Assembly: GCA_014529615.1 (NCBI GenBank)
Contig: JAABVD010000001.1
Coordinates: forward strand, 1 to 51,385
DNA length: 51,385 nt
Direction of reading: 5' to 3'
Source: Opitutia bacterium
GTDB taxonomy: Bacteria; Verrucomicrobiota; Verrucomicrobiia; Opitutales; UBA2995
The notes under the pieces are model-generated. The model was not told where the DNA came from. It made no database searches and saw only the letters and a program-made list of their open reading frames with translations. A program made the translations under genes and the position numbers. Positions 1-51,385 of the stretch are shown piece after piece. Numbering within the stretch: position 1 is the stretch's first letter; each line of letters starts with the position of its first letter.

Positions 1-202
1 CATTGTCTCCACATGGCCTTTCTCCAAAGTTTGCATCGTAGGAATCCTGGCAAAATTGGTCGTTATCACTTGAAAAAACGCATTGAGTTCTAATTCCCCT
101 CCGGCGTCCCGTGGATTCAATGGCATAGCGGAACCCGCCAATACCGCAAAATAGGTCGATGAACTTGATTGGATCAGGAAGTTGGGTTGTAGCAGTGGTC
201 AT
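1..202 (-). CDS. DNA (cytosine-5-)-methyltransferase, N-terminal part cut by the window edge
   Basis: Reading the minus strand from an ATG at 200-202 gives about 67 residues that run off the left edge. The start contains IKFIDLFCGIGGFRYAIE, which is motif I (SAM-binding DLFCGIGG) of C5 cytosine methyltransferases. It is followed about 20 residues later by CVFSSDND, the motif II region with the acidic residue that contacts SAM. In this family the enzyme methylates C5 of cytosine at a specific DNA site, alone or with a restriction partner. The catalytic PC motif, target-recognition domain and any endonuclease would lie outside the window. No Shine-Dalgarno sequence is evident before this ATG. 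The family call is firm; specificity and restriction partner are unknown. Confidence 0.85.
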   Translation of the reverse strand, partial: MTTATTQLPDPIKFIDLFCGIGGFRYAIESTGRRRGIRTQCVFSSDNDQFCQDSYDANFGERPCGDN

Positions 203-712
203 TTTCAAAAAGGCTATTGAACACGTCTAACCAGAGCAATCCCAATTTTTGCCTAGTTGGCTTGGCCCCAATGAGATGATCTCTTGACCTGAAAGGGAAA
301 TCATCCGTGAAGAGAACAAGGCGTTGTACCTTAGGCCGGGTCATTCGCATTCTTTGAGAGGCTGATTGTGGCCTTCGCAACAGTGAGGATTGCCTTAAGG
401 ATAAACCCAACCAAAGAAAAATCTCTCATTAGATTTGGGCTAAATTGCGGGGCCCAGGCACTGGCCCGAGGAACGCCTCCTGTTCGAGCACAAGAAGCCC
501 GAAGAACCATCCGCATCCCAAGAACAACCCTACGTCGAGCAACTGGATAACGGATTGCTCCTGTTTTTTGAGGATCCAGATCTATGGGCTGACGACCTCG
601 AGGCAGTTTGTTAATGGGATAGCTCCTCTTGCCAATCTAACTCGTCATTTGACATCGGTCATTATTATCGTGGTAAATCGATCGAATGAAGGTGTAGTGA
701 ATGGTTCTTGTC
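203..712. other. About 510 bp without a recognisable gene
   Basis: This stretch separates the tsaC 3' end from the methyltransferase start. No tRNA, terminator or convincing gene was found. A plus-strand open frame at 444-614 has no ATG but encodes an acidic, protein-like segment ending GLLLFFEDPDLWADDLEAVC. It could be the tail of a decayed gene, but I do not recognise it. The base composition is more AT-rich than in the neighbouring genes, which fits an accessory or decayed region beside a methyltransferase. Confidence 0.4.
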
Positions 713-1641
713 CTAGGCCGAAGCCCGGTCCATGCGATCGCGAATGGCGGCGGCCAGACCATCCCCCTCCGGAACCTCCAGGTAAAGGGTGGCGTACCCT
801 TTCCGGTCGACAAACGGCCGTCGGCCGATAAGGCGAAATGATGCTCCTCGCGGCAACTGGCCGCGTTGAGAAAGACGATGGCGTCCCCTTTACCCGTTTT
901 GGGCAGGCGCCCCCGGAAGGTCCGCAGGAGGGTGTGTGGGCTGTAGTGTCGCTCCATCAGCCCGGGGGAGAGGAGCCCGCGGGCGGGATCTTCGCCGGCA
1001 ACTTCCCTAGAAAGGTGAATGGATTTCCCGAGTTTTTCCTCCAGGGATTCCAGCGCGATGGCCCCCTGGCGCAGCAGTTTCGGCTCATCCGGTTCGAGCA
1101 ACGACACGATGGTGGACTCGATGCCGCCTTCACAGGGACCTCCGTCCAAAATGTAGTCGATGGATTGGCCCAGAGCCGTCTCCACGTGTTCCGGCCTGGT
1201 TGGACTGATGTAACCGAATGGATTGGCGCTGGGTGCGGCCAAGGGGAAGGAACACCGCCGTAGCAGGGCGCGAAACAGGGGATGGGACGGCATCCTTACC
1301 GCCACCGTATCGAGGCCCGCCGTAACCGATGCCGGGATGGAGGATTTTTTTTTGAGGATGAGAGTGAGCGGTCCCGGCCAGAAGCGCTCACCAATCAGGC
1401 GATCCGGATCCGTGACGGCGGCAATGGCCTCCACTCCCTCCCAGTCCAAGACGTGGACAATGAGCGGATTCCGACGGGGCCGTCCCTTCACCGCAAAAAT
1501 TTTGGCCACGGCGGCGGGGTCGAGGGCATGGCCGGCCAAACCATAAACGGTTTCCGTCGGCACCGCCGCAATGCCACCTGCGGCGAGGTGATGGGCGAGG
1601 AGATCGAGATGTGCGGGGTCGGATTGAAGTATACGGGCCAT
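713..1641 (-). CDS. tsaC: L-threonylcarbamoyladenylate synthase (TsaC/Sua5 family), apparently frameshifted near its 3' end
   Basis: Makes threonylcarbamoyl-AMP from threonine, bicarbonate and ATP for the t6A modification of tRNAs reading ANN codons. The YrdC domain is clear (about residues 10-200): PTETVYGLAGHA near the start, KGRPRRNPLIVH, the KKK nucleotide-binding segment and APSANPFGYISPT. A Sua5-type C-terminal extension follows (SPGLMERHYSPHT onward). The frame loses family similarity after about residue 270. In another frame the expected ending, ATLYLEVPEGDGLAAAIRDR, leads to a TAG at 713-715. The simplest reading is a small deletion with frame change near 800-815, next to a GTCGAC at 806-811. 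Read literally, the original frame would run to 637. The start has GGGAGGGG about 10 bp upstream. It lies 30 bp downstream of rpsR in the same direction. Confidence 0.85.
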
Positions 1642-1671
1642 GAGGCTCGGCCCCTCCCATTGGCCAAAGCC

Positions 1672-1866
1672 CTACTTCAAGAGAAGCATGTTGCGCGCGC
1701 GTTTAATGACCTTGGTAATATGCCGTTGCTGCTTGGCCGAAAGCTTAGTTACACGCCGGGGCAATATCTTGCCGGTTTCAGTTACGTAGCGAGACAAAAT
1801 CTCGGCATCCTTGAAATCGAGATCCATCGGATTCCAGGATCGATTCGGTTTAATATCATTAGCCAT
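1672..1866 (-). CDS. rpsR: 30S ribosomal protein bS18
   Basis: A 64-residue protein with the bS18 signature: [32 protein letters not shown] and a basic [13 protein letters not shown] tail that contacts 16S rRNA in the platform of the small subunit. The frame is open upstream to 1989, but the ATG at 1864-1866 gives the normal family length, and the upstream residues do not resemble bS18. No Shine-Dalgarno sequence precedes it (the bases are CCCCCCTTTT). It stands alone, without rpsF, ssb or rplI, which often surround rpsR elsewhere, and is followed by tsaC. Confidence 0.93.
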
Positions 1867-2051
1867 AAAAGGGGGGTAGCAAAATTGAATCCATCTCCGA
1901 AGCAAGCCAAAAATTTGGGCATTGGGCCGCGATTGTGCCACTTTTCGGCGGACTATACCTGGCCGGGCCGACGGGTCGAGTCCGGACAAGCCTGCCTAAT
2001 ACGCTTGAAATTACCCTTTGGGGTTTCTTATTTGAGAGGCATTTCTGCCCT

Positions 2052-2126
2052 GTCCCTGTAGTTCAATGGATAGAACCGCGGTTTCCTAAACCGCTGATCT
2101 GGGTTCGATTCCCAGCGGGGGCACCA
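2052..2126 (+). tRNA. tRNA-Arg, anticodon CCT, with encoded CCA
   Basis: A full cloverleaf can be drawn. The acceptor stem is GTCCCTG (2052-2058) with CGGGGGC (2116-2122). The D stem is GTTC/GAAC. The anticodon stem is GCGGT/ACCGC around loop TTCCTAA, so the anticodon is CCT, reading AGG (Arg). The T stem is CTGGG/CCCAG around TTCGATT. The discriminator A is at 2123 and CCA at 2124-2126. It is oriented opposite to its flanking genes, rpsR and rsmD. Confidence 0.95.
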
Positions 2127-2130
2127 TCTT

Positions 2131-2157
2131 CCGGCATTGTAGCAAAGCCGATGCCGG
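2131..2157 (+). terminator. Hairpin just after tRNA-Arg (weak terminator or processing site)
   Basis: CCGGCAT at 2131-2137 pairs with ATGCCGG at 2151-2157 across a 13-nt loop, starting five bases after the tRNA CCA. No U-tract follows, so intrinsic termination is doubtful; a role in 3'-end protection or trailer processing is as likely. Confidence 0.3.
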
Positions 2158-2203
2158 GCAAACTCCAGCCGGGGCAAAAGCGGAGCATTTGGACCTGCCC
2201 GCG

Positions 2204-2384
2204 CTAACCCGCATTTCTCACAAAATTCGTAACGAGCGAACGGAGACCGAGCGCTGGCGCGGGTTTCGTGCAGATTTTCGGGTGAAGCTGGGTCGACACC
2301 CTGCAAAGACGCAAATCCAACTAAGTCCGCGTCAGAGCCGGTATTCCGGAGCGTAGTAGAAAATTTGTGAGAAATGCGGGCTAA
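2204..2384. repeat. Palindrome-ended dispersed repeat, copy A (181 bp, MITE-like)
   Basis: The left end CTAACCCGCATTTCTCACAA is the near-perfect inverse of the right end TTGTGAGAAATGCGGGCTAA, giving terminal inverted repeats of about 20-23 bp. The interior matches, in reverse orientation, the repeats at 9119-9265 and 23501-23607. A shared core reads TTTGCAGGGTGTCGACCC. No transposase is encoded. The terminal repeats and small size suggest a non-autonomous mobile element or a repeat-derived structured RNA. Small open frames through it, with a C-x-x-C from the terminal repeat, are judged incidental. Confidence 0.7.
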
Positions 2385-2438
2385 AGGCCGCTCTCGACCA
2401 AGCGGGTTATCCGTTCGAAGGCCTCTACGAGCCCTGAT

Positions 2439-3002
2439 TTATCGAGCCTGTTTCCAAATCGTAAGGGAGGGTGATCGAGGCCTTTTCTTGCCCAGCCGCT
2501 TAACCCTTTCAAACCCCGGCAGGCAGATTTTCATATCGGCCGGCTGTTCCAGGACGATGCATCCAAGCGGGGAAAGCAAATTACCCATCAATGCGAATAA
2601 GGGTTCCGCCCAATCGTCCCATTTGTCGTAGGGAGGATCGCAAAAAATCAGGTCGAAAGGACTGCTCTCGGAAGGATGCCATTTAAAAACGTCGCGTTGA
2701 ACGACGAGGATTCCGGATGGGGAAGTTCCGGCCGATTTTCCGACGCGCTCGATATTGGCTTTGAGATACGGAATCAAGGACCGGTTCTTTTCCACGAAAA
2801 CGCCCCCCCGGCTACCGCGACTCCATGCTTCCAAACCATACGATCCGGTACCGGCGAAGAGGTCGAGAAAGCGCATTTGGGGGGGCAATTCCCCCAGTGA
2901 GGAGAAGAGCGCTTCCCGCGAACTGTCGGTGGCTGGCCGGATTTGGTTGTCCCTGGGAGCATCCAATTTTATTCCCCTCGCCTTTCCACCGGTGATCCTC
3001 AT
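2439..3002 (-). CDS. rsmD: 16S rRNA (guanine(966)-N(2))-methyltransferase RsmD
   Basis: A 187-residue SAM-dependent methyltransferase that modifies G966 of 16S rRNA. It begins MRITGGKARGIKLDAP, the typical RsmD opening, followed by RPATDSSREALFSSLG. The SAM-binding loop is FLDLFAGTGSYGLEAWSRG (about residues 45-63), and the catalytic motif is IFCDPPYD (DPPY, about residue 120). Length and motif order match the family and the gene looks intact. A good TATAAT -10 lies only about 17 bp upstream, so the leader is very short and has no obvious Shine-Dalgarno sequence. Confidence 0.94.
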   Translation of the reverse strand: MRITGGKARGIKLDAPRDNQIRPATDSSREALFSSLGELPPQMRFLDLFAGTGSYGLEAWSRGSRGGVFVEKNRSLIPYLKANIERVGKSAGTSPSGILVVQRDVFKWHPSESSPFDLIFCDPPYDKWDDWAEPLFALMGNLLSPLGCIVLEQPADMKICLPGFERVKRLGKKRPRSPSLTIWKQAR

Positions 3003-3018
3003 TGAGTCATCGCATTAA

Positions 3019-3045
3019 ATTATACCTAAAGGTTCCCTGGGCCAA
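3019..3045 (-). promoter_or_regulatory. Probable promoter of rsmD
   Basis: On the minus strand TTGGCC (3040-3045) is followed after 15 bp by a perfect TATAAT (3019-3024). The -35 match is partial and the spacer is short, but the -10 is consensus. It would start RNA about 10 nt before the rsmD ATG. Confidence 0.5.
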
Positions 3046-3194
3046 CGACATATCCTTCCTGCCATAATTTTTTGGGAGATATCATAAAAAATTTGAACGA
3101 AATGGAAGGTTTCCCGTCATACCTTACATAGCCAATAGGCAATTTTGGAGTAAAGTTCATAGTTTCAGTCTAGTTTGTAGTTTGTTAAGCAAGG

Positions 3195-3227
3195 GAAGCT
3201 CCGCGAAAGCGGAGCTTCTTTGTTTTT
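3195..3227 (+). terminator. Strong rho-independent terminator upstream of rsmE
   Basis: GAAGCTCCGC (3195-3204) and GCGGAGCTTC (3209-3218) form a 10-bp perfect stem around a GAAA tetraloop, followed by TTTGTTTTT. It points along plus, but no plus-strand protein gene lies between the rsmD start and this site. It therefore ends either an unannotated short RNA from 3020-3194 or a leader of rsmE (attenuator). The rest of 3003-3304 is AT-rich and contains no other recognisable element. Confidence 0.85.
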
Positions 3228-3304
3228 GGTGAAATCAGGTTTTGGCGGAGAATCGGGCTGAGGCGGGGCTGGACAACGGGATCGAAAGAAAGCCAAGGTA
3301 AGGC

Positions 3305-4045
3305 ATGCCCCGTTTCCGTTCCTATTGCCCTTCCCTGGCCGTGGAGGGGGAAATCTTCCAGTTGGATGCTTTTGAATCGCGCCATCTGGTGGCCACCAAC
3401 CGCGCCCGGGCAGGGGATGAGGTTATCGCCTTCGACGGAAAGGGCTTGGAATGTACCTGCCGGATTGTGGAGGCCGACCGCCGGAATTCCCGCCTGAGAA
3501 AACTGACTTGCGGCAAGCTGGTCCGGATGGGGACAAAAATCACCCTGGCCCAAGCGGTGACCAAGGGAAAGACCATGGACTCCATCGTGCGACGGGCCAC
3601 GGAGCTGGGAGTCTTCAGGATTCAGCCCCTCATATCGCAGAGGATTCAGGTTCGGTTGAATAACCTCCCCCGAAAATCGGACAAATGGAAGCAGCAGTGT
3701 ATCGAGGCCTGCAAGCAAAGCGGAAATGGATGGATCCCACAACTGTCCGCCCCGGTTCCCTTGCAACATTTCCTCGTATCCCTCGATTTTGATTTGACCC
3801 TATTGGCTAGTCTGCGGGGAAGGATTACCCCATGGCAAAACCTCGATCCCGGCCCGGCCACCTGCGCATTGATCATCGGCCCCGAGGGAGATTTTTCCAC
3901 CGAGGAGTACAAACTTCTCCGGAACAGCGGAGCCGTGGGAGTTTCCCTGGGGCGTCACGTCCTTCGCTCTGAAACCGCGGCCGTTTCCGCCCTTGCTCTG
4001 GCCAACCAATTCTTGGGCTACCAGACCAAAAGCCCGCCCGCGTAG
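3305..4045 (+). CDS. rsmE: 16S rRNA (uracil(1498)-N(3))-methyltransferase RsmE
   Basis: A 246-residue SPOUT-class methyltransferase that methylates U1498 of 16S rRNA. The N-terminal PUA-like part (about 1-75) includes SRHLVATNRARAGDE. The SPOUT domain carries the family's C-terminal knot motifs: IIGPEGDFSTEE and VSLGRHVLRSETA, which bind SAM. KATELG-like RRATELGVFRIQPL and the EQ-like IEACKQSG segment are also recognisable. Its last 28 bp overlap the 3' end of the convergent FabH-fusion gene. A strong terminator lies 78 bp upstream of the ATG. Confidence 0.93.
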   Translation: MPRFRSYCPSLAVEGEIFQLDAFESRHLVATNRARAGDEVIAFDGKGLECTCRIVEADRRNSRLRKLTCGKLVRMGTKITLAQAVTKGKTMDSIVRRATELGVFRIQPLISQRIQVRLNNLPRKSDKWKQQCIEACKQSGNGWIPQLSAPVPLQHFLVSLDFDLTLLASLRGRITPWQNLDPGPATCALIIGPEGDFSTEEYKLLRNSGAVGVSLGRHVLRSETAAVSALALANQFLGYQTKSPPA

Positions 4046-5607
4046 GTGAGGCCCGCTCCCACGGAACAAAAGATGATTTTATCCCCTTTCCGGAAGATCC
4101 CCTCTTCGGCGGCCCACCCCAATGCCATGGAAACCGAGGCGGCGGATGTATTGCCATATTTTCCGATGGTTACGACGAAACGTTCGTAGGGGATCCCCAC
4201 CCTTTTCGAAACCGCCCGTAAAATACGCTCGTTGGCCTGATGTGGAACAACCCAGGACACATCGTCTATGGTGAGGTTCTCCCGTTGCAATGTCTGTTCG
4301 ATCATATCGGCAAAAGCGACCACGGCATACTTGAAAACGGCGGAACCGTTCATGCTGAGGTAGAAGTCCGACACATCGCAACCTGAATGGGCTATGGGTT
4401 TTTTGGCCCCGCCGCCCACTCGTTGAATGGCCTCATATTGGGTAGCGTCGCCACTAAGGCCCATGCGATGAAGCCGGGTCCCGCCGGGGCTGTCGGTCAG
4501 AATAGCGGCGCCGGCGCCATCGCCAAAGAGGAAGGCGGTGCTGTAATCCTCGTAATTGGTAATGCGGGATAACAATTCGGCCGTTACGACCAGGAGATTT
4601 TGGGCGCTGCCCGATAATATGAAGGTGCGGCCGATTTCCAAGGCGTAAAGCCACCCGGAACAAGCCGCGTTCAAGTCGAAAGCCAAGGCGTGAGGTACGC
4701 CCAAATGCTTGGCCAAGGCGCTGGCGGCGCTGGGAACAGGTTGATCCGGAATAATAGTGGCCAGAATAATTCCATCGATTTTGGAAACGTCCATGCCGGC
4801 CATGGCCAGGGCATGCTCGCTCGCCCGCGAGGCGTAGGTAGTAACGCCTTCCTCCTCTGCCGCGACATATCGGGACGAAATCCCCGTGGTTTTTACGACC
4901 TCGTCAGCCGACTTATCGGGAAATCTCTTCAGGATTTCCTCATTGGTCCGAACGCGCCCGGGAACGGCATAACCGAAACCGGCAACACATACGGTCTGTC
5001 GACTGGTGTCGGAAACGGGCGCCCCGGTGACATCGGCTTTAGGCAATGACTGGGGATGGCTATTCAAGTAGGCTTGCACGTCATCCCCGGAGACGCGCCC
5101 TCCCGGTCCGGTTGGATCAATTGCGGTAAGCTCTGAGGAGTCGAGGCCCGCTTCACGCGCGAGGCGCAGGGCCTTGGGGGTCCATTTGATACTTGTCCCA
5201 CCCACGGCCGGCTTCAGGACAGGTCGAGGTGGGGGGGATGGAGCCGGGGATGTTATCGGCCTGACCGGGGCGGGTACGGTTGCCCTCATCCCTGTCCAGG
5301 CTTGAGAGGTTGGCGCCCGGCGAACTTCTCCCTTGATCTCCAGATGCTTTTGCGTCTCATCGGCCGTCTCGATCTCAAAAAACGGGGCATTGGCATCTAC
5401 GATATCTCCGGCTCGCACCAGAATATTTTTTATGACCCCGTCGCAGGGAGCCTCATAGTCGAAAGCTGATTTGTCGCTTTCGAATTCCGCACAGGTTTGC
5501 CCTTTGGCGACCATGTCGCCCGCTTCCACGTGAAGATCGATCACGGTGAGTTCATGAACAGTCGCTCCCATGGAGGGGACGGGTATCAGGGCCAAAAATT
5601 TCTCCAT
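4018..5607 (-). CDS. Lipoyl domain - E3-binding domain - 3-oxoacyl-ACP synthase III (FabH) fusion
   Basis: A 529-residue protein with three parts. Residues 1-82 form a lipoyl domain with the target lysine K46 in EFESDKSAF (an E-x-D-K-A type site, not the biotin A-M-K-M). Residues about 141-181 form a peripheral-subunit-binding domain (TPKALRLAREAGLD, TGPGGRVSGDDV), reached through a Pro/Ala linker. Residues about 203-529 form a complete FabH with the catalytic triad C316 (LNAACSGWL), H456 (VPHQANERI) and N486 (GKYGNTSAA). In dehydrogenase complexes the first two domains belong to E2, which passes an acyl group from lipoate to CoA. Here KAS III, which condenses an acyl primer with malonyl-ACP, replaces the E2 acyltransferase. 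I infer direct acyl channelling into fatty-acid initiation. It follows pyrG-kdsA on the same strand, 18 bp after kdsA. No E1 or E3 gene is in the window. Confidence 0.9.
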   Translation of the reverse strand: MEKFLALIPVPSMGATVHELTVIDLHVEAGDMVAKGQTCAEFESDKSAFDYEAPCDGVIKNILVRAGDIVDANAPFFEIETADETQKHLEIKGEVRRAPTSQAWTGMRATVPAPVRPITSPAPSPPPRPVLKPAVGGTSIKWTPKALRLAREAGLDSSELTAIDPTGPGGRVSGDDVQAYLNSHPQSLPKADVTGAPVSDTSRQTVCVAGFGYAVPGRVRTNEEILKRFPDKSADEVVKTTGISSRYVAAEEEGVTTYASRASEHALAMAGMDVSKIDGIILATIIPDQPVPSAASALAKHLGVPHALAFDLNAACSGWLYALEIGRTFILSGSAQNLLVVTAELLSRITNYEDYSTAFLFGDGAGAAILTDSPGGTRLHRMGLSGDATQYEAIQRVGGGAKKPIAHSGCDVSDFYLSMNGSAVFKYAVVAFADMIEQTLQRENLTIDDVSWVVPHQANERILRAVSKRVGIPYERFVVTIGKYGNTSAASVSMALGWAAEEGIFRKGDKIIFCSVGAGLTYAGGLLVW

Positions 5608-5625
5608 TGTTCTGAAAAACAGGAA

Positions 5626-6391
5626 TTATTTCTCAGCGGCCAAGGATTTGGATAGACGCCAGACTTGCAAGAAAGATTCCACCACCCCGGGCAAGTCCGA
5701 TAAAGGCACCATGCTGGGCCCATCGGATACGGCGCGTTCCGGGGCGGCATGGGTCTCGAGAAATATTCCATTCACGCTGTCCGTCGCTCTGACCAGGGCC
5801 GGCGCTGGGCAACTGAACGCTATGGGTGGCATCAAAGATAACCGGATGGCCCGTTTGCCGCATAATGGAAAATCCACGCATGTCCACCACCAGATTGTGG
5901 TAACCAAAGGTCGAACCCCTCTCGGTAAGCCAAACTTCCGCCGCTTTTCCATGCTGCAGCTTGGCCACCACGTGGACCATGTCGGATGGAGAGGTGAATG
6001 GGCCCTTCTTGACATTGACCGCGTTCCCGCTTTTTGCCGCGGCCAGAAGCATGTCGGTTTGTCGGCATAAAAGGGCGGGAATCTGCAACACGTCTGCCAC
6101 TTCGGACACGGCCGTTACCTGGTGGGGTTCATGGAAATCGGTCAGGACCGGAAACCCGTAGGAGGTTTTGATTCGGGCCAGAATTGCCAGCCCCTCCTCC
6201 AGGCCCGTGCCGCGCCCTCCCCCAATGGAGGTGCGATTTGCCTTATCGAAAGATCCTTTGAAAACGATGTTCAAGTCCGGCCATGTTTGAGCGAGTTCCG
6301 CCAACCTCTCGGCCACGGGACGGCAAGTCCCCATCGATTCCAGGGAACAGGGCCCGGCTACCAACAGCATTTTTTGCGGATCATAGAGCAT
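5626..6391 (-). CDS. kdsA: 3-deoxy-8-phosphooctulonate synthase (KDO-8-P synthase), apparent internal deletion and frameshift
   Basis: Condenses phosphoenolpyruvate with arabinose 5-phosphate for KDO of lipopolysaccharide. Family landmarks are [52 protein letters not shown] and [14 protein letters not shown]. After that point the frame is lost. The ending continues in another frame ([25 protein letters not shown]) to a TAA region at 5626. About 10-12 residues expected between VQLP and LVRA are missing, so a deletion of roughly 30-35 bp with frame change near 5795-5815 is the simplest explanation. Read literally, the first frame would stop at 5633. Its ATG directly follows the pyrG stop (TAAATG), so the two are translationally linked. 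KDO synthesis needs CTP at the next step, which suits the pairing. Confidence 0.88.
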
Positions 6392-8107
<1,716 letters not shown>

Positions 8108-8197
8108 TCAAAGCGGTGCAAGGGAGGATTTTCCGGGCCCACCTCCTCAAAAATTCAGGTTGACCCCCTTTATTATGGCTTTTCCCCTCTAGGCCCT

Positions 8198-9112
8198 ATG
8201 AATAATCCTGTTTTAATCGTAGGTTCAGTTGCCTTCGACACGATTATAACGCCGTTCTCCACCGGGAAACACATTTTGGGGGGCTCAGCTTCCTACGCTT
8301 GCCTGGCCTGCAGTTACTTTACCGTCCCCCAAATGGTCAGCGTGGTGGGAAACGACTTTGATCCAGCCTATCTGCAGCGGTTTAAAAAACGGGGGATCGA
8401 CCTGGAAGGGCTGCAGATCGACCAAACCGGAAAATCCTTTTCCTGGACGGGAGAATACAATGAAGGGTTCCGAAGCCGCAAGACAACGGATACCCAGGTC
8501 AACGTATTTGAATCTTTCCAGCCCGCCATTCCAGCCGCCTATAAAAAGAGCCAATACGTCATGCTGGGCAATATCGCCCCGGAACTGCAAAGCCACGTCC
8601 TGGACCAGATGGAGGGGAATCCGTTTGTCCTTGCCAATACCATCGACCTCTGGATCAACCTTAAAAAACGCCCTTTACTCGACCTTATCAAACGCCTGTC
8701 CCTCCTTGTCCTTAACGAAGAGGAAGTCGTCCAACTGACGGGTGTCCAAAACGTTATCCAAGCGGGCCGGACACTCCTTGATATGGGCCCTGAGATGGCC
8801 ATTGTGACGCGAGGGGAGGCCGGGGCCTATTTGTTCTATCCGGAGGGGATCTTCGCGGTACCCGCCTACCAGGTGGTCGAGCTGCGGGATCCCACCGGGG
8901 CGGGGGATTCCTTTGCCGGATCATTTATCGGCTTTCTCGCCTCGGTTGAACGGACGGACCTGGACAGTTTGAAAAAAGCTCTTTTTTACGCCACGGCAAC
9001 GGCCAGCCTGACGGTGGAAGCCTTCAGTTGCGACCGTTTGGAAACGGTTGGAAGGGAAGCCATAGAAAGCCGGGTCGAGGAGTTGCTCAGCATCACCCAA
9101 CTGGAGGGATGA
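8198..9112 (+). CDS. PfkB/ribokinase-family sugar kinase
   Basis: A 304-residue kinase of the PfkB superfamily, which phosphorylates a sugar, nucleoside or related alcohol. It shows the N-terminal glycine pair region (ILGGSASYACLACSYF, about 26-41), the NEEE motif (173-176) and the PfkB signature DPTGAGDSFAGSF (231-243), whose D237 is the catalytic base and whose GAGD forms the anion hole. The frame is open far upstream, antisense to pyrG, but similarity begins at MNNPVLIVGSVAFDT, so the ATG at 8198-8200 is chosen. The substrate cannot be told. It is divergent from pyrG and followed within 7 bp by a repeat-derived hairpin. Confidence 0.88.
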   Translation: MNNPVLIVGSVAFDTIITPFSTGKHILGGSASYACLACSYFTVPQMVSVVGNDFDPAYLQRFKKRGIDLEGLQIDQTGKSFSWTGEYNEGFRSRKTTDTQVNVFESFQPAIPAAYKKSQYVMLGNIAPELQSHVLDQMEGNPFVLANTIDLWINLKKRPLLDLIKRLSLLVLNEEEVVQLTGVQNVIQAGRTLLDMGPEMAIVTRGEAGAYLFYPEGIFAVPAYQVVELRDPTGAGDSFAGSFIGFLASVERTDLDSLKKALFYATATASLTVEAFSCDRLETVGREAIESRVEELLSITQLEG

Positions 9113-9118
9113 GGAGAC

Positions 9119-9265
9119 ATATGCGGGATTAGCCCGCATATCTCACAAATCTTCTACTGCGCTCCAGAATACCGGCACTGGTGCGGACTTCGTTGGATTC
9201 GCGACTTTGCAGGGTGTCGACCCAGCTTCACCCGCTCATCGGCGCGAAACGATATGCGGGATTAG
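9119..9265. repeat. Dispersed repeat copy B with an end-to-end junction
   Basis: This copy starts TTAGCCCGCATATCTCACAA and shares the TTTGCAGGGTGTCGACCC core with the copies at 2204-2384 and 23501-23607. It is shortened at the right, losing the GTGAG part of the terminal repeat. The 14-mer ATATGCGGGATTAG occurs both just outside the left end (9119-9132) and at the right end (9252-9265), as if the right end of one element abutted the left end of another. ATATGCGGG/CCCGCATAT at 9119-9141 forms a 9-bp-stem hairpin seven bases after the pfkB stop and may help end that transcript. The right end also provides the TAA stop of the adjoining barrel gene. Confidence 0.65.
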
Positions 9266-10176
9266 AAGGCGTACTTCAAGTCCACGTTGAGGGCCCAGTA
9301 ATCCAAATTGCTGAAAGTGAGGGCGCTGTCAAATGGGGTTACGCCATCGGCCCGGACCGGCGCGTGACTTCTGACGAGTTTCCATACCGTATCCCCTTCA
9401 AGGTCATTGAAAGAAGCCCAGCGCCCTTTGATCCCGACCGATACCTTTTCCCCCAACGCGTAGTCGAGGCCGCCCAGGATTTGATAACCGAAGAGGAGGT
9501 CGGAGAAAGCCGAATCCAGAAGGCTTAACGTGCCCGCCGCGGCCGGGGGTTTGTCCGACGGGAAACCTTGATCAATCGTCTTTCGCAAAAAGCTGGCCCG
9601 GTAGTTCAGGTTGGTGCGGGACCATCCGATCCCCCCTCCCAGGTAGGGAGTCCACCGCGAGTCGTTCAAAAAGTCGTAGTAGGCGTTCAGAAAAAACTCA
9701 CGTGAATTGAAGTCCGAAATGCTCTCGGAAGGGGGTTCGAGCGCACTCACCTCGGAGGCTTTGCTCTGCAGCGCGGTATTTCCACCAGGCAATTTCCAGA
9801 GCGAAGTGGCCCCGCCCTGAGATCTGTTGAGATATTCCAATTCCACCCGAAATTCCTTCAGGGCATAACCAAAACTGACACCGCCCGAGAACCCCCCGCT
9901 CAGGTCGAACGAGTTGGTCGAGAGCGGTTGTGCCACCATGTCTGCGCATCCCGGTCCGGTGGGGTCTCCCCCCACCAACAGGTCACACGGCGTCGGATGA
10001 TTGACCGCCGCATTGACCGAACCCACGTCTGCGGCATTGGCAAACCCCAGCTCAAAACCGGCGTAGAATCCCTGGCGCCTCGTTTCGGCTGTTGCCACCC
10101 CCGCTGAAGCGAGTAGGGCGAGACCGAGCATGACATGTCCCGATTGAGAAAATGCCTTCAATCTCATCATAATCAT
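9262..10176 (-). CDS. Outer-membrane beta-barrel protein (OmpW/opacity-like porin fold), function unknown
   Basis: 304 residues with a signal peptide (hydrophobic GHVMLGLALLASAGVATA, cleavage after about residue 30) and then alternating aromatic or hydrophobic strands typical of a small barrel: GFYAGFELGFAN, FSGGVSFGYALKEFRVELEYL, FFLNAYYDF, YLGGGIGWSRTNLNY and a C-terminal VDLKYAF ending in Phe, the usual Bam recognition signal. Several ATGs cluster at the start (M-I-M-M); the first is listed, with AGGG just upstream. It is the last gene of the minus-strand block and its TAA stop lies in the end of repeat copy B. No ligand or enzymatic role can be read from it. Confidence 0.75.
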   Translation of the reverse strand: MIMMRLKAFSQSGHVMLGLALLASAGVATAETRRQGFYAGFELGFANAADVGSVNAAVNHPTPCDLLVGGDPTGPGCADMVAQPLSTNSFDLSGGFSGGVSFGYALKEFRVELEYLNRSQGGATSLWKLPGGNTALQSKASEVSALEPPSESISDFNSREFFLNAYYDFLNDSRWTPYLGGGIGWSRTNLNYRASFLRKTIDQGFPSDKPPAAAGTLSLLDSAFSDLLFGYQILGGLDYALGEKVSVGIKGRWASFNDLEGDTVWKLVRSHAPVRADGVTPFDSALTFSNLDYWALNVDLKYAF

Positions 10177-10191
10177 CCCTATTCTCTTCTT

Positions 10192-11448
10192 CTAGAAATT
10201 ATAAATAAGGTTCAGATCGATGAAACTGTCACGCCGTATCTCATAGGAAATGTCCGCTTGGTCGATATCGAGAAAAGCGATTGCCTCCATGTTCAGAGAC
10301 CACTGGTCGGAGAGGCGTCGGTTCAATTCGAAAGCCAGTACCCGTGAAGTACTGTCCGCGTCTCCCAGGATACTGGCGAGAATCTCGGTGCTCCGGACAT
10401 CGTTTAAGGCAAAGCGCGCCGCAACGAAGAGATCCTTCTGAAAGACATTGGTCGCATATTGGCCTCGCCCATCGGAATTCCATTCACCGAGCAGACTGAT
10501 ATCGACATTCGAGCCCAATGCGGAATAAAACGTGTATTCGCCGCCAATAACGGAAGCGGAATAATCCACTTTTCTGCCGAGACGGTCACGCGCATCGAGA
10601 CGCTGAATAGCCTCCAGCTTGAACAACCAGGAACCGGCCGTCAATTGGGTGTCCAGCCCAAACTGGCGGATCTGCTCGTAGTGCGGAGCCAAGGTCGGCG
10701 CGCCGAGGAAGTCCGTGCTCGGCAGCAGAAAAGGCTCACGGCTGGTCCCATCGAACGCGCTTATGCCAATATCGAAAGGCCCGAAAATGTGGCTGTATCG
10801 GGCGGCCAGGTCCAGGTGCCACTGCCCGGCGGCGCTCTCATAGGAGACCTGGTCATTGTCCACGACGAGCGGTAGGCGCAGGCGTCCGGTGCGGCCGGGA
10901 AAAGTGCGAGGCCGGTGATAGGGCAAGCCGAATATTTCCGCCATGCCCCAATTTCCGGACCAAGTGAGACGGGCCATGGGTTGCCCCAGCTTCAGCTCTT
11001 TGTAGGGGTGTTCGACAAGATCGATCTGGTTGACGATATTGACAAGATGGCGCGATTCGGCGACTCCCCAGAACGCCCGGTCGATGCCCAGGCGCAGTTC
11101 CCATTCATCGTTGCCGACATAGCCGAAGAGTAGAAGGTAGGCTTCTTTGAGGTCGGCGTGGGTGCGCCGCGTGTCCGCGCTATCGTAGCGAAAGAACGGC
11201 GCAAAAGTGAAGCTCCAACTCTCCATGCTATCAAGATAGAGCTCCGGTTCCATCACAAACCCGGTCGCATGCCCCCGCTGGTCGGGATGAGCAGCGCTTT
11301 CCGGATACCATTGACTTTCGATACTGAACCGTCCGGAAATCTGGCGGTTGAACTTGGGTTCTGCGGATAAAACGAAACCGGAAACCGTGGATAATATCCA
11401 GATGGTCCCGGATAGAACGCGGCAAAGAACGGAACGTCGTATCATCAA
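10192..11448 (-). CDS. Outer-membrane beta-barrel protein (DUF1302-like)
   Basis: 418 residues: a signal peptide (about 1-29), then a strand-rich barrel with many aromatic girdle residues (FTFAPFFRYDS, EWELRLGIDRAFWG, WHLDLAARYSHIFGPFDIG) and a terminal FIDLNLIYNF ending in Phe. The VxHPYKELKLGQPMARL region resembles proteins encoded beside RND/LolA-like pairs. Its ATG overlaps the stop of the upstream LolA-like gene (ATGA, 11445-11448), implying coupled translation. I infer that it is the outer-membrane end of a lipid or hydrophobic-compound transfer route; no substrate can be assigned. Confidence 0.72.
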   Translation of the reverse strand: MMIRRSVLCRVLSGTIWILSTVSGFVLSAEPKFNRQISGRFSIESQWYPESAAHPDQRGHATGFVMEPELYLDSMESWSFTFAPFFRYDSADTRRTHADLKEAYLLLFGYVGNDEWELRLGIDRAFWGVAESRHLVNIVNQIDLVEHPYKELKLGQPMARLTWSGNWGMAEIFGLPYHRPRTFPGRTGRLRLPLVVDNDQVSYESAAGQWHLDLAARYSHIFGPFDIGISAFDGTSREPFLLPSTDFLGAPTLAPHYEQIRQFGLDTQLTAGSWLFKLEAIQRLDARDRLGRKVDYSASVIGGEYTFYSALGSNVDISLLGEWNSDGRGQYATNVFQKDLFVAARFALNDVRSTEILASILGDADSTSRVLAFELNRRLSDQWSLNMEAIAFLDIDQADISYEIRRDSFIDLNLIYNF

Positions 11449-12257
11449 CGAACTCGCCTCAACCCGGTTTGGGTGAAATCCCGGTCATCGAGATCCGTAC
11501 GGAACTGAAAATCCGTCCAAGTCAGAACGGTGCTTTTCCCGGTCAGATGGTTTTCCATCGTCATCTCGGCAGCGCGCCAGAAACGTTCCAGGTACTGCTC
11601 ATAATTCCCCAGGGTGAGCGTCTTCAGATGGGAATCCTTGCGGTCGTAGTACTCCACTTTCCACGCGCGAAGTTCTTCCTTGTCGCGCCATACGACTTGT
11701 CGGCTATAGCCGGATTTCCGATCGACGGGAACGCGTTCGGAGACCGTGCAGATCAAATCGCCACAGGGCTCGTCGCGCAGGTAGCGGTAGGTAAACTTTT
11801 CCACGGCTTGGGGGGTGAGATCCTCATAGGCAAATTCACTACCCATGAAGGAGCCGGACCGATTTGACGAACTGATGCGCTTGACCCGCTTCAGAGCGGG
11901 TAGATAGAGCCATTGATCGTCCGCGCTTTCCCGATGTGCGTGAATGAGAAGGGCCGTTCCCCTGACATCGCGCGGCTCATCGAACACAAACAGGCTCTTG
12001 TTTCCATCCTCGGGGACTTCGAGAACCTTTATGCGGAGCTGGCGTCGGCTCTCCTGCCCGTGTTTGTTGCGCAGCACCATGTTTTGCCGGGCCGTAAAGT
12101 TGCCAAATCCCTCATCACGCCCGTGAGCATCCCGGGCGATTTTCAGTCCCGTTTCCTCGGGTGCAGGACTTGCAGAGAAGACAGGTTCCGCGCAGAGGCA
12201 GGTTAAAATGAACAGACAAAGGGTAAAAAACGGTAGCATGGATCGTGTGGAATTCAT
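11445..12257 (-). CDS. Outer membrane lipoprotein-sorting protein (LolA-like)
   Basis: 270 residues with a signal peptide (about 1-29) and a LolA/LolB-like half-barrel of the type found next to MMPL-family RND exporters. Recognisable segments are NMVLRNKHGQESRRQLRI, DQWLYLPALKRVKRISSSNR, SFMGSEFAYEDLTP and WKVEYYDRKDSHLKTLTLG. Family members carry a lipid or hydrophobic molecule across the periplasm; true LolA moves lipoproteins, but this subgroup is functionally uncharacterised. GGAG lies about 8 bp before the ATG. The 217 bp between it and the FAD oxidoreductase gene hold no convincing gene. The stop overlaps the next barrel gene by 4 bp. Confidence 0.82.
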   Translation of the reverse strand: MNSTRSMLPFFTLCLFILTCLCAEPVFSASPAPEETGLKIARDAHGRDEGFGNFTARQNMVLRNKHGQESRRQLRIKVLEVPEDGNKSLFVFDEPRDVRGTALLIHAHRESADDQWLYLPALKRVKRISSSNRSGSFMGSEFAYEDLTPQAVEKFTYRYLRDEPCGDLICTVSERVPVDRKSGYSRQVVWRDKEELRAWKVEYYDRKDSHLKTLTLGNYEQYLERFWRAAEMTMENHLTGKSTVLTWTDFQFRTDLDDRDFTQTGLRRVR

Positions 12258-12474
12258 GAATTTCTCCGGTCGATGGCTATCAGTTGGGAGGCGAGAACCA
12301 ACAGACCTCCCTGTGGACGGTGATTCACGCGCGTTCAGACCAGATTTTTCAATATTCGAGAAAACTCGTGGATCTCCTTCATCACCTTTAATCTAATTTC
12401 CTAGTCGGTCGCGTCAAATCGTTTTAACACCTCGTTGCTATCTATGCGTAACGAAGGATTCCCCCTGCCCCTGC

Positions 12475-13827
12475 CTATACGGGACGGGCCTCGAACAACT
12501 CCACAACCTCCTCGGCCGCATCGACACCACTGGCCAAGGCGCCGTTTACAGAGGGCACCCGCATGTAGTCGCCTGCCAGAAAAAGGTTCTTGAGGTCCCG
12601 GTTTAGTTGACGGCGCATCTCCACCACCTCTTTGAACATGCCGGGCAGTCCCATGCACACGGCTTCTTTCCAACGATACACACGAGTAAACAGCCCTTCT
12701 TCGTCGCCGGGGAGGTTGGAGCCGGGGGGAGGGTTTCGGCGCACATCGGCAAGAAGCTTGCGCTTGATTTCCTGGTCGTCCAACGGAAACAACTCCTCGG
12801 CACGGTCACGACCAACGAGCAAATCGAGAGTGCTCTTGCCCGGCGGCACGCAGGCGGGCAGGTTGATGGACCGGTCCAAAAGGAGCGGGGTGTCGTCCTC
12901 GGGATATAACGCTCCGTGCCAGCCGGGAGGGAGGGGCGGGGCGTCTAAGCCTATCACTACCCGACACCCGCGCGAATACCTGACCTTGCCCAGCACCCTA
13001 AGAACCTTATTCGGCAGGTCGGGAATGATATCAGGCGCCTTCGAGGCCGAGGTAGCGCATATGACGGCGTCCGCCTCTATGAGGCCATCATCGGTGAGCA
13101 CGCCCGTCACGGACCCATCCTGGATAACCACGCGCCTGACCGGCATTGAGGTGCGGATGTCTGCTCCACAGGCGTCAGCTAAGGCGTGGGACAGTTCCCC
13201 GGCTCCTTTTTCCGGTACGTATATCTGGTCGGCCTTCAAAAGCATCTCCGCAATATATGTCCGCATGTAGGCGGCACCCATTTGATCGACATCGCCCATG
13301 GTCATCTCCAGAAATCCTCGCAGAGTCGTCTTCAAGGACTCCGGCAGGCCTATTCTCTTCAGGTAGTCCCCGGCATTCTCCTCCCCGTCGAGCTCGATGA
13401 TCCGACTGTCGCTGGCGAAATTGAGATATTCTGATTCGGTCTTGACCGCCCTGGCCAGTTTCAGGAACCCGGCGGACAACAACCCTAACTTCCAAAGCGC
13501 TGGTAGATTCCGGATTAAAGCACCGAAGGACTTAATCGGAGTTGTCTTTATCCACTGCCCGTTGCGGTACCAGCCGAGGTTCATATCCGAGCGAATTAAT
13601 GGCAATCCCAACTCCTGGCATATACGAAAAGCCACATCGTAGGAGGAGCAGAAGAAGTCCGCCCCTTCATCTAGAAAAAAGCCATCCATCCTGTCTCCAC
13701 CCAGGCGTCCGCCTAATCTGTCGTTAGCTTCGAACAGGATGGCCTTGATCCCGCGCTTCCTGAGAGTCCAAGCAGCGCTCAGCCCGGCCGCTCCTCCCCC
13801 AATAATGATGGGTCTTTTTGTTTTCAT
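12475..13827 (-). CDS. FAD-dependent amine-oxidase-type oxidoreductase (protoporphyrinogen oxidase/desaturase-like)
   Basis: 450 residues. The N-terminal Rossmann fold has the dinucleotide motif IIIGGGAAGLSAAWTLRKRG, then LFEANDRLGGR (acidic residue plus the GG-doublet typical of amine oxidase/phytoene desaturase flavoproteins). The C-terminal FAD-binding segment is NLFLAGDYMRVPSVNGALAS. The ATG at 13825-13827 is preferred because AGGG sits about 8 bp upstream and the family N-terminus starts there; an in-frame ATG at 13867-13869 would add 14 residues. The family includes phytoene/squalene desaturases, hydroxysqualene dehydroxylase (HpnE) and protoporphyrinogen oxidases. Its place among isoprenoid genes favours a lipid substrate, but that is inference. 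Confidence 0.8.
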   Translation of the reverse strand: MKTKRPIIIGGGAAGLSAAWTLRKRGIKAILFEANDRLGGRLGGDRMDGFFLDEGADFFCSSYDVAFRICQELGLPLIRSDMNLGWYRNGQWIKTTPIKSFGALIRNLPALWKLGLLSAGFLKLARAVKTESEYLNFASDSRIIELDGEENAGDYLKRIGLPESLKTTLRGFLEMTMGDVDQMGAAYMRTYIAEMLLKADQIYVPEKGAGELSHALADACGADIRTSMPVRRVVIQDGSVTGVLTDDGLIEADAVICATSASKAPDIIPDLPNKVLRVLGKVRYSRGCRVVIGLDAPPLPPGWHGALYPEDDTPLLLDRSINLPACVPPGKSTLDLLVGRDRAEELFPLDDQEIKRKLLADVRRNPPPGSNLPGDEEGLFTRVYRWKEAVCMGLPGMFKEVVEMRRQLNRDLKNLFLAGDYMRVPSVNGALASGVDAAEEVVELFEARPV

Positions 13828-13879
13828 ATTGCTACCCTGCGATTGTAGAATTTTCGACTCATTTCTCACCGATGAGACA

Positions 13880-16177
13880 TCATGGGGCCTTTCGGTCGAT
13901 GGCGATCAATAGCATCGGAAGAAGCAGAAAATCGACGGCCAGCGCGAAAATGATGGTGATAGTGACCAAAAGACCGAGGGCCTGAGTGGGCTCGAATCCC
14001 GAGGCGGCGAACACCAGAAAGCCTACCGATAAAACCGCGGTCGTTGTCCACAAGGCATACCCCACGTTGCGAAAGGCGTAGCGCACGGCCTCGGATGCCG
14101 AGAGATTCTCCTCGCGCCGGGCCTTCAGATATTTGCTTAGAAAATGAATGGTGTCATCCACAATGATTCCGAAGGTGACGGCGAGCACCACCGAGGATGC
14201 CATGCCTATTTGGCCGACGAAATGGCCCCACAGGCCGAAGGTCATGAGGGCGGGGATGAAATTGGGCAGAAGGCTGAGGAGCCCGATGCGGAGGCTCTTG
14301 AAAATCCAGATCAGCATGAACGAAATGAGCGCCATGGCGATGATCGTGCCGCTCAACATGCTGTCAATATTTCGTAGCGAGACATGGGCCATGATGACGC
14401 TCAGCCCGGATGCTTCCTGAGCAAAATCGGGCAGATTGGCGTGGAGCCAATCTTGTGCCTGATTACTTAGTTTGCGCAGGTCCGAAGATGTCGCATCCTT
14501 GATCGTGGCAGTCATGCGGGAGGCGGATTTTGCGACATCCATGCGGTCATTGAGATCCGTGCCGAAGGGAAGAGAAAACTCATAAAGCAATAGGTACTGG
14601 GCCGCCAGATCCGGGTCCTCAGGCAGGCGATAAAAGGCCTGATCATCGCCGTGCATGTTTTTGTTCAGCCGTTTCATAATATCCGAAAACGCTTGGACAT
14701 GGGTTACTTCGGGTTGTTGTCGGTACCATTCGGCGAAGGCATCGACCTTGCGCAAATAATCGGGATCGGTGATGCCGCCCTCGCGTCCTGCACTCAGCGA
14801 ATATTCCAGTTTGTCCAAGCCCGTCAGATTTTTGGCGATGTAATCCGAATCGCGGCGGACTTGATAACGTTTGTCGAAAAATTTTGTCAGGTCATCTCCC
14901 AGTTCGATGCGGGGAATTCCGATGAGTAGGGCGCCTCACACCAGAGAGAGAAATACAAGCAGAAATGTGCGGCGGGCGATCACGAAGTCGGCCAAGAGGT
15001 CGAAGAAAGCGCTCCCCTTTGAGCGGACGCGAGGCGCGCGCGACGGCAGAATGGAGAGGATCGCCGGAAGAAGGGTCATAGAGTAGATGAAGGCGCACAG
15101 CACGCCGAGCGCCACGCAATTGCCCAGAACGCGAAAAGGCGGTGAGTCCGAGGTATTCAAGCTGAGGAAGCCTATCGCAGTTGTGACCGAGGTGATAAGT
15201 ACCGGATTGGCATTGATGAGAATCGATTCCGCAATTGCCGCATTTTTTTCCAGGCCTCGCCTTCTCCCTAGAAGAAAGCTGGTGACGATGTGGACAGAAT
15301 CGGCAATGGCTATCACCATGACGATGACGGGCACGCCGGCGTTGGTGGGGCTGAGCACCAAGCCGAACCAACCGGCGGCCCCCATGGTGCTGATGATGGC
15401 GGAGAGGAGAACGGCTACGATGGCCAGGGCGCCGAAGACCGAACGCAGTAAAATAATGGAGAGGCCCACGATGACGAGAAACACAATCGGCACCAGTATT
15501 TTGTTTTCGGCTTGCGGGGCATCGGCAAAAACCCGGTTGATGACCACAGATCCGGTCATGTAGTAATCGATATCCGGGTGACGGGCACGGGCCTGGGCGA
15601 GGACTGATTGGAGATAATCGGTAATTTCGAACACCGCGGCGCTCTGGTTTTCAGGCAGGAAGAAAGTAATGGCCAGGGCACCCATGCGGCCGTCACGGGA
15701 GACGAGGCGCCCGGCGATTTCCGTGGAATTCAGAGCGATTTTCCTGATTCGCACGAGGTCGGCGGCATTCAGGGCGCTCGTCTCATGGACGAGCGGTTCG
15801 ACGATCAAATCATCCCCCTCGGCCCGGCTGTGAGTATAGTTGGAGAGGGAGTCGACCCGGCTGGAGTACGGCGCCTTCCATGCGGCTTCGGTCAACTCTT
15901 CGAGCGCGCCGAGTGCCTCTTTGGTGAACACCGCACCCTCCCGCGGGGCGACGGCAATCAAAGCGTTATCAGAGGCGGAATAGGTATTCTCCAGGGCGTC
16001 GAAAGCGATGAGATGGGGATTGTCTTCGCTGAAAAGAATGCGGTAATCGTAGGCAGTGGTAATGAAGCGGAGGCCTGCTCCGGTAACCAGCATGATCAAC
16101 GTCGCCAGGGCAAGAACCAGCCACCTTCGGCGCAAGATGACATCTATGTAGCGATCCAATAGCACGGGTCTAAGCAT
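13880..16177 (-). pseudogene. RND/MMPL-family exporter interrupted by an in-frame TGA
   Basis: Read through, the gene is 766 codons of an MMPL-type RND transporter (HpnN-like group): a first membrane segment (about 17-37), a large periplasmic loop, a membrane bundle with VIVMVIAIADSVHIVTSFLL, then the duplicated second half with another loop and bundle (VVLAVTFGIIVDDTIHFLSKY), ending LLIAIDRKAP. Codon 414 (14936-14938) is TGA, inside the first membrane segment of the second half, with the same frame and family similarity continuing on both sides. TGA could be one base from TGG, CGA or GGA. Translated literally, it yields a 413-residue N-half (14936-16177) and a possible C-half from an ATG at 14818. 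It starts 3 bp after the MpaB-like gene. The cause may be a real nonsense mutation or a sequence error. Confidence 0.82.
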
Positions 16178-16180
16178 CGC

Positions 16181-17341
16181 TTACCAGTCACTAGATTTTG
16201 ACGCGCGGACATGGTCGGGCATCTTGTAGCTCACTCCAATATCATCGTAGACCGAAATTTGGAGAAGCTGAGAAAAATTTTGTGCTCTAATACCCTGCTG
16301 ATCCTTGATCAATCGAAGAAAGCGTTGTTTAATCCGGTAAAGAAAAAGCACACCTATGGTTGAAGTCTTTGGATACTGGAACTGATTGGCGAGTCGGTTT
16401 CCAAGAAGTCCGCGTGAAAGGCGATAGGCCAAAGTTATCACATTTTTCTTTTCAACCGGATCCGTTATATTCGCAATTCCGGGAATGGATCCGATCAATG
16501 CATTCGCCATGGCTGTCGAATCGGCGTCCGGCGGCGGCTCGCACATGGGGGCAATCCGGTATATTTTTTTTGCTTCCTCGCTGTCGGTGTAAAGGATGGA
16601 TTCAGGAATCCCCATGAGATGCCCGGCGTAGCGCCACACCGCAAGCACACTCTCTTTTTCCGTCTGATTGAACTTCGCGCCCAGCGCCATCGAATATTCC
16701 AGGAGGCGCTGGGAAAAGACGGAGATGGCAAAGCCCAGGTGCGCCGCGCTCAACGGCGTGCCCCACGCTTCGTGATTCCAGTCATCGGAATTCGCCAGCA
16801 GGTGCCTGATGCGTGCGTGAACGAAGCGCACGCGCGTGGAGAGCTTCCAGCCGTCGCCATTCCTATCCAAGCCCCTGGGGTAGAAGATTTCCAACAGTTG
16901 GCGGTTATTCTGCCGGAGACGCCTTTTTGTCGCCGCCACTCGCCCGGTAAGGTAGAAAGATTTGGCGATCAGGGTCGAAAAACCTTCTACCAGCACTCCC
17001 GTAACGAAAGCCACGAGCATAAGGTCGACATTGGCGTGAAAGGCGCGTATTCCCGGGCGAAAAGCTTCGCGGTCGAGCCAGGGAGGGTCCTCGAGATTGT
17101 TGAAAAAATCTCGCAGGGATTGCGGCGCAGTACGCAGAACCTCATCCTGCTGCTCTATTCCGGCCCCGATGAACCGATGAAGGTCATGGGGAGGCAAGGA
17201 TGCGAGTTCCTCCATCACTGGATCGAGTTCCGGATCCCCTATGACGGTGTGCCTGATATAGTTGTCGGCTGCTTCCCGGTCCTCGAGGCGGGCCTTTGCC
17301 TTTACGTAACCATCGATATAGGCCGACGGAGGAAATGTCAT
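16181..17341 (-). CDS. MpaB / rubber-oxygenase (Lcp, DUF2236) family protein
   Basis: 386 residues of the family that includes fungal MpaB, which cleaves a farnesyl side chain, and the haem-b latex-clearing protein Lcp, which cleaves polyisoprene. The key helix is TRVRFVHARIRHLLA, with the conserved His in the R-F-x-H-A-x-x-R context that binds haem in Lcp. WNHEAWGTPLSAAHLGFA and YSMALGAKFNQTEKE also match the family core, as does the DPPWLDREAF segment nearer the start. No signal peptide is seen, so it probably acts in the cytoplasm or on the inner membrane. The RND gene follows after 3 bp. With squalene synthase and ispH upstream, an isoprenoid chain is a plausible substrate (inference). 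Confidence 0.8.
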   Translation of the reverse strand: MTFPPSAYIDGYVKAKARLEDREAADNYIRHTVIGDPELDPVMEELASLPPHDLHRFIGAGIEQQDEVLRTAPQSLRDFFNNLEDPPWLDREAFRPGIRAFHANVDLMLVAFVTGVLVEGFSTLIAKSFYLTGRVAATKRRLRQNNRQLLEIFYPRGLDRNGDGWKLSTRVRFVHARIRHLLANSDDWNHEAWGTPLSAAHLGFAISVFSQRLLEYSMALGAKFNQTEKESVLAVWRYAGHLMGIPESILYTDSEEAKKIYRIAPMCEPPPDADSTAMANALIGSIPGIANITDPVEKKNVITLAYRLSRGLLGNRLANQFQYPKTSTIGVLFLYRIKQRFLRLIKDQQGIRAQNFSQLLQISVYDDIGVSYKMPDHVRASKSSDW

Positions 17342-17547
17342 TGTATTAGGGTTAGCGATCTTTGAAAAAGTTCACTACCGACCGCTAAATTGCAATTCTA
17401 TCCACGTACTACACAAGCAATTATACGACGGATCACCAGGACTACCCGTTAATTTCCTGCATTATGTGACAGGCTGTCGGCAGAAAACCCCGATCAGGTA
17501 ACGTTATTTGTGAGCCATATCCCCAAGAGAGTGGATTCGCGGGGAAA

Positions 17548-18516
17548 TCAGGCAGTTTCAGCCCCGATAGGCCTGGACTTCCCAGTGGCGGGGATAGCGT
17601 CCAAGGTGGCGGGCAGACCGAAGTGAACGTTTTCGACGATGCCTTCCATGGTGGAAATATCCAGTTCGGCGGACTCCCGCAGCTTCCCGATCAACTCCTG
17701 GACAAGTTCCTCGGGAGTCGAGGCCCCGGCGGAAATGCCGATGCTCTCAATCCCGACCAACCACTCGGGATTGATCTTGGAAGGATCATCGATCAGGTAG
17801 CTCGGTACCCCGCTGTCCTTTCCGACTTCGCACAAGCGATTAGAGTTCGAGCTGTTTTGTGCCCCTACCACCAGCATCAAGTCCACTTGGGCTGCGAGTG
17901 AACGCACCGCGGCCTGGCGGTTCTGGGTAGCGTAGCAGATGTCCTTGACGTCCGGTCCATGGATGAGGGGAAATCGCCGCCGCAGGGCTGAGATAACCTC
18001 GCGGGTATCGTCGACCGACAGAGTGGTCTGGGTGATGTAGGCGACTTTGTCGGGATCGTTTACCTTCAGCGCTTCCACGTCTTCCAAGTCGCTGACCAGG
18101 AAAACCTTTCCCGGGATCTGTCCCATGGTGCCTTCAACCTCGGGATGCCCCTTGTGCCCGATGAGGATGATATCGTGGCCCTTGGCAGCATAGCGCCTAC
18201 CTTCGTTGTGCACCTTGGAGACGAGAGGACAGGTGGCATCGATGGGTTGAAGTTGGCGTAGCGACGCGTCCTGCTCGACCTTTCTGGACACGCCATGAGC
18301 ACTGAATACGGTAATGGCTCCATCGGGAATTTGGTCGATCTGTTCCACGAACCGGGCGCCCTTCGCTTTCAGTTTTTCCACTACCCGGCGATTATGGACG
18401 ATCTCATGGCGCACGTATACCGGGGGCCCGTACTGATGCAGCGCCGTTTCGACGATCTCGATGGCGCGTTCGACGCCGGCACAAAATCCGCGTGGTTGAG
18501 CTAATATGACTCGCAT
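17548..18516 (-). CDS. ispH: 4-hydroxy-3-methylbut-2-enyl diphosphate reductase (IspH/LytB)
   Basis: 322 residues. It catalyses the last step of the MEP pathway, reducing HMBPP to IPP and DMAPP with a [4Fe-4S] cluster. The three cluster cysteines are present: C12 ([10 protein letters not shown]), C96 (IDATCPLVS) and C194 ([10 protein letters not shown]). So are the substrate-binding H41, H74 and H124 and the catalytic E126 (HKGHPEVEG), all at nearly the numbering of the E. coli enzyme. The gene supplies precursors for the squalene synthase-like gene 85 bp upstream on the same strand. The 206 bp after it, before the MpaB-like gene start at 17341, contain nothing recognisable. Confidence 0.96.
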
Positions 18517-18601
18517 GGTGTTTCCTTCCGAATTTGTTCAATTGGAGCGATATTGTTGGCAATACAATCCAGCCAAACTTATACACTGGTAGCGTTTTCT
18601 G

Positions 18602-19669
18602 TCAAGTGTGTGGGCAAACCCGCATTTCCACTGCAGGGCGAGGGAGGCTTCGAGTGAAGACATTGAAAAGTCCCTTGAGGGCGAGATTTGAGCGAACCAG
18701 GGCGCTGGTGACGACGGCGACCGCCCACACGCTTCGGCGCGAAATTTTTACTTCCTGCCCTTCTCTGAACCTCGGGGTGGCGTGAATACGGCGCAGGGTG
18801 AGCACGGCCATCCCCAGGGCCCACAGGCAGTGGCGGCGGATTGCGGTTTCACGGCGGGGTATGAGCAGGATGAAGCTCAAGGCGTTGGCCAGATGACCGC
18901 GGGCGATTGCCACGAGTTCGAGAACCCCTTCGACCATACCGGGGTGGCCATGTTCTGCGGTAAGGGACCCCAACTCGAATCCTGCCTTGAGGAAGACATC
19001 CCGCGGCAGCCAACAGGCGCCGCGGCGGTGGTCGTCCCAAACGTCCTTGAGTATATTGGTCATCTGCAACCCCTGGCCGAAAGAGACTGAAAGGGCGAGC
19101 AGATCTTCCCGGCGTTCTTTAATTTCGGGGGAGTAATCGCAGAAAAGTTCAGTGAGCATCTCGCCAACTACTCCGGCGACATGATAACAGTAACGGTCCA
19201 GATGCGGGAGGTCGTGGAGGCCGTCGGGAGTCTGATTTCGCTGAAACTCGGCCATCCCCCGGGACATGATCCTGACACAGCGTTCGAGCACGCTTTGCTG
19301 GGCAGGGCTGAAGCGGCGGGTGATCCGGATTACCCGGTCGCTGTTGGCCACCAGGTCGCGCTCGCTTTCGGTGGTTGAGGACGACAGGGAGGCGCCGAGT
19401 TCGCGCGCGAAAGGCCCCGCTTCTTCGCGCCCGGCGACGACTTCCACGAAACGCTCGGAGAAGGCTTGTTTCTGCAGGGCGGTCAGGGCGGGCTCGTCTT
19501 CGATGGTATCGGTGATCCTGCACAGGAGGTAGGCATTGCCCACTACGTCGCGCAACGGATCCGGAAGCTGTGGAATGGTGAGGGCGAAGGTGCGGGAAAC
19601 TCCTTCCAGAATGTGCTCTTGGTAAGCGAAATCGCTGCTTCTAGATGCTTTAGAAGATGGTAGCGTCAT
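18602..19669 (-). CDS. Squalene/phytoene synthase family protein, squalene synthase-like
   Basis: 355 residues of the trans-isoprenyl head-to-head synthase family, which joins two prenyl diphosphates. It starts with [15 protein letters not shown], the substrate-entry region. The first aspartate-rich motif is RITDTIEDE (D54-E58 area), the helix [17 protein letters not shown] follows, and the second motif is [14 protein letters not shown] (N-x-x-x-D-x-x-x-D, about 205-213). The spacing DTxED...NxxxDxxxD and the Y-x-Y-x-V-A-G-x-V-G helix favour squalene synthase over phytoene synthase, but product cannot be proven. Cyclase and HpnC/HpnD genes are absent from the window. It heads the minus-strand isoprenoid block; 188 bp separate it from the OFA transporter, with no clear signal in between. 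Confidence 0.87.
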
Positions 19670-19857
19670 GTCCGATCTTTTTTCCCGCTGCTCTGCACAC
19701 CCAAACGTAATGATAATCCCCTATAGGGAGTTGCCGCCGACCTGTCAAGGAGTACGGACAGGACCACACTGGCCCAAAGGCCGTTTGGTTCCACTTCCAT
19801 GCCGAATACGAACAGTTGTAGTATCTTAACCCGCACCGCTAGCCCCCTCCGGCGGTT

Positions 19858-21162
19858 TCAACGCTTCATCTCCATCGGAATCCCATACCGGTGCAGTGTG
19901 CTCTCCAATGTTGGCCGGCCCAGACGAATCCTCCCGTCGTTCAAGAGGTAGGAGAAAAGATAGCCGGCGCCGAGCATGAAGATCCCGATGAGAAAGCAAT
20001 ACATGACGGCCCGATCGGGGTATACATCCTTCAAGTAACCGAGGTAGAGTGGTCCGCAGATCCCGGCGGCGGCCCATGCCGTCAGGACCGCTCCGTAGAT
20101 GGTGGACATTTTTTTGGTGCCGAATACATCGAGTACGAAGGGGGGCATGGTGGCGAATCCACCGCCAAAGCAGAGCAGGAAATAACAGACCAAAGCGGAG
20201 AACACCCAGGGGTTGGTTTCGGTCATGAGAATGCCGAAGACGACCATCTGGCTGGCCAGAAGCACCCTGAAAATCGTGACCCGGCCGAACCGGTCCGAAA
20301 GCAACCCCCAGAACAGGCGTCCCAAACCGTTGCAGATCGAACTCACCGCTATGAGAGTGGCGCCGTACTCGGCCAACGTGGTCGGTTCGATCGTGTTATC
20401 GGCCAAGCCCCAGATCTCCTGGAGGATTTCCGACTGGAAGCTGATCACTGATATCCCAGCGGCGATGTTGAAGAAAAAGACGATCCACATGACTACGAAC
20501 TGGGGGGTTCGCAGGTAGGGGCGAGAGGATTCCGGCTCGGCGAATCCAGGAGGGTTGCCCGCAGTGGCGGTAGCGGGGATGGCGGAGGCCGGGGGATCGC
20601 TCAGAGCGAGGCTGCAGGGAATAAGAACGCAGGCGAATATGATGCCGAGCCAGATGAAGACAAGGGGCAGGGTTCCTTCCGTCCGCACGATCAGGAATGG
20701 GGCCAGTCCCTTGCTCAGGAGAAAGCCGCCGATGCCGAAACCCATTACCACGATTCCCGTGGCCAGCCCCTTGCGGTCCGGAAACCACTTTGCCACGGTA
20801 GCAACCGGAGTAACGTACCCCAGTCCGATTCCCGCGCCGCCTATCACGCCGTAACCCAAATAAAACAGCGGGATGACATCCAGGTGCAGGGCCAATCCGG
20901 AAATCAGATAACCGCCCGAGAACAGTATGCTTCCGGTCAACGCGAGAAACCTCGGACCCAGTCGGGGAAGCATGTTTCCGGCCCAGGCAGCCGATACCCC
21001 CAAAGAAAAAATCGCGATACTGAATGCCCAAGCCGTCTGAGTATGCGTCCAGCCTACCTGCCTTACCAGCATGGTCTGGAAGAAACTCCAGGCGTAGACC
21101 GTGCCGAAACAGACCTGCAGAAACGTGCAGAAGAGTGCGATGGCTATTCGCGGAAGGCGCAC
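19858..21162 (-). CDS. OFA-family MFS transporter (oxalate/formate antiporter-like)
   Basis: 434 residues with 12 predicted membrane helices of the major facilitator superfamily. YAWSFFQTMLVRQVGW near the start and GAGIGLGYVTPVATVAKWFPDR with KGLATGIVVMGFGIG are hallmarks of the oxalate:formate antiporter subfamily. That subfamily moves small carboxylates (oxalate, formate, lactate and others); the actual substrate is unknown. It starts with GTG at 21162 (GTG CGC CTT), with AGGGAGG about 8 bp upstream. It is the third gene of a set with the upstream solute-binding protein and receptor (15-bp gap), so it may carry the compound those two detect. Confidence 0.85.
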   Translation of the reverse strand: MRLPRIAIALFCTFLQVCFGTVYAWSFFQTMLVRQVGWTHTQTAWAFSIAIFSLGVSAAWAGNMLPRLGPRFLALTGSILFSGGYLISGLALHLDVIPLFYLGYGVIGGAGIGLGYVTPVATVAKWFPDRKGLATGIVVMGFGIGGFLLSKGLAPFLIVRTEGTLPLVFIWLGIIFACVLIPCSLALSDPPASAIPATATAGNPPGFAEPESSRPYLRTPQFVVMWIVFFFNIAAGISVISFQSEILQEIWGLADNTIEPTTLAEYGATLIAVSSICNGLGRLFWGLLSDRFGRVTIFRVLLASQMVVFGILMTETNPWVFSALVCYFLLCFGGGFATMPPFVLDVFGTKKMSTIYGAVLTAWAAAGICGPLYLGYLKDVYPDRAVMYCFLIGIFMLGAGYLFSYLLNDGRIRLGRPTLESTLHRYGIPMEMKR

Positions 21163-21177
21163 TTCCCGTTCCTCCCT

Positions 21178-21921
21178 CTAAGGAGCTCTCGTCGTTGGGG
21201 CCCCGGGCTTCTTCCAGCCGGACGAATGGCCGGAAACGTAACGGAAGAGGCGAGCCAGATCCCCTACTTCATCATCGCGGGTCAGGAGTTCGTCCTCCGA
21301 TGCCCCGTCCTTTTCCGGGTCGGCGGCTACTCTCACGGCGTAGTCAAGAAGCCCTCCCAGCGGTTTTGCCGCCAGGTTGACCAGCCAGATCGAAGCCAAA
21401 ACGCCAAGGACGAGAAGGATGCTGATAAGGATGACCTGCTGACCGATGGCTCGCTGAATCTTCAGGGCCACGATGTCCATGTCCATCCCCACGTGTACCG
21501 TGCCGGCAACCCCGGCCAAAATCGGGCTCCCGACTTCTATGAAATCCCCCATGCCCGGGATCCTCCGTTCGACGGGCTCGGTGCTGGATGGATCGCTCCC
21601 CAGGATCTCCCGGGGGATTCCGGGGACGAATGTATGAGCCAGAAATTCCCCCCTCTCACTGGTGATGTATATGTAGCGGATGCCCTGAATCTCCACGAAC
21701 TGGTCGATCAATGACTGCAGCGAGGCCAAGTTCCGGTTGAGGAGAATGTCTACGCTGGAATCGGCAATGCTCTGGGCGATGTTCCTGGTGTTGGACTCGT
21801 ACTCGGACGATAACTGGGTGTCGACGGTGTAGATACACAAAAGGGAAGTTGAAAGGACGATCATCCCGAAGAGTGCGAAGATTCCGAACCGGGTTTTTTG
21901 AAACAGCTTCTCTATTTTCAT
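21178..21921 (-). CDS. Membrane receptor with extracytoplasmic sensor and HAMP, no output domain
   Basis: 247 residues: a membrane segment (about 13-33), an extracytoplasmic sensor of roughly 140 residues resembling a single-Cache domain (IRYIYITSERGEFLAHTF), a second membrane segment (about 182-202), then a HAMP-like linker ending DEVGDLARLFRYVSG. The chain stops 17 residues later without kinase, cyclase or chemotaxis domain. The frame is open to 22038, but the ATG at 21919-21921 follows the stop of the binding-protein gene directly (TGAAATG). It may be a receptor that signals through a partner, or the remnant of a longer kinase; the tail after SGH looks atypical, so a truncating frameshift is possible. 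Compare the intact kinase at 33345-35480. Confidence 0.65.
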   Translation of the reverse strand: MKIEKLFQKTRFGIFALFGMIVLSTSLLCIYTVDTQLSSEYESNTRNIAQSIADSSVDILLNRNLASLQSLIDQFVEIQGIRYIYITSERGEFLAHTFVPGIPREILGSDPSSTEPVERRIPGMGDFIEVGSPILAGVAGTVHVGMDMDIVALKIQRAIGQQVILISILLVLGVLASIWLVNLAAKPLGGLLDYAVRVAADPEKDGASEDELLTRDDEVGDLARLFRYVSGHSSGWKKPGAPTTRAP

Positions 21922-21922
21922 T

Positions 21923-23239
21923 TCATCCCAGCCAGCTTTCCCAGTCGTCGAGGGTGACAAAGCGGCCATCCCGAACGATGGTGTAATAGACGGTTTGGAG
22001 CCCCTGCCGCCGATTGGGCCCGAAAGAGACCATTTCACCGATTCCCAGATCGAAGTCCTGGACTGAAAAGACCGCTTCCTCCAGCTTGGCCCTGCCCCTA
22101 TCCTCTCCCAGACGCCGCAGGATCTCCGTCATCAGCTTGGCGTTGAGAAAGCCCTCCAGACTGACGAAGCTTTGCGGGAACGGTTGGTAGGGTTCCTGGG
22201 CGAGATCGGCGGGGACCTGGGGGTCGTAGCGGGCCATCAGTTGGCGATACTCCCGCACGGCCGGAATCGACAAATCCTCGTAACTGGGAACGACTTGGGA
22301 GTTGACCAGCAGCCGGGTATAAGAGTCGGGGTCCTCCCGGTCCTGAGTGAGGAGTTGGAGGAGGTTTTCGCTTCCCACAAAGGAGAGATTGGCTATGGGC
22401 ACGCGAAGGTCGAGGTCCACGGCGTCGCGCGCGAAGGCGGCGCAGGCGGCATACGACCCAATGCATATCACGGCATCAGGAGAAGTGGCTTTCAGGATTT
22501 CGACCTGTGCCCTCATGCTGCTGGTGAACCGCTGGCCGCGGCGGTAGGTTGCCTCCCCCACAAATTGCCCACCGTGCTCCCCTAGCGCCGCCCTCACACC
22601 CGCCCATCCGCTTCGGCCGTAGGCGTCGGCCTGATAGAACACGGCGATGCGCTTTCTTCCAACCCGAACGAAATTCTCCACCAGACCACTGGTTTCCTGA
22701 CGATAGGAGGCGCGCAAATTGAAGGCAAATTCGCCATAAGGAGGTTCCCTTTGCGGTTGGGCGCCGGTAAAGGGGAAAAACAAGTAGACGCGTTCGTTTT
22801 GGAATTTCTTCAACAGGGGCAGCACGCGGGTTACAGTCGGGGTCCCCACATATCCAAAGAGGAGGAACACGCGGTCCTCCAGCATCAGCTTCATGGTGTT
22901 GCGAACGCATGGGTCTGGCTGGTAGCCGTCATCGTAGAGCTTGAGGGTGATCCTGTGGCCGAGGAGGCTGTTCTCGTTGACATGATCGAAGTAGGCTTTG
23001 GCCCCGCGATAGAGTTCGCGGCCCAAGCCCCGGGAGGGGCCGGAAAAGGCGGCCGACACCCCCAGGGTTATCTCATCGCCGGACGGAATTTCCTTCCCGG
23101 TTCCGCTTCCTGGATTTTCTGCTACTACCATATCAAATACACCTCCAATTCCGGTTCGCGCCTTGCTCCTATTCGAACAGCAGATTGCCAGCAACCCTGC
23201 GGCGCCACGGCGGAGCAACGACCTCCGCGTCAAAGCCAT
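21923..23239 (-). CDS. ABC-type branched-chain-amino-acid-like solute-binding protein (Peripla_BP_6)
   Basis: 438 residues. The N-terminus TRRSLLRRGAAGLLAICC looks like a twin-arginine signal; a lipobox is doubtful. The mature protein is a type I periplasmic binding fold: ITLGVSAAFSGPSRGLGREL, LKLYDDGYQPDPC, LFGYVGTPTVTRVLPL, RQETSGLVENFV and SFVSLEGFLNAKLM. These are family hallmarks (LivJ/amide-urea binding group). The ATG at 23237-23239 is chosen for the Tat motif and for AGAGG about 9 bp upstream; the frame continues to 23293. No ABC permease is linked. Instead the next genes are a receptor and an MFS carrier, so it is more likely a sensor subunit than an importer subunit. A paralogue lies at 32182-33348. 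Confidence 0.84.
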   Translation of the reverse strand: MALTRRSLLRRGAAGLLAICCSNRSKARTGIGGVFDMVVAENPGSGTGKEIPSGDEITLGVSAAFSGPSRGLGRELYRGAKAYFDHVNENSLLGHRITLKLYDDGYQPDPCVRNTMKLMLEDRVFLLFGYVGTPTVTRVLPLLKKFQNERVYLFFPFTGAQPQREPPYGEFAFNLRASYRQETSGLVENFVRVGRKRIAVFYQADAYGRSGWAGVRAALGEHGGQFVGEATYRRGQRFTSSMRAQVEILKATSPDAVICIGSYAACAAFARDAVDLDLRVPIANLSFVGSENLLQLLTQDREDPDSYTRLLVNSQVVPSYEDLSIPAVREYRQLMARYDPQVPADLAQEPYQPFPQSFVSLEGFLNAKLMTEILRRLGEDRGRAKLEEAVFSVQDFDLGIGEMVSFGPNRRQGLQTVYYTIVRDGRFVTLDDWESWLG

Positions 23240-23500
23240 CGGGCGACCTCTCCACTCCTCTTTATTATCCCTTGCGGGGTCAAGAACATTCATTCCGCTT
23301 ATCGTCTTCCAAGGCCATTAGGATTTCCCTAGGCCGAAGGCCCGGCTCCCGACCTGTCCTCCCATCTCAATGTCCAGCAGATAGCCCGTGATATGGGGCC
23401 CTTCATGAGACAGGCAATCACAGTTTGCATACTCCCGCCATGCTACTACGTGTGAGCTGCCCGGATCAACCGCCAATATTGCAAGGAATGACCCCGACCC
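23240..23500. other. Intergenic stretch before the solute-binding protein gene
   Basis: Together with repeat copy C this makes a 364-bp gap. It contains a small inverted repeat GCCGGGCCTTCGGCC-like near 23335-23350. A minus-strand open frame (23318-23560) runs partly into the repeat and matches no family I know. No tRNA or clear promoter was recognised. Confidence 0.35.
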
Positions 23501-23607
23501 AACTTTGCAGGGTGTCGATCCGTCCTCATCTGCGCCCCTACCCGAACTCCACACCAGCACTCGATTTTCGTTCGCTCGCTACAAATTTTGTGAGACATGC
23601 GGGCTAA
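23501..23607. repeat. Dispersed repeat, partial copy C
   Basis: AACTTTGCAGGGTGTCGATCC through CGTTCGCTCGCTACAAATTTTGTGAGACATGCGGGCTAA, separated by a diverged middle, matches the right-hand part of the repeat in copy A (reverse orientation). The left terminal repeat is missing. The terminal CTAA supplies the TAG stop codon of the adjacent NCS2 permease gene, which ends at 23604. Confidence 0.65.
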
Positions 23608-25334
23608 GGTCCGTTCCCGACCTGGACGGTAACGATGTCTACGCCGTGATATTTTTGATGGCGCACGGAAGTGGCGTAATGCCGCAGTAAACGGAAAGAG
23701 ATCTCCCGTTCATCCAGTATCTGGGGTTGTTCGCTCAGGTAGGCCAGCCGGTCTTCCAGGTTTTCCCCCGCTATGGCCGCCAAAAACTCCAATTCCACGG
23801 CCCTTTCAGCGGACCGGGCGGTGAGAATCAGCCGCCGTCCCTTGGCAGTTGCATCGGCCTCGGCTTGTTGCACCAGAACCGTCAGAGTCTCTTCTCCAGC
23901 AGCGCGCAAGCGCCCCGTGGCGGATTCGTTCCAGCCGTTTTTCGCGGCGAAGGCGCGGAGGAACTTGTCGATCTTGGATGTCGAGGCCAGGGCCAATTCG
24001 GTTTCCAGACGGCGGCGGCGGGGAGCGGTCAGTTCCATGAATGCGGTCAGCAAAATAGCGGTAAGGCAACCTGCGGTCATTCCGTTACCGAGCAGGGTGC
24101 CCCAGGTCCCACCCAAAAGGTCGGCGAAGATCATCTCATTCTCGAAGCCTACTCCAAGCCAGAAGGAGAGCCCCACAACCGCAGCCTTGCGGTGATCGAG
24201 CCCGTCCTCCACAACCATCTTCAGGCCCTGGACGAAAAGCAGGCCGATCAGCACGGTAATATAGGCCGCCCCCACGGGATTGGGAATGGAGATGAGGAGG
24301 GCCGTCACTTTGGGCGATAAGGCCAGAATGGCAAAGATGCTCCCCACATACACCCCTACGCGGCGGGCGGCAACCCCGGTGAGTTCCGCCAGCGATAAGC
24401 TGCTGGAGTAGGTGGTGTTGGGGGCCGTCCCGATGAGCCCCGAGAGCAGGTTGCCCATCCCATCGGCATTGAGAGCCCCTTGAACCAAGCGAAAATCGGT
24501 CGCCCGCGGTCGGCGGCGCGAGACCCGTTGAATGGCAATACCATCGCCAATGGTCTCGATCGCGCCCACCAGGGTGACGACCACAAAAGCCGGCAGAAGG
24601 GCCCAGAATTCTGTCTTGAAGGACAAATCCAACCCCGGCCACCCGTAATCGGGCAAACCGATCCAGGGCGCCGCTATTACCGGTTGAAAATCGAAAAGTC
24701 CGAACGGCGCGGCCACCGCGCAACCCACCACCATGGCGATTAACGGCGCCCACAACCGCCACGACAATGGGGCGCGAAGAGCCAGCGCCACGAGAGTTGT
24801 CAGCGTTGCCACGGCCACAACTGGCGCCGCCCTCGGCGACGTGTCGGCGGGGACTTCCTTCAACAGGCCGAAAACAATCGGCATGACCGTTACGGCAATC
24901 AGCATAATAACCGTTCCGGCCACGACCGGGGTGAGGATGCGGCGCAATAGGGAAAGCCTCGCGGCCAGGGCAAACTGAAAAAGCGCCGAGACGACGATCA
25001 GGCTGGCCATGAGGGGTGGTCCGCCCTGCACCAGAGCGGTGATGCAGACCGCGATAAAGGCTCCGGAGGTGCCCATGATAAGCACGTGCCCGGCCCCGAT
25101 CCGACCGACCCGGGCCGCTTGCAGAACCGTGCTCACTCCACTGATCAGCAAAGCCGCAAAAGCGACCCAATTCAGGTAACTGTCCGGCTGATTGGCCGCC
25201 CGGCCAATGAGGATGGCGCTGATCACTACCGGAGCGATAATGACAACGGCGGTTTGAAAACCAGCTCCAAAAGCTACCGGGTGAGGAGGCCGCTCGTCCG
25301 GCTCATAGCGGATATCCTGATTATTTTTCGCCAT
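23604..25334 (-). CDS. NCS2-family nucleobase (uracil/xanthine-type) permease with C-terminal ATPase-like domain
   Basis: 576 residues. Residues about 20-430 form the nucleobase:cation symporter-2 fold: IGAGHVLIMGTSGAFIAV, the half-helix region LVGAIETIGDGIAIQRVSRR with the conserved E-T-x-G-D, then GTAPNTTYSSSLSLAELTGV, the NCS2 substrate-site signature. Residues about 454-576 are an extra cytoplasmic domain. GEETLTVLVQQA resembles an N-box helix, and EISFRLLRHYATSVRHQKYHG resembles the end of RsbW-type HATPase folds, but the G-boxes are degenerate. The tail could sense or regulate rather than hydrolyse ATP (inference). Its TAG stop lies in the end of repeat copy C. It sits 81 bp after the Pot-type importer genes, same strand. 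Confidence 0.85.
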   Translation of the reverse strand: MAKNNQDIRYEPDERPPHPVAFGAGFQTAVVIIAPVVISAILIGRAANQPDSYLNWVAFAALLISGVSTVLQAARVGRIGAGHVLIMGTSGAFIAVCITALVQGGPPLMASLIVVSALFQFALAARLSLLRRILTPVVAGTVIMLIAVTVMPIVFGLLKEVPADTSPRAAPVVAVATLTTLVALALRAPLSWRLWAPLIAMVVGCAVAAPFGLFDFQPVIAAPWIGLPDYGWPGLDLSFKTEFWALLPAFVVVTLVGAIETIGDGIAIQRVSRRRPRATDFRLVQGALNADGMGNLLSGLIGTAPNTTYSSSLSLAELTGVAARRVGVYVGSIFAILALSPKVTALLISIPNPVGAAYITVLIGLLFVQGLKMVVEDGLDHRKAAVVGLSFWLGVGFENEMIFADLLGGTWGTLLGNGMTAGCLTAILLTAFMELTAPRRRRLETELALASTSKIDKFLRAFAAKNGWNESATGRLRAAGEETLTVLVQQAEADATAKGRRLILTARSAERAVELEFLAAIAGENLEDRLAYLSEQPQILDEREISFRLLRHYATSVRHQKYHGVDIVTVQVGNGP

Positions 25335-25415
25335 TACAAAGCTGATCCCCTGTCTATCCGGACCGCTGAGCCCTATCGAGAGAAAAACGGGCTCCCTCCC
25401 AAATATGCCAGGCCA

Positions 25416-26246
25416 TCACGTGTCTTCATGAATCCTCTTGCCACTTTTTTGCAGCAGTTCTACGGCCAGGAGGACCAGTATGGCGAAGGCAATCAGCAGG
25501 GTGGCTATGGCGAGGATGGTTGGGCTTATCTCTTCTCGTATCCCGGACCACATCTGGCGCGGTATGGTGCGCTGATCCACCCCCCCCAGGAAAAGGACGA
25601 TTACGACTTCGTCGAATGAGGCGGCAAAGGCGAATAGCGCGCCCGTAAAGACACCGGGCGCAATAATGGGGAGCTGAATGCGACGGAAAGCCGTAATGGG
25701 TCCTGCTCCAAGGCTGGCCGCGGCCCGAAGCAGGGTGTGATCAAACCCGGCCAAGGTGGCGGATACGGTAATGACTACGAAGGGCGCCCCGAGCATGGCA
25801 TGAGCCAGGATAAGCCCGAGGCGAGTCTGACCGAGACCGATGGCGGAGTAGAAAAAGAACACTCCCACCGCCACGATGATCACCGGGGTCACCATGGGAG
25901 AGATCACGAATGCGGAAACGAACTCGCGAAAGGGAAACTTCGGGTGGTTCAAGCCCATAGCCGCCAGTGTGCCGAGCACGGTGGCCAGGGCCGCGGCGAA
26001 GATGCCGATAAAGAAGCTGTTTCCGATGGCTGCCCGCCACTCCGGGTTCTCCACGATGGAGCGATACCATCGCAGCGAATAAGCATCGCCATCAAAACGA
26101 AGCATGCCTTCCGTAAAAGTGAAGTAGGGCTCTACGTTGAAGCTCAAAGGAATGATTACCAGCAGAGGCAGAATGAGAAAGCCGAAGCCCAGCGCTACCA
26201 CCGTTACAAAGGCCCCTTTCAAGCATTTCCATCCAATGTGTGGCAT
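25416..26246 (-). CDS. Spermidine/putrescine-type ABC transporter permease (PotC-like)
   Basis: 276 residues, six membrane segments, inner membrane. The cytoplasmic EAA loop RAAASLGAGPITAFRRIQLPIIAPG couples to the ATPase and identifies a binding-protein-dependent permease. FDEVVIVLFLGG and RTIPRQMWSGIREEISPTILA are typical of PotC. The start overlaps the stop of the potB-like gene by one base. Members import polyamines or related cations and 2-aminoethylphosphonate-like compounds; the substrate here is not determinable. Confidence 0.86.
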   Translation of the reverse strand: MPHIGWKCLKGAFVTVVALGFGFLILPLLVIIPLSFNVEPYFTFTEGMLRFDGDAYSLRWYRSIVENPEWRAAIGNSFFIGIFAAALATVLGTLAAMGLNHPKFPFREFVSAFVISPMVTPVIIVAVGVFFFYSAIGLGQTRLGLILAHAMLGAPFVVITVSATLAGFDHTLLRAAASLGAGPITAFRRIQLPIIAPGVFTGALFAFAASFDEVVIVLFLGGVDQRTIPRQMWSGIREEISPTILAIATLLIAFAILVLLAVELLQKSGKRIHEDT

Positions 26247-27454
26247 TATCCGAGCTTGAGTTTGTCAATCCCGACCCATCGGTCGAACAGGAAGTAGCAG
26301 ACGAAAACGCCCACCAGTACGACAACCGAAATGGCGGCGGCCAGTCCCCAATTCAGCGAAGTCTGAATATGGTAGGCGATCATGTTGGAAATGAGTTGTC
26401 CCTTGGCCCCCCCGACGAGAGCCGGGGTAATGTAGTAGCCCAAGGACAAAATAAAAACGAGCAGGCACCCGGCCGAAACGCCCGGAAGGGACTGAGGGAA
26501 GTAAACCCTGGCAAAAGCTTGGAAGGGGTTTGCCCCCAAAGATGCCGCGGCCCGCATATAAACGGGTGGAATGGATCGCATGACTGCATAGAGGGGGAGG
26601 ATCATGAAGGGCAACAAAACATGCGTCATTGCAATGAGAGTGCCCGTCATATTGTGAACCAGGGCGAGTCTCGATCCGTCATCCACCAGGCCGATCCAAA
26701 CCAGGATGTCATTGATGACTCCCTGATTCTGCAAGAGCACGAGCCAGGATGTCGTTCGAACCAGAAGGGAGGTCCAGAAGGGCACGAGGACGATCACCAA
26801 CAGGATCTTGGCGAGTGAGTCGGATACGCTGGTGATGGCAAAAGCAATGGGGTACCCAATAAGGAAGCACGACACCGTCACGGCGAAGCTCACGTAGACC
26901 GTTCGCAGGTAAAGCGTTTTGTAGATTCTCCGTTCTTCACTGACGAGTTGGATTTCCCCGTCCAACCCGCGTTCGAGATCGATGGACTGGAGATAATGGC
27001 GCGCGGTGTAGCGTTGTCCGGCCTTGACTATGGCCCGCCACAGGGAAACGTCTCCCCATCTCCGATCGATTTGGATCATGGAGGCGGGCATGTCGGAAGT
27101 GTCCGCGCTTTCCAGACGACGGGCGGTCTTGGCAAATACGCTACGCGTGCCGCTCTCGATGCGGTTTACCCGGGTTGCGACTTTTCCAATGGATCGGTTT
27201 TCCCTGGAAAGGACCAATTCGGCCGCCATGGCTTCATAAACATCCGGCGAAGGAAGGGCCGAGTCCTCCCAGTCGGCCAAAAGGGCGAGGGTCCGGGGAA
27301 AAGCATCGGCAACCTCCGGGTCGTGAACGCTCTGCACGACCATGGTGGCGAGGGGGATGACGAAGGTTACCAGGACGAAGGCGACCAGAGGGAGGGCCAG
27401 CCCCACGGGGATGAATCTTCGAAGCAACCTCCTGCCCTGCCTTCGGCGGTTCAT
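26246..27454 (-). CDS. Spermidine/putrescine-type ABC transporter permease (PotB-like) with long periplasmic insertion
   Basis: 402 residues, about 110 longer than a standard PotB. The extra part lies between the first membrane segment (about 17-40) and the next (about 188-210). It is a hydrophilic, probably helical extracytoplasmic stretch with no family I recognise. The core shows VPFWTSLLVRTTSWLVLL, the EAA loop RAAASLGANPFQAFARVYFPQ, and SLGYYITPALVGGAKGQLIS, all characteristic of PotB. It precedes potC with one shared base and follows the binding-protein gene after 63 bp. Confidence 0.86.
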   Translation of the reverse strand: MNRRRQGRRLLRRFIPVGLALPLVAFVLVTFVIPLATMVVQSVHDPEVADAFPRTLALLADWEDSALPSPDVYEAMAAELVLSRENRSIGKVATRVNRIESGTRSVFAKTARRLESADTSDMPASMIQIDRRWGDVSLWRAIVKAGQRYTARHYLQSIDLERGLDGEIQLVSEERRIYKTLYLRTVYVSFAVTVSCFLIGYPIAFAITSVSDSLAKILLVIVLVPFWTSLLVRTTSWLVLLQNQGVINDILVWIGLVDDGSRLALVHNMTGTLIAMTHVLLPFMILPLYAVMRSIPPVYMRAAASLGANPFQAFARVYFPQSLPGVSAGCLLVFILSLGYYITPALVGGAKGQLISNMIAYHIQTSLNWGLAAAISVVVLVGVFVCYFLFDRWVGIDKLKLG

Positions 27455-27517
27455 GCCTTGCTACGCGGCGGCAGGGCGGACAGCCCTTGGGGTAACCTGA
27501 ACGCCCCCTTCCCGAGC

Positions 27518-28609
27518 CTATCTCGACAGCCAGGCATTGAATCGTTCCGTGAGCTCGTCTTGGCGCTCGCTCCACCACTCGACATCGTTCCAAAGAAAAT
27601 TCCTGGAATTTTCCGGCTGGGTGGGCATGTGTGGTTGCATATCAACCCCGGTTACCGCGTGTTTGCCTACGAGGGGGAGCCCGGAATGTCGCACCGGGGC
27701 ATAGGATATGTGCTGAGCCACTCCCACCATTGCCTGAGTGCTGGTGGCAAAGGCCACGAACTTGCGGGCATTCTCCAGATTGGGAGCTCCCGCGACGATG
27801 GCCAAGGTTCCGGTGTCGCGGATGTGGCTGTCCCAAATTATGACAAAGGGCTGTTTTTCCTGCACTTGGGCATTGAATATCCGCCCATTCCAAGCCGTGG
27901 ACATGACGACTTCGCCATCAGCCAGCATCTGGGGCGGTTGCGCCCCGGTCTCCCACCAAACCACATGATCCTTGATGCTGTCCAATTTGCGGAATGCCCG
28001 ACGCATGCCTTCATCGGTAGAGAGTTCTTCAAAAACCTTCTCCGTGGGAACCCCGTCTCCCATCAAGGCGAATTCCAAATTTGTTGCGGGAGCCCGGAGC
28101 ATGCCTCGCCTCCCCGGGTACTTTTCCAGGTCGAAGAAGTCCCGAATGGATGTTGGGAGCGCTCCTTCAATGAATTCCGGATTGAAGGCGATGACGGTGG
28201 CATATATCAGGGTGCCCACTCCGCAGTCGGTCAACACTCCGTCAAAGAAATCCTCGGATGCAGGTGTCCCGTCCGGGGCGGGAGGAAGCTCCAGATCGTC
28301 CACATACTCGAACAACCCCTCATCACAACCCGTCAGCAAAGGGGCGCTCTCGGTGTCGACGACGTCCCAATGGACCGACCCGGAATCGACTTGGGCGCGG
28401 ATCTGGGCCAACCCGCCGTTGTAGTCTTCCAGCTTGATTCTTATGCCCGTTTTTTCGGTAAAGGCTTTGTGGTAGCCTTCGACACAGGCCCTGGCATAGG
28501 ATCCGCCGAAGGAAACCACTGTCAGGGTTTGCTCTGCCCAAGCCAAACTGGCCGAGCCGAAACCCGCAACAGCCCAAAGGAGGGTTGGCAAAATACGATT
28601 CGTTTTCAT
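27518..28609 (-). CDS. Extracellular solute-binding protein, PotD/PotF-like
   Basis: 363 residues: a signal peptide (about 1-25, ending SLAWAEQ) and a type II periplasmic binding fold. LTVVSFGGSYARACVEGYHKA, WDVVDTESAPLLTGCDEG, the GVGTLIYATVIAFNP hinge and VVMSTAWNGRIFNAQ are typical of the polyamine-type ABC binding proteins. It delivers the solute to the PotB/PotC-like pair. Its ATG overlaps the stop of the ATPase gene (28606-28609). Confidence 0.87.
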   Translation of the reverse strand: MKTNRILPTLLWAVAGFGSASLAWAEQTLTVVSFGGSYARACVEGYHKAFTEKTGIRIKLEDYNGGLAQIRAQVDSGSVHWDVVDTESAPLLTGCDEGLFEYVDDLELPPAPDGTPASEDFFDGVLTDCGVGTLIYATVIAFNPEFIEGALPTSIRDFFDLEKYPGRRGMLRAPATNLEFALMGDGVPTEKVFEELSTDEGMRRAFRKLDSIKDHVVWWETGAQPPQMLADGEVVMSTAWNGRIFNAQVQEKQPFVIIWDSHIRDTGTLAIVAGAPNLENARKFVAFATSTQAMVGVAQHISYAPVRHSGLPLVGKHAVTGVDMQPHMPTQPENSRNFLWNDVEWWSERQDELTERFNAWLSR

Positions 28610-29736
28610 AAGGAGTTTTTCGATTCAATGGAAAGGGCGCGGCAATCCAGAGCGGCCCATCCAATCTGAATGTCGTCTCCCGGCAGAACGGCCCCGTGTC
28701 CGACGATATTGGGGATCTTCAATACGAGATTGTGGATCCCGCAGGTTTCGACATGGAGTCTCAAATGGTCGCCCATGAAGACGATGTCGTTGACCCTGGC
28801 ATCAAACTGATTGGAGTACTGGTTGTCCGAAGTGGCGATTCCCACCCGTTCGGGCCGGATGGCAATCCATACGGGTTCCCCCGGTCGTGTCGCCTCCCCG
28901 GCGAATGCCTTGACGTCTCGGTCCTGCCCGATGGTTACGTGGCAAATGTCGTTATCCCGCACTTCTCTCACTTCGCCATAGAGCACGTTGTTGTCTCCGA
29001 TGAAGGATGAAACAAAGACGCCGCCGGGTTCTTCGTAGAGCGTTTCCGGGGCGGCGATCTGCTCGATTCGTCCCTCTCGAAAGACCGCCACTCGATTGGA
29101 CAGGACCATGGCCTCCTGCTGATCGTGGGTCACGTAGACCATGGTCACGCCCAATTGCTGGTGAATGCGTCGTATTTCGAACTGCATTTCCTCGCGAAGT
29201 CGGCGGTCGAGCGCGCCCAGGGGTTCGTCCATAAGGACAATTTCCGGCTCGAATACAAGAGCCCGGGCGATGGCTACCCGCTGTTGCTGACCTCCGGAAA
29301 GGTTGGCCGGTTTCCTTTTCTCAAGCCCTTCCAGGCGCACGAGTTGCAAAGCCCGCCGCACCCGGCTGTTCCTTTCCGACGGGCCAAGACCCCTGACTTC
29401 CAGTGGGAAGGCCAAGTTCCTGCCTACGGTCAAATGGGGAAAGAGGGCATAGTGTTGGAAAACCATTCCGATACCGCGTTTATGGGGGGCGATGTCGTGA
29501 ACGGGGCGCCCGTCGATGGTTATGTTCCCGGAGGTAAGGGCCTCAAACCCCGCCAGCATCATCAGGCATGTCGTCTTGCCCGATCCGGATGGACCAAGGA
29601 GGGTCAGGAACTCTCCGCGCAGGATTTCCAAATTGAGGTCCTTGACCACCTGCGTTCGGCCGTCATAGCTCTTTACCACGCGTTCGAAAGCTATGTGGAC
29701 CTCCCTTTTGGGCTCTTCTGGGGAACCTATTGTCAT
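28606..29736 (-). CDS. Spermidine/putrescine-type ABC transporter ATP-binding protein (PotA-like)
   Basis: 376 residues, first gene of the importer operon. The ABC domain has Walker A GPSGSGKTT (48-56), Q-loop FQHYALFPHLTV, signature LSGGQQQR (146-153) and Walker B VLMDEP (167-172), followed by VYVTHDQQEAM (switch His). Residues about 240-376 form a TOBE/OB regulatory domain. Gene order ATPase - binding protein - permease - permease, with overlaps, is a normal Pot-type operon. Confidence 0.9.
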   Translation of the reverse strand: MTIGSPEEPKREVHIAFERVVKSYDGRTQVVKDLNLEILRGEFLTLLGPSGSGKTTCLMMLAGFEALTSGNITIDGRPVHDIAPHKRGIGMVFQHYALFPHLTVGRNLAFPLEVRGLGPSERNSRVRRALQLVRLEGLEKRKPANLSGGQQQRVAIARALVFEPEIVLMDEPLGALDRRLREEMQFEIRRIHQQLGVTMVYVTHDQQEAMVLSNRVAVFREGRIEQIAAPETLYEEPGGVFVSSFIGDNNVLYGEVREVRDNDICHVTIGQDRDVKAFAGEATRPGEPVWIAIRPERVGIATSDNQYSNQFDARVNDIVFMGDHLRLHVETCGIHNLVLKIPNIVGHGAVLPGDDIQIGWAALDCRALSIESKNSL

Positions 29737-30161
29737 AATACTGCTTCAAAGCGGATTTGGGGCCAATGCAGTGGTTGTGCCTGAAACCCCGCCTGTCTTC
29801 CGGCAGAGCGCCCCAATGGCAATCTCGTCTTTGGACCTTCCCTGGAATTACTGAAAAGGCCCCGTTGGGGGCCGACTCCGCCGTGGAAGTCAATGATGGA
29901 TCGAGGCATGGCAGGAGGTCAATACGGGCTCCGTGTGTTGTGTCGGTTTATGGAAACAACTCAGATTGATTTGCCCTTACGGTCTAGACTGGATTTTCAG
30001 GTAAAGGGCCGTCCCGGGCGGGCCGTATTAAAGGCTGCCATGGATATCGATTTATCCCTTGACCTCTCCCCGCAGCCACCGTCATGTTTTCTTAGGTCTG
30101 ATTGCTGTAGAGATTATAGGACTTAGTGCAACTTGGAGGAACCCAGGGGGGCTCGGAAAAA
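29737..30161. other. Divergent intergenic region between the Pot-like operon and the signalling cluster
   Basis: About 425 bp with no convincing gene. It must hold the start signals of both divergent units. One hairpin (29858-29873) could act on the minus-strand leader. I looked for guanidine-type and other common riboswitch motifs upstream of the importer and saw none. A GTG-initiated extension of the STAS gene from 30126 is possible but not favoured. Confidence 0.4.
29858..29873 (-). terminator. Possible attenuator hairpin in the leader of the Pot-like operon
   Basis: GGCCCC (29858-29863) pairs with GGGGCC (29868-29873) around GTTG. On the minus strand the stem is followed by TTTTC. It lies about 120 bp upstream of the ATPase gene start, so it could limit readthrough into the operon, but the U-tract is short. 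Confidence 0.3.
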
Positions 30162-30488
30162 ATGGACATCGATGTCGAACGAAAAAATGAAACTTTAATC
30201 GCCCAGGTAACAGGCCGGGTCGACAGCGCCAACGCACGCGAATTCGAACAGGCCTTGAGTAGCGCCATCGGCGACGACAGGAAAGTAATCCTCGATCTCG
30301 GGAATCTTTCCTACATCAGCAGTTCCGGGCTGCGAGTCCTCCTGCTGGTGGCCAAGGCGCTTCGAAACAAAGGGGCCGAATTCGCTCTGTGCTCACTTTC
30401 GGATCCGATCCGGGAGATCTTTGAAATCAGCGGATTTGACAAAATCATTCCGATTTACGGCTCCCTCATGGAAGTGATGGGGGAATAG
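30162..30488 (+). CDS. STAS-domain anti-sigma factor antagonist (RsbV/SpoIIAA-like)
   Basis: 108 residues, one STAS domain. It starts DIDVERKNETLIAQVTGRVD. The phosphorylatable serine loop is LGNLSYISSSGLRVLLLVAK (S53-S55), and the ending DPIREIFEISGFDKIIPIY is typical of the family. Such proteins release a sigma factor or other target from an RsbW-like kinase when unphosphorylated. The ATG at 30162 has AGGGGGG 10 bp upstream; a GTG at 30126 would add 12 residues. It opens a plus-strand unit with matching phosphatase and kinase genes. Confidence 0.88.
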   Translation: MDIDVERKNETLIAQVTGRVDSANAREFEQALSSAIGDDRKVILDLGNLSYISSSGLRVLLLVAKALRNKGAEFALCSLSDPIREIFEISGFDKIIPIYGSLMEVMGE

Positions 30489-30596
30489 GAAGGCGCTTTT
30501 CGGTAGTCCCGTGGAAATTCGGCATGTTTCCCGGTCCGAACCGGTATGGATAGGCCCTGGGCTTCCCTCAACCTGCCATTTCTGAAGTAACTGGAT

Positions 30597-31766
30597 ATGA
30601 CGCAAGTACCTTACAAGATCCTCGTGGTCGACGACGAACCCGACCTCGAACATTTGGTACGGCAGCGCCTGCGGCGCCAGGTACGGGCCGGCCGCTATCT
30701 TTTCGTCTTTGCCCAAAATGGTGTTGAGGCCCTCGAAAAATTGGATGAGGACCCGGATATCGACATGGTGCTTACCGATATCAACATGCCAAAAATGGAC
30801 GGCCTCACCCTTCTCGAACAGATCTCGATAGTTGATCCCAACATTCGTTCCGTGGTCGTCTCGGCTTATGGCGACATGCAAAATATCCGCACCGCCATGA
30901 ACCGGGGCGCTTTCGACTTCGTCACAAAGCCGATCGACTTCAAGGATTTGAGGATAACCATCGAACGCACTTTGCACCACCTCACCCTGTGGCGTGAAGC
31001 CCTGGCTTCCCGCGACAAACTGGTGTCGCTGCAAAACGAGTTGCACGTCGCCCATCAGATGCAGCAATCGATTCTGCCGTCCGCTTTCCCCGAGAGGGTG
31101 GGCTGTCAGATATATGGCAGCATGGAGCCGGCTCGCGACGTGGGGGGCGATTTTTTCGATATTGTAACCCTGGACAAGGGCCACCTCGGGATGGCCATCG
31201 GCGATGTCTCGGACAAGGGGGTTCCGGCGGCCTTGTTCATGATGTCCTGCCGCACCTTGCTGAAAGGGGCCGCCATCGGCGATCCGTCCCCGGCCAAGGT
31301 GCTTGGCTTAGTAAACCACCTTTTGGAAGAAGACAACCAGGCGGGACTGTTCGTCACCATGTTTTTTGCCGTGTTCAACCCGGCTAAGGGCGAACTGGTA
31401 TATGCCAACGGCGGGCACAATCCCCCACTCCTGGTTCATCCGGACGGCCGCTCCGCCCTGCTGCCTTCCACCGAGGGGATCGCATTGGGCGTAGTTCCAA
31501 ATCTTACTTACCAGGAAAAAACGATTTCATTGTCGCCCGGTGACAGTCTCGTGCTTTACACCGACGGGGTCACCGAAGCGATGAACAGTGACGACGAGGA
31601 GTTCGGGCTTGAGCGGTTGCGGCAGGTATTGGCAGTGGCAGGCTCCCATGATGCCCGCGAGGCCAACCAGGCTATTTTCGCGGCGGTGCACACATTCGCC
31701 GGGGAAAGGCCCCAATTCGACGATATCACCTGCTTGACGCTTCGGCACAACGAGCGTGCTCCATGA
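30597..31766 (+). CDS. Response regulator with PP2C (SpoIIE/RsbU-type) phosphatase output
   Basis: 389 residues. The receiver domain (about 6-125) has the acidic pair in ILVVDDEPD, phospho-acceptor D61 in VLTDINMPKMDG and K111 in FVTKPIDF. A short helical linker (NELHVAHQMQQSILPS) leads to the phosphatase domain (about 170-385): EPARDVGGDFFDI and MAIGDVSDKGVPAALFM supply the metal-binding aspartates, and VLYTDGVTEAMNSDDEEFG closes the fold. It should dephosphorylate the STAS partner when the receiver is phosphorylated, most simply by the kinase encoded four genes on (inference). Its stop overlaps the next ATG (31763-31766). Confidence 0.91.
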   Translation: MTQVPYKILVVDDEPDLEHLVRQRLRRQVRAGRYLFVFAQNGVEALEKLDEDPDIDMVLTDINMPKMDGLTLLEQISIVDPNIRSVVVSAYGDMQNIRTAMNRGAFDFVTKPIDFKDLRITIERTLHHLTLWREALASRDKLVSLQNELHVAHQMQQSILPSAFPERVGCQIYGSMEPARDVGGDFFDIVTLDKGHLGMAIGDVSDKGVPAALFMMSCRTLLKGAAIGDPSPAKVLGLVNHLLEEDNQAGLFVTMFFAVFNPAKGELVYANGGHNPPLLVHPDGRSALLPSTEGIALGVVPNLTYQEKTISLSPGDSLVLYTDGVTEAMNSDDEEFGLERLRQVLAVAGSHDAREANQAIFAAVHTFAGERPQFDDITCLTLRHNERAP

Positions 31767-32185
31767 ACGTGAAACGGTCACTGCGGTTTGCCTCGGACCT
31801 CCGGGAATTGGAGAGGATTCAGTCCGTGATCAAAGAGCTGGAAAAAGAGGCGGATTGGCCCCCCGACCTGGTATATCAGGTCAATCTTGCCCTGGAGGAA
31901 TTGGTCGTCAACGTCATCCACTACGGCCACCGGGGAGATCCGAATCACGAGATCGCAATCGACCTGAATTGGGAGGCCGAAAAGCTGACCATAGAGATCG
32001 TGGATGACGCCCCTGCTTTCAATCCCCTGAAGGACAACCCCGAACCCGACCTGACCTCAAAGCTGGAAAACCGGCCCATCGGAGGCCTTGGCATTTATCT
32101 GGTCCACCACCTGATGGATGAAATCCAGTATCGACGCGAGCAGGGCCGAAATCACCTCACCCTCATCAAGAGGAGGGAACAATGA
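31763..32185 (+). CDS. RsbW-like serine kinase / anti-sigma factor (HATPase_c_2)
   Basis: 140 residues of the GHKL ATPase fold used by anti-sigma kinases. The N-box is LALEELVVNVIHYG (Glu and Asn for Mg-ATP), the G1 region is IEIVDDAPAFNPLK, and the G2 region is PIGGLGIYLVHHLMDEIQYRR. It would phosphorylate the STAS protein and bind a sigma factor or other client not present in this window. It overlaps both neighbours by 4 bp (ATGA), so the STAS/phosphatase/kinase/binding-protein/histidine-kinase genes are probably one transcript. Confidence 0.89.
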   Translation: MNVKRSLRFASDLRELERIQSVIKELEKEADWPPDLVYQVNLALEELVVNVIHYGHRGDPNHEIAIDLNWEAEKLTIEIVDDAPAFNPLKDNPEPDLTSKLENRPIGGLGIYLVHHLMDEIQYRREQGRNHLTLIKRREQ

Positions 32186-33348
32186 GGATCGGGGGCGCCT
32201 TCCTCGCCGGGCTTGTTGCCGTTGCGGGTGTTGGCCTCGAGGGGACGACCGCCCCTTCCGGAGAACGAATCCTCTTTGGGCAATCAGCCGCCTTCAGCGG
32301 GCCCGCCCAGGAACTGGGCAAGAACATGAGGCTCGGCATCCAGGCCGCTTTTGCCGAAGCTAATCGGCAGGGCGGCATACACGGGCGGCAGTTGGAACTG
32401 CTCTCCATGGACGATGCCTATGAGCCCGAGGCCGCCATCATCAACACCCGCCAACTGATCGAACAGAATGGTGTATTTGCCCTGATCGGGGCAGTCGGCA
32501 CCCCCACCTCGCGTTCGGCCGCTCCGGTAGCGGCAGCCGCCGGGGTTCCCTACATCGCCCCGTTTACGGGGGCGGCCTTTCTACGCGAGCCAACATGGCG
32601 CACCGTGATCAACCTGCGGGCCTCCTATGATCAGGAAACGGAGGCCATGGTGGCTCGCCTGACCACGGACCTGGGCATCGAACGCATCGCGGTAATGTAC
32701 CAGGACGACTCCTTTGGCCGGGCCGGTTACCGGGGCGCCCTGCAAGCACTTCAGCGTCGCGGGATGGCCCCGGCGGCGATTGGGGTCTACCCGCGCAACA
32801 CCACTGCGATTAAAACGGCCTTGCTCGATCTTTGGACGGCGGACCCCGGGGCAGTGATCCTGGTCGGGGCCTATAAGCCGGTTGCGACCTTCATCTCCTG
32901 GGCCCGGCACACGGGTTGGGACCCCGTCTTTATTACCATTTCCTTTGTGGGAAGCAATGCCTTGGCAAAGGAACTCGGCCACGCCGGCACGGGGGTCTTC
33001 GTCACCCAGGTGGTGCCCTTCCCTTCCGATGATTCGCTCCCCGTCGTTGTCGCTTACCGGCGCGCCTTGGCAGGCTACGATGCGGAGGCCGCCCCAGGTT
33101 TCGTCTCTTTGGAAGGTTACCTGGCGGGCCGGTTGGCTATTTCCGCCCTGGAGCGCTGCGGTCCGGAGGTCGATCGGGATCGATTTCTCGAGAGTTTGCG
33201 CCACGCCGATCTCATCGACCTCGGAGGTTTCGCACTCCGTTACGGTAAGGATGATCAACAGGGTTCAGACGCGGTTTTCCTCACTGCCATCGGGAGCGAC
33301 GGCGCCTATCACCCCATCCATTCGCTACGCGACGCCATGCGGCCATGA
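32182..33348 (+). CDS. ABC-type branched-chain-amino-acid-like solute-binding protein (Peripla_BP_6)
   Basis: 388 residues: a short signal sequence (about 1-20), then a type I binding fold: ILFGQSAAFSGPAQELGKNM, GGIHGRQLELLSMDDAYEPE, LIGAVGTPTSRSAAPVAAA, RASYDQETEAMV and FVSLEGYLAGRLAISAL. It resembles the protein at 21923-23239 (shared S-A-A-F-S-G-P, G-T-P-T and F-V-S-L-E-G landmarks). It overlaps the kinase genes on both sides by 4 bp, with no ABC permease, so I infer that it is the periplasmic ligand sensor for the following histidine kinase. Confidence 0.86.
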   Translation: MRIGGAFLAGLVAVAGVGLEGTTAPSGERILFGQSAAFSGPAQELGKNMRLGIQAAFAEANRQGGIHGRQLELLSMDDAYEPEAAIINTRQLIEQNGVFALIGAVGTPTSRSAAPVAAAAGVPYIAPFTGAAFLREPTWRTVINLRASYDQETEAMVARLTTDLGIERIAVMYQDDSFGRAGYRGALQALQRRGMAPAAIGVYPRNTTAIKTALLDLWTADPGAVILVGAYKPVATFISWARHTGWDPVFITISFVGSNALAKELGHAGTGVFVTQVVPFPSDDSLPVVVAYRRALAGYDAEAAPGFVSLEGYLAGRLAISALERCGPEVDRDRFLESLRHADLIDLGGFALRYGKDDQQGSDAVFLTAIGSDGAYHPIHSLRDAMRP

Positions 33349-35480
33349 CCGGGCTGCTCAAACGCCTGCTGGAAAGTCGCTTCCGAATTTCAGCTCAGCT
33401 TTATCTGGGCATAGGCAGCGCTGTCGTTCTCACCATGGGCGCGAGTCTGGTGGGCTGGTACTCCTTCAATCGGGTGGGCGAGGCCCAAAGCCACGTCAAC
33501 GAAGAAAGCGTACCGGAGATGGCGGCTGCTTTTGGGGTTGCTCAACGAAGCGGGGCCTTGACCGCCGCAGCCCCACGCTTGGCGGCGGCGGCCACACCGG
33601 AGGACTTTGCCAGGGTGGCGGCGGAAATTGCCTCCGAGCAGGCCGCCTTTGAATCGCAATTGACGGCCCTGACTCAGCAAAGGGGGGAAGAGGAACTCTT
33701 CGCCCTTATTCGCGCCAACGGCACTGCGCTGATTGCGAACATTGCGGCTATTGATCGTTCGGTGGCCGAGCGGTTTGCCCTGAGCGCTCAAAGCGCCGCC
33801 CTGCGGGTTGAACTGGCCGAGGTGCGGGCCGAGGTGGACAGCCTCTTGATTCCGGCCATCGACGATCAATTGTTCTATGCCATGACCGGCTACCGGACGC
33901 TGGACGAACCGGCTACTCCCCGCCAGGAGCACTTTTCCGAGGCGGAGTTCGACCGCTATCGCCACCTGGCCGATTTGTACGGAGACGCCACTATCGCCAA
34001 CCAGCTCCTGGCCAGCGCTTTCAACTTGGCGGACGCCGCTCTGATCGAACCTCTCCGGGAGCGGTTTGAAGCTGCGGCGGGAAGGGTCGAGCGGAGACAG
34101 TCGGGAATGGGAACCTCGCCCGACTACGCCCGAATCGTCCAGGCTGTTGAGCGACTTTTCCAAATGGGTCTGGGCCAGGAGAGCGGATTTAATTTGCGCA
34201 GCCGCGAACTCGAATTGGACGCGCGTCAGCTCGATTTTCTGGCGCGCAATCGAAGTCTCGCCATCGACTTGCTGGCCGACGTGGAGGGTTTGGTGGGCGA
34301 GGCCCGCATGAGGGCGGTGGAAGCCACTCGCGCTTCTTCCGAAGCCATCCTCACCGGACAACGCCTACTGCTGGCGCTGAACCTGGTCAGCATAGTGGGA
34401 GCCCTTTTGATAGCCTATCTCTTCGTCGGCAGGGTGCTCTTGCGCCGACTGGACCGGCTCTCCAACCGAATGCGCCGCATGGCCTCCGGTGATCTCGAGA
34501 CCGAGGTTGATATCAGTGGCCGCGACGAAGTCGCCGACATGGCGGCCGCCCTCGAAGTCTTTCGCCGCCACGCTCTCGAGGTGCAGCGCTTGAACCTGGT
34601 AGAAAAACTGGCGGAAGAATTGCAGGGCAAAAACGAGCAACTCGAAACCGTGCTGGGCGACTTGAGGCGAGCCCAGGACCAGATCGTCATGCGAGAGAAA
34701 CTGGCGGCCCTCGGAGAACTCACCGCGGGGGTGGCCCATGAGATCAAGAACCCCCTCAATTTTGTGAAGAATTTCTCGGAGGTTTCAACCGAGTTGCTGG
34801 AGGAATTGCAGGAGATCCTCGACGAAAGCAACGAGCAGTTGGGCGGGGAGCCACGGGAGATGATTGACGAGATTTGCGGGGACCTCACCGGGAACCTCCA
34901 ACGCATCTGCCAACACGGGGAACGGGCCAACGCAATTGTGCACGCCATGTTGTCCATGGGCCGGGGAGGAGGCGATCGCCAACCCACCGATATCAACCGC
35001 CTGCTCGACGAACATGCCAGGCTCGCCTACCACAGCGCCCGGGCCTCCGACCCGGATTTCAACCTGACTTTCGAACAAGACTTTGATCCGGATGCGGGCA
35101 TGATCGAAGTCGTGCCCCAGGATATGGGCCGCGTCTTTCTCAATTTGGTGAGCAACGCCTGCTACGCCATGGACGAGAAACGCCGTAGCGACAGCAAGGG
35201 AGGGGAGGATTACGAACCCACCCTTTCCATGGCAACCCGGCGCTTGGACGACCGGCTCGAGATAAGCATCCGGGACAATGGCTCCGGGATTCCACCCCAT
35301 GTCGTCGATAAAATATTCAATCCGTTCTTCACCACCAAGCCTACGGACCAAGGCACCGGCCTCGGTCTGGCCTTGTCCAACGATATCGTGCGCGAGCAAG
35401 GAGGCGCCATCAGGCTTGAATCCGAACCCGGCCAGTTCACCGAAATGATTGTCGAATTGCCCCTGATGCCTCCTTCCTAG
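33345..35480 (+). CDS. Membrane sensor histidine kinase
   Basis: 711 residues. Membrane segment about 15-37, a large helical extracytoplasmic domain (about 38-340), membrane segment about 342-362, HAMP (about 360-412), then a coiled coil and the H-box GELTAGVAHEIKNPLNF with phospho-acceptor H465. The ATPase domain has the N-box VFLNLVSNACYAM (about 597-609), DNGSGIPPHV, FNPFFTTKP and GTGLGLALSND. It should transfer phosphate to the receiver-PP2C protein encoded in the same unit. The helical periplasmic domain is a fitting docking site for the upstream solute-binding protein. The gene starts in an ATGA overlap. Confidence 0.92.
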   Translation: MTGLLKRLLESRFRISAQLYLGIGSAVVLTMGASLVGWYSFNRVGEAQSHVNEESVPEMAAAFGVAQRSGALTAAAPRLAAAATPEDFARVAAEIASEQAAFESQLTALTQQRGEEELFALIRANGTALIANIAAIDRSVAERFALSAQSAALRVELAEVRAEVDSLLIPAIDDQLFYAMTGYRTLDEPATPRQEHFSEAEFDRYRHLADLYGDATIANQLLASAFNLADAALIEPLRERFEAAAGRVERRQSGMGTSPDYARIVQAVERLFQMGLGQESGFNLRSRELELDARQLDFLARNRSLAIDLLADVEGLVGEARMRAVEATRASSEAILTGQRLLLALNLVSIVGALLIAYLFVGRVLLRRLDRLSNRMRRMASGDLETEVDISGRDEVADMAAALEVFRRHALEVQRLNLVEKLAEELQGKNEQLETVLGDLRRAQDQIVMREKLAALGELTAGVAHEIKNPLNFVKNFSEVSTELLEELQEILDESNEQLGGEPREMIDEICGDLTGNLQRICQHGERANAIVHAMLSMGRGGGDRQPTDINRLLDEHARLAYHSARASDPDFNLTFEQDFDPDAGMIEVVPQDMGRVFLNLVSNACYAMDEKRRSDSKGGEDYEPTLSMATRRLDDRLEISIRDNGSGIPPHVVDKIFNPFFTTKPTDQGTGLGLALSNDIVREQGGAIRLESEPGQFTEMIVELPLMPPS

Positions 35481-35538
35481 GCCAAAACTCAGATTTTTTG
35501 AACATCTCCTCTCAATGGAACAAAAAACATGAGCCCCT

Positions 35539-35950
35539 ATGAAAGGCATTCTGCAAAAGAATAGCCCTGCCTTGGTAGTAAGGACACTTGCCATAATCGG
35601 CGTCTTGGCCATCGGCACTGCTACCGTGCACGGTGGGGATGAAGTTGCTCGTAAAGATGAAGCTGGATGACGTAGTCGGGGCGATTCCGGCCCACCTGTT
35701 TGCCGGTATTTGGGGCACCCTGGTGGTCTGCCTGGCGGGCGGCGGAAATTTGGGCGTTCAGTTGCTCGGTGTGGTGGCGGTGGGCGCATTCGTCTTCGCC
35801 TCCTCCTGGCTGCTATGGAAATTACTGGCCTTGACCCTCGAAGTGCGCGTTTCGAACAAAGTGGAGCAACTGGGGCAGGATATCGCGGAGTTGGGCATCG
35901 ACGCCTACCCCGAATTCGTGGTCATGCCGGAAGACGACGACGAAATCTAA
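35539..35950 (+). pseudogene. amt: Ammonium transporter (Amt) remnant: N-terminal leader joined to the C-terminal end
   Basis: From the ATG at 35539 the frame encodes a signal-like segment (VVRTLAIIGVLAIGTATVHGG) and stops after 44 codons. A second frame then encodes the unmistakable Amt C-terminus: LDDVVGAIPAHLFAGIWGTL, QLLGVVAVGAFVFASSWLLW and IAELGIDAYPEF, ending at 35950. The roughly 350 residues in between (most membrane helices, the twin-His pore) are absent and the two parts are out of frame near 35633. A functional transporter cannot be made. Genuine gene loss and an assembly deletion are both possible. Confidence 0.75.
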
Positions 35951-36022
35951 GGGGCGGCCCCCGCCGGGAGCGAGACTGCCGGGCCGAAAAATCTATTGCC
36001 TCGGGCAGATGATCTCAAAAGG

Positions 36023-37276
36023 ATGGCCGTTCTTTTCCTACCGATGGGTTGCCCGGCGATAAAAATATGTGACGTGGTTCAATTTTACAGCCCGATGAGT
36101 GGGGGGGTGAGGCGCTACGTCGAGGAAAAAATCGAATACCTGCGCAAGCCCCCGCCCCACAGCCATTGCCTTATCATTCCTTCCCACCGTGATGCCGTCA
36201 CGCGGGAGGACCGGACCGCAGTCTTCGAAATAAAGAGCCCCAAACTGATCGGTTCGGCCAGCTACCGGATATTAATGAGCCGAAAAAAGATCCTTGCCGC
36301 CATCAAGGAGGAAAAACCAGCCATCATCGAAGTGGGAGATCCCTACCGTGCCGCCTGGATCGGCCTGTCCGCGGCCCAACAAAACAATATCCCCATCGTC
36401 GCTTTCTACCACTCGGACTATCCCCGGGCCTTGGACAGGACGTTGCGCAAATACTGCGGGGGATTCATCGAGTCCCTGGTTTCTCCCCTCATCAAAAAGT
36501 ATCTGGTCTCTTTGTACAACCGCATGTCCGCCACCGTGGTGTCGAGCAGGCGCTGTCACGAAATGCTCAAAGCAATGGGCATTGGCAACCTCCAAACCAT
36601 TGCTCTGGGCACGAACCTGGAGGTGTTTTATCCGCGCGACAGCCGCCGTCGCATTTTCAAGGAATTGGATCTTTCCCCCGACACGCGGCTACTTCTCTTC
36701 GTCGGGCGCCTGGCCCGGGAGAAAAACATCCGCAGCTTGTTCGAGATGATGGACCTCCTGAAAGACCGTCGAAACCGATACCACTTGTTATTGGTGGGGG
36801 ATGGGGAATTCCACGACGAGGTCCATATCAAGGCAAAGGAAGAGAACTGCCTGACTTGGTTGCCGTTCAACTATTCCCCCGAACGACTGGCCGACCTCTA
36901 CTCGGCGGCCGATTTACTGGTCCACGCCGGGGATTGTGAAACCTTTGGCCTGGTTTCCCTGGAAGCTCTGGCCTGCGGCACCCGCGTGCTGGCGGTCCAA
37001 GGCGGCGGGCTGGAGGAGGGTTTGCAGTATGAAGTTCCCCTGATCATGGCGCGCGATATTTCGGGCCGAGCCCTGGCTGACGCGGTGAGACAAATCTGGG
37101 AAGTCGGGGAAACGGAAGTGGAAAAAAATGCGCGGCGGCGCAACATGGAGCGGCACTTTTCCTGGAATTCCACCTTCTCCAGGCTCGACCGACTCTACTT
37201 GGCCCTCACCGGCAAGGAGGCGCCAGCAGACCCCCGAAAGCATGAGCTTGCAAATCCGGCCTTATTCACCAACTGA
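36023..37276 (+). CDS. GT4-family glycosyltransferase
   Basis: About 417 residues of a GT-B retaining glycosyltransferase. The N-domain starts KICDVVQFYSPMSGGVRRYV, with the glycine-rich acceptor loop. The C-domain has LLFVGRLAREKNIRSLFEMM, LVGDGEFHD and the nucleotide-sugar site GDCETFGLVSLEALACGTRV (E-x7-E). Members add a sugar to lipids or glycans, often phosphatidylinositol- or LPS-type acceptors. The start is uncertain: ATG at 36023 is listed, another in-frame ATG is at 36044, and none has a well-spaced Shine-Dalgarno sequence. Its last 35 bp overlap the acetyltransferase gene. Confidence 0.87.
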   Translation: MAVLFLPMGCPAIKICDVVQFYSPMSGGVRRYVEEKIEYLRKPPPHSHCLIIPSHRDAVTREDRTAVFEIKSPKLIGSASYRILMSRKKILAAIKEEKPAIIEVGDPYRAAWIGLSAAQQNNIPIVAFYHSDYPRALDRTLRKYCGGFIESLVSPLIKKYLVSLYNRMSATVVSSRRCHEMLKAMGIGNLQTIALGTNLEVFYPRDSRRRIFKELDLSPDTRLLLFVGRLAREKNIRSLFEMMDLLKDRRNRYHLLLVGDGEFHDEVHIKAKEENCLTWLPFNYSPERLADLYSAADLLVHAGDCETFGLVSLEALACGTRVLAVQGGGLEEGLQYEVPLIMARDISGRALADAVRQIWEVGETEVEKNARRRNMERHFSWNSTFSRLDRLYLALTGKEAPADPRKHELANPALFTN

Positions 37277-37919
37277 CCGGCGAGCCGTTCGGGACATATG
37301 CTGCGATACGGGCTTCATGGGAAGGCCGATCGATCCGATTTACCGTGACCGGGATGCCTTTGCCGATTTTTTTACGCGATACTATACCGACTTGGAACCG
37401 GAAAACGCATTGGTCGCCTTGGATGGCGAAACCGTGGTGGGGTACCTGTTGGGGGCTTTGGATTATAATCGGTGCGATCGCAGGCGATGGTGGCTCCTCC
37501 TTTCCCGAACGGCGCCAAAAGTAGCCCTCCGCATTCTGACTTTCCGCTATAACAAACCTTCCCTCAAATTTCTGGCCTGGTTTCTCTTCCGCGCGGCGAG
37601 GGAAACCCCGAAGTCCATTCCCGATGCAGCCCACTTTCACGTCAACCTCCTGGAGAAGTACCGGACCGGGGTCGCGGGCAGGCGGTTGATTTTTCAATTC
37701 GTAAACCGCTTGGCCCAACTGGGGCACAATGGGGTCTACGGACAAATCCAGGTCTACGAAAGCAGGCGGGCCGAAAAGGTGTTCAACCGATACGGCTTCA
37801 AATTTGTGGACAAGAGACAAATAACAAAATTCGAGGACTACCTGGAAAAACCGGTCTGGGTGGCCACCGTCTACAAAGCATTTGAAGGACGGGGCAATCC
37901 CATGCCCCAGATGAAATGA
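37242..37919 (+). CDS. GNAT-family N-acetyltransferase
   Basis: 225 residues. MSLQIRPYSPTDRRAVRDIC is the typical first strand and helix of GNAT proteins. ALVALDGETVVGYLLGALD forms the central strands, and HVNLLEKYRTGVAGRRLIFQF corresponds to the acetyl-CoA pyrophosphate loop region, followed by YGQIQVYESRRAEKVFNRYGF. Substrate unknown. The ATG at 37242 lies inside the glycosyltransferase gene's end, and its TGA overlaps the next ATG (37916-37919), so the three proteins are probably made together and may modify one glycan. Confidence 0.78.
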   Translation: MSLQIRPYSPTDRRAVRDICCDTGFMGRPIDPIYRDRDAFADFFTRYYTDLEPENALVALDGETVVGYLLGALDYNRCDRRRWWLLLSRTAPKVALRILTFRYNKPSLKFLAWFLFRAARETPKSIPDAAHFHVNLLEKYRTGVAGRRLIFQFVNRLAQLGHNGVYGQIQVYESRRAEKVFNRYGFKFVDKRQITKFEDYLEKPVWVATVYKAFEGRGNPMPQMK

Positions 37920-38698
37920 GGGGGCCCAGGCAAAAGTTGATTATTTCCTTTCACGATCTTCATCCCGGATCCTGGGAATGTTGCCGCCGCTTCCTGGAAC
38001 GCTGTCGAAGCTATGGAGCCAATACCTTGTCCCTGCTCCTGGTGCCCCAATACCACGGCCAGCCCCCCTTCACCGAAAACCGGGCCTTCGTCAGGTGGCT
38101 CAATAAAGTATCCGAACGGGGTTACGAAATCTGCCTGCACGGCTACTATCACAAAGCGGAGAACACATCCGGGGGATTCAAAGAGCGCATGGTGGCGAAT
38201 TACTATACCAACCGGGAAGGCGAATTTTACCAACTCTCCGCCAAAAAGGCCAAGCAAAGGGTCTCGGACGGATTGCATTTGTTGAAACGAGCCAATCTGC
38301 CGGTTTACGGTTTCACCGCCCCGGCCTGGTTGATCAGCAATGCGGCCAGGCAAGTTCTGATCGAGTCGGGATTTCTTTATCAGAGCTTGTGGGGCAGGGT
38401 GGAGTTGCTCCAGTCAGGGGCGAGCATTCCGGCGCCCACCCTGGTATACGGTTCCCGAAGCGCTCCCCATAGAGTGATTTCGCGGGCCTGGATACCATTC
38501 TTCCATCAATTGAATCGAAAGGCCACCATTCTGCGCCTGGCCGTCCATCCGAACGACTTCAGGTATCCCGCCATAGAAGATCGCCTCTATGCCCTGCTCC
38601 AGGAAGCCCTGCATGCCAGAACCGCCTCAACCTATCTGGATCTGATTCCCGAAGAGTCCCGCAGGCCTGTCCGAACGGCGCCCGGCCACGCCCGGTGA
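37916..38698 (+). CDS. DUF2334-type polysaccharide deacetylase family protein
   Basis: 260 residues with the NodB-like catalytic landmarks: IISFHDLHPGSWE (metal/catalytic Asp after His), ICLHGYYHKAEN (H-x3-H metal site) and GFTAPAWLISNAA (the third motif), plus LRLAVHPNDFRYP near the end with the catalytic His. Such enzymes remove acetyl groups from sugars. No signal peptide is seen, so the substrate is likely a cytoplasmic or lipid-linked sugar. The start overlaps the acetyltransferase stop by 4 bp. Confidence 0.82.
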   Translation: MRGPRQKLIISFHDLHPGSWECCRRFLERCRSYGANTLSLLLVPQYHGQPPFTENRAFVRWLNKVSERGYEICLHGYYHKAENTSGGFKERMVANYYTNREGEFYQLSAKKAKQRVSDGLHLLKRANLPVYGFTAPAWLISNAARQVLIESGFLYQSLWGRVELLQSGASIPAPTLVYGSRSAPHRVISRAWIPFFHQLNRKATILRLAVHPNDFRYPAIEDRLYALLQEALHARTASTYLDLIPEESRRPVRTAPGHAR

Positions 38699-38711
38699 TG
38701 CGGGTCCCAAA

Positions 38712-39716
38712 ATGGAGGAAAAAGGAGTGAAATTTCATCCTGAATCTGCTTTGACCAAGGACGACTCCGGGGGTCCCCCTCGTTGTCCGGCCCATCGGTT
38801 CGCTCAGCGGGTAAAATTCTCCGACCTGTCGCGCGATTATTTGGAGCGACTGGTCCGAGACGCGCGCAATGAAGACTTGGCCGGGCTCGGCTTGGACACC
38901 CCTCCCCGAGCCTCCGGGGACGTGACGTCGAAACTCTTGACTCCCGGCTTGGGAGGTGAAGCCACTCTGGTGGCCAGGGAATCCCTCATCGCCTGCGGCA
39001 TTCCATTGATACCCATTATCCTGCAAGCTTACCACGAAGAACTCTCGTTCCAGCCCGAGGTGGAGGACGGGGACCGGGTCGGGTCGGGGCAAAGCCTGGG
39101 AAAAGCATCGGGGCCGGCCCCTGAATTGCTCATGTCCGAGCGGGTAATACTGAATTTTCTGCAGTTTTTGTCGGGGGTTGCAACCTTGACGCGAAGTTAT
39201 ATCGATGTCCTGGGCCCTTCCACTACGCGCTTGCTCGACACGCGCAAGACCATCCCCGGCTATCGCATGCTGCAAAAATATGCGGTGGCCTGTGGAGGCG
39301 GCTGGAACCACCGGCTGGGATTGTTCGACCGGGTGATGTTGAAGGACAACCACCTGGCGGCAAATTCCGCCCTCTCGGACCAGGCTCTGACCGAATTGGT
39401 CGGCAAAGCCCGGCGGCGTAATCCGGAACTTTTAATCGAGTTGGAGGTCGACGACTTGGCCCAGATACCAGCCGCTTTGGATGCGGCCCCCGACAAGTTG
39501 ATGTTGGACAATTTCACCATTCCCCAATTAAAGCGGGCGGTTGCCCTGATTGGCCGGCGGGTTTGTACCGAAGCGACGGGAGGGGTGACCTTGGACAACC
39601 TGACCGAGTACGGTTCAATCGGGCTCGATTTCATATCGACCGGGGCCCTTGTACACAAAGCGGTGTGGAAGGATATCGGCCTGGACTGGAATTCGGGGGC
39701 TTCCCCGGACTGGTGA
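38712..39716 (+). CDS. nadC: Nicotinate-nucleotide pyrophosphorylase (quinolinate phosphoribosyltransferase)
   Basis: 334 residues. It converts quinolinate and PRPP to nicotinate mononucleotide in de novo NAD synthesis. Landmarks: DVTSKLLTPG, ARESLIACGIPL, SERVILNFLQFLSGVATLT, the substrate-binding RLLDTRKTIPGYRMLQKYAV, GGGWNHRLGLFDRVMLKDNH, and the barrel end TGGVTLDNL and ISTGALVH. It carries an N-terminal extension of about 35 residues relative to short family members. birA begins 18 bp downstream. Confidence 0.95.
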   Translation: MEEKGVKFHPESALTKDDSGGPPRCPAHRFAQRVKFSDLSRDYLERLVRDARNEDLAGLGLDTPPRASGDVTSKLLTPGLGGEATLVARESLIACGIPLIPIILQAYHEELSFQPEVEDGDRVGSGQSLGKASGPAPELLMSERVILNFLQFLSGVATLTRSYIDVLGPSTTRLLDTRKTIPGYRMLQKYAVACGGGWNHRLGLFDRVMLKDNHLAANSALSDQALTELVGKARRRNPELLIELEVDDLAQIPAALDAAPDKLMLDNFTIPQLKRAVALIGRRVCTEATGGVTLDNLTEYGSIGLDFISTGALVHKAVWKDIGLDWNSGASPDW

Positions 39717-39734
39717 TGGTTTCAACCCTGGAAA

Positions 39735-40739
39735 ATGCCGATGTCCGCGACTGATCCCACGACCTCAGCCCTTTTAAAAACGCTTCTGACGGCGCGGGAC
39801 GGGTATGTCTCGGACGGAGAACTGGCCCGGAAGACGGGCGCCAGCCGAGAGACCATCCGAGCCCGTCTGGAACCATTGCGAAGCGAAGGATTCCGCGTCG
39901 AGAGGGTCGCCGATTGCGGGTATCGCTTGACCCAAAAACCAAATTCCCTGAACCCCTGGGCAACCGCCGCCTTTCTCGTTGGGCAGGAAGAAATCCCCGA
40001 ATTGATCTTCCTGTCCTCCATCGACAGCACTAATGATCACGCCGCCCGACTGCTGGCTCACAACTACGACACGCCCTTTTTTGTGGTTACCAATGAGCAG
40101 ACCAAGGGCCGGGGTCGCATGGGGCGGAAATGGCACAGCCCTCCCTCCCGAAACCTCTACCTTTCCTTTGCTTCACGCCCCCGGGTCAACCACGATCGCA
40201 TAAGGCTGTTTACCTTGTGGATGGGAGCGCGCATAGCCCGTGACCTGGGCCAATGGCTGGGGGTGAGGATAAGGCTGAAATGGCCCAACGATCTTTATTA
40301 CGAGGGGAGAAAGCTGGGAGGCATGCTAACCGAAACCAGGGGCGATGCCGATACCGTGCGGCAACTGGTTTTCGGGGTCGGTCTGAATGTCAACCAGCGA
40401 CGGGAGGACTGGCCTGCCGAACTGGGCAACTCCGCCACCAGCCTGCGGGAGATCATGGGACAATCCTTGGATCTCAATCGGGCCAACGCCCGGTTAATCA
40501 AGTCTGTCTGGTCCGCATACGGCCCCTTTGCCGCCGGGTCTGTTCGCCGCCCGTTTGAAGACCTGTGGCCAGGATTGGATGCACTGCGGGGAAGATCCAT
40601 TAGAGCAGAGATGGGAGGGGTGGTTTATTCGGGGATTGCCTCCGGATTGGATGACGGGGGTTCCCTCATTGTCAAAACGGGATCGGGAAAACTCGTCACA
40701 TTGAATGCCGGAAACGTGCACATTACAACAACAGACTAG
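39735..40739 (+). CDS. birA: Bifunctional biotin-[acetyl-CoA-carboxylase] ligase / repressor BirA
   Basis: 334 residues. The N-terminal winged helix (about 10-65: GYVSDGELARKTGASRETI) indicates that it can also bind DNA. The ligase domain has IDSTNDHAARL, the adenylate loop KGRGRMGRKWHSPPSRN, LKWPNDLYYEGRKLGGMLTE and FGVGLNVNQ, followed by a short C-terminal SH3-like domain. It activates biotin and attaches it to AccB, encoded about 8.4 kb downstream (K126). No BirA operator was recognised. An ATG at 39741 is an alternative start. Confidence 0.93.
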   Translation: MPMSATDPTTSALLKTLLTARDGYVSDGELARKTGASRETIRARLEPLRSEGFRVERVADCGYRLTQKPNSLNPWATAAFLVGQEEIPELIFLSSIDSTNDHAARLLAHNYDTPFFVVTNEQTKGRGRMGRKWHSPPSRNLYLSFASRPRVNHDRIRLFTLWMGARIARDLGQWLGVRIRLKWPNDLYYEGRKLGGMLTETRGDADTVRQLVFGVGLNVNQRREDWPAELGNSATSLREIMGQSLDLNRANARLIKSVWSAYGPFAAGSVRRPFEDLWPGLDALRGRSIRAEMGGVVYSGIASGLDDGGSLIVKTGSGKLVTLNAGNVHITTTD

Positions 40740-40812
40740 CTGGGAAGATGGGCAAAATCGCCGTTGCAAATATCTGCTGGCCTGCCTTCATTGGTCCTTG
40801 AAGCCTGCCCCA

Positions 40813-41850
40813 ATGGAAACCGACGTTGAATACAGCATCGAGGTAAACCACCTCACCAAGTATTATGGGCGAAAAGCGGCTATCCAGGATGTATCCTTTT
40901 CCCTGAAAAAAGGGGAAATCGTCGGTTTTTTGGGGCCCAATGGTTCCGGAAAGAGCACGACCATGAGAATCCTTACGGGCCTGCTCACGGCCAACAGCGG
41001 GTCAGCTTTCATATGCGGCATCCCGGTTTCCACCCATCCCGAGGAAATCAAGCGCAAGATCGGCTACATGCCCGAAAACAATCCCCTCCCCTTGGATATG
41101 CGGGTAGGGGAATACCTTCGTTTCCGAGGAAAATTAAAGGAAATCTCCAGACGGAAATTGCGGCGGCGCATCGAATACGTCCTGGAGCTCTGTGAACTGG
41201 ATCGGGCTCGCAGACGGGTCATCCGGACCTTATCCAAGGGGTACCGTCAGCGCATCGGTATTGCCGAAGCCATTTTATCGGATCCCGAAGTCGCCATAAT
41301 GGACGAACCGACCATTGGCCTGGATCCTCACCAGATACTGAAAATACGCGACTTGATCGGTAGCCTGAAGCGCCGCATGAGTGTAATAATCTCCAGCCAC
41401 ATTCTCCCCGAAATCGAGCTCACCTGTGACCGGGTGATCATCATCAATCAGGGATTCATAGTGGCCAAGGGAACCCCTCGCCAACTGCGCGAGGAATTCC
41501 TGCCGGACAGCGTGTATCACCTGGAAATGAAGGGCTCGATAGAGGCCCTGAGAGACAAGATCAAATCGATCAACCCTCAACTTTCCCTGCTTACGGAGGG
41601 GAATTGCGAGTTCACGGGATTGCGCAAAGTCACCTTGTCCGGTCCCTGGGATGGCCATTTCGGGGAAAATCTGATCGCCGATTTGGCCGGCCAACCGGAG
41701 ATACGGCTCTTCTCCCTCGTTCACCAGGAACCCACCCTGGAAGATATTTTCCTGGCAGCCACCAAGCGGTCCTGGGAAGTATTGTCTGATTTTTCGGAAG
41801 ACAGCGCCCAAAACCCCTCCAATCCGAGGGAGGAAGCGGCGGTGGAGTAA
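40813..41850 (+). CDS. ABC transporter ATP-binding protein (GldA-like)
   Basis: 345 residues. Walker A GPNGSGKST (41-49), signature LSKGYRQRIGIAEAIL, Walker B VAIMDEPTIGLDP and the switch His in ISSHILPEIE. A C-terminal extension of about 100 residues is typical of GldA/drug-type ABC-2 ATPases. The frame opens at 40705, inside birA, but the ATG at 40813 gives the usual N-terminus. It drives the ABC-2 permease encoded next; together with GldG and DUF4340 proteins this arrangement occurs in many non-gliding bacteria, where its cargo is unknown. Confidence 0.88.
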   Translation: METDVEYSIEVNHLTKYYGRKAAIQDVSFSLKKGEIVGFLGPNGSGKSTTMRILTGLLTANSGSAFICGIPVSTHPEEIKRKIGYMPENNPLPLDMRVGEYLRFRGKLKEISRRKLRRRIEYVLELCELDRARRRVIRTLSKGYRQRIGIAEAILSDPEVAIMDEPTIGLDPHQILKIRDLIGSLKRRMSVIISSHILPEIELTCDRVIIINQGFIVAKGTPRQLREEFLPDSVYHLEMKGSIEALRDKIKSINPQLSLLTEGNCEFTGLRKVTLSGPWDGHFGENLIADLAGQPEIRLFSLVHQEPTLEDIFLAATKRSWEVLSDFSEDSAQNPSNPREEAAVE

Positions 41851-41865
41851 GCTTGGCGGTCGAGC

Positions 41866-42618
41866 ATGAAGCATTTTTTCACACTGCTGAAGAACGAGCT
41901 GCGAAGCCTGTTGTTGAGCCCCGCCACTTACCTGGCTTCCTTCTTTTTTCTCATTGTAATGGGCTTTCTCTACCAGTTCGTCCTGGAAAGTTACAACAGG
42001 CACCCCCAGGAACTGCTCCCTTCCAATATTTTCCTCAACGCCTTCTTCATCCCGGTTTTCTTTTTGGTGCCCCTTCTGACCATGCGCAGTATTGCGGAAG
42101 AACGCCGTCTGGGGTTGATGGACAGTTTGCTGGCTACCCCGATCAATTCGATCGAACTCGTCGGCAGCAAATTTTTTGCCGCCTACCTGTTTTACATCGT
42201 CCTTTACCTGCTGACACTGGCCTACCCCGCTATCACCTACTACTATTTCCCCGACCAGCGCATTGTCGACTGGGCCAGCCTCACCGGGGGCTACACCTTT
42301 ATCTGCCTGAGCGGATGGCTCTTTATCAGCATCGGGATATTTGCCAGCGCAATGGCGCGCAGCCAGTTGGTGGCGGGGATCTTCTGCTTTTCCCTCTTGT
42401 TCGGGTTGATCGCCGGAGGGAAATACCTGAATGATCTTGCCATTGTGCATCTGGATGATTTCTCCACCCTGCGCGCTTTTATACAATACGTTCAGATATA
42501 CCACCACGTAGAGGATTTCACGCGAGGCGTCCTGGATACCCGGCCGTTTTTCTTCTATGGAAGCGGGAGTCTTTTGATGCTCAGCCTGGCTGTGCTGGCA
42601 GTAGACCACAAACCATAG
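41866..42618 (+). CDS. ABC-2 type transporter permease (GldF-like)
   Basis: 250 residues, about six membrane segments. TLLKNELRSLLLSPATYLAS at the start is the typical amphipathic entry of GldF/NosY-type permeases. LLTMRSIAEERRLGLMDSLL (E-E-R near the conserved family motif) and LATPINSIELVGSKFFAAYL follow. It is the membrane partner of the ATPase 16 bp upstream. Confidence 0.86.
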   Translation: MKHFFTLLKNELRSLLLSPATYLASFFFLIVMGFLYQFVLESYNRHPQELLPSNIFLNAFFIPVFFLVPLLTMRSIAEERRLGLMDSLLATPINSIELVGSKFFAAYLFYIVLYLLTLAYPAITYYYFPDQRIVDWASLTGGYTFICLSGWLFISIGIFASAMARSQLVAGIFCFSLLFGLIAGGKYLNDLAIVHLDDFSTLRAFIQYVQIYHHVEDFTRGVLDTRPFFFYGSGSLLMLSLAVLAVDHKP

Positions 42619-42627
42619 GCAAAGCGC

Positions 42628-44112
42628 ATGTCGAAACTGGATAATTTCAAATTCAGCCGCTGGTTCCACGCGGGGCATTCCCTCTTCCAGTTCTCCCTGG
42701 TGGTCACCTTGTTTTTGGGTTTGAACATGATTGGACTGACGCATTTCGAACGATACGACCTGACCGGAGACCGCAGATACGCCCTGTCCGCCGAAACCGT
42801 TTCCTATATCGCCAGGCTGACCGAACCCATCCGCATCATCGTCACGAAAAGTTCCGACAATGGGGGCAGTGAATTCCGCTCCTATGAAACCGATCTCCTA
42901 AACCTTGTGAAGGAGTATGAATACATTGCCCAAAAAATGGGGTCCGGGCCCATTCAGTCGGAATTCATCAACGTTTTTCAGCAACGGCGCCTAGCGCAGG
43001 AATTGGTGGAGGAATTTGGTATCGACCGGCCCAATCTCATCATCATCGCCTCGAAAAATAAACACCGGGTCATCACCCCGGAGGAGGTTTACATTTCCGA
43101 AAGTCTGGAGAGAACCGCCTTCCGGGGCGAGCAGGTCTTCACCTCTGCGCTATTGGACGTTTCCAGCCCCAAAGGGCATACGGTCTATTTTCTGACGGGG
43201 CATGGGGAACGGGACATAAGTAGCGTCGATCCCATATCGGGGTTATCGGAATTGGCTCAGGAACTTCGTCAGCGAAATTTCGAATTATCCACCCTGGACC
43301 TGGCTTCTCCCGAGACACGCGTTCCGGATGACGCCGACCTGTTAATCCTGGCCGGGCCCAAACACCCCTTGCTGGACCGCGAAGTAAGCGCTTTGAAAGA
43401 CTACCTCACCGACCGGGCCGGCCGTCTGATTCTCCTCATCGATCCCGCCATAAGAAACAACCTGGACGAGTTGTTCTTTCAGTGGGGAATCCTGGCAGAG
43501 GACATGGTGGTCCTGGATAGTGGGCCGGATTACATGATGAACGGAGGAGACCTGCTCTTGAGGCGCTTCGACGCCGAGCACCCCATCACCGAGTCGTTGG
43601 CCAAAAACAACCTGTCCGTGCTGGTAGGCTTTTCCCGCCCGGTGCGGGCCGATCTCGGAGCTCCCTTGGACGACCGCCTGTCGGTCACTCCTATTGTGGG
43701 TGGTTCCGAAACCAGTTGGGGAGAACGGTTTTACCGGGACGAATCCCTGATCGGCTTCGATTCGGATGTCGACCTGCAGGGCCCGGTCAGCGTAGTTGCC
43801 GTTTCGGAACGAAGTATTTCCTCCGATTTGGGTATCGAAATTCCGGGCGGACGCATGGTAGTATTCGGTTCCTCCGATCTCATCACCAATAGCCGCCTGA
43901 CGGTACTGGGCAATTTCACCCTCTTCCTCAACACCATTAACTGGGCTCTGGACCGCAACAACCTTCTGTCCATTGCCCCCAGGCCCATCGAAAGACTGCA
44001 CATCACTCTAAGCCGGGAGGAAATGATCGAGTTGAGGCTGGTTGTATTGTTGATCCTGCCGGGTTGTGCGGCCATTTTGGGAATGATAACTTACTGGATC
44101 CGTAGAACTTAA
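42628..44112 (+). CDS. GldG-family ABC transporter auxiliary protein
   Basis: 494 residues with one membrane segment near each end (about 17-40 and 470-490) and a large extracytoplasmic region between. FERYDLTGDRRYALSAETVS is the family opening. VYFLTGHGERDISS, ILAGPKHPLLDREVSALKDY and GRLILLIDPAIRN match the GldG/ABC-associated domain, and MVVFGSSDLITNSRL lies near the end. It belongs with the GldA/GldF-like genes; the family's precise role is not known. Confidence 0.86.
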   Translation: MSKLDNFKFSRWFHAGHSLFQFSLVVTLFLGLNMIGLTHFERYDLTGDRRYALSAETVSYIARLTEPIRIIVTKSSDNGGSEFRSYETDLLNLVKEYEYIAQKMGSGPIQSEFINVFQQRRLAQELVEEFGIDRPNLIIIASKNKHRVITPEEVYISESLERTAFRGEQVFTSALLDVSSPKGHTVYFLTGHGERDISSVDPISGLSELAQELRQRNFELSTLDLASPETRVPDDADLLILAGPKHPLLDREVSALKDYLTDRAGRLILLIDPAIRNNLDELFFQWGILAEDMVVLDSGPDYMMNGGDLLLRRFDAEHPITESLAKNNLSVLVGFSRPVRADLGAPLDDRLSVTPIVGGSETSWGERFYRDESLIGFDSDVDLQGPVSVVAVSERSISSDLGIEIPGGRMVVFGSSDLITNSRLTVLGNFTLFLNTINWALDRNNLLSIAPRPIERLHITLSREEMIELRLVVLLILPGCAAILGMITYWIRRT

Positions 44113-44126
44113 GCTCCCCTTTCCCC

Positions 44127-46037
44127 ATGAGAAAACAACTCACCCTTATCCTCATTCTGATGAACCTGGTGGTGCTGGCCGTTTTCTACCTGTTTGAAAA
44201 AGGAATCCGGGTGGAGGACCGATTTGCCCTTGAAGATAATAAAATTTTTCATGAGGAAGCGGTAAACATTGACTATATTCGGATCTCCGGGGACTCGATA
44301 GGCCCCGACCGCATCCTGAAAAAAACGGAAACGCAGTGGGACTTGACCTCCCCCATGGAATGGCAGGCCAATATATTTGCGGTGAGCCGCATCCTCAACC
44401 AGATCACCTTTCTGGAAAAAGAAACGGGATTCCTGGTGGAGGAGCTCAAGGATGCGGAACGCGATCTGTCAAACTTCGGCCTGGATAACCCTCAGCTCAG
44501 GCTGGAGTTTGGCAAGGGCGCCAAACGCACGGCCATTGCCATCGGAGCGCCTACCGAAATCGGCAACCGCGTCTACATACTTTCCCCCGACCAAAAGGAA
44601 ATCATGGTCATTAAACGCGGACTCTACGACAGCCTGTTGGTGGATCTTGGAAATCTCCAAAGCCAGTCGGTTTTCGAAATACCCCTGTTCGAATTGAAAA
44701 CCCTCAGTATTCAAAAGTCCTATCCCTCCCCTTTGCGCATCCGCATTTTGAAAATCGACCACCAGTGGCGGTTCGAGACGCCCATTCAGACCCGGGCGGA
44801 TCTGGCTGAAGTGGAAACCGTGGTAAACGGATTAAACAATTTGGCTGTACATTCGTTTATCGACAATCCCGACCCCGATCCAAGCATTTACAACCTGACC
44901 AACCCCCAGATGCGATTGACCTTGGAAGCGGAGGACAAACGCCAATCGATACTGATTGGGGCCAAGTATACCGAGGAGGGAGGGGATGAATATTATTACG
45001 CAAAACTGAGTGAAAGCGATACGGTTTTCACCGTTCCGGTGAGGCTCTTCGACGAGCATCTCAACAATGCGCAGGAGATATTGCGAGAAAGGCGATTCGT
45101 TCCTTTCGACCCCAACGCCATCAGCGCCCTGGAAATCAGCCGGGGGAATCGGGCCCTTTCCCTGCAAAAATTGGAGACCGGAGTCTGGCAGGTATTCAGC
45201 AGAGAGGAGGATGGAAGCATGGTGGCGCACGCGGCGGACCCCGCTATCGTCGCCGCCATGGTCACCAGCTTGCAGACATTGCGGGCGCAGATTTTCGTGT
45301 CCGATGCTCCTTCCAAAGCAGATCTGGAAGTTTATGGTTTCACCGATCCCCAACGCGTGATCCAGCTTCAGGCCGATAGGGACATTGTCCTGGAGGTGGG
45401 CGATCTGGTGGCCGGAAACCCCCGGCACGCCTACGCAAAATTGAAAAGTGAGCCCTTCATTTATGAAGTGGATCGATCTCTTTTGGAGGAGTTTCACACC
45501 CGGCCACTGGATTATCGGGCCCGCCTCGTTCACCGGGAACCGACTGAAGCCAGGCTGGTCGGACTCACCATATATGAAGCCGACGCGGATCAGGTGGTTT
45601 ACGGCGCGGCCTTGAACGAGGAAACGCCAACCTGGGCTTCCATCGCGGAAGAATTTGCGGTGGAAAGCGCCGCCCGGGAAGACCTGCTTTCGCTGGTAGA
45701 CCAAGCCAGAATGATCGAAGCAAAATCCTATATTGATGAAGCTTTCGACTCCATCGAATGGAAGTATCGCCTCGACTTCCAGTTTGAACGCAGGGGAGAA
45801 GCGGAAGTGGATTCCTGGACCACCAGCCTTTGGGTAAGTGAGCGGTTCAGCGGCACGCGCACCATTGTGGGGTTCCGCCCGCAGGAGCGTGTTTTCTATG
45901 CGCCCCAGAGGTTTATCGACGCTTTTTTCGGACTTACCATTTCCAGGGCTGATCCCGGGCCGGAACCCGAACCTGCAACCCCCCGGGGGGAACATTCCGT
46001 TGGCCCTCCCCCACCGGATGCTCCGCCCGGTCCCTGA
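44127..46037 (+). CDS. DUF4340 domain-containing protein
   Basis: 636 residues. One N-terminal membrane segment (about 5-24: LILILMNLVVLAVFYLF) anchors a long extracytoplasmic part. It contains repeated DUF4340 modules, each with a strand pattern like WDLTSPMEWQANIFAVSRIL, LSNFGLDNPQLRLEFG, IAIGAPTEIGNRVYI and later YNLTNPQMRLTLEAEDKR and VYGFTDPQRVIQLQADRDIV, so at least three repeats are visible. The C-terminus is proline-rich. DUF4340 proteins usually follow GldG genes; function unknown. Confidence 0.85.
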   Translation: MRKQLTLILILMNLVVLAVFYLFEKGIRVEDRFALEDNKIFHEEAVNIDYIRISGDSIGPDRILKKTETQWDLTSPMEWQANIFAVSRILNQITFLEKETGFLVEELKDAERDLSNFGLDNPQLRLEFGKGAKRTAIAIGAPTEIGNRVYILSPDQKEIMVIKRGLYDSLLVDLGNLQSQSVFEIPLFELKTLSIQKSYPSPLRIRILKIDHQWRFETPIQTRADLAEVETVVNGLNNLAVHSFIDNPDPDPSIYNLTNPQMRLTLEAEDKRQSILIGAKYTEEGGDEYYYAKLSESDTVFTVPVRLFDEHLNNAQEILRERRFVPFDPNAISALEISRGNRALSLQKLETGVWQVFSREEDGSMVAHAADPAIVAAMVTSLQTLRAQIFVSDAPSKADLEVYGFTDPQRVIQLQADRDIVLEVGDLVAGNPRHAYAKLKSEPFIYEVDRSLLEEFHTRPLDYRARLVHREPTEARLVGLTIYEADADQVVYGAALNEETPTWASIAEEFAVESAAREDLLSLVDQARMIEAKSYIDEAFDSIEWKYRLDFQFERRGEAEVDSWTTSLWVSERFSGTRTIVGFRPQERVFYAPQRFIDAFFGLTISRADPGPEPEPATPRGEHSVGPPPPDAPPGP

Positions 46038-46118
46038 ACAAATATTCCTCGGTTTCATGGATGGCATAACAGTTGGCCACGGTTGCGCAGCCAGAGTTCG
46101 CCGCAAGAATTCAGGCCC

Positions 46119-48872
46119 ATGTCCTACCTGAAAAAGAAGAATCGAACCTTAGTTCAGCGCCTCCTCATAGGCTGCCACAACATGGCGTTGTTGGGACTTG
46201 CCCTTTCCTTCATGATGCTTTCGGCCGTAGTGGTATTGAGCATGTTCTACGAGGAAATCCCCATTCCGCCCCGGCTGATGGAACGGATCGAGCGGCAATT
46301 GGAATCGCAGGGGTTGAACCTTGCATGTGAAAAGGTCACCCTGGATTTCAGGGGAAACCTTTTGGGGCAAAAGATGGCTTTGTCCTTCATGAAATCGGAT
46401 GAACCCGTCCTCGAGGCCGATCTGGTCTACCTGCATATCAATTTCGCGGCCCTGATGCTGGACCGGATTCCCATCGACAAGGTCAGGGTCTCCAACGCCA
46501 CGTTGTACTGCCCTGCCATGGTATCGCCATCGGGCGCCACTGATCAGCTGGTGCAAGATCTGCACTTCTCCCTGAGGCGGCACTGGGGTGGATGGAGCAT
46601 GCCCTTTCTGACCGGAAATTTCCGGCACCTTCAATTATCGGCCAGCGGAGACCTCACCGGCCTGGTACTTCATTTGTCGGAGCCGGGGAAAGGGGACCCC
46701 GACAAACCCGACCTCTATCCGGAATACCTCAAATTGTCCGGCATGGCCATGGAGGCATACAAAACCCTGAACGCCCTGCATGCCCCGCACTTGGAGCTCG
46801 AATTTGCCACCCCTGCGAACCGCCAATTCACGGTTTCCTCCCGACTCACGGCGCCACGTTTTTCTTCCACCTCATGGCCCTCGGCCGAAGGCCTCACCCA
46901 CACCGGATCCTTTCAATTGGCGCCCGATGTTCGCATTTTACAACCGGTTCGCATCGGGGCCCAAACCGTAACGATGGAAAATCCTGAAATCCGTCTGAAG
47001 AACGTTTCCATCGCAGCCCTAAAAAACGGCCCAATCGTGGACTTGAAGTCTCCGTTCCCCTTTAGGTTCGAAGCCTCAACCTCCACCTTGATCTATCGGG
47101 AAACCCCATTCGACAACCTGGTAATTTACGGATCTCTTTTGGACGGTGGAAAGATCGAGGGAACGATCAGTGGGGAAACACTTCAAGGTGTTTTGACCTC
47201 CCATCTGCAAGCCAATTTGAAGTCCAGGACGGCAAGGGGGTCTGTTCGGGGCCATTTCAACGGCGAAGCGATCGTCGGCCGGCCTGAATTCAATCACCTT
47301 TGGAAGTTGCGTTGGTCGAAACAGCATCAACCCGCCTATTTCGATGTCGACTTCAGTTACCCCGGGAACCTCGATGGCTTGGCCGCCCGGTTTCGTCTGG
47401 AGACGCGCGATGTAGAGATGATAAAAGCTCCTTTCCAATGGGCTCGTTTGCGCGGCCACCTGAGGGGAACCCGACTGGATTTGCACCAAATCGACGTGGG
47501 CGGCAATGGCAACGACCTCAAATGCGCTTTCCGACAAGACCTGCGGGAGAAGTTTTTCAGATTTTCCATGGCGGGCAATTTTCGACCGCGCGATGTCAAC
47601 GCCTGGTGGGGTAGCTGGTGGACGGAGACCTTCCAACACCTGAACATCATCGATCAACCTCCCTATCTCGACTTGGCCATCCGTAATTCATTTTATTACA
47701 AAAAACGCCTTACGCTTCACGGTTACGCCGCCGGCGAGAAGGTGGAGTTGGGCGGTATGGGCTTCGACCGGGTTGCCTCGAAAATGTTTATTCGCCCCAA
47801 TTATATCGACGTATTTGAACTGAATGCGCACAGGCCGGAAGGCTCAGCCTCGGGGCAAATTCAGTGCGAACTAAAGGGCGGTGACCTGCAATACATCCGC
47901 GTCGATGCCACCTCCAATCTCGACCCGGAACCGTCCCTGGGTCTCTTCGGAGAGGGAGGCAGAAAAATCCTTGAACCCTACACCTGGGAAGGACACCCCA
48001 CCCTGACGGTGCGGGGTGAATTCAACTTTTCCGAGCCAACCCACTGGCAGGAATTGGATATCGGGATTACCACCGACTCCCCCCTGTCCTATCATGGGTT
48101 CCCCGTCGACAGCCTGGAAGCGAGGTGCCGCTACGACCGGGGCGATGTCTACCTGGATGATCTCGCATTCCGGTTTGCCGATGGATCGGGCTCGGGCAGC
48201 GCCTCCTATATCCACCAGGACGAAAACGCCTTTTTGCTCTATGATTTCGAGTTGACCGGAGCCCATCTCGGCCAAGCCCTGAAAAAGGTGGGGCAATTCC
48301 GCCGCAACAGTGGCGCGGACCAACCGAGCCAGGGAAGGGGCGAAAAAGAATACAAGGGAGTTCTGGATATCCAGGCTTCCGGCATTTCCCCAGCCGGTTT
48401 CGGACTGGATAAGGTGTTTGCCCAAGGCAACGTGGAAGTTAGGGACGGAACCCTGGCCGAAATACCCTTGTTCGGGCCATTGTCCGGCTTAATATTCTTT
48501 ACCAAACTGAAGTTGGGCGATGCCTCCGCCTTCTTTCAATGGGATGCCGGAAAAATTACCTTTCCCGATCTGGTCATGACTGGAAATACGGCAAGACTGG
48601 AGGGGGAAGGCGATTACTATCCGGATGGTTCCATTCTCGATTTTCAGGTCCGGGTGTTTTTGTTGCGGGAGGCCGGATTTCCCATCCTGTCCCAATTGGT
48701 CATGCCCATTCTCGATCCTCTCAGCCACATTGCGGAGGTCAACCTGACGGGGACATTAACCAAGCCGCAGTGGCAGTTTGCCCTCAATCCATTGAACCCC
48801 TTCATCCCGAAAACCATTCCCCGGCCGAAACCCCTGGATACAATTATCCTGGAGTACGATTTCGACCGGTAA
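46119..48872 (+). CDS. Large AsmA/YhdP-like membrane-anchored protein
   Basis: 917 residues. One N-terminal membrane segment (about 22-45: LALSFMMLSAVVVLSMFY), then a very long beta-rich chain with repeated short strands (LHFSLRRHWGGW, HLEISL-type segments), ending VTLVG-like NLTGTLTKPQWQFALNPLNP. The C-terminal part (DGTLAEIPLFGPLSGLIFF, DLVMTGNTARLEGEGDYY) matches AsmA/DUF3971-type regions. Proteins of this superfamily are thought to bridge the periplasm and move phospholipids. The ATG at 46119 is preferred over one at 46083. It follows the DUF4340 gene after about 80 bp. Confidence 0.72.
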   Translation: MSYLKKKNRTLVQRLLIGCHNMALLGLALSFMMLSAVVVLSMFYEEIPIPPRLMERIERQLESQGLNLACEKVTLDFRGNLLGQKMALSFMKSDEPVLEADLVYLHINFAALMLDRIPIDKVRVSNATLYCPAMVSPSGATDQLVQDLHFSLRRHWGGWSMPFLTGNFRHLQLSASGDLTGLVLHLSEPGKGDPDKPDLYPEYLKLSGMAMEAYKTLNALHAPHLELEFATPANRQFTVSSRLTAPRFSSTSWPSAEGLTHTGSFQLAPDVRILQPVRIGAQTVTMENPEIRLKNVSIAALKNGPIVDLKSPFPFRFEASTSTLIYRETPFDNLVIYGSLLDGGKIEGTISGETLQGVLTSHLQANLKSRTARGSVRGHFNGEAIVGRPEFNHLWKLRWSKQHQPAYFDVDFSYPGNLDGLAARFRLETRDVEMIKAPFQWARLRGHLRGTRLDLHQIDVGGNGNDLKCAFRQDLREKFFRFSMAGNFRPRDVNAWWGSWWTETFQHLNIIDQPPYLDLAIRNSFYYKKRLTLHGYAAGEKVELGGMGFDRVASKMFIRPNYIDVFELNAHRPEGSASGQIQCELKGGDLQYIRVDATSNLDPEPSLGLFGEGGRKILEPYTWEGHPTLTVRGEFNFSEPTHWQELDIGITTDSPLSYHGFPVDSLEARCRYDRGDVYLDDLAFRFADGSGSGSASYIHQDENAFLLYDFELTGAHLGQALKKVGQFRRNSGADQPSQGRGEKEYKGVLDIQASGISPAGFGLDKVFAQGNVEVRDGTLAEIPLFGPLSGLIFFTKLKLGDASAFFQWDAGKITFPDLVMTGNTARLEGEGDYYPDGSILDFQVRVFLLREAGFPILSQLVMPILDPLSHIAEVNLTGTLTKPQWQFALNPLNPFIPKTIPRPKPLDTIILEYDFDR

Positions 48873-49000
48873 ACGAAATTCTTGCCATGGTGACAATATC
48901 CATCATTATTCGCATTCCTTTTTTTGTGAATAACCCCCCGGAACCTTGAGAAGGCTCGTATTCTCCCCATTTCGCATTAAGGTCTTCAACGAATACCCAT

Positions 49001-49031
49001 TTGGCAATTCAATGGAAAAAGAGCATATATT
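49001..49031 (+). promoter_or_regulatory. Candidate promoter of accB-accC
   Basis: TTGGCA (49001-49006) and TATATT (49026-49031) are each one base from the sigma-70 consensus, separated by a rather long 19-bp spacer. RNA would start about 60 nt before accB. The rest of the 226-bp gap after the AsmA-like gene shows no terminator. Confidence 0.4.
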
Positions 49032-49098
49032 CGATGTTTTCGAATTTTCTCCTGAAAACCTTCTCCTTGGCGCACGTTAACCTGAACCTGGCTTCGAT

Positions 49099-49587
49099 TT
49101 GGATCTTAACGAAATAAAGGAAATCATCGAAATCATGAAACGCTCCGGGCTGACGGAGTTCGAGATCGAGGAGAAGGGCTTGAGATTGCGCATTTGCCGA
49201 AGTCCCAATGGGAATGGGAATGGGAATCTGGCCGTGGTTCAGGCAGCGCCAACCTATCCCGGGACGGTTCCACCTATCCCTTCACTCCAGCCCGATCCCT
49301 CCTCCCCGTCCTCCGAATCCAAAACCGAGGAAGTGGAAGAAGAAAATTTCCACCTCATCAAATCGCCCATGGTGGGAACTTTTTACCGTTCACCTTCGCC
49401 GGAAAATCCGCCCTTCATCAATGAAGGAGATACGGTAGAGCACGAAACGACGGTTTGCATCCTTGAGGCCATGAAGGTCATGAACGAGATCCCGGCCGAT
49501 GTATCCGGAGAAATCGTGCAGATTTTGATCCAGAACGGTGAATCGGTCGAGTACGGGCAACCCCTCTTCAAGGTGAAAAACGCCTGA
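49099..49587 (+). CDS. accB: Acetyl-CoA carboxylase biotin carboxyl carrier protein
   Basis: 162 residues carrying the biotin of acetyl-CoA carboxylase. The biotinyl domain (about 87-161) has the target lysine K126 in [10 protein letters not shown] and the thumb segment [14 protein letters not shown] of true AccB proteins. The N-terminal [20 protein letters not shown] is standard. There is no ATG at the right place; a TTG at 49099-49101 gives the normal start, with a stop codon at 49078-49080 upstream and no visible Shine-Dalgarno sequence. A short AATGGG triple repeat (about 49206-49225) encodes N-G-N-G-N-G in the linker. accC follows after 13 bp. Confidence 0.93.
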
Positions 49588-49600
49588 TCGGGTTCATGTC

Positions 49601-50992
49601 ATGATCAACAAGGTCCTCATCGCCAATCGCGGCGAAATAGCCCTCCGCATCGTCCGCGCCTGTCGAGAAATGGGAATAAAGACCCTGGCCGTATATTCCG
49701 AGGCGGACGAACAATCCCTGCACGTGCAACTGGCCGATGAAGCCATTTGTATCGGCCCTGCTCAACCCTCGGAAAGTTATCTGAAGTCCGACCGGATCAT
49801 AAGCGCCGCGGAAATATCGGACGTGGATGCCATTCACCCAGGGTACGGATTCCTGGCGGAAAACGCCGATTTCGTCGAGCAATGCGAAACCTGTAAGATC
49901 AATTTTATTGGCCCGAATTCTTCGGTTATCCGGCAGATGGGGGACAAGGCCCTGGCCATCGAAACCGTCAGGAAAGCCGGTGTTCCTACCGTTCCCGGCA
50001 GCGAGGGAGTGGTTGATTCCGTCAAAGAAGGGCTCAAAGCGGCCGAAGCCATTCGATACCCGGTTTTGATCAAGGCTGTGGCCGGGGGCGGCGGCAAGGG
50101 AATGCGCATTGCCCGCAACAGGGTCGCCTTCGCCAAGGAATACGACATGGCCAGGGCCGAAGCGGAGAAGGCTTTCGGCAACTCTTCGGTTTACCTGGAA
50201 AAACTGGTGGAAAACGCGCGTCACATCGAGTTCCAGATATTGGCCGACAAGAATGGAAAAACCATCCACCTTGGGGAACGAGACTGTTCGGTGCAAAGGC
50301 GGCATCAGAAACTCATCGAAGAAGCGCCCTCCCCCTTCATGACGGAAGAATTACGTCAGAAAATGGGAGCAGATGCCATACGCGGCGCCCAAGCGGCCGG
50401 CTACGAAAATGCGGGAACCATGGAATTCCTGGTCGATGAAGGAGGCAATTACTACTTTATTGAAATGAATACGCGCATTCAAGTGGAGCACCCAGTCACC
50501 GAGGAAGTGACGGAAACGGATCTGGTCAAGGAGCAAATCCGCATCGCCGCGGGCGAGCCCCTTCAGTTGGAACAATCGGATATCCGGATCAATGGCCACG
50601 CCATTGAATGCCGCATCAACGCGGAGGATCCATCGCGCAATTTCGCCCCCAGTCCGGGCACTATCAATGTGTATTATCCGCCGGGAGGACACGGGGTTCG
50701 GGTCGATTCCCACATTTACGGCGGCTACGCCATCCCCCCTTACTACGACAGCATGATCGGGAAGCTCATCACCTTCGGCCAGAATCGGGAAAACGCCCTG
50801 GATCGCATGTCCCGCGCCTTGAGCGAATTTATAATCAGTGGGATCAAATCTACCATTCCCTTTTCTAAGGCTATAATGCAAGATCCCGTTTTCAGAAGCG
50901 GGAAGGCCTCCACCTCCTTTGTGGAAGATTTCTTTTCCCGCTCAAACCTCGATGCTTTTGTTCAATCCAACCACAACCTGGAATCATTATGA
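49601..50992 (+). CDS. accC: Acetyl-CoA carboxylase, biotin carboxylase subunit
   Basis: 463 residues, ATP-grasp enzyme that carboxylates the biotin on AccB. Landmarks: [51 protein letters not shown], the glycine-rich ATP lid [35 protein letters not shown], and [17 protein letters not shown] with the catalytic Glu/Arg/Val-Glu-His set. Length and ending ([17 protein letters not shown]-type) are normal. Its TGA overlaps the ATG of the next gene (50989-50992). Confidence 0.96.
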
Positions 50993-51385
50993 AGACCGAA
51001 AAAAAGGACGGGAAGGTGGTGCCATCCATCGGCTCGGAGGAAACCGTTTCTTTGGGAGAAATAAAAATAAACCATTCCGTGGTGGCCAACATTGTGCGTT
51101 TGGCCGCTCTGGAAAATTCCGACGTATTTGCCGTAGGGGGGAGCTTCGTCGATGGCATCACGGAAATCTTTTCCAAAAAGGAAGCCTCGGAGCGCGGGGT
51201 ACGCATAACCGAAAGCGAAAGCGGGTACTACCGGATCGAAATCCGGCTCATTTTAAACTACGGCGTCGAATTGGCCAAGTGTGCCTACCATGTGCAGGCT
51301 TCGGTAAAAGCGCGGGTAGATATAATGACGGGGAAATTGGTCGAACGCGTCGAGGTAGTATTTGAGGGGGTCAAAGCGGGTGATG
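50989..51385 (+). CDS. Asp23/Gls24 (DUF322) family protein, 3' end outside the window
   Basis: 132 residues are visible before the right edge. [20 protein letters not shown] and [20 protein letters not shown] are the conserved opening; the central [20 protein letters not shown] and [20 protein letters not shown] are the Asp23 core, followed by [13 protein letters not shown]. Asp23 is known in Firmicutes as an envelope-stress protein, where it follows accB-accC in some genomes. Here the ATG overlaps the accC stop by 4 bp, so it is co-translated. Its role in a diderm is not established. Confidence 0.85.

Follow-up and report, generated by a model that had tools for sequence, protein, structure and literature searches.

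Domain architecture of a lipoyl-KAS III fusion protein

What does a 2-oxoacid dehydrogenase E2 protein do when its acyltransferase core has given way to a fatty acid condensing enzyme? The question is raised by an open reading frame in a 51,385-nucleotide stretch of DNA from an Opitutia bacterium (the window), which runs on the minus strand from the ATG at 5607 to the stop codon at 4018-4020, unbroken over 529 aa. The original prediction, which gave no strand for the gene, held that a lipoyl domain, an E3-binding domain (PSBD) and an intact KAS III (FabH) share this frame, that FabH has taken the place of the E2 acyltransferase, and that acyl groups could be condensed directly from lipoate. 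The features of the locus are as follows.

4018..5607, minus strand: gene for the lipoyl-PSBD-KAS III fusion (529 aa; coordinates include the stop codon)
5371..5586, minus strand: lipoyl domain, aa 8-79 (Pfam PF00364)
5470..5472, minus strand: K46, predicted lipoylation site in ESDKS (K in 97/97 homologues)
5185..5352, minus strand: Pro/Ala-rich flexible linker, aa 86-141 (by composition; AlphaFold2 pLDDT <50 for 98-138)
5074..5184, minus strand: PSBD (E3-binding), aa 142-178 (Pfam PF02817)
4999..5052, minus strand: second short flexible linker, aa 186-203 (AlphaFold2 pLDDT <50 for 190-202)
4021..4998, minus strand: KAS III (FabH) domain, aa 204-529, with C316, H456 and N486
5626..6391, minus strand: kdsA, conserved upstream neighbour, frameshifted in the window
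6392..8089, minus strand: pyrG (CTP synthase), conserved upstream neighbour; gene order pyrG-kdsA-fusion

The predicted domain set was confirmed by Pfam, which placed Biotin_lipoyl at 8-79, E3_binding at 142-178, ACP_syn_III at 310-373 and ACP_syn_III_C at 440-529, each above its curated cut-off, and K46, C316, H456 and N486 were all found at the positions originally assigned to them. NCBIfam names the C-terminal part beta-ketoacyl-ACP synthase 3; its PRK09352 score is above the cut-off and its TIGR00747 score just below (291.9 vs 292.1). The AlphaFold2 model (mean pLDDT 80.7) consists of confident domains joined by two low-confidence linkers (98-138 and 190-202), and FabH structures were the Foldseek matches of its KAS part (4ryb, TM 0.94 on target). 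The 2-oxoacid dehydrogenase acyltransferase domain (PF00198) gave no match to the fusion protein in the Pfam search, and the fusion locus is not among the matches of the PF00198 genome search. A biotin domain in place of the lipoyl domain was ruled out by the ESDKS around K46, which we take to be a lipoyl-type motif where a biotin site would read AMKM.

Conservation and history of the fusion

Identity of the fusion protein to its counterparts is 91% for the sister genome, 68-71% for members of the family and 59-63% for those of other families. All four Pfam domains were detected in 41/41 aligned fusions. K46 is conserved in 97/97 lipoyl domains, as are the lipoyl-domain glycines at K-16 (G30) and K+11 (G57) in 96-97 of the 97. 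In the PSBD, W142, P144 and G154 are kept in 97/97 and R171 in 95/97, and C316, H456 and N486 are retained in every KAS row that covers these positions. Comparison with the sister genome gave a dN/dS of 0.12 overall, 0.06 over the KAS part and 0.09 over the lipoyl domain, showing that the gene is under purifying selection.

A lipoyl-PSBD pattern scan of GTDB genomes yielded 180 relatives, and 80 loci were kept. All but one of these (79/80) have titles that agree with Verrucomicrobiota, chiefly Opitutia, and include Opitutaceae, Pelagicoccus, Ereboglobus, Lacunisphaera and Opitutus; the remaining locus is labelled Sumerlaeota. The contig labelled Candidatus Sumerlaeota (L112) carries the full pyrG-kdsA-fusion set, and its label is likely a binning error. 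Among 388 sampled genomes of the phylum, the fused-type KAS was restricted to Opitutales, and no plasmid-borne copies were found in the plasmid collection searched.

We classified 97 loci, 74 of which are fused, 14 split into adjacent genes and 9 reduced to a lipoyl-PSBD gene alone; the domain order is thus conserved in relatives, against the original concern that it might not be. In a pyrG tree that took in 76 of the 97 loci, with SH-aLRT as the only branch support, fused loci occupy the deepest branches, the split form is confined to a single derived group, and the state with lipoyl-PSBD alone, likewise derived, arose several times. Because of this distribution, the fused state is, as judged from the tree, ancestral and long retained. 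Two separate genes, which had been named as an observation that would count against a fusion, do occur, but they trace to one derived fission after which the genes mostly remain adjacent; in some Opitutaceae the break lies in the second linker (aa 186-203).

These data also bear on whether the fusion could be an assembly or annotation artefact, or a chance fusion in decay. The window belongs to a MAG and the neighbouring kdsA is frameshifted, but many independent assemblies share the fusion, including the complete genome IMCC26134 (L122), and the low dN/dS speaks against decay, so that we give this explanation practically no credence; an assembly artefact in particular is ruled out by the conservation of the fusion. 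The kdsA of the window is split into two frames, and the sister genome has an intact copy (L039 6523-7332); the frameshift probably arose in sequencing or assembly. The frame of the fusion gene itself is clean. Two other loci show isolated lesions in the KAS part of an otherwise intact fusion, namely a single in-frame TAA (L009, genome G047) and a frameshift (L099), both of which are likely sequence errors or recent decay.

Loss of the CoA site and retention of the ACP side in the KAS domain

We aligned 84 fused-type KAS domains, which share 35-40% identity with housekeeping FabH, to E. coli FabH, whose numbering is used here. C112, H244, N274 and R249 are invariant in 84/84, and the ACP-docking side is kept, with K or R at K214 in all sequences and basic residues at 256/257. 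The four residues of FabH that contact CoA adenine and phosphopantetheine (T28, W32, R36 and R151; PMC4606726) are all replaced: T28 by R, K or M, W32 by E in 82/84, R36 by L, V, T or I, and R151 mostly by H or Y. Mutants of the M. tuberculosis enzyme at equivalent positions have been deposited in the PDB, according to the entry titles (2aj9, 2ahb). The corresponding residues in the window are K232, E236, T240 and Y355, and F87 is replaced by V291. All four contacts are present in 21/21 housekeeping FabHs of Opitutales. They are also kept in another 20 housekeeping FabHs, taken both from genomes that have the fused KAS and from genomes that lack it. Position 87, which bounds the primer pocket of the E. 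coli enzyme, is V in 81/84 fused KAS domains and F in most Opitutales housekeeping FabHs, including those of the window's family; as evidence for branched primers it is only suggestive, given that many Opitutaceae housekeeping FabHs have M or L there.

The simplest reading of a KAS III with a lost CoA side, a retained ACP side and a lipoyl arm is that it is fed from lipoate, and on that evidence alone an ACP-bound primer would be the main alternative. Loss of the CoA contacts with retention of the ACP-docking residues would also fit an ACP-bound donor, which counts against the lipoate-fed reading. Acyl-ACP or another carrier could then prime the KAS, and the lipoyl-PSBD part would only dock it to a dehydrogenase complex or sense redox state; we regard this as improbable, since it leaves unexplained both the full conservation of the lipoyl lysine and the close co-occurrence with the orphan E1 described below. 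KAS III enzymes are also known to have transacylase activity, in favour of a KAS domain that acts as a plain E2-like acyltransferase and passes the lipoyl-bound acyl group to CoA with no condensation. That proposal is very hard to reconcile with the loss of the CoA contacts and with the invariance of H456 and N486 of the condensation triad and of the ACP-docking residues.

An orphan E1 accompanies the fusion

Both partner genes that the original prediction suggested looking for are present in the window's genome, which encodes an alpha-beta-fused E1 of 686 aa (L037) and a dihydrolipoyl dehydrogenase (E3). Among solved structures, the alpha half of this E1 is matched better by branched-chain E1 than by pyruvate E1, with human branched-chain E1 alpha closest by E-value. 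The beta half resembles pyruvate and branched-chain E1 to about the same degree, an ambiguity that weighs against the explanation that we prefer.

Across 223 Opitutales genomes, the fused-type KAS occurs in 25, the E1 alpha-beta in 34 and both in 24, and each is limited to families f1, f13 and f24. The sole fusion genome lacking the E1 (G007) is 75% complete. Ten genomes have the E1 and no fused KAS; two of them (G006 and G097) are fragmented MAGs, and the other eight, all Opitutaceae, carry a stand-alone lipoyl-PSBD gene behind pyrG-kdsA. The complete genome G040 (f13) has neither the E1 nor the fused KAS nor such a lipoyl-PSBD protein, and in the phylum-wide sample the E1 was found in 21/21 fusion genomes. 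As the shared distribution falls mostly within one clade, independent events are fewer than these counts suggest.

We surveyed catalytic E2 domains in 25 genomes. Most have two; a few have three, the third being a weak match in a very long frame. At the nine E2 loci inspected, the E2 adjoins its own E1-beta or an E3 gene and never the E1 alpha-beta; a dedicated E2 beside the latter was sought and not found. No catalytic E2 acyltransferase was found in the sister genome (G001, a congener of the window's genome, 96% complete), and the window's own genome (G000) has an E2 only as a fragment at a contig edge (C162, L050). The genus thus seems to be without a catalytic E2. Elsewhere in the window's genome (L047 15211-17531, contig C236), a separate pair of genes for E1 alpha and E1 beta precedes a free-standing lipoyl domain of ~76 aa, which is closed by a stop codon and lacks a PSBD or catalytic core; these E1 genes adjoin genes resembling a sugar transport operon.

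In most loci the fusion lies behind pyrG-kdsA, and in nearly all loci examined the E1 alpha-beta gene precedes kdsC and lptB. Both genes therefore flank KDO/LPS genes, the fusion adjoining kdsA and the E1 adjoining kdsC/lptB (L163-L173, L176-L178 and L182). The two were not found in one operon; the closest spacing, 12-18 kb, is seen in four genomes of one lineage, near dnaA. These positions suggest that both may have originated among the same KDO/LPS genes. That they lie in separate operons, with few independent events behind their co-occurrence, counts against the preferred explanation.

Proposed lipoate-fed priming of fatty acid synthesis

Together, these results support replacement of the E2 acyltransferase core by KAS III in the fusion protein. 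The part of the original prediction that concerned this swap is upheld and strengthened by the long conservation, the orphan E1, the lost CoA contacts and the retained ACP side, and also by the sister genome with no catalytic E2 found. Direct transfer from lipoate to the KAS was the other part, and here we infer lipoylation of K46, binding of E1 and E3, acyl transfer to C316 and branched-chain specificity. Taking the evidence as a whole, we consider it likely that this E2-like protein with a KAS III core primes fatty acid synthesis directly from acyl-lipoate. The complex would be a 2-oxoacid dehydrogenase with a C-C bond-forming KAS III as its E2, converting a 2-oxoacid to 3-oxoacyl-ACP with no acyl-CoA, a description toward which the evidence leans.

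In the proposed cycle, the alpha-beta-fused E1, encoded elsewhere beside kdsC-lpt, would decarboxylate a 2-oxoacid, probably a branched-chain one, and acylate the lipoyl group on K46. The lipoyl arm would swing on its long Pro/Ala linker to the KAS domain and hand the acyl group to C316, malonyl-ACP would dock on the conserved basic surface, and condensation would yield a 3-oxoacyl-ACP as the first intermediate of a fatty acid. Bound to the PSBD, E3 would reoxidise the arm, and acyl-CoA would be bypassed throughout.

The fusion shares with the E2 proteins of the PDH, OGDH and BCKDH complexes an N-terminal lipoyl domain, a Pro/Ala linker, a PSBD and a C-terminal catalytic domain, as well as partner E1 and E3 genes in the genome. 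It differs from them in its core, which is KAS III and not the PF00198 acyltransferase, and in its predicted product, 3-oxoacyl-ACP in place of acyl-CoA. With KAS III enzymes such as E. coli FabH and B. subtilis FabHA and FabHB, the latter two being FabHs for branched primers, it shares the thiolase fold, the Cys-His-Asn residues and the ACP-docking residues, but all four CoA contacts are replaced and it has its own lipoyl arm and PSBD. By its sequence, then, the protein has neither an E2 catalytic domain nor the CoA site of FabH, and is predicted to join the arm of one to the chemistry of the other. The proposed delivery of an acyl unit by an E1 and a lipoyl domain recalls QncN/QncL/QncM (SclQ1-4) from the biosynthesis of quinocarcin and scleric acid, in which an E1-like enzyme and a lipoyl domain feed an ACP-based pathway (PMC6335953). 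In that system an acyltransferase domain passes a C2 unit to ACP, whereas the fusion, with which the E1 alpha-beta co-occurs, has no acyltransferase domain and carries a condensing enzyme that should make a C-C bond. The partner E1 has the alpha-beta form of other fused E1s of the 2-oxoacid dehydrogenase family, but it has no dedicated catalytic E2 alongside and its beta half is ambiguous.

Nothing relevant on a lipoyl-KAS fusion was found in the open-access papers searched, and no description of the lipoate-to-KAS priming route was found there. If the proposal is true, lipoate would act as primer carrier for fatty acid synthesis, the textbook role of CoA, and E2 cores would be exchangeable for a condensing enzyme in a multienzyme complex of a previously undescribed kind. 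It would also account for an E1 without an E2, link branched membrane lipids directly to 2-oxoacids derived from amino acids, and provide a natural model for engineering the CoA-free loading of starter units.

KAS-lacking genera and branched-chain fatty acids

Four Opitutaceae genera (g46, g48, g70 and g79) have lost the KAS and kept the E1 alpha-beta and lipoyl-PSBD, an observation that stands against the lipoate-fed explanation. Their housekeeping FabHs keep the CoA contacts and have M, L or I at position 87. One Lacunisphaera MAG (L090) is in the lipoyl-PSBD-only state, and Lacunisphaera species have iso-C15:0 as their main fatty acid, at up to 49% (PMC5303756). Since at least one of the four genera, Lacunisphaera, still makes iso-fatty acids, the KAS step appears dispensable, and since iso-C15:0 remains its main fatty acid, another acceptor can presumably serve the arm. 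The E1/lipoyl pair may therefore be older or more general than its coupling to the KAS.

All of these features favour a different arrangement, in which the lipoyl-PSBD part is a branched-chain dehydrogenase carrier that feeds a borrowed E2 core (of PDH or OGDH) or another acceptor to give acyl-CoA, while the KAS is only held on a tether and takes another primer. We think this unlikely. It does not sit well with the absence of a detected catalytic E2 in the 96% complete sister genome, with a fused state that is ancestral and long retained, or with the loss of exactly the CoA contacts in the fused KAS.

Published fatty acid profiles, which the original prediction had pointed to as a check, are compatible with direct priming from acyl-lipoate and do not single it out. 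Among cultured relatives of the fusion carriers within Opitutia, the main fatty acid is anteiso-C15:0 or iso-C15:0 (PMC12193912), consistent with what a branched-chain primer predicts. Branched fatty acids occur also in Opitutia of families showing no fusion, and iso/anteiso acids are found in Coraliomargarita and Puniceicoccus (PMC10288369, PMC12193912); with these genera and Lacunisphaera, which lacks the fused KAS, we rejected branched fatty acids as a diagnostic phenotype. In the four KAS-lacking Opitutaceae genera, the stand-alone lipoyl-PSBD gene lies behind kdsA (L183-L190 and L090).
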